Origin: Spirogloea muscicola
Taxonomy: Eukaryota; Streptophyta; Zygnematophyceae; Spirogloeales; Spirogloeaceae
DNA: 30,019 nt
Direction: 5' to 3'
NCBI GenBank assembly: GCA_009602725.1
Contig: WELB01000344.1
Span: 31,521-61,539 of the forward strand
In this document: positions 1-30,019 of the stretch, piece after piece
How the letters are laid out: each line of letters begins with the position of its first letter
Numbering within the stretch: the stretch's first letter is position 1
Position numbers and translations under genes: made by a program
Notes under the pieces: model-generated
What the model was told of the DNA's origin: nothing
Database searches by the model: none
Seen by the model: only the letters and a program-made list of their open reading frames with translations

Positions 1-214
1 GAGGCGTGGGCCGGCTACGAGACGGTTTTCACCAACGCCAAGGCCGGTGAGCTCGCGGTCGCCATGGCGCCCCCGCCGCGCGCGCCGCACTCTGCGGCGG
101 GCGGCGGCGGCGGCGCCGGAAGCCGGCCAGCGCCACATTCGGTGCGCAGTCCCCATTGTGGAAGGCGTGCTTGCCGGAGCCGCATTCGGCCGGGCCATGG
201 CCAAGTCGCTGTGA
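1..214 (+). CDS. Last two exons of an unrecognised upstream gene (partial)
   Basis: The window opens inside a plus-strand reading frame that begins EAWAGYETVFTNAKAG and meets a consensus donor (G|GTGAGC) at 46/47 in phase 1. A second exon can start after the AG at 121-122 in the matching phase. It reads CAVPIVEGVLAGAAFGRAM near its end and stops with TGA at 212-214. The putative intron of 76 bp is rich in GCC/GGC. The C-terminal stretch is mildly hydrophobic with small residues, which would suit a membrane helix. The first exon recalls the N-terminus of DNA polymerase kappa (TNAKAG), but no other polymerase motif follows, so I do not use that name. The protein is not recognised, and a single unspliced reading is possible but less protein-like. 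Confidence 0.35.
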   Translation, partial: RRGPATRRFSPTPRPVSSRSPWRPRRARRTLRRAAAAAPEAGQRHIRCAVPIVEGVLAGAAFGRAMAKSL

Positions 215-244
215 TAGTCCCACGCGAGCTTGGCGCTGAGACGG

Positions 245-300
245 CAACTCCGCCGCCGCCGCTGCCGCCGCCGCTGCCGCCGCCGCCGCCGCTGGCGCTG
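245..300. repeat. CCG/GCC trinucleotide-rich tract
   Basis: An imperfect run of CCG and CTG triplets lies just before the putative start codon of the next plus-strand gene at 310. On the minus strand it would code for a long alanine run, which is a composition artefact and not evidence of a gene. It probably lies in the promoter or 5' UTR. Confidence 0.7.
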
Positions 301-309
301 CCAGAGCCG

Positions 310-2595
310 ATGATGGAGCCCGTTTTCCCGGCACACAGCCAAGGAGATGGCTCCTGGAGGCCGTCCGCTGGCGAGGACGACAGGCGCCAGTACTGGCACG
401 CCGAGAATCTGCACAGCCAGAGCCGCCATTACCACCACCAGCATGGACCCAGGCCGAGCTTCTCATACCAGGTCCTGCGCGTGATATCACCGACTCCGCA
501 CCTCCCAATCTTTCGGGATGCTCCTAAGCCGGTCACATGCCCTTCGGTACATGCACGTCTCATGCACTAGAGTACGTCTCGCTGCTGTGTACTGCAGTCG
601 CTGCCATCTCACATCGGAGACTGAGCCATCTGTGCATCAGCGCTGTTTATTGGATCGGAGAGCGCCGCTGCTCGATTCTTTGGCTGGTAACCACGAGATA
701 ATTGGATGTCCAAGCATGTCACTGAAGTGGTCACTGCATCATCAGGCTGTGCGCCGAGGAGGCCGAGTCCTGTTGCAGGAGATGAGGACAGTGAGGCCAA
801 CAACTCTTGTCCCCATAAGGTGCAACCACTCGCTTGGCACAGAACAACTTGCTGCAAGCATGCAGTGCAGCACTGCTTCGCAGAGATGCCGTGCAAGAAA
901 GGCCGACTGATTCATGCCAGCGACATGCATCGCAGACAGTGGTCAGGGCTCTGACAAGCCATGGGCTGCTTGATGTGCCTTCTTTCATCAGCAGTGGACG
1001 TTAGCATTCATTGACATGCTTATGCTAGTTTCACAGGCACAACGGGCGGCTTGTTCTCAAAGAAGTCAAGCGCCAAGACCATCGACAGGAGTACCGTGAC
1101 AGCCCCCCCCTGCAGCAGAGGACCGGCGAGCTAATTAAGGAAACCAGCTCCATCCCTGAAGGCCGCACTGGCTTGACAAGTGCCAGCGAGCCAGCCTCTG
1201 CATTTGCAGTGACCATCGTGTCGGATTGTGTACCCAAGGCAGCAGACTTGTACAAGATGATCCCGTTGTCTCCGTCCTTGGGAACATACCCTCCGGCCCT
1301 CTCGCCTCGTGGCTACCGCTATGTCCACAGGTTGCAGCCCCTGCTTCCGGCTGGGAATGTCGAAGGTAGCGAAAGTGGCCGTTGCACAACCATTCTTCGG
1401 TACCCAGATACCCCAACCCCAGTACCTGTCACTGCCTCTGCCAGTCGTGCAGAGGGGGTCTCAGAGTGTCTCAGGGACTTGCAGATGGCCGACACAGCCA
1501 GTTGCCCGTCAGAAGAGAACGAGCACGCCGAGTGTCTAGACAGCGACCAGCAAGAGCCGGTGCACGGAGGCCGTGGGAGCCCACTGAGCTCTCCCAGGCT
1601 GAGGAGGGTGAGCAAGAGTGCTCGAAGTCCGAGATGGTTGGTTGGCCTTGACAAGGGGCCCTCGCTGGTGAAGGACACTGCTGCTTTCAAGCGCGCTCCC
1701 CATGTCAAGAACGGACAGTCCAAGGCGCTCCTTTTCCGTTCGCAGGTCAGCAATCACTTGGACCTCTATCCCCCTCAGATCAGACCTTGTGCACTTCGTC
1801 AGCACCATCATGCGCGACCTCACATTGATGATGTTGCGACGCAAAGTTGCCTGTGCAGGATGCTCACTGTGCCAGACTTGTCAGTGCAATTCTTGGGCAG
1901 CCTCCTTGGAAGGTCCTGAGGGACACTGTTGCTCGTTTTCTTTGATGCAGAGCGTGCCCCTCCGCCGGCCGTCAGTGCAGCAGCCCTTTCCGGCTGTCAG
2001 GTACTGGATGAGCTTTGTTGCCGTGCCTCTCCCTGCTGTCCTGTCATGCAAGAACATGGAGGTGGTATGTTAGTCTAACAACATTAGCACAATGTTGCCG
2101 CTTATTACTTCCTTTCTCTTGGTATTCAGCTCGATTATGCAGAGCGTCGGCAATGAAGCTGAGTTGCTACAAGAGCTCCTTGTGGCTGCAGCTCTATCAA
2201 TGAAGCAGGTCTGAGCTGAGAGCCGTTAACATTCCTGACTTTAGTGGGGGCCTTGACTTAGACATCATCCACTGTCCTTCATCTCAAAAACTTAACAATG
2301 CTCTGGTATGTAGTCAGAAGATGCGTCTGGCAGGTCAGCATACTTTTATAAGACTCGAAGTAATGATGCAAACCACCAGTTCACATGTCTGGGCTCCTTA
2401 CTTGCACTGTTGACGTTGTCGCTATGTGTGCAGCTGTCACTGCAGACAAACGAGCAGTTAGAAATGAGTCTGCAAGATTCTGGGACACAAAACGGCGCCA
2501 CATCAAGGACCTCAGCCTCCTGGGACCGTCGATGCATGCCCCTCTCGCAAAAGGCAGGCTCGATTGCGGAGCAAGATCGGTCACTGGTCACCTGA
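310..2595 (+). CDS. Unrecognised multi-exon gene, coiled-coil-like near the C-terminus
   Basis: Exons with compatible phases can be chained. They are 310-471 (ATG start, MMEPVFPAHSQGDGS), 641-686, 746-819 (ends in SEANNSCPHK), about 936-997 (TVVRALTSHGLLDVPSF), and one beginning at 1037 (TTGGLFSKKSSAK). The last runs into a C8 tract at 1102-1109. Beyond the tract a long open stretch continues in a different frame to about 1745 (LQQRTGELIKET, then Ser/Pro/Arg-rich). Later exons are 1951-2000, 2130-2208 (NEAELLQELLVAAALSMKQ) and 2434-2595 (QTNEQLEMSLQDSG), which join in phase and reach TGA at 2593-2595. The late exons look like coiled coil. The 1746-1950 part and the frame change are unresolved, so the model is incomplete. 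No family is recognised. It converges on TAF1. Confidence 0.45.
1102..1109 (+). other. C8 homopolymer at a reading-frame change
   Basis: Upstream of this run the splice-compatible frame reads TIDRSTVTAPP. Downstream the long open frame reads LQQRTGELIKET. One added C would join them. The run followed by TGCAG also resembles a splice acceptor, which is the alternative explanation. Confidence 0.4.
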
Positions 2596-2877
2596 AAACC
2601 TCTGTGGCTGATCTTGCCAGCCTAGTTCCTAATTTTAGCCACCACTCTCCACTTGACAGTGCTCCTCCTCTGAGCTGCTCATTGCAAAGCTGAGCTTACA
2701 GTCTGGAGCCTGTGGCGAATGGCCATTAGTTCTACCTCACATTGAAGGACGATGGTGGGGCTCTTAAGGTGGTATTTTGGGGCAGTAGATCTGCTCCAGC
2801 AGGGCTGAATTGCTTCCTCAGCAGACTACAGTTCACCCAACATCTGTGGGACTACTTGAGGGGTATCATGACTAGGG

Positions 2878-3105
2878 TTGGAGATAGAAGCAGCTGACGC
2901 AGTAGACAAGGTTGCTACTTGTGCACGTTGCAGTGGCTGTGAGGACGTCTTAGTAGAGATGCAAAGAAGCACATATAGGCAACTTCTCAAGTGGTGCTTA
3001 CAAATCAATCCAAGTGAATGCTCATCATTTCACAATGGCTGGATGAACTGTACTGTGCTGATTTTTGATGATCGATGCTGCATATCTCTGCCCTTACTGT
3101 GCTGA
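2878..3105 (+). other. Possible extra exon or small reading frame with a Cys cluster
   Basis: An open plus-strand stretch reads CARCSGCEDVLVEMQRSTY and ends at 3105. It could be a further 3' exon of the preceding plus-strand gene if that gene does not stop at 2595. It has no clear donor or acceptor pair that I can defend, and it overlaps the presumed 3' UTR of TAF1 on the other strand. No family is recognised. Confidence 0.2.
2998..3002 (-). terminator. Candidate TGTAA polyadenylation signal for TAF1
   Basis: The minus strand reads TGTAA here, 321 bp downstream of the TAF1 stop codon. TGTAA is the usual chlorophyte polyadenylation element. A second TGTAA lies at 2696-2700. The choice between them is inference. 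Confidence 0.3.
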
Positions 3106-3322
3106 AAATACAGCTTGACATAAGTTCGACAAATGTACAGGGGAAACTATCGATTGGTCTTGTTGAAAGCCACATGGGGCCACGAATACAATAGAACCGC
3201 GGAAAGCTACCTGCAATGGGCACCAAATGGGTGCAAAGAATGAATGACTAGATCTAGCCAACATGTTTCCTCCTAGCTACAGCCTTGTCAAGAGCACCTT
3301 ACTTCATGCAAGCAGCTACCAG

Positions 3323-4212
3323 CTACCGAAGAAGTGACCGTTTTATGGTCACCTTTTGCGGTACTTTCTGACCACCATCTACTTGGTCCACAATGTCAGC
3401 CTCAGCTTCTGCCAACTCAACATCGCGATTTGCAAGCTCTGCGAGCGAGGGATTGCAGAGCAAGTCATGCCTATGCACCATCATGCACGATCGATTGACC
3501 TAAGACATATGCCGCCTCATGCAACTTAATGTTGTGCAGCCAGAGAGCCGGCCCAGCCGTGAAGAATCCTACTTAGTTGCAACTTCATGTGGCAACTTCA
3601 CGTGAGAAGGTTGAGGCTCTACTACTTTGGTAGTGCTGAAGCATAGGCACTGTAGCTCAGGCATCTTAGCTGAGTGCACGGTATGCTTACCATTGTCGCA
3701 AAGCATCAGTAGCTCGTCTGCCATAGGTGGAATCCATGGATTCTTGTGGTCATTGTACAAGTGAGCATTCTCCGCGATACGCTTCACATCAGCTCGAAAG
3801 TGCTCGCGGTCCATATAGACCAGCTTCCTAACCTGCACTCAGTGTGTTGAAATGCACACTAATAAATGTCAAGGGTGGTGTCACTTGTGCAGACCAGACT
3901 GCACACGCACACGCATAGACAACTGTGTGGACTTGCCCATTCCAGACCATCTTCACAATAAGGCAAGGAAAGCTTCTGAACAGGCTTGTCTGATGTCATG
4001 ACATGCCCACAAGTGGCAGGGTCACCATATGCGGAATGCTGGAGGCCTGCTCTTACCTGCTCTTGGATGTTACCAAGGTGAATGGGATGCTTGACAATCT
4101 GGTTGTAATCTGGGGCTTCGTGCTTTGGCACGGCTGCCAGGAAGAGGTAGGAGATTCGGGTCTCCGCCTTGAGCAGCTCCACTACTTCCTCCAACACATT
4201 TGCAAGCTCCAC
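3323..4212 (-). other. TAF1: TAF1 bromodomain exons (18-20) and C-terminus
   Basis: Three exons encode one bromodomain and a short tail. Exon 4057-4212 carries helix Z and the ZA loop (SYLFLAAVPKHEAPDYNQIV). Exon 3691-3832 carries the BC region, with the acetyl-lysine-binding asparagine in NAHLYNDH and the final helix ADELLMLCDN. Exon 3323-3438 ends the protein with an acidic helix (ELAEAEADIVDQ) and a basic tail, stopping TAG at 3323-3325. Bromodomains read acetylated histones. The donors are GTAAGA and GTAAGC. Confidence 0.93.
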
Positions 4213-7200
4213 CTGCAATGTGTGCAATGCAGTTGCTTGAATCACAACCTGCAGATTGACAAAGCTTGTTCTGTGTAGATATATGCCGACAGGACCAAAG
4301 CAGCAGCTTCCTGTCTTGGCATCTTGGGGACTTTGCTAATAGACTCTGACCAGCAGTAATTGTCCCCTTCTTTGAGCTCGCCTACCAGCCCACTCTTGCG
4401 GGTCCGCCTGGGAGCTGGCGATGTCGAGGGCCTCGAGGGCCGGTCCAGCCGTGAAAGCACAGATGTAGATGGCAAGGGCACGCGGTCAGTGAGCGAGCGG
4501 CTGAGGCCAAGCGACATCTCTGTGTCCGAGGCGCTTGCTGAGCGACGGCCCCTCCTCCTCTCTCTCTCCTCGCTGCCCTCGTGCCGGCCCTCCCTCCTCT
4601 TCCGCTTTTTGTCCTTCTTCCTCCGCCTCTCCTCCTTATCCTCCTTCCTTGCTTGCTTCGTGGCCTCCACCACCTTTGGCCTTGGCTCGCTACCATGCTC
4701 CCCATCCTCCACCTTCAACCTCAACAGCTTGCTTGCGCCTTCTCCCCTCCCCTCACCAGGCTCCGCTCCGCCCTCACCCACCTCGTCCTTGACGACTCCC
4801 GCCGGGCTTGCCGCGGTTGCGGGCTTGGCCAGCCGGATCTTGAGCGGCGGCATGCTCTGGAGGCGTGCAAGGTCGCCGGCGCTGCTGCGCGGCGTGTTGA
4901 TTCGCTCAAGGGCCTGCGGCGTCGGTGCCAAGAGGCGCAGCTTCGGCAGCAGCGGCTCCGGCACGGCAGCGGCGGCATTGCACCGCTCCTCGATCATCCG
5001 CTTCTTCAGCGTCACCTTCATGCCCTGCCGCTCCAGCAGGCCCTCGGCCAGTGCGCCATCACGGTGCACCTGGTTGCCCTCCTCGTCAACCTCGTACAGC
5101 CGGCACATCTTGTTCGTGCGCATGTGCCCCACCTCGCCACATGCGCCGCACAGGACGACGCCACGCTGCACCTCACCATCTTTCTCCGCTGCCTTGGCCT
5201 TCTCCATGGCTAGGGCTTGCGCCTTCTCTCGCCGGCGGATCCGCTCCTTCTCACGATCCCGCTTCCGTGGCTTCTCCCCGCCTCCACTGGCGCCGCCCTC
5301 TGCGCCGATCGGCCGCTTGACCACAATCTTGGCCTTGAGTGCGGATTCACCATTGATGGCAGGCCCCTTTGCTGACCCCGACTTGTGTGGCTTCTTGCTC
5401 TTGACAGGCAGCTTGGGGCTGGCCGCTGGCGGCTGTCCTCCCTCCCCGCTCTTTGCTTTCATTTTTGCCAGAACCTTCTCGATCTGCAAGGAGGCTCACG
5501 TGCATCCGCTTGAGCGCCATTCAGTATTCAGGCTTCTCTGAGATAGAGCATCCATCTGTAAACACGGCATCGGTGAGGCTCTTGTACCTCCTTTGGATCC
5601 GTGATGAGAACCTCCTTGACGGTGATCGTTCCGTCGGCACGCTTTGTACGGATGATGCGCTTGAGCCGCGTCACCTTCTTCCGGAGGGGGCCCGACGGCT
5701 GCCCCTTGTCAACCAATGGAGGAGGCTACAGGGTACGACATCACATTGGCAACCTCAGCTGGTAAGACTATTACTAAGAGGTGCGAGGACGAGACAAAAC
5801 AACGTGATGTGACACCAACTCAAAATGTTGTTTCTGATGCTAGTGACGTTTTGCAGCAGAGAGCAAGGGGAGGATATAGATAGTGGTGCCCACATTTTGG
5901 GTACTGCTTAATGCTCTCCCTTTGACGGCCTTGGCCTTCTTGTTGTCTGCTTCGTCCGCATCCTCATCTGCATAGTAATCTCATTATAACGGTCAACGTT
6001 TGTTCACAAGGATTCACAAAAGTTTGACTGCAACTGAGGGGGCTGGTGTGCAACACACTGGTCAATTGCTCATCATGGAAGTGGCGCAGTAGCTCCCGAG
6101 GATCTATTGCCAAAGGGTCTTGTATCAATACCTTCCATGAGCATGCGACGGAGCTCCGCAGCCTCGGCCTCCTCATCCTCCATCACTTCCTGCCGCTCAG
6201 CCTCCCAGGCCCTACGTCGGGCGCCCAAACCCCTCAACCCTCTTCTAGAGTTCCTCTCCTCGTTCAGCGCGCTGACGCCTTCTTCAGCCTCCAGCAGGTT
6301 TTCTAGATCGCCCGCAAATAAGTCCAGGTCTCCCCCTTCTGCATCGCTGGCGTATCCATCCCCGTCGCCCGCCAGGCTGCTTGCCTGATCACATCAATGG
6401 TAGGAGACCTGGACCCCATCAATCCTCATTTGAATGCACAATAGGACGCAGTCTCAACTTTAAAGAGGCGCGGTTACGTTGTCCGGTAGAGAGCTGGAAG
6501 CCAAAGCTTCTGAATTAAGGCTGCTCCATCAACACATGGAGGTCTCCCAGACTGGGCGACCTGTTCGCAGTGTAGATTTACTGCATGTAGCAACACTGCT
6601 GGTTGGGGAGGAACAGGAGGACCGAATCTCAAGGAAATATCAAGCAAGCACTTCTGGAGGGCGGCTTCCCACCTGCTTGTCCCAGATCTCCTGGCAAGCT
6701 TCCCGCGTCTGCTGCTGGAGCTGCATGATGGACATCCGTTGCCCCCTAGCAAACCGGCTGTCCATAGCAACCCCACCTGCAGCGACCTGCTCCGATGACT
6801 TCTTCCGCACAAGAGCAATGCGGTGCCATCTCGTCAGCTTGCTTATCTCCTCCTCCGGAACCCCATACCGCAGTAGGATCTGCCAACCAGAAAATAGCTC
6901 ACAAGCCATGGGATTTTCAGCACAAGTGGGTGAACGTGCATTCATCCTGAATCCTCAATCAATGTTCAGAGACTCAAGATTATCAATGCACGTCTTCTTC
7001 AAGGACAGTTTCTCCAGAAGCTGCTTGCTCTTCAGGTTGCCGGGTAAATGCATAGCGATCCTTCAAAGCATCAGAGCTCAAATCTGCGGTAGGGTCTTCT
7101 GGCAGCCTGGACAGAACATCGATGCTTCTTGGGCTCTACCTCCTTGGCAGCTTCCATAGAGAGCCGGCGCAAGTCAGCATCAGTCCCCGTGACAGAACCC

Positions 7201-10200
7201 CCCCCCCGAGCAGCGGCAGCCTTCTTCTCCAGCAAGACTCCGGGGCCAGGCTGCTTTGGAGCGGCCCTTAGGAAGCTGAACCCCAGCCCTCTGCCTGTTG
7301 GATCGCCGGCCCCGGCAATTTCCAATCTCTCCAAGCTACCCCGCCCCTGAAACAGTGAAGAACAGGAGGGTCAGCCAAGACAGAGCAAAGTGCACATTAC
7401 TTGCAATGCCAACCCATGTGTCCCATATGCTCATCCAAGTGGACCACAGCCGCATGCTTACGTGGACGGTTGCAGCTACAAAGTTCGAGGAGAGTTGCCA
7501 GGCAGTGAGCTGCAACTCCCGCTCAATAGTCGAAGCGGCTGCCAACTGAAGGGCGTCGTCTGGAAGTCTGTGCATGGCTGCAGCCAACGGCTGTGGCTGC
7601 AGAAGGTGGGAGATCCCCATCTGCTGCAGGCGGAACAAGCCTGCTAGCATAGCTTCATTTGCACACACCTGCAGTGCATCTCAAGAGCTAAATATCTATG
7701 CGTGACTTGATCTGTAATCACACCTTACTGTCATGCATAATAACGACGCTACATGCCTTCAACAATGATGCAATCGCAGACTTAGGTGTATAAAATCTTG
7801 CCATGAACTTCTACACACAGCGTCCTGCCACCATGGGTATAGGTACAGTGCAGGTCAGGCTTATCTGCCTACAAACTGATGTTAGCAATATGAAGTGGCA
7901 TTAGCAAAAGTGGGTGAACATCGCATACAGAGCATTGGGGAGTTGTCCACCTGCTCTGGGGTCACCAAGCGCCGAAGCTCCTCCTCTGTTGGTATGCGAA
8001 ACCCATTCCTCATCGCCCACCACATCTCACTGTGAGCCCCTTTCTGCAATTTGGTGCAGGACAGGTTGTGAGATATGACATCAGGCAAAGCAAGTGCTTC
8101 TTGTCCTTGCCGCTGCAACTCTTGCATGGCCAATTCATGAGCCTGTAGGTTTTGGTGGTCTAAAGCAGAGGACGCAAGCAGGGAAGAGCAGGACAGCTAA
8201 ACAGCGAACAAGACAGAGACAAATTGGCTGCAACATGAGGTGACCCTCTTGACAGCAGTACCTGCAAGTCGGCACAGTGTTTGAGACGTTTCCGTATGAT
8301 CACTTCTGTAATCTGTGGGAAGCACTTGGTAACTTCGTCGGCTCTTACTTTTGGCTGTTGACCAGGCTTGCTCTCAAAGCTTCTGAAAATTCTGTACACA
8401 TATACTAGGAGCCGATGGATGTTGTAGGTATCAACCGGCTTTGAGTTTGGAGTCAGCACTTCAACGTGGGGCTCCTGCAAGTCAGCAAAGACTCACTTAA
8501 GAGCTCGGTCTGATCTTACTTGAAGTCAGCAGAGAGCAACAAGAGTATGTCGCAGGTACAGTGAGGTGCAATCTCATCACAGGTTGCTATGACACATCTG
8601 CAATAGCGTAGTCACAGAAGTACAGAAGCCAGAGAAGAACAAGTGTCCTCCCCACCTGCTGCCCAACAACGTGGATGCAGTCAATTCTTCGCAGGGAAAG
8701 CTTTCCCCCAGCCGACCTGACCAGCAAAAAGTCTGTAGAAGGCACTGCGTGCTGAAAGGTTGGAGCTCTGAACATGTTCGTCTCAAGTGAGCTCTGAGTT
8801 TCACCGGGCCGAATATTGCCAAGAAATGGGGAGTCCTCAGTAGGCTCTAAAGGTAGAGGGAGACCAATCCACTTTTGATCCTTCTGGCTTGAGAGAGAAG
8901 CAGCAGTGTTATCGGTGGCAGTAACTTTTCTGTAATAGGTGCCCAGCCTGGCTGCCATGCCTGCATTGCTAAGAAGAAACGGCCGTTCTTCACAATACCT
9001 GAATTCACAAAGCACCAAGACAAGCATCCTCCTTTCTAGTAAGTCCTTGTCTTCACACCGAGAACACAATGAACACAGAGAGAAGCACATGACCTCTTTC
9101 TGTGCAGCCTACAGATCATGCAATCTCTACAAGGCCATCTGTGTCACACTGAGCTCCTCTATTGTCAAAGGCCCAACTGGAAAGCAGCGGTGAAGTGCTC
9201 ACTCCATCAGGACTGCATGTCCATCCCTCAATGAGAGCTCAGAAATCTTCCGGAAAGCACGGGGAGGCTTCCTGGGCTTGCTTTCATCGGGCACCGTTGA
9301 AGCAAAGGGCCACGGCATGATGGTGGTCCGCACCATATGCAACAGGGAATTTGGCCGGACTTGCTGCTCAGCCAGGGGTTTTCCCTCCTCAAGCTCCTTG
9401 CCGCACAATAGGAACTTTGTAGGCTCTGACATTGTGAGATCTGCAGCAGCCACGACATGCTTAAGCCTGGCACAAGGCTAAGAACCACAGGAGCAGAATT
9501 CATACTTATACCCAAGATTGAAAGAGGGCAGAATAGTAACAGATGGCCTCAGAAATGAGGGCCAGCTAAACCACCACATTGTCTTGGACATTTATGATGA
9601 CTTGAATTGCACCTTTTATCTTTTTGCTGGTGCGGGTTTTGAGAACCTCCAGCGAGTCTGAGGCGTCCAAATGGACCTTTGCTGACAAACCCCCAAGTGT
9701 TTTCACGAAAACAGTGATGCGGCCTTTACTTTGCAGCTTGCCTTGCTGCCGTGCGGCAGTCTCATTGTGGTGAGGGAACCACGGCAGCTTTGGCCTGTGA
9801 AAGTTCCCCAAGTCCTTGCTGGAACAAAGTCAAGCCACGTTGCTATGTTGCTATGTCAGGACTTTCACAATTCCCACGGAGCTCACACAGTCAGCTCATA
9901 CTGCATACTGCATGTGTATCTTCCTTCAAATTAACAAATACTTGACTAAGACCACGGTTGAAGGTTCAGATCATGTACATAGTCAACCGAGGCTTCATCG
10001 TTTGGAGCTTGAGTGCTGGCAGCGAGTGAAGGACATGCAGTGTCCGCTTCTTGGCATGAGACTTCTGCAGCTTCTTGGTCACATAGTGCCGGTCATTGGA
10101 TATATTCCACCTGCTCCCAGCGCCGGTCTCCTTGGCCTCGCCCATGGCATCCCGCTTGGTTGCCACCTCCTGCTGGCCCACGACCAGGATGGCTGCTGCG

Positions 10201-13200
10201 TGCGCCCGGAGCCTCAGGCCCTCCTTGCTATCGGGCACCTCAAAGACCATGTGAGGATCGTTGAAATTGAAGACGACGCAGTGCCGGCGGGGCTCCACGG
10301 CCTCGCCCTCCCACAATATATCATCGTACCACCTGTCCCGCTCCAAGTCTGAGTTCTTAAGCTTGTCATTCAGTAAAACCCTGTGAACTTTGGGGCTTAA
10401 GTTACCAACACCTGCCCCTGCAGTGTCATCCCCATCATCCTTGCTACTCCTCGGTGTGGATTCCAAGCGGAGCATTTGAGGGTGCCGGAAAAGGTTGGCA
10501 GGGTCGACTCTGACGCCTCTTCGCCTCTTCTCAAATTTCTCCACTGCAATAGGTGTGACGCCCTGGATCTTCATTGCCGGAGTCGCTGAGCTGGTTGACA
10601 GCTGCATCCGGTCCTCACCAGCCATTCTCTGCTGCCATGACCTGTCCTGTGCACCTGTAAGGCCGTGTCCTTCCTCCAAGTCACTTTCTGAAGCAAAGTA
10701 CTCCTTGACCCTTGCTGCAGGCTCTCTGCGAAGATCTAGGGCAAGCCCTTCGACCTCGCGCACTGGCGTGCCCCAAGCTATGTGAGCTTCCCACTCCTCC
10801 TGGCAAATTGCATGTTCTTACATTCTTCAGTACATCACTTGAGAATAAAAGCAGGTGTTGTGACATACACGCAAGTATTACCGCAAACAGATGATTATGG
10901 TGCTCCTGTGGAGCTCTTGGCATGCCCGACCTAGAGCCCGACCATGTGCAGTTCCTACCAGTTGGACAGCATCATAGCGTGTGGAAGGTATGTCTGCGAG
11001 TCTCAACAGAGACACCGCATGAGGCTCCTCCAGCAGAGGCTTGTCTGGCAGGCTTTCTACAGTTCGGTAGCCCCGGTGTCTCCACGCCTTCCTCGTTGCT
11101 TCCTGCTTGGCTTGTCCCGGGCTTACCCTGCCAACTGCCACAAATCCACGGGTGCTTGCTTGATCGCCTGCCTCCTGAACGTGGTGTTCTCGACTACTGA
11201 TATCGCTAGGATCGAGGGTATCATCAGGTAAGCTCGTTCTCATCCAGCCAGTGCGTCCTTTAGGCAACTGCGAGCCCTCCTCATCATCGTCCTCGGTCCC
11301 TTCATCATCACCTTCATCCGTTAGCGAGACCTGCGACGAAGGCCCCTGACTGTCTTCCTCTGCATCCGCTGCTGTTGGTAGTGACGACTCTGCTGCTCGC
11401 CGAAGCATGTCTTCATCGTCTTCTCCTTCATAGTGAGGGCTGTCAGCCCCGCTCCTCTCTGACAAGAAGGAGCGGTGAACTTAATGTCAGAAAGTCGACT
11501 TATCCAGAATCATCTCCACATTACTGCAGCGAGCACCACGCGAATGCTAACAAGCAGGGGAATCAATACCTGCCTGCCGATACCTCCGAGGCCGCAGCCG
11601 CCGGTTCCTGGCAGCCCAGTAAGGACCTGACACGCCAAACAGCTCCGTGAATTGCACAATCTCCTTGCCACCCTCCTGGTAAAGGACCGGCAGCTTGGAG
11701 TGCCGCTCCTGCCGCGCCTCCTCCCCGTCCGCCTCCTCGCCCTCCTCGCCCTCCTCACTCTCCTGATCCAATGGCATCACTACCTCAGGCAACGTTCCCG
11801 GACCCGCCTGAGCATCAGTTGGCTCGCCCGGTGTCCCAGTCTCTTCTTTGACATCAGCGTCGAGCCTCGCAAGTAGGCCATCAGTCCCCAGTTCCCGGTG
11901 CTCTGAGCCAGCCGCAACAGCGCCTGCCTCGACCTCATCAGGCAACCGTCGGTGTTTCTCAGCCACGGGCAGGTTGTTTGTGACCTCACGCTGCTCGTTA
12001 TCGCCGTCCAGCACCTCAACTGGTGATTCCTCAGCAGTACCATCTGAGGCCTTCACCTCCTTTTCAGATGCAGCTGCTGGACATCTGTCCTCCCCGTCAT
12101 AGTCGTCCTCATCATAGTCGTCCTCCGAGTCGGCCCTGCTGAGCTGGCTCGCTGGGAGGGGGGCAATGGCGAATGATGCCTGACCAGTGTCTGCCACTGC
12201 ATCGAACGTGCTGTCATCCTCGGCTGCTTCATCGATGTCCTCAAAGTCCTCGGTGCTGTCAATCTTGTTCTCCAGCTCTGCAGGACAGCACAAGGAAAAC
12301 TGCCTCCTCAATAGCCTTGTTGACAGGATGACTGCTTCTTCCATGCCTCATGAACAAGGTGCTCCTGATTCTGCTGACAACTCAAATAGAAGTGGCGTCA
12401 TCCAGCCGGCCTATGCTACTGTGGGTCTGTGCGTGCTCTACCTGTGGTGTCGGTCTCCGGACCTGCGGACTTCGCTTTAGAGGACGTCAGCTGCATGTGA
12501 CCATGCATAGAGAAAATGAGTGCATTCTGAAAAGGAGATGGCGGCCAGCCTTCCACCAATGACTTGGCCAGAAGCAGCAGTACAATCTGTTCATCGGAAC
12601 ACGAATGAAGCTAACGCCCCAGCGTGGCAGCAGCATCATATGCTTGCTATGCCACCAAAAGCCTGACAGAGCACTTAATTGATTTCAGCTGGGCAAAGCT
12701 GAGCGTCCCCGCGCTGCGCAGCTGACCGCGTGGCTTAAACTGGCAAGACTCACCTCCATGTCCACCAGGGAAGGCCCCAGCTGGCTCGCCAGCGCCGACA
12801 GCTGCCCCCGTGCATCCTGGAGCGAGCAGAAGAGCGGCGGCAGTGTCAACAACAGAGGCTCGTCGGCCGGCTAGCAGCCACGCCTTTCGGAAGCAGCGCC
12901 GTGGAGCAGGCTCAGAAACGGCACGATGCGGCAAGGCTGGGCGAGGCTGCACCTCGTCAAGGTACTCAGCGTCTAGGCCGCCGTCGCTGTCGACGTTGCC
13001 GAACATGAAGCCGAGCATGGCGACCGCTCCACCGCCGCGGCCGCCGCGGCCGTCCTCCTCGCCGCCGTCCTCCTCCTCCTCTTCCTCCTCATCCTCCCCG
13101 CCGTCGCCGCCCTCTGCATCCTCGTCCTCCTCTGCCCCGCGGAACGGCGCCCGGCCGCCTGCCATGCCGGCGCCCGCCGCTGGCCTGCCTCTCGGGCTCA

Positions 13201-13318
13201 CCTCGGCCGGACAGAGCTCGGCCGTGGCCGAGCCCGCGCCATGGCGCCGCGGGGGCGAGACCCGGCGCAGGTTCGCAGGGGGTGCCGGAGTGCATGCCCC
13301 TTGGTAGCGAGAAGACAT
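3323..13318 (-). CDS. TAF1: Transcription initiation factor TFIID subunit 1 (TAF1), complete, 20 exons
   Basis: TAF1 is the scaffold subunit of TFIID, the nuclear complex that binds core promoters and places TBP. I traced these exons (low-high): 12953-13318, 12754-12816, 11570-12275, 10959-11458, 9979-10799, 9613-9818, 9203-9440, 8656-8998, 8262-8474, 7951-8043, 7462-7668, 7140-7346, 6673-6879, 6132-6384, about 5894-5967, about 5588-5725, 4386-5483, 4057-4212, 3691-3832, 3323-3438. All junction phases agree and give 2,048 residues, close to plant TAF1. Domains in order are a TBP-binding N-terminus, acidic region, conserved central TAF1 core with an embedded ubiquitin-like domain, zinc knuckle, Lys/Arg-rich linker and one bromodomain. 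The metazoan second bromodomain and acidic tail are absent, as in plants. The start may be 13318 or the in-frame ATG at 13165. The two exons near 5.6-6.0 kb have the least certain ends. Confidence 0.95.
4386..5483 (-). other. TAF1: TAF1 zinc-knuckle exon and basic linker (exon 17)
   Basis: This is the largest exon, 1,098 bp. It carries the diagnostic TAF1 zinc knuckle CGACGEVGHMRTNKMC (a CCHC arrangement) at about 5110-5160, which helps bind promoter DNA. A Lys/Arg/Glu-rich linker (KEERRRKKDKKRKRREG) that would serve as a nuclear localisation region follows. The exon joins the bromodomain exon in phase 0 through a GTAGGC donor at 4385. The opposite strand is also open for over 1 kb here, which is a composition shadow. 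Confidence 0.92.
5588..6384 (-). other. TAF1: TAF1 exons 14-16, acidic helix and KKVTRLKRI segment
   Basis: Exon 6132-6384 reads LENLLEAEEG and EDEEAEAAELRRMLME, a conserved acidic helix found after the core in plant TAF1. A small exon at about 5894-5967 (DEDADEADNKKAKAVKG) fits it in phase 1. Exon 5588-5725 reads KKVTRLKRIIRTKRADGTI, matching the conserved block before the zinc knuckle. The donor of the small exon and the acceptor of the last one are the weakest splice calls in the gene. Confidence 0.8.
6673..8998 (-). other. TAF1: TAF1 conserved core, winged-helix part (exons 8-13)
   Basis: Six exons encode the deeply conserved TAF1 core that contacts TAF7 and promoter DNA. Recognisable blocks are YCEERPFLLSNAGM and NMFRAPTFQH with CIHVVGQQ (8656-8998), VRADEVTKCFPQ with IRKRLKHCADLQ (8262-8474, the winged-helix signature), GFRIPTEEELRRLVTPEQ (7951-8043), ALQLAAASTIERELQLTAW (7462-7668), GAGDPTGRGLGFSFLR with VTGTDADLRRLSMEAAKE (7140-7346), and YGVPEEEISKLTRWHRI with SRFARGQRMS (6673-6879). 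All donors are GT and all phases agree. Confidence 0.95.
9203..9818 (-). other. TAF1: TAF1 ubiquitin-like domain exons (6-7)
   Basis: Exon 9613-9818 starts with the conserved NFHRP motif and then begins a ubiquitin-like fold (GRITVFVKTLGG). Exon 9203-9440 completes the fold (LCGKELEEGKPLAEQQVRPN) and returns to core sequence (KISELSLRDGHAVLME). A ubiquitin-like domain at this place is characteristic of plant and green-algal TAF1 and absent from animal and yeast TAF1, so it is the best taxonomic marker in the window. The domain is split by a phase-1 intron. Confidence 0.92.
9979..12275 (-). other. TAF1: TAF1 acidic N-terminal half and start of the core (exons 3-5)
   Basis: Exon 11570-12275 is Asp/Glu-rich and ends with the conserved LPVLYQEGG and FTELFG motif. 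Exon 10959-11458 is acidic and Ser-rich. Exon 9979-10799 begins EEWEAHIAWGTP, matching the plant WE-x2-I-xWG block. It ends with FNFNDPHMVFE, WNISNDRHYV and HSLPALKLQTMKPRLT, which are core TAF1 blocks. Phases are 0/1, 1/0 and 0/2 across the three exons. Confidence 0.9.
12754..13318 (-). other. TAF1: TAF1 N-terminal TBP-binding exons (1-2)
   Basis: Exon 12953-13318 contains an acidic run and then LGFMFGNVDSDGGLDAEYLD, the plant-type TAF1 N-terminal motif that occupies the DNA-binding face of TBP. The 63-bp exon 12754-12816 continues it (DARGQLSALASQLGPSLVD), joined in phase 0 through a GTGCAG donor. Because the motif comes about 100 residues after the first ATG, translation could also begin at 13165 (MAGGRAPFRG). 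Confidence 0.88.
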
Positions 13319-13352
13319 CAGAACCGCCCTAGGCGCACCCTAGAATCGCCCC

Positions 13353-13366
13353 ACGTCAGCTGACGT
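13353..13366. promoter_or_regulatory. 14-bp palindrome with two TGACG half-sites in the TAF1 promoter
   Basis: The sequence ACGTCAGCTGACGT is a perfect palindrome 35-48 bp upstream of the first TAF1 ATG. It holds two opposed TGACG bZIP half-sites around a CAGCTG E-box core. A further TGACG lies at 13376-13380. A regulatory role is inferred from position and motif only. Confidence 0.4.
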
Positions 13367-13427
13367 TTCGACTGCTGACGCTTACGACCTAGCTCGACGC
13401 CCCCGGCAGCCTATATTGCTTGTAGCT

Positions 13428-13757
13428 TCCCACTTCCAGGACCCTAGCCTCTCTGATTTGCGGCTGCTTAGCAGGGGTTACTGAGTAATTTGTAGCTGCT
13501 TTCTTTCTTTGTGTGCTTTGGTTTCTTAGCGCTTCCTCTGGCTTCCTCTGGCCCCCTTCTCGTTCTTTGTTCATTCTTTTTTGGGCTGGCTTGTCCAGCC
13601 CCTATCCTCAATGGGCGAGCCCTTTCTTGTAGCTGCTTGGTTTCTGTGTGCTTGTTTTTCTTAGCGCTTCCCCTGGCCCCCTTCTCGTCCTTTGTTGCTT
13701 CTTTTTTGGGCTGGCTGATCCAGCCCACTATTCTCAATGGGCGAGCACTTTCTTCTA
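13428..13757 (+). mobile_element. Two tandem 3'-end fragments with type-1 tails
   Basis: The first fragment begins at the last codons of the retrotransposon frame (SLSDLRLLSRGY stop at about 13482). It continues through the 3' UTR to a type-1 hairpin tail at 13581-13629. The second (about 13630-13757) holds only 3' UTR and tail. They lie head to tail, which suggests repeated insertion at or next to an existing tail. A tandem GCTTCCTCTG duplication lies at about 13535-13555. Confidence 0.75.
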
Positions 13758-13762
13758 TATTG

Positions 13763-14003
13763 CACCTTCGTGCCGGCAGAGCCCTCGCTGCTGCCTCTGG
13801 CTCTGGCCAGGGGACCCACTTCCAGAAGCCTAGCATCTCTAATCTGCGGCTGCTTAGCAGGGGTTACTGAGTGATTCGTAGCTGCTTTGTTTCTTTGTGT
13901 GCTTGTTTTTCTTAGCGCTTCCCCTGGCCCCCTTCTCGTACGGCGTTCATTCTTTTTGGGCTGGCTTTTCCAGCCCCTATCCTCAATGGGCGAGCACTTT
14001 CTA
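13763..14003 (+). mobile_element. 3'-end fragment with type-1 tail
   Basis: The coding part reads RAGRALAAASGSGQ to LRLLSRGY and stops at about 13871. The 3' UTR follows and ends with a type-1 hairpin (GGGCTGG CTTTT CCAGCCC) and the stretch ATGGGCGAGCACTTTCT. With the next element it forms an inverted repeat. Confidence 0.75.
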
Positions 14004-14025
14004 CTTCTTTTTGTTGAGCTATAGA

Positions 14026-14175
14026 AGAAAGTGCTCGCCCATTGAGGATAGGGGCTGGGAAAGCCAGCCCAAAAAAGAATGAAGAGACATAGCTCTTCTA
14101 GGAGGGCGAGGGCTGTAAAAAGAAGTGGTGCTCGCCCATAGAGGATAGGGGCTGGGAACGGCTGTGAAAAGCCAG
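14026..14175 (-). mobile_element. Solo type-1 tails in reverse orientation
   Basis: A tail at 14026-14079 is the reverse complement of the one at 13951-14003, giving arms of nearly 50 bp around a 25-bp spacer. A second, diverged tail lies at about 14126-14175. No coding sequence is attached to either. Confidence 0.65.
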
Positions 14176-14364
14176 CCCACCAACGAATGACCAAGGTCCA
14201 GCAGAGATGGCGCGGTGTGCGCATAAAGTGAAGGGAGCCCAAGCCGAAGCCATACCATGTACATACATTGTACATGCAAAGGGCAAAGGGAGTGCAAAAG
14301 TGCGGGCTACACAAGTTGGTGTTGGTTCCCTTCGGAGGGGCTAAGAGGGCTGAGGATATCGAGA

Positions 14365-14830
14365 ATGGCGCGCCCTTGGAGAAGATAGGCTGGCCAAGCC
14401 AGCCCAAAAAGAATGGACAATATTTGAAGCCAAGAAAGGTACCGAAAGAAAAAACTACACAAGACACGACAAGATGCATATCAGTACCCGCGAGTGAGCA
14501 ACATCAAGTCTGAGTAACTCGCTGTAGGAAAGAAAAAATTGCTCGCCCATTGAGGATAGGGGCTCGAAAAGCCAGCCCAAAAGGAAGCACGCCGGCGAGA
14601 CCCTGAGGCAGCAGCCATAGCGCGGCCAGCACGCGTGTGGACTGGTAGGGCCAATGAGAAAGTGCGCTGGAGAGAGACGGAGAGCCGCATACGAAAGACC
14701 TGAGCAAGCGAGGCGGCAAAAAGAAAGAGCGGCCAAATTGACTGGTGGCTGGGAAAGGCCAGGCCGAAGGAGGGGGATGGCGCGCGGGGCGCATGAAATG
14801 AAATGGAGGCCAATTCAGGCCGACACATTG
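14365..14830 (-). mobile_element. Truncated copy with two internal tail insertions
   Basis: On the minus strand an open frame (14481-14828) reads SLAQVFRMRLSVSLQR, then RAGRAMAAASGS, then SYSDLMLLTRGY and a stop. A type-2 tail lies just before SLAQV (about 14728-14770). A type-1 tail is embedded before SYSDL (14531-14581) and is translated as WAGFSSPYPQWASNF without closing the frame. The 3' UTR runs to a diverged tail at 14365-14412. Its UTR is most like that of the copy at 25346-25660, so both belong to one subfamily. Confidence 0.75.
14526..14586 (-). mobile_element. 51-bp solo type-1 tail with 5-bp direct repeats
   Basis: The insert at 14531-14581 is flanked by AGGAA at 14526-14530 and 14582-14586 (TTCCT on the element strand). 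It interrupts the C-terminal coding region of a sibling copy between RRRAS and PTASYSD. I infer a target-site duplication from an extremely truncated insertion. Confidence 0.55.
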
Positions 14831-14879
14831 TTCAGGCAGAGTCTAGGGCAAATTAAACAGGGCTACATAATACGGGAAC

Positions 14880-15295
14880 CGAAACCAAGGTGCCTACGGT
14901 GACATCAGTACCCACGGGTGAGCACAAACAAATCCGACAAGCTAACTTGGGGAAGACATCAGCCAGGGAACGCTCAGTAACCTCTAGTCGGGAGACGCAA
15001 GTCTGAGTAGCTAGCCGGCGGAAAGCCGTCGCCCTGACGGAAGCCGGAGGCCGCCGCCAAAGCTCAGCCTGCGCGCAAGTGAACCGCGAAGGCAAGGGAC
15101 CGCTGCATCGAGATGGCCTAACGCATTCGGAAGACTTGAGCGAGGGACCCGGCGACATTGAAGCCGGGCTGCTCGCCCTGCTGCCCGAGGCGGCGGGCCA
15201 CTGCACGCCGCGCAAGGCGGTGAAGCAAGTCGAGCCATTTTGTGCCAAAGGCTCCGTGCACGTCGACTGCCAGTGGAACAAACTCGTCCATGGGG
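14880..15295 (-). pseudogene. Two joined minus-strand retrotransposon 3' fragments
   Basis: From about 15295 to 15118 the minus strand reads AVDVHGAFGTKWLDLLHRLA and FNVAGSLAQVFRMR. After a frameshift it continues to YSDLRLPTRGY and a stop near 14980. Its 3' UTR (GCGTTCCCTGGCTGATGTCTT) breaks off at about 14957, where the end of a different subfamily begins (LSDLFVLTRGY stop, about 14900-14955). The second end nearly matches 21097-21157. Confidence 0.7.
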
Positions 15296-15299
15296 AGCC

Positions 15300-15632
15300 G
15301 GCCCACTTTCCCGCAGCCGGGTCGCTGGCGCAAGTGTATCGTATGCGCCTGGTCGTCTCGCTGCAGAGGTCTATAGCCGGGGCGCTGCACCTTCGTGCCG
15401 GCAGAGCCCTCGCTGCTGCCTCTGGCTCTGGCCAGGGGACCCACTTCCAGGAGCCTAGCATCTCTGATCTGCGGCTGCTTAGCAGGGGTTACTGAGTGAT
15501 TCGTAGCTGCTTTGTTGCTTTGTGTGCTTGTTTTTCTTAGCGCTTCCCCTGGCCCCCTTCTCGTACTCTGTTCTTTCTTTTCTGGGCTGGCTTTTCCAGC
15601 CTCTATTCTCAATAGGCGAGCACTTTCTTCGT
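15300..15632 (+). mobile_element. Truncated copy with type-1 tail
   Basis: The plus strand reads AAGSLAQVYRMRLVVSLQR, RAGRALAAASGSGQ and ISDLRLLSRGY, with TGA at about 15493. The 3' UTR ends in a type-1 tail at 15573-15632. It forms one arm of an inverted repeat with the copy at 15669-16118. The 5' boundary joins the neighbouring minus-strand copy directly. Confidence 0.75.
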
Positions 15633-15668
15633 CTCCCACCGGGTGGTCCGAGTATTTTCGTTCCTTGA

Positions 15669-16118
15669 AAAGAATGTGCTCGCCCAGTGAGGATAGGGGC
15701 TGGAAAAGCCAGCCCAAGAAAGAATGAACAGAGTACGAGAAGGGGGCCAGAGGAAACAAGAAGCGCGGCCAGATTGACTGGTGGCTGGGAAAGGCCAGCC
15801 CAAAGCAATGGACAAGGAGAGGAAGCGCTAAGAAAAACAAGCACACAAAGCAACAAAGCAGCTACGAATCACTCAGTAACCCCTGCTAAGCAGCCGCAGA
15901 TCAGAGATGCTAGGCTCCTGGAAGTGGGTCCCCTGGCCAGAGCCAGAAGCAGCAGCCAGGGCTCTGCCAGCACGGTTCCTTTGCGCCCGCCGCTTGGCAG
16001 ACTGCGTAGCCTGCCTCCTCCGACAAGCGTTTGGCGTTGCTGGAAACAAAGCAGGCAGTCCTGACAACGTCGGCGATGAGCCCAGGCCCCCCCGCCGAAC
16101 GCGCTGGCGACAAGAAGG
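15669..16118 (-). pseudogene. Internally deleted minus-strand copy with a nested type-2 tail
   Basis: The minus strand carries the endonuclease core (IADVVRTACF, KRLSEEAGYAV, AAGAKE) from 16118 to about 15977. It then jumps directly to RAGRALAAASGSGQ and LRLLSRGY, ending near 15880, so the segment between KERKY and RAGRAL is missing. The 3' UTR contains an inserted type-2 tail (15756-15817) and ends in a type-1 tail (15669-15725). Confidence 0.75.
15749..15824 (-). mobile_element. 62-bp solo type-2 tail with 7-bp target-site duplication
   Basis: The insert 15756-15817 is flanked by AGAGGAA at 15749-15755 and 15818-15824. The interrupted site is the 3' UTR of a sibling copy. The uninterrupted form (GCGCTTCCTCTGGC on the element strand) is present near 13537, so both the insertion and the duplication can be read against an empty site. 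Confidence 0.8.
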
Positions 16119-16262
16119 AAGGAAAGTGCTCGCCCCTTGAGAATAGGGGCTGGAAAAGCCAGCCCAAAATAGAACCAACAAAGGACGAGAAGGGGGCCAG
16201 GGGAAGCGCAAAGGAAAACAAGCACACAAAGAAACAAAGCAGCTACGGATCACTCAGTAACA
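16119..16262 (-). mobile_element. 3' UTR fragment with type-1 tail
   Basis: The minus strand begins at the stop-codon region (GTTACTGAGTGATCC), continues through the 3' UTR and ends in a type-1 tail at 16119-16172. It abuts the endonuclease part of the copy at 15669-16118. The flanks CTTCTCGT and CTTCTTGT on the minus strand may be a diverged target-site duplication. Confidence 0.6.
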
Positions 16263-16346
16263 ACGAGAAGGGCTTACTTTCCCTTTTTCCCCTTTGGGAG
16301 AGCCACTATCTTTCGGCCCTTTGGCTTCCTCACCACACCAGCCGCG

Positions 16347-17576
16347 ATGCTCCAGGCTAGCCTGCCTGTCAGTCGCGGCGGTCTGGGCTGCCGCCTAGTC
16401 GCCCGCGACTGCGAGGCCGCCTACCTGGGCAGCTGGGCCCAGGTCGCCGCACGCATCAGCCGGCGGTTCCAAGCTCACGGCATCCGCACCATGGAGCGGG
16501 TGGTAGCTGAAGTGGAGAGCGGCTCGTTGCCCTTCCAGGCGGCTCTCCGCGCTGCCCGCGACGCGCTCCTGGCGGCCCACCCCGACATGTCGAAGCAGGT
16601 CGTCCCGTTCATCCAGCTTGCGCACACCCCCGACCTGCGGGCCCAGGCCCGCTACACTGCGCTTGTGGACAAAGCGGCCTACGACCAGGTGGTGGAGCTC
16701 CTTCCGCCGCACGACATCCGAGGGCGCGCCCGACTCCTCTCAGCCTCCTCCCCCGGGGCGGCGGCGTGGGTATCCGCGCTCCCCATCTACGCGGCTCTCA
16801 CGATGCCCGACACAGTCTACAGGACGGCGGTCCACCGGCTTCTGGGCCTCCACCCCCCCTGCCTCATTGGAGTCAGGCAATGCGAGTGCGGTGCCCGCCA
16901 TGCCGACCCTGCGGAGCTGGCGGCCCACATGCTCCGTTGTGCCCACGGCAACGAGAGGACCGGATCCCATGACCTTCTTAGGGACGGCATGCAGGGTGTC
17001 TTCATCGAGGCAGGCTACAAGGTGGCCGTGGAGCACACCTCGATAATGCCCCTCGTGCGCGGCGCTGATGGTCAACTCCACACTCGACGCGCAGACCTAG
17101 TCGCCATCCCGCCCGGCGGCGGTCCGCATATCATCGCGGATGTGGTGACCGCCGACTGTGTCGACTCTGCCAACCCCTCCAAGTCGGCGACGACCGCTGG
17201 GCATGCGGTCGCTTTGGCGGCCCGGGGCAAGGAGCGGAAGTATGCCGATGACCCCCCAGGTGATGAGTTCGCGGCGCTTGCCATAGACGTCCACGGGGCT
17301 TATGGCAGCGGCTGGCTGGATCTCCTCCAGCGGCTTGCCCGGCAGGCCATGGAGCGGCGGCCGGGTCCGCCAGGGGGGCTGCCCGGCTTCAACGCGGCCG
17401 GCTCCCTGGCCCAGGTTATCCGGATGCGGCTCTCCGTGTCCCTTCAACGCTCCCTCGCTCATGCCGTCCACTCGCGCGCGGGCCGTGCTCTTGTTGCTGC
17501 TTCCGGGTCTCGTCCGGCTGCATCGTTTCCAGCTTCGAGCTACTCTGACCTGATGTTGCTCACCCGCGGGTTTTGA
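16347..17576 (+). CDS. Solo zinc-finger/RLE endonuclease ORF, C-terminal part of a retrotransposon protein
   Basis: This is the longest open copy, 409 residues without frameshift. It opens with LPVSRGGLGCR, the block that follows the reverse transcriptase in many non-LTR elements. A finger CxCGARHADPAELAAHMLRC with a trailing RTGSHD lies at about residues 173-205. The restriction-enzyme-like core follows: RRADLVAI and HIIADVVTADC (about 245-270), then KERKYADD (about 292-299). The C-terminal domain has AIDVHGAYGSGWLDLL, GSLAQVIRMRLSVSLQR, RAGRALVAASGS and SYSDLMLLTRGF. Such proteins nick DNA for target-primed reverse transcription. The reverse transcriptase itself is missing, so this is a 5'-truncated insertion. 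The ATG at 16347 may be fortuitous. Confidence 0.75.
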   Translation: MLQASLPVSRGGLGCRLVARDCEAAYLGSWAQVAARISRRFQAHGIRTMERVVAEVESGSLPFQAALRAARDALLAAHPDMSKQVVPFIQLAHTPDLRAQARYTALVDKAAYDQVVELLPPHDIRGRARLLSASSPGAAAWVSALPIYAALTMPDTVYRTAVHRLLGLHPPCLIGVRQCECGARHADPAELAAHMLRCAHGNERTGSHDLLRDGMQGVFIEAGYKVAVEHTSIMPLVRGADGQLHTRRADLVAIPPGGGPHIIADVVTADCVDSANPSKSATTAGHAVALAARGKERKYADDPPGDEFAALAIDVHGAYGSGWLDLLQRLARQAMERRPGPPGGLPGFNAAGSLAQVIRMRLSVSLQRSLAHAVHSRAGRALVAASGSRPAASFPASSYSDLMLLTRGF

Positions 17577-17760
17577 ACTTCGTGTGGTTCCGTCATGTCT
17601 AGTTGTCTCGATGCCTAGCTAGTGTGTTTCCCTTCTTTTGGATTTTGTCCATTCTTTTTTGGCTGGCTTCTGCCAGCCCCTCTCTTCTATGGGCGAGCTC
17701 ATCTTCTTTGGGCTGGCCGTTCCCAGCCAACAGTCAATCTGGCCGCGCTTTCTTATTTGG
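17577..17760 (+). mobile_element. 3' UTR of the longest copy, with adjacent type-1 and type-2 tails
   Basis: After the stop the UTR runs to a diverged type-1 tail (about 17645-17705). A type-2 tail (about 17706-17755, CAGTCAATCTGGCCGCGC) follows immediately. The pair is either the natural double-hairpin end of this subfamily or a tail inserted into a tail. Confidence 0.6.
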
Positions 17761-17779
17761 ACCTTGGTCGTTCTTTCTG

Positions 17780-17890
17780 GACTCAAACACCTGCGCTAAC
17801 GAGGCAGCGGCGTTGAAGTCGGCCTGCTCGCTATACCGGCGTGACACAGCACATCGCGCGCAAGCCGGGCCAACAGGTCTTGACACTTAG
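17780..17890 (-). pseudogene. Short minus-strand retrotransposon remnant
   Basis: The minus strand reads QDLLARLARDV, and after a frame change ADFNAAASLAQVF. This matches the C-terminal domain of the copies at 19430-20338 and 18607-19237. Between here and 18170 only degenerate tail-like sequence (about 17940-17990, with GGACAAGGTCC) is visible. Confidence 0.5.
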
Positions 17891-18169
17891 CTCAATGATG
17901 CATCCGGGACTCTCGGCTTCCAAGAGAGTAAGCTCATCCAAGGTAGGCGAGGGCTATAAATAGCCAGCCCGAAAGAATGGACAAGGTCCAGAGGAGCCGA
18001 TAAGCGCCAAAACACCCAGCTAAGCAAGTATCACAGAGGGTGGTCACTTCATGACCAAAGTAAGCAGAGCTTTCAAGCCTTGGCATGCAGCAGCAAACAC
18101 CGCTTTTGGCATGGAGGCCGAGTACTGTGGACCATCCAGCTTTTAGCCGTGGGTAAATATGTCATCATC

Positions 18170-18400
18170 ACTGTCTAGCTGGAGCGCAGCCACGAAAGCC
18201 GGAGGCCTGACTTAAAGCGCGCCCTGCACGTTGATGAAGAGCCAATGCTTGCGAGCGCTGCAAAGTAAGTGAGAGCCGCATTCTATAGTATGCAACTAAG
18301 GCCTGCGGAATGCTGGAGTGGCCCAAGCTGCCCCAAGGAATGGACAAGGTCTGAAGGAGCCGGCAGCATTGAAGCCCGGCACCTCCGTGGCTGACCCGCC
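18170..18400 (-). pseudogene. Minus-strand remnant of a diverged subfamily
   Basis: The minus strand reads SLGHSSIPQALVAY, RMRLSLTLQRSQALALHQ and RAGRALSQASGF. About 145 bp are nearly identical in direct orientation to 21165-21310. The upstream end continues into a proline/glycine-rich linker like those of the other copies. Confidence 0.65.
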
Positions 18401-18606
18401 CGCCGATCAATGGCCTGCCGGGCAAGCCGCAGCAGGAGGTCCAGCCAGCGACTGCCGTAGGCCCCGTGTACGTCTATCGCAAGTGGCTCTCTCAAAGGGG
18501 GCAAGGACTGTGAAAAGCCAGCACGAAAAGAATTGACAAAGTTTCGAAGGGGCCAAATGACGGAGGGGCCTATAGCTTTATGGCAGAACGGGTGGAGGTG
18601 CGCATG

Positions 18607-19237
18607 GGGCTGGGAGCGGACAGGCACGCACGACCTGCTGCGAATGGCCATGTTTGGCATCTTCGTCGAGGCCGGCTATGCGGTGGCGCTCGAGCACTCC
18701 AGCGTCATGCCTCCGACCGCTGGGGCGGATGGCCGCATCCACACCCGGCGCGCCGACCTCGTCGCCAGCGCGCTCGGCGGGGGGCCTCGGCTCATCGCAG
18801 ACGTCGTCACCACTGACAGCTTTGCGTCCAGCAGCGCAAAACGCTCGTCGGAGGAGGCGGGCTACGCAGTCGGCCAAGCGGCGGGCGAGAAGGAACGGAA
18901 GTACTCGGACCACTTGGTGGGCGACGAGTTCGTTCCACTGGCAGTGGACGTGCATGGAGCCTTCGGCTCCAAATGGCTTGACTTGCTCCACCGCCTGGCG
19001 CGGCGTGCAGCGGCCCGCCGCCTCGGGCAGCAGGGCGAGCAGCCCGGCTTCAACGTAGCCGGGTCCCTCGCTCAGGTTTTCCGTATGCGTTTGGCCGTCT
19101 CGATGCAGCGGTCCCTCGCCTTCGCGGTTCACTTGCGCGCAGGCCGAGCTTTGGTGGCGGCCTCCGGCTTCCGTCAGGGCGACGTCTTTCCGCCAGCTAG
19201 CTTCTCGGACCTGCAGCTCCTGTCTAGAGGTTACTGA
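18607..19237 (+). pseudogene. 5'-truncated RLE copy, open to its stop
   Basis: The frame starts within the finger (RTGTHDLLRMAMFG). It includes the endonuclease core (RRADLVASALGGG, LIADVVTTDSF, KERKYSDH) and the full C-terminal domain (AVDVHGAFGSKWLDLLHRLA, GSLAQVFRMR, RAGRALVAASGF, SFSDLQLLSRGY stop). The frame is undamaged over about 210 codons, so the insertion is probably young. The 3' UTR ends in a type-2 tail at about 19296-19357. Confidence 0.75.
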
Positions 19238-19295
19238 GCGTTCCCTGGCTGATGTCTTAGTCCTAGTCGTTCGCACTCAGGCTCCCTCAGACTTT

Positions 19296-19357
19296 GTCCA
19301 TCCTTTTGGGCTGGCCTTTCCCAGCCACCAGTCAATCTGGCCGCGCTTCCTATGTGG
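19296..19357 (+). mobile_element. Reference type-2 3' tail in place at the end of a copy
   Basis: The tail reads GTCCATCC, TTTTGGGCTGG, CCTTT, CCCAGCCACC, then CAGTCAATCTGGCCGCGCTT. GGCTGG and CCAGCC pair as a stem. It is the natural 3' terminus of the copy at 18607-19237 and gives the reference for the solo type-2 tails. Confidence 0.65.
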
Positions 19358-19429
19358 AGGATGGACCACTCAGTAGCTACAATTGATGAGCCTCAAATCC
19401 GACAGCCTAGCTGCCGGAAAATTATCCCC

Positions 19430-20338
19430 CTGATGAAAGCCGGAGGCCGCAGCGAGAGCACGGCCAGCACGCAGATGCAAGGCGTGGGCCATGGTCCGCT
19501 AAAGGGAGAATGACAATCGCTGCGATATACCTGGGCCCATGAGCCAGCGGCGTTGAAGTCAGCCGGCTCACCTCGCCTGCGTGCCACAGCGCGCCGTGCA
19601 AGCTTGGCCAGCAGGTCGAGCCACTGGGACCTGAGAGCCCCGTGTACATCCACGGCCAGAGGGACGAACTCATCTCCAGCCGGGTGATCGGCGTGTTTGG
19701 CCGCCTTGCAGCGAGCGGCCTTCGCCGCAGCGGGGCCAGCCCGCGAGGCAGAGAGGCCCGGACTGGATCGGTCGACCACATCAGTGGTGACCACATCAGT
19801 AATGATGCGCACGCCACCTCCCGTCCACGCTGGGAGGCATGGACGCCACCAGGTCGACGCGGCACGTTTGGAGTCCGTCGGCCCTCTGGAGAATTGGCAT
19901 GACAGAAGTACTCTCCATCGCCACCGTGTAACCAGCCTCCTGGAAGATGCCGAACATTGCATCTCGACGTGAGCAGCTGTATATTCACCTCCATTGGCGC
20001 AGCGGAGGCTATGCGCCGCCAGCTCCGCCGGGTCCGTCGACCGCTCCCCGCACTCAAACTGCAGCACGCCTAGCAGACAGGGCGGGGGGAGACCCAACAG
20101 GCGATGGGTTGGCTTACGGAAGAGTTCATCCGGCATCCTGAGGGCATCGTATAGGGGAGCGCGGAGAGCCAGGCTGCCGCGCCAGGGAAGGCGGCCGACC
20201 GCAGCCGAGCATGGCAGCGCACGCTGCTCGGAGGGAGGAGCCGCAGCGTGGCCGTGAAGGCCGCCTTGTCGACTGCCGCCATGTACCGCGCCTGCGCTTG
20301 CGAGTCGGTGGATTAGGCAAGGTGGGCAAACGAAACCA
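19430..20338 (-). pseudogene. Frameshifted minus-strand copy, left arm of a large palindrome
   Basis: The minus strand reads PTHRLLGLPPPCLLGV, the finger FECGERSTDPAELAAHSLRC, the endonuclease core (IITDVVTTDVVD), AVDVHGALRSQWLDLLAKLA and DFNAAGSWAQVYR. Several frameshifts break it, including after the finger and after AQVYR. From 19625 to 20338 it is an inverted copy of 20369-21090. Confidence 0.8.
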
Positions 20339-20368
20339 CTCTCGCGTTACTTGCGGAGCACCCTGCCC

Positions 20369-21090
20369 TCGTGGTCCCGTTTGCCCACCTTGCCCACTCC
20401 ACCGACTCGCAAGCGCAGGCACGGTACATGGCGGCAGTCGACAAGGCGTCCTTCACGGCCACGCTGCAGCTCCTCCCTCCAACAGACGTGCGCGGCCATG
20501 CTCGGCTGCTGTCGGCCGCCTCCCCTGGCGCGGCAGCCTGGCTCTCCGTGCTCCACCTGTACGATGCCCTCAGGATGCAGGATGAACTCTTCCGTACGGC
20601 AACCCATCGCCAGTTGGGTCTCCCCCTGCTCTGTCTGCTTGGCGTGCTGCAGTGTGAGTTTGGGGAGCGGTCGACGGACCCGGCGCAGCTGGCGGCGCAT
20701 ATCCTCCACTGCGCAACTGGAGGCGAACATACAGCTGCTCACGACCTCCGCTGAGATGCAATATTCGGCCATCTTCCAGGAGGCCGGATGCACGGTGGCG
20801 ATGAAGAATAATTCTGTCATGCCAATCCTCCAGAGGGCCGACGGACTCCACACGCGCCGCGTCGACCTGGTGGCGTCCACGCTGTGCGGCGGCGCGCGCA
20901 TCATTGCTGATGTGGTCACCACTGATGTGGTCGACCGCTCCAACCCGGGGCTCTCTGCCTCGCGGGCTGGCCACGCTGCGGCGAAGACCGCTTGCAGCAA
21001 GGCGGCCAAAATACGCCGACCACTTGGCTGGAGATGAGTTCCCCTGGCTGTGGACGTGCACGGGGCTCTTGGGTCCCAGTGGCTGAAGTA
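20369..21090 (+). pseudogene. Frameshifted plus-strand copy, right arm of a large palindrome
   Basis: The plus strand reads VPFAHLAHSTDSQAQARYMA, GLPLLCLLGVLQCEFGERS, AAHILHCATGG and then a stop at 20752-20754. The frame resumes with EMQYSAIFQEAGC, RRVDLVASTL and RIIADVVTTDVVD. It ends abruptly at the codons for GSQWLK, so the C-terminal domain and tail are missing. Confidence 0.8.
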
Positions 21091-21096
21091 AAGGTG

Positions 21097-21570
21097 CCTA
21101 AGGTGACATTAGTACCCACGGGTGAGCACAAACAAATCTGACAAGCCAACTTGGGGAGCTGGAGCACCGCCACGAAAGCTGGAGGCCTGACTTAGAGCGC
21201 GCCCTGCACGTTGATGAAGGGCCAATGCTTGCGAGCGCTGCAAAGTAAGCGAGAGCCGCATTCTATATTATGCAACTAAGGCCTGCGGAATGCTGGAGTG
21301 GCCCAAGCTGCCCCCCCGACTTCGATGACGCGCATCAACCAGCCGGGCCAGATGCTGGATCAGGGAGGACCGTTTTACGCCGTAGCCTCTGTAGATATCC
21401 ATGGCACACGGATAACGATGGTCCCCTTGGGGATGGTCCTGGTAGTGCCACTCCTTCTTACGCTCCGCGCTGGACGTGGCCCAGCCAGACACGGATGACG
21501 TCGGCGCCAGCCTTGTATGCGTCGATCAGTACCACGTCCAGGAGCAGACGAGGCCCACCGCCCCGGGGGG
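21097..21570 (-). pseudogene. Minus-strand copy of a diverged subfamily
   Basis: From high to low coordinates the minus strand reads LLLDVVLIDAYKAGADVIRV (a diverged endonuclease core), EWHYQDHPQGDH, AMDIYRGYGVK, SLGHSSIPQALVA, then after frame changes LSQASSFRGGAPAPQVG and LSDLFVLTRGY with TAA near 21113. It shows that the subfamily keeps the same domain order. The 3' end closely matches 14895-14955. Confidence 0.65.
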
Positions 21571-22060
21571 GTGGCAGAAAGAAGCAGCTCACCTAAAGGG
21601 GGCCAGAAAAAGGAAAAAAAGATGAAGAAAGGCNGGAGGCCAGAAGAGGTAATTCCCACTGAGAGGCTCTTCCAAAAGGGGAGGTTTGCTACAGAAAGCC
21701 AGCCCTCATTAGGAAGGTAAAACGTCCTAAGACATTGACAACAATCATATGCAAAAAAGCAACACACATTTAAGAATGGCTGCTCAGTTACTCCTAATTA
21801 GCCGCATTCTCGCTGATCAGCAGCCCGCATGTGAATGAAGTTAGCAGCCGGAAATGAGTTGCTCCGCCTAGCCTGCGGCGGCAGCATTCAATAGCCTGAG
21901 GCGCCGGCCAGTACACGGTCCCAGCACACAGATGCAAGTCTTAAGCCAGGGTAACGCTGCCGGGAATGGGAAGCTGTACAAGTTGTACAAGGGCCAAAGA
22001 GCACGCAGCATTATACATGCCTGCTCTTACTGCTGTCGGACACCGCTTGTTGCGCTAGCC
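21571..22060. other. No recognisable gene; one ambiguous base
   Basis: This stretch has an A/G-rich segment (about 21600-21640) with an N at 21634 and short open frames without family features. Nothing beyond possible degenerate retroelement sequence can be supported. Confidence 0.5.
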
Positions 22061-22089
22061 GGTGCAGAGAGTCCAGCCACCAAGCAAAA

Positions 22090-22245
22090 GGATGATGGCA
22101 ACTGTGAGAGGAAAGAGAAGAAGCTCTTCAAAGCGACATCATAAGGACCACCCCCGGGGCGACCACTTCTTCCCATGCGCCATGGACATATGCGGCCGCT
22201 ACGGAATGAAGTGGACATCTCCTCCTCCATCGCCTGTGTAACGTT
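22090..22245 (+). pseudogene. Plus-strand remnant of the diverged subfamily
   Basis: The plus strand reads ERKEKKLFKATS, then a stop, then HPRGDHFFPCAMDICGRYGMK. This aligns with EWHYQDHPQGDH and AMDIYRGYGVK of the copy at 21097-21570. Only the segment linking the endonuclease core to the C-terminal domain is left. Confidence 0.5.
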
Positions 22246-22925
22246 CCCCGGTTTTTGAGCGCCTTACAGTGTCGTCAACGCGTACCTGATATTCATTTGG
22301 GCCGTTTGTCGTTTGACGTTACGAGCTGCCCCGGCACTGGTGCCGTAGTCGTTCCGTCCGGAGCTCGTCCGTGTGGCCTGGCATGCTCCGTCATACTCAG
22401 TCAGACATACTCAGCAGCATGTGTGGGCCCGGACGCCCACGGCGGCATGCCGCCATGCCCGGCGGCCATGCTCGGCGCTATGGCGCCTGCTGGAAACAGC
22501 TCATGGTTCCCTCGTCAGGCACGCTCCTCGCGGGCGAGCCTTGGGGCGACCCCCGTACACCCTGGAGGGAGGGTGGCACGGAGAAGCACTGGCTTTTGCA
22601 CGAGCAGAGAGAGACCCGACCTCGGGCCGAGACTCAGTGACGCTCAGAGAGAGGCGCAGCCCTGCGGCTGCCTGCTACTGTGGATTTGCTGCCCCGCGCG
22701 GCTGTTTGCCGGCTCATCTTGAGGACCTTGGCGGCGTCCTGCGGGAGGCAAGGCTGCAGCATGTGCCCAAGGGTGGAGCTGCTGCTTAGCCGCAGCACCA
22801 CAGGGCAAGTCTTCCGCTATGTCGGAGTGCTTCCTCGTGGCGGGTGGCTGTCTCTAAACGCCAATCACTCAATTCAATAAGGAAACATTCGGCTGTAACC
22901 TGCTTGTTAGATCCAAACGTGACAG
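22246..22925. other. No recognisable gene
   Basis: Two overlapping plus-strand frames (22255-22722 and 22373-22789) are rich in Arg, Ala, Gly and Cys. They show no motif and no splice structure that I can defend. They may be degenerate retroelement or host intergenic DNA. Confidence 0.45.
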
Positions 22926-22930
22926 CCTGG

Positions 22931-23213
22931 CACAGCATGTCAATGCCTGTCGACGTAGTCGGGGCGGGTAGCTTAGGGCATTCTAGTGTCCCACAAGCCA
23001 TCGTTGCCTGCTCTAGGATGCGGCTATCATTGAGTCTGCAGCGCTCCCAGCGCTTTCACAGCCACCAGTCAATTTGGAAGCGCTGTTCTCCCAGGCACTC
23101 GCGATCCACCAGCGTGCTGGGTGTGCATTAGGCCAGGCTAATGGCTTCCGTGGTGGTGGTCTGGCTCCCCAGCTTAGCTTCTCAGATATGCATGTGCTCA
23201 CTCGCGGATAATT
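22931..23213 (+). pseudogene. Plus-strand copy of the diverged subfamily, interrupted by a solo tail
   Basis: The plus strand reads SLGHSSVPQAIVAC and RMRLSLSLQRSQ. A 37-bp insert follows, then, in another frame, ALAIHQRAGCALGQANGF, LSFSDMHVLTRG and a stop. Removing the insert and one direct repeat restores LQRSQALAIHQRAG, the form seen in the sibling at 18170-18400. Confidence 0.7.
23044..23094 (+). mobile_element. 37-bp solo type-2 tail with 7-bp target-site duplication
   Basis: The insert 23051-23087 contains CAGCCACCAGTCAATTTGG and GCGCTGTT, the 3' half of the type-2 tail. It is flanked by CTCCCAG at 23044-23050 and 23088-23094. The sibling copy shows the empty site. It is the shortest insertion in the window. 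Confidence 0.75.
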
Positions 23214-23215
23214 AA

Positions 23216-23588
23216 TGTCCCCCTTGCCAGCTCATTACCTTGTTACCAGGACACTTGTAAGGCTAGAATTGGCCTCCCTTTCAATTCCATGCACACTGCG
23301 CGCCTTCTCGCTTTCAGAAGGGGACGATGGCTGTGAAATGCCAGCTCATACAAATGGATGGTTCTTAGTGAACGGCATCGCTCGTCCTGAGAGCCCACCG
23401 CAGCATGCCTTCTGTCTCTGAGGATCTGCACAATCACTGCCCATGAACTTCAATTTCTGGTGCTCTGTTGTCCTTCCGTTAGCCAAGGAATCATGGCGAG
23501 GCAACAAAATGCAGCGACTGCTGTAGGAGGAGCGTGAGGAAGGAAGCGCGGCCAGGAGCGTGAACGGTCTTGGAGAATCTCTTAGTCA
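23216..23588. other. No recognisable gene; degenerate tail-like segment
   Basis: A GGACGATGGCTGTGAAATGC segment near 23323 resembles the 3' UTR hairpin of neighbouring copies. No other gene or element can be supported. Confidence 0.4.
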
Positions 23589-24480
23589 ATGATGTCCCGC
23601 CACCCAGCAGGACAAACAAGGGTCTGCTTCAAGGGTCTGCTTCACCGCCTCCTCGGCCTCCACCCACCCTGCCTCAGTGGAGTACAGCAGTGTGAGTGCG
23701 GCGAGCGCAGCTCAGACGCGCCATCGTTGGCAGCTCGCATGCTCAGGAGCGCACGGGGCGGGGAGCGGACAGGAACCCACGACCTGCTGCGGAACGCAAT
23801 GTTTGGCATCGTTGTCGAGGCCGGTTACACGGTGGCGCTCGAGAATACCAGCATCATGCCTCCACACCCGGCGCGCCGATCTTGTCGCCAGCGCGCTCGG
23901 CGGGGGGCCTCGGCTCATCGCCGACGTTGTCAGGACTGACTGTTTTGATTCCAGGAGCGCCAAACGCTCGTCGGAGGAGGCGGGCTACGCAGTCTGCCGA
24001 GCGGCGGGCGCAAAGGAACGTAAATATTGGGATCACCCGGTGGGAGACGAGTTTGGCCCACTCGCCGTCGGCGCCTTTGGCACAAAACGCCTTTGGCACA
24101 AAATGGCTTGACCTGCTTCACCGCCTTGCGCGGCGAGCAGCGGCCCGCAGCCTCGGGCAGCAGGGCGAGCAGCCTGGCTTCAATGTCGCCGGGTCCCTCG
24201 CTCACGTCTTCCGGATGGGATTGGCCATCTCTTTGCAGCGGTCCCTTGCCTTCGAGGATTACTGGCGCGCAGGCCGCGCTGTGGCGGCGGCCTCTGGCTT
24301 CCGTCAGGGCGACATCTTTCCGCCTGCGAGCTATTCCGACTTGCATCTTTTGACCAGAGGTTACTAAGCGTCCCCTTGCTGATGTCTTAGTCCTTAGCAC
24401 TCCGACTCCTTCAGACCTTGTGCATTCGTTTGGGCTGGCCTCTCCCAGCCACCAGATAATGTGGCCGCGCTTTCTCTCAA
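23589..24480 (+). pseudogene. Frameshifted copy with finger, RLE core, C-terminal domain and type-2 tail
   Basis: The plus strand reads LLHRLLGLHPPCLSGV, the finger CECGERSSDAPSLAARMLR and RTGTHDLLRNAMFG. A frame change just after SIMPPH leads to TRRADLVASALGGG, LIADVVRTDCF and KERKYWDH. A small duplication around GCCTTTGGCACAAAA (about 24074-24103) breaks the frame again before KWLDLLHRLA. The copy ends SYSDLHLLTRGY with TAA at about 24365. The UTR ends in a type-2 tail near 24426-24475. It is closest to the copy at 18607-19237. Confidence 0.8.
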
Positions 24481-25345
24481 GGTAGGCTTCCGTGGGCTCT
24501 TGGATGCTGCGGCCGCCGATATGAGAGCAACAGCGGAAGGCAGCAAAAGTGAGCTCAGGACCAGAAGCTGCAAGCCGTCCAGCATGCCAGGGGGCTTCGA
24601 TGCTGGGAGCAAGCTGTCATTAAGCTGGCAATGGAAACCAGAGGAGTCTTTCTCTCAAACAACAGCTTTAGCATAGTCACATTACTTGAAGCAAGATTCA
24701 TGCACTTCAGCTTATTCACACATCTGGCATGCAAAAGCGCTCGTCGGCCCCCCGCGCTCAGAAGTCAAGCAAAGCACCTGGCATGCACCTCGCTATGATC
24801 CTCTGGCTTGCTCAGGCGGGAGGTAGTACTTGCCACAACTGGCGTGGACACAGGTCGCAATATAAGCATCCTGATATGCTCGATGACTGGCGTTTGTGAA
24901 TGCCGAGGCCTTGAGTGACGCTCGTCAACAGATGTCTTATCAACTGGAAGAGCTCCTGGCATGACATACTTTACAGATGACGCTCCTTGGCAGCTACCAT
25001 CTCACCTTTGAAGAGACATCCTGGCGTAACCTGAGTGCGTCACTGGGTGCAGCAGCTACGATGATACAGACAGCTAATTCATCTGGCGGCCCATTAAGTA
25101 GGCTGGACTACCGGCCGCAGAGTCCGACCAGTTGCTGCTCGCCAGCTGGTCATCGATATGGGAGAATAATACGGGGTAAGGGCTTGGTTAGTGCAAGTCA
25201 AACCTTGGGCCATCCAAGTCTCCTGTAGGTCTGCTTTGGTGGCTGACCAGCCTAGACCAGCGCAGACAGGTGCGAGGGATGCCCATATATTCACCCCCCT
25301 GTTCGAGAAGTCGGAAATGACTCCAGAGCTCTTGTCATGCAGTGC
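24481..25345. other. No recognisable gene
   Basis: Short open frames occur on both strands, for example minus 25094-25411 (SSGVISDFSNRGVNIWASLA). None shows a family motif, splice structure or repeat relation that I can see. It may be ordinary intergenic DNA between retroelement insertions. Confidence 0.45.
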
Positions 25346-25660
25346 GGACATAGAAAGTGCTCGCCTATAGAGAAGAGGGGCTGGCAAAGCCAGCCCAAAA
25401 AGAATGGACAATGTCCAAAGCCAAAGAAAGGTGCTGTAAAATGACTACACTACAAAACACGAGACGATGCAGAGGGAAGCTCAGTACCCGCGAGTGAGCA
25501 ACATCAAGTCAGATCGCTGCAGGGAAACAGGCACTTGGCCGAGACCCAGAGGCAGCAGCCATAGCATGGCCTGCTCGCGAGTGGACGGCGTCGGCAAGGG
25601 AGCCATGGAACGAGACCGCCAAGCGCATAGGAGTGTTGTGAATCCCCAATGACGCTTAGA
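25346..25660 (-). mobile_element. 3'-end fragment with type-1 tail, same subfamily as 14365-14830
   Basis: The minus strand ends with SDLMLLTRGY and a stop near 25484. Its UTR (GTCTCGTGTTTTGTAG and CACCTTTCTTTGGCTTTGGA) ends in a type-1 tail at about 25352-25410. Upstream coding sequence is degenerate (PTPSTREQAM). Confidence 0.65.
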
Positions 25661-25797
25661 GCGGTGGTAAATGAACACAGGAGACAGGGGGGGCCAAGGA
25701 GGGGGAGTCTAAGGCATGGAGGCTCTAACTCCTGAGTCCCGTAGCAGAAATGTGGCAGAGACACAAGTGGCAAAAGTGGCATCGTGCTGCAGGCTTT

Positions 25798-26203
25798 GAC
25801 CCGGTGTAACCCGGCCTTGTCGGCCAAATTCACTTTGACCGCCCGGTCAAGGGGGTGTCGCTGCCACGGAGGCCGAGGCCGCCTGCACGTGCGGATGCGT
25901 ATTCGAAATTCCGTATATTTGAATAAGTTGGTGCCAGCTGTCCTTTTCGGGCCGGTGCCGGGAGGGGGGTGGTCGGAATCCAGACCACCTCGGGAGGTGG
26001 TCTGGATTCCGGCCGCCAGCGTGGCAAACGCGCGCGTTTTCCCCTTTCACGCGCCCAAAAGCAGTCCTGGTCAGCGTCCGATGTGGCGCCTTCGTGGCGT
26101 GCGACCACGACCGGGCCCCGCGCCAGTGTTACGCGGTCATACCATACAACGCGCGACACGTACCCCTCGGCCGCGGCCGACCGCCCGGTGTAACCCGGCA
26201 TTC
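25798..26203. repeat. About 400-bp GC-rich segment bounded by 16-bp direct repeats
   Basis: CCCGGTGTAACCCGGC occurs at about 25800-25815 and again at about 26186-26201 in the same orientation. Between them are a strong hairpin (25975-26010), a smaller palindrome (TTGACCGCCCGGTCAA, about 25840) and little AT. Base composition differs from the flanks. It may be a separate small mobile element or a tandem-repeat unit. No protein is recognised. Confidence 0.4.
25975..26010. repeat. Perfect 16-bp inverted repeat with a 4-nt loop
   Basis: GGAATCCAGACCACCT (25975-25990) and its exact reverse complement (25995-26010) are separated by CGGG. The structure could act as a terminator, a recombination hairpin or an element end. 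Which of these applies is not clear from the sequence. Confidence 0.75.
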
Positions 26204-26287
26204 AGCTCGGACCGGGAAAGGGAAGGAGGCAGATGCGACGGATCCAGCTCCGGCAGGTGTTCGACGAGGCCCCGGGCGAGGCAAATG

Positions 26288-26470
26288 GCATGTAGCGATG
26301 TGACGATGCCCACTCCACCGGAAGCTGCTGAGCTGTACCTAGACGTTGAGACGTCGGATCCTAGGACTTTCAAGGACTCCCAAAGACTTCCAACTAGCAC
26401 GTCCAAGAGGCGGGAGTTGCTGACTCAAGAGGCTGTGGCGGCGTGCATGGAGGTCAGCTGTGAAGCCCGC
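26288..26470 (+). other. Protein-like open stretch, unassigned
   Basis: From an ATG at about 26288 the plus strand reads MACSDVTMPTPPEAAELYLD and continues with a mixed, soluble-looking composition (TSKRRELLTQEAVAACMEVS). It runs into a retrotransposon tail at 26477, which then continues the frame to 26545. It could be a host exon interrupted by the insertion. No family is recognised. Confidence 0.25.
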
Positions 26471-26569
26471 TTGCGCTTCCCCTGGCCCCCTTCTCGTACT
26501 CGGTTCATTTCTTTTTGGGCTGGCTTTTCCAGCCCCTATTCTTAATGGGCGAGCACTCTCTTCTTGCGC
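26470..26569 (+). mobile_element. 86-bp solo type-1 tail with 7-bp direct repeats
   Basis: The insert 26477-26562 begins in the 3' UTR (TTCCCCTGGCCCCCTTCTCG) and ends at the tail terminus (GAGCACTCTCTT). CTTGCGC flanks it at 26470-26476 and 26563-26569. The repeat partly overlaps UTR sequence (GCGC), so its true length may be shorter. It lies outside the nested copies and is therefore an independent insertion. Confidence 0.65.
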
Positions 26570-26739
26570 GGAGGGCATGGCAGCGTCGCACCAGTGGCGT
26601 CCTCGTGGTGCCTGGAAGACCCCCGTTGATGTGCTTACCTTGTACTTAGCCACTCAGGCCCTCCACCACTCCAGACACACTCCAGTCTCCTCCATCTGCC
26701 AATGCAAACTAGCCGAGGCGGGAAGAAATCGCTTCTCCC

Positions 26740-26800
26740 TGTAAGGCATCGGCTGTGAGAGGCCAGCCCAAAGGGAACGTACAAGGTCTGAGGGGGAGGA
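26740..26800 (-). mobile_element. Degenerate tail remnant
   Basis: GGCTGTGAGAGGCCAGCCC followed by a CGTACAAGGTC-like segment resembles the minus-strand 5' half of the tails (GGCTGGC, then GTCCATT and the ACCTTGT side). It marks the right edge of the retroelement cluster. Confidence 0.4.
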
Positions 26801-27079
26801 CCAGGGGGGACTAGGCAGGGCTGGGGACGACAAGTACGGCTTGAGAAGGCCTGGAAAGGCTCGACGGGTTTAGGGGCCCCCTCGCGCCGACACCTGGCGG
26901 CCGCCAGTCCCACGTGGCCGGCCTGCATGGCGCCGCCGCGGCCCGCGACTCCACGGTGGAACAATCCGGCCCCGCTCCATATTTCTCCCGGGTCCAGGCG
27001 GGTCGCCACCCGGCTCCCCAAGCCCCCCCCCCATCCCACGACAGCTCCAGACTGCAGCTCCAGCTCGGCCGCCTCGCCC

Positions 27080-27114
27080 GCCGCCGCCGCCGCCGCCGCC
27101 TCGCCCGCCGCCGC
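27080..27114 (+). repeat. CCG trinucleotide repeat before the hydroxylase start
   Basis: Runs of CCG/GCC lie directly before the ATG at 27119, with an ambiguous base at 27115. If translation starts further upstream (26927) the run codes for alanine. Otherwise it is 5' UTR. Confidence 0.6.
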
Positions 27115-27118
27115 NGGC

Positions 27119-28527
27119 ATGGCCGCGGCGGCGCTGCAGGAGGCCGCGCTGTGCGCCGCACTCGGCGTGGTGGGCGGCCTGGCCGTGGCCGTGGGCCACG
27201 GCTCGCTGGAGGAGCTGTGGTTTCATGTGCTGCGCGGCCTGGAGGCGCGGCGCCTGGTGCGCCGCCTGGCGCCCTCCATCCCCGCCACCATGACCGCCTA
27301 CCAGCGTGACTCCTTCCTGGCCGTCGGCCTCGCGCACATCCCGCTCATGGCCGGCCTCGCCGCCTTCCGGTGCGCCCGCCAGCCTTCATGCAGGCAGCCC
27401 ACCTCGTGCCACGCGCTTCCGCAGCTCGCTGCACAGCTAGACCAGCACGTTGGTGGGCCCCTTCTCAGCTGCACACTGCGGCTGCTTGTGGCGGCTGCGA
27501 TTGTCCGGATTGCCAAGTGCAGGCACGGGCTGATCACGCGCGCCAAGCCGGAGCTGGACCTCATGGCGGCGTGGGTTTTCACGTGGGTGGTCATGGTGCT
27601 GCACGACGCGTGGTTCTGGGCTGTGCACACGACGCTGCACCGCTTCAAGGTGTTGTATCGCACCGTCCACCATTGGCACCACACCACGCGTGGCGACCTC
27701 ACTGTCTTCGGGTCTGCTCCTCAGCTCCTGGCGTAGCTCCCGCTGGCATACATGATCCCCACTCGCCAGCTTGCATGTCTGCCGCTTGTCACTGGCGGAT
27801 GCATAGCTCAGGACTGTAGATTGATAACAACATGCGGAAGCCTGCAGCGGCTGCCAGTCAGCTGAGCCAGCCGCAATGTCACGCACTGTGGGGCCAGCAC
27901 TGCATATGGCGATTGGCTGGACATCCTGTGCATCTTCCCACCATTCTACGGGCTTGTCATGGCGTGGATGTACAACCAGCCGTCCTGGAACCCCGTCCAC
28001 TTTCTGTTCCTCGGCTGGGCCTTCAATGGCGTCAACATGATGGGCCACTGCGGTTATGAGGCAAGCCCCCTCCTCCGCTTACCTTCCACCTGCGCCCCCC
28101 TCCACCTCCTCTGGACCTCATCAAGGTGCATGCATGCGGGCTTGACATCAGCCCCACCTGCTGCCCATTATCTGCCTCTGCTTACACCTCTGAACACCAC
28201 TCCCCTCCTTGCTAGTGCCCCTGCAGCCAGCTGACTTGCAGTGTTGCCTGTGCACACGCACAGCTGCCAGCGTGGGTATACGTGCCAGGTTCGCTTGGCG
28301 TGCTGCTCACCCCAGGTGCTCAGCGGCCCAAGCACCACTTCATCCACCACCTAGACCCCCGCTTCAACCGCTCCCTCTATTTCACCTGGTGGGACCGTGC
28401 TGCTGGCACCTACCGTGCCTCCCATGACCGCGTCTATGAAGGCCCATGGCTGCCGCCGGATGCTGCGGCCACTCCCGTCAAGCCCCCCGCCAGCATGCCA
28501 GACCTCATCTCAGCTGACTTGCAATGA
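27119..28527 (+). CDS. Fatty acid hydroxylase/sterol desaturase-superfamily protein, four exons
   Basis: This is a membrane di-iron enzyme family that hydroxylates or desaturates sterols and fatty acyl chains, usually in the ER. Exons are 27119-27369, 27523-27711, 27898-28060 and 28264-28527, all in phase, giving 288 residues. Hydrophobic stretches flank three histidine clusters. HDAWFWAVH and LYRTVHHWHH lie in exon 2, GHCGYE in exon 3, and KHHFIHHLDPRFN in exon 4, the last followed by YFTWWDRAAGTY. This spacing is that of the superfamily. The substrate cannot be told from the sequence. Intron 3 has a GC donor (GAG|GCAAGC). Intron 1 is 153 bp, a multiple of three, with no stop. The ATG at 27119 has a good context (GGCATGG). 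An upstream in-frame ATG at 26927 would add a Pro/Ala-rich leader. Confidence 0.88.
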
Positions 28528-29020
28528 CTTCGTATTGGCACACGTTGCTGGCGGGCTGCCACGCTACCTTCCTGACTTGCCACTTTGTACAATACACAAT
28601 CGCTGCCCCTTTTTTGCGCCGCTTGCGCAATTTGATTGCCGCTTAAAGCGGATTTTAGCCACAGATGCACAGCATCTTTGACATCGGCATACTTGCAGCC
28701 TCGTCCCATATCTTTTGACTTTTATAAGCAGCGATTTTGACAGCCGCATTGGCAAATTCTGTACAACAGACAGCCTGACATTCATTGATCAAGACAGTAG
28801 AGAGCTGCGACTATCTGTGAGACAGCACATTGTAATAGGCCTCCGTCCTGGCTTGAAGCTTGAGGCTACTTTGGCCATGCTTGGCATTGCACACTTATCA
28901 AGGATTTCCGGAGGTAGGGTGCACTCTCCAAGCTTCACAAGTGCTCAGAGCACTTGTTTCACTTGGCCAGTGCTTGTTTCGAGGCAACGTTAAGGACAAC
29001 TAGCTCGTCAGCTGTCCCCT
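28528..29020. other. Intergenic region between convergent genes
   Basis: The 3' flanks of the hydroxylase (plus) and TSR2 (minus) meet here. Short open frames show no family motif. The only signal that I support is a TGTAA at 28831-28835. Confidence 0.6.
28831..28835 (+). terminator. Candidate TGTAA polyadenylation signal for the hydroxylase gene
   Basis: TGTAA lies 304 bp downstream of the stop codon at 28525-28527, a plausible 3' UTR length for a chlorophyte gene. The assignment is inference. Confidence 0.4.
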
Positions 29021-29973
29021 TCAGGAACCAACATGCCCTCGTCGGCGTGCACGGGAGGTCGCCATCTCCCAACCATCAGCAACATCCTGCATGCTAAGTG
29101 CAGGCACCTCCGTTGCTGCCACCGTGGTTGGTGATCTCAGATCGGGCGCTGCAGTGTTGCTGCTGCTGTCGACCTCCATGCTTTCGTGCGCACCCATGCC
29201 GGGCCTCTCAAGGCGGCCAGTGCTTCCGTGGCTGCCATCAGCATTGTCATCGTCATCGTTATCCTGGTCGTCGCTGCCGTCGTCGTCGTCATCAGTGCTG
29301 CCTTCACTCACGGCCTTTTCAGCCTGCACACTCCAAGCGACACTTGCGTGTGAACCCGGTTCCGACACCAACATCGATGTCTACCTCTTCCCCAGCACCA
29401 CAGCACCTCAAGCCTCGCGTGAAGGGGCAGCAGCAGCCGAGAGCAGCAGGACAATCTCCCCATAGGCTTGGAAGTATGACAAGGGAAGAAGCTCTCCCAA
29501 GAGTGGACAGAGGTTGTGAAAGGTCAGTCCACACAGACTGGACTCGGGTCGGTGTGAGAAGTCCAGCACCTGCTGGCAGGATGCGAGTGCCACAGAGCTG
29601 CCGCCGGCGGTGCCTGCAGCCGCCCGGAGGCGCGCCACGCCCTCATAGTCACCGTCGGCGCACTCGGCGTACAGCTGCATCACCTCGCCAGCCACCTGAG
29701 TCCCTCCCAGCAGCACACGCCCGCCGACCGGCAGCAGCCCCTCAGTGGGCATCAGATGGGCTCCGGCGCTCTCGTCGGCTGGCCGCGGCGGCGGCGGCGG
29801 TGGCGGCGGCGGCGGCGGCGGGGACCTGCTCGAGGCTGCCGTCGTCGATGTCGGCGCTAAATGCGGCGAGCATGGCCTCGTCCAAGAAGCCCTCCAGCTC
29901 GCCAGCGTCCACCGCTGCGGAGCCGCGGTGCAGCCGGGCCGAGGGGATCAGCCAGCACGCGCCAGTAGCGCCA

Positions 29974-30008
<35 letters not shown>

Positions 30009-30019
30009 AGCGACGGCGA
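29021..30019 (-). CDS. TSR2: Pre-rRNA-processing protein TSR2 homologue (N-terminus unresolved)
   Basis: TSR2 is a chaperone of ribosomal protein eS26 and is needed for 20S pre-rRNA processing. Three exons fit in phase 0. The one from about 30019 (or 29930) to 29826 reads VDAGELEGFLDEAMLAAF and ends DDGSLEQ. The one at 29570-29695 reads VAGEVMQLYAECADGDYEGV. The last, 29021-29323, has an acidic run (DDDDDGSDDQDNDDDD) and ends VADGWEMATSRARRR near the stop (TGA, 29021-29023). The family order is the DELEDFL-like helix, DGSL-x2-VA, an acidic region, and a DG(F/W) plus basic C-terminus, and all are present. Upstream the frame runs through a polyalanine/GCC repeat to the window edge. An acceptor near 29933 (CCGCAG) could instead place the repeat in an intron, so the start is not determined. 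Confidence 0.82.
29781..29822. repeat. CGG/GCC trinucleotide repeat in a TSR2 intron
   Basis: An almost uninterrupted run of GGC triplets lies only a few bases downstream (in the sense of TSR2) of the donor at 29825. It makes the first visible intron of TSR2 extremely GC-rich. Confidence 0.75.
29969..30010. repeat. Second CGG/GCC trinucleotide repeat near the TSR2 5' end
   Basis: A run of about a dozen GGC triplets on the plus strand reads as polyalanine in the TSR2 frame if it is translated. It may instead be intron or 5' UTR. The window ends within a few bases of it. Confidence 0.75.

What the first reader, a model, noticed from the sequence alone, without database searches (positions are those of the whole stretch)
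23044..23094. A 37-bp retrotransposon insertion with a perfect 7-bp target-site duplication
The insert contains only the 3' half of the type-2 tail. CTCCCAG flanks it on both sides. Removing the insert and one repeat restores LQRSQALAIHQRAG, the coding form in a sibling copy at 18170-18400. An insertion this short, carrying almost nothing but the terminal tail, is remarkable. It suggests that target-primed reverse transcription can abort within about 40 nt and still be completed.
Basis: partly seen in the sequence, partly recalled or inferred. Interest (0 to 1): 0.75.

Follow-up and report, generated by a model that had tools for sequence, protein, structure and literature searches.

The report
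Micro-insertion of a retrotransposon tail
A 37-letter scrap of a jumping gene's tail is pasted into another jumping gene with a duplicated landing site; it is one of a set of such scraps, some about 20 letters long, which suggests that the copying machinery can stop almost at once and still complete an insertion.

Summary
Window 23044-23094 reads CTCCCAG, 37 nt, CTCCCAG; 16 of 20 fetched loci of the host retrotransposon family read straight through the site, 14 with exactly CTCCCAG. Thirty-five of the 37 nt are the end of a LINE tail; two (CG) are unexplained filler. Because tails end GTTCT, the duplication is 5-7 bp.

It is not unique. Among 115 deduplicated tails the 5' end varies widely, and flanking repeats of 7 nt or more occur in 23, against 3.2 expected from mismatched flanks. 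One 22-nt insert has a perfect 12-bp repeat (L117). Two further short inserts have empty paralogous sites (L153, L056), and a second tail family gives a 31-nt parallel (L171).

Best reading: target-primed reverse transcription by a LINE with a reverse transcriptase and a possible restriction-like endonuclease, ended after about 20-40 nt and still resolved. Unshown: abort versus a short RNA template. Extreme 5' truncation is known in principle; a set reaching about 20 nt on a non-poly(A) tail is a variant that my limited searches did not find described.

The parts
23044..23050 (.). left copy of the target-site duplication CTCCCAG
23051..23052 (+). two filler bases CG, not matching the tail
   Evidence: comparison with 80 tails and twin L023
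23053..23087 (+). 35 nt of the 3' end of a type-2 LINE tail (..CTYTCACAGCCACCAGTCAATTTGGAAGCGCTGTT)
   Evidence: CT at 23088-23089 may also be tail
23088..23094 (.). right copy of the target-site duplication CTCCCAG
22132..22236 (+). host retrotransposon copy (family C), upstream piece
   Evidence: matches L005; L007 from 22141
22925..23315 (+). host retrotransposon copy (family C), C-terminal coding region and 3' end, carrying the micro-insertion

Best explanation
The 37 nt are a LINE insertion reduced to little more than the end of its 3' tail. A LINE protein nicked the target, used the free end to prime reverse transcription at the 3' tail of its RNA (target-primed reverse transcription), stopped after about 35 nt, and the second strand was cut a few bases away and joined, with two filler bases at the 5' junction, duplicating CTCCCAG. 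Shown: variable 5' ends, target-site duplications, paralogous empty sites, a LINE family with a reverse transcriptase ORF, and (in L105) a type-2 tail lying shortly downstream of a homologous C-terminal coding region. Inferred: the nicking and priming steps, that synthesis stopped on a longer RNA, and how the 5' end was joined. The same process appears to have made inserts down to about 20 nt elsewhere in the genome.
For: Sixteen of 20 family-C loci read through the site. In 115 deduplicated tails (121 read, 6 with near-identical right flanks dropped) the tail matches my consensus for 1 to 86 nt upstream of AATTTGG (19 at the 85-86 plateau where the consensus stops matching); compared with each other, some copies extend beyond 180 nt. 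Beyond GCGCT, which the patterns required, the next three bases are GTT in most (G 101, T 109, T 95 of 115) and agreement fades by about the tenth. Flank repeats: at least 7 nt 23 of 115 vs 3.24 expected, at least 8 nt 14 vs 1.16; 18 of the 23 contain a purine. In the 21 shortest, at least 7 nt 5 vs 0.83 (L028, L056, L081, L117, L153). L117: 22-nt insert, 12-bp repeat CTTGCCCGGTAG. L153: about 41 nt, repeat TGTGCTG, single in L165; 19 of 40 scored places span the site 44-48 nt shorter. L056: 43 nt, repeat AGGGAGC, single in L161. A second tail family: L171, 31 nt with TCCGGC; the uninterrupted site lies in 7 distinct fetched places, 6 with exact TCCGGC. Full-size control in the window: 842-bp LINE copy 23635-24476 with TCAAGG on both sides and one TCAAGG in L023. 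Reverse transcriptase PF00078, E 2.5e-13, in a 1410-aa open frame.
Against: The window's own repeat scores 0 under the strict rule because filler separates it from the tail match. Ninety-two of 115 tails lack a repeat of 7 nt or more. Four of the 21 'short' tails (L026, L074, L087, L091) look, by eye, like longer tails with internal changes. Two of the five short tails with repeats (L028, L081) have pyrimidine-only repeats and lie after another tail's end, so the repeat may be likeness of two tail ends. No complete type-2 element was fetched; four of the longest sampled type-2 copies share only about 170-220 bp at the tail. The RNA fold of the tail is not clearly better than shuffles (z -0.78; z -1.53 for the half-tail), so a structural stop is not supported.
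Confidence: 0.85

Rival explanations
1. The template was a short RNA made of the tail alone (a 3' fragment or decay product), fully copied by the LINE enzyme in trans, rather than a long RNA on which synthesis aborted.
For: Several inserts start at the same place: six tails begin at TCTCA(C/A)AGCC (L028, L059, L076, L081, L101, L121).
Against: 5' ends are spread from 1 to 86 nt of the consensus, which needs many RNA ends. In five of the six the sequence just before is pyrimidine-rich, so the exact start is ambiguous.
Confidence: 0.2
2. Repair of a staggered DNA break captured a scrap of tail DNA or cDNA; no target-primed synthesis took place.
For: Filler bases at the left junction; other family-C copies are truncated at the host site (L020; L003/L004), as if it were fragile.
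Against: Captured scraps should come from any part of the tail; those sampled run on to GTT beyond GCGCT in most cases, but all were found by patterns that hold GCGCT, so 3'-truncated scraps would have been missed. Duplications of 5-12 bp recur.
Confidence: 0.12
3. A distinct mobile DNA micro-element with fixed ends (AGCGCT at both ends resembles a terminal inverted repeat).
For: AGCGCTTTC and GGAAGCGCT are inverted in the window.
Against: The AG before the insert's CGCTTTC belongs to the target, present in empty sites; other short inserts begin elsewhere.
Confidence: 0.02
4. Remains of a longer insertion that later lost its 5' part by deletion.
For: L003/L004 join a longer tail (about 19 nt upstream of CACAGCC) to the same CTCCCAG of family C.
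Against: The left duplication is intact in the window and its twin; L003's family-C part is not the sister of the window's; L117, L153 and L056 repeat the intact pattern.
Confidence: 0.05

Closest known systems
5'-truncated LINE insertions by target-primed reverse transcription (L1, R2)
   Same: Variable 5' end, short target-site duplications. PMC2912911 (passages read) reports short duplications as relatively frequent in 5'-truncated L1; PMC7650587 (passages) describes 5'-truncated R2 copies of different lengths; PMC11084082 (passages) studies mouse L1 copies of 100-400 bp made only of the 3' region and attributes such copies to premature end of reverse transcription.
   Different: Here some copies are only 19-45 nt, on a tail ending in pyrimidines rather than poly(A).
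Shortest human Alu insertion (SERPINC1)
   Same: A table in PMC4859970 (passage read) lists 6 nt of Alu plus a 40-nt tail as the shortest Alu insertion: an almost tail-only product.
   Different: That case goes with a 1.4-kb deletion and has no listed duplication; here several cases have duplications and the class recurs.
LINEs with a restriction-like endonuclease (R2, NeSL, HERO, Utopia)
   Same: One open frame of about 1400 aa with N-terminal cysteine/histidine motifs, reverse transcriptase, then a C-terminal CCHC-like motif and RADLV..IADVV (motifs by eye, family motifs recalled); the layout matches the Utopia description in PMC4640811 (passages).
   Different: Insertion sites here are diverse, unlike target-specific clades; no clade was assigned by a tree.
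Template jumping and chimeric retrocopies
   Same: L003 joins the 3' end of a type-2 tail to a 5'-truncated family-C copy, the order expected if the enzyme jumped to a second RNA's 3' end (recalled); PMC2912911 (passages) explains jumping to target DNA; PMC2104539 was seen in search listings only.
   Different: Insertion beside an existing tail was not excluded.

Membership tests
5'-truncated LINE insertion by target-primed reverse transcription | common 3' end at the RNA terminus with variable 5' ends | tested here: met
   variable 5' ends in 115 tails; the 3' end beyond GCGCT agrees for about three to six bases, but the patterns themselves required GCGCT
5'-truncated LINE insertion by target-primed reverse transcription | target-site duplication | tested here: met
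   window CTCCCAG with 16 of 20 loci uninterrupted; population excess
5'-truncated LINE insertion by target-primed reverse transcription | empty orthologous site in a relative | not testable with these tools
   only paralogous empty sites inside the same genome were available
5'-truncated LINE insertion by target-primed reverse transcription | autonomous partner with the same tail | tested here: inconclusive
   type-2 tail follows a homologous C-terminal coding region in L105; no complete type-2 ORF was fetched; the long open frames read carry a related tail type
LINE with restriction-like endonuclease | reverse transcriptase domain | tested here: met
   PF00078 E 2.5e-13, 2e-11 and 2.5e-13 in three open frames
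LINE with restriction-like endonuclease | PD-(D/E)XK endonuclease domain C-terminal to the RT | tested here: inconclusive
   no Pfam or PDB match to an endonuclease (one search gave one weak hit to a periplasmic protein); model pLDDT 41.6, helix and strand order as I recall for that fold; motifs by eye
LINE with restriction-like endonuclease | target-sequence specificity (R2, Utopia) | tested here: not met
   right flanks differ in 115 of 121 tails read; 6 were near-duplicates. PMC4640811 passages say HERO contains many non-specific elements
SINE | tRNA- or other RNA-derived head | tested here: not met
   no Rfam or tRNA match in the window; in L105 the sequence upstream of the tail is LINE coding region
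MITE or other DNA transposon | two fixed ends with terminal inverted repeats | tested here: not met
   variable 5' ends

The most novel reading that the evidence does not exclude
This genome carries a steady stream of LINE micro-insertions of 19-45 nt, made because the enzyme often stops inside or just beyond the short tail it binds. Retrotransposons would then be a source of small indels that repeat annotation and indel callers read as ordinary insertions, and the shortest completed product of target-primed synthesis would be about 20 nt.
Probability: 0.4. Interest if true: 0.7.

Novelty: new variant of a known kind. Interest (0 to 1): 0.55.

Why it matters
Why LINE copies are 5'-truncated is a long-standing question. 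A tail with a recognisable sequence lets completed products of 20-40 nt be seen, which poly(A)-tailed LINEs hide. Counting them gives the lower end of the cDNA-length distribution, and tests whether the enzyme needs any minimum product for second-strand completion. It also means that some small insertions with short repeats, here inside coding regions of other LINEs, may be retrotransposition events.

Tried and rejected
A distinct DNA micro-element: rejected on variable 5' ends. SINE: no Rfam or tRNA match in the window. A terminal RNA hairpin that stops the enzyme: the half-tail folds as ACAGC..GCTGT but not clearly beyond shuffles, so it is not claimed. Template jumping as the general cause of half-tails: another tail end lies just upstream in 5 of 21 short, 7 of 53 middle and 3 of 41 long tails; suggestive, too few. 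Common descent of the L003 and window insertions: the tree of 225 nt of family C does not make them sisters. Structure model of the C-terminal domain: pLDDT 41.6, so no fold search was run. A longer pattern to count tails with and without the upstream half was answered with an error; the fetched sample was used instead. L026, L074, L087 and L091 were kept in the count of 21 short tails but are probably not truncations. An empty site for L117 was looked for and not found (40 of 254 candidates scored). Organism and LINE clade were not determined. Paper searches: a six-term one returned nothing; others listed 15 of 198, 6 of 6, 12 of 17, 8 of 26 and 10 of 408 papers. Of the titles listed, PMC11084082 (short L1, 100-400 bp) came nearest and I read passages of it; I saw no title on tail-only insertions of 20-45 nt. 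These searches are few and the library is partial.

Full report
OBSERVATION. The window lies in an unnamed 153-Mb, 471-contig genome. At 23044-23094 it reads CTCCCAG, 37 nt, CTCCCAG. The host is a copy of a LINE family that I call C: window 22132-22236 plus 22925-23315, coding for the end of the LINE protein. I aligned 20 loci at the site. Sixteen read straight through, 14 with exactly CTCCCAG and two with one base changed (L006, L017); L023 has the same insert; L018 has a different small rearrangement; L003 and L020 have no family-C sequence to the left. Joining the window flanks gives LQRSQALAIHQRAG; the sibling at 18170-18400, minus strand, has LQRSQALALHQRAG.

THE TWIN. Contig C47 (L023) is a diverged duplicate or allele of the window, about 89-93% alike in its main blocks. 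It has the micro-insertion with the same two junctions and the same CG filler, so the insertion most simply predates their split. L023 lacks two insertions of the window: 22237-22924 and 23635-24476. The second is an 842-bp LINE copy flanked by TCAAGG on both sides, with a single TCAAGG in L023: a full-size control showing that this LINE group makes duplications of about this length.

WHAT THE INSERT IS. A pattern of the 28-nt tail core has 239 places at up to 1 mismatch, 0 for the reversed control. One hundred places were listed, 86 of them exact. I read 82 of the 86 counting the window (C338, C364, C371 and C388 were not read) and all 14 listed one-mismatch places, of 153. In the first 80 the sequence to the left varies widely. 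To find shorter inserts I searched for the last 19 nt alone: 46 places, 45 of them read, 41 after removing near-duplicates. Five of the 41 have at most 10 nt of tail before AATTTGG, and seven more, the window among them, have 11-24 (one of these, L087, is probably an internal deletion). Because both patterns require the 3' part, these counts say nothing about 3'-truncated fragments. Beyond GCGCT the 115 tails agree on G (101), T (109), T (95), then mostly C or T, and agreement fades by about the tenth base.

TARGET-SITE DUPLICATIONS. In 121 tails (115 after removing 6 with near-identical right flanks) I looked for an exact repeat ending at the 5' break and starting just after the tail, and compared with every left flank paired with every other right flank. 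Repeats of at least 6, 7 and 8 nt occur in 32, 23 and 14 tails against 10.4, 3.2 and 1.2 expected. In the 21 shortest, at least 7 nt occurs in 5 against 0.83: L028, L056, L081, L117 and L153. Of the 23 repeats, 18 contain a purine; those of L028 and L081 do not, and these two lie after another tail's end. An earlier, looser test on 80 gave 17 against 3.1 at 7 nt. The window itself scores zero under the strict rule because filler separates its repeat from the tail match. Four of the 21 (L026, L074, L087, L091) look like internal changes rather than truncations.

INDEPENDENT SHORT CASES. L117: 22 nt between two perfect copies of CTTGCCCGGTAG; no empty site was found for it. L153: about 41 nt between TGTGCTG copies; twin L164 is filled but its right copy is changed, L165 is empty, and 19 of 40 scored places span the site 44-48 nt shorter. 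L056: 43 nt between AGGGAGC copies; L161 has one (BLAST pieces overlap by exactly 7 nt). L142: 23 nt with a 6-nt repeat; L126: 19 nt with 5; L120: 28 nt with 5; L118: 21 nt with 4, which is no evidence. A second, far commoner tail (1759 exact places of its last 21 nt) gave, in the first 20 places of contig C1, L171: 31 nt with TCCGGC inside a LINE coding region, the uninterrupted site lying in 7 distinct fetched places (9 rows, two repeating window places), 6 with exact TCCGGC; and L181, about 27 nt beside another tail end, with a 5-nt repeat only.

THE ENZYME. The C-terminal protein of window 16380-17573 has 108 matches from 104 scored of 21,120 first-look candidates. Three fetched loci hold stop-to-stop open frames of 1433, 1410 and 1130 aa with Pfam RVT_1. 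By eye the longer two have two N-terminal C..C..H..C motifs and a C-terminal CxC..H..C followed by RADLV..I(A/T)DVV, as I recall for LINEs with a restriction-like endonuclease; Pfam and PDB did not confirm the endonuclease, and the structure model was poor, though its helix and strand order fits. In L105 the frame ..SDLHLLTRGY lies shortly upstream of a type-2 tail and the DNA is 76% like window 19110-19347, so type-2 tails end a relative of these ORFs.

MECHANISM. Best supported: target-primed reverse transcription from the tail, early end of synthesis, joining with filler or short homology. Shown: structure of the products. Inferred: nick, priming, abort, joining. A short RNA as template cannot be excluded. 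The fold of the tail gives no support for a structural stop.

A PUZZLE. L003 and its 90%-identical duplicate L004 join a longer type-2 tail directly to family C at the same CTCCCAG, with no family C to the left in L003. The family-C part of L003 is not sister to the window's, and L020 is truncated at the same place. A truncation hotspot plus template jumping, or insertion beside an old tail, would explain it; I cannot decide.

LITERATURE. PMC4859970 (passages) lists the shortest Alu insertion, 6 nt plus a 40-nt tail, and says that lack of processivity is unlikely to contribute to short L1 insertions. PMC2912911 (passages) treats 5' joining and short duplications. PMC11084082 (passages) treats mouse L1 3' fragments of 100-400 bp. 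PMC7650587 (passages) and PMC4640811 (passages) cover R2 and restriction-like-endonuclease LINEs. So tail-sized products are not unheard of; a set of them on a non-poly(A) tail, down to about 20 nt, is what I did not find in my searches.

Noticed in passing
22237-22924: A 688-bp insertion absent from the twin L023, starting TGTAACG and ending GTGACA, flanked by GCCTG on both sides; it looks like a solo LTR.
   Followed up: partly
23635-24476: An 842-bp LINE copy with a 6-bp duplication TCAAGG and an empty site in L023.
   Followed up: yes
L003, L004 and L020: Family-C copies truncated at the very CTCCCAG site where the window has its insertion; L003/L004 join a longer type-2 tail there.
   Followed up: partly
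L018: At the same site a small inverted duplication (GTGCCTGAGAGC..GCTCTCAGGCAC) instead of a tail.
   Followed up: no
L113, after the ORF: Two LINE tails of opposite orientation meet tail to tail in a near-perfect palindrome.
   Followed up: no
L028, L059, L076, L081, L101: Half-tails lie directly after the 3' end of another tail type, possibly by template jumping or preferred insertion at tail ends.
   Followed up: partly
L114, L115: Near-identical long LINE open frames of about 1400 aa at different places suggest recent activity.
   Followed up: no
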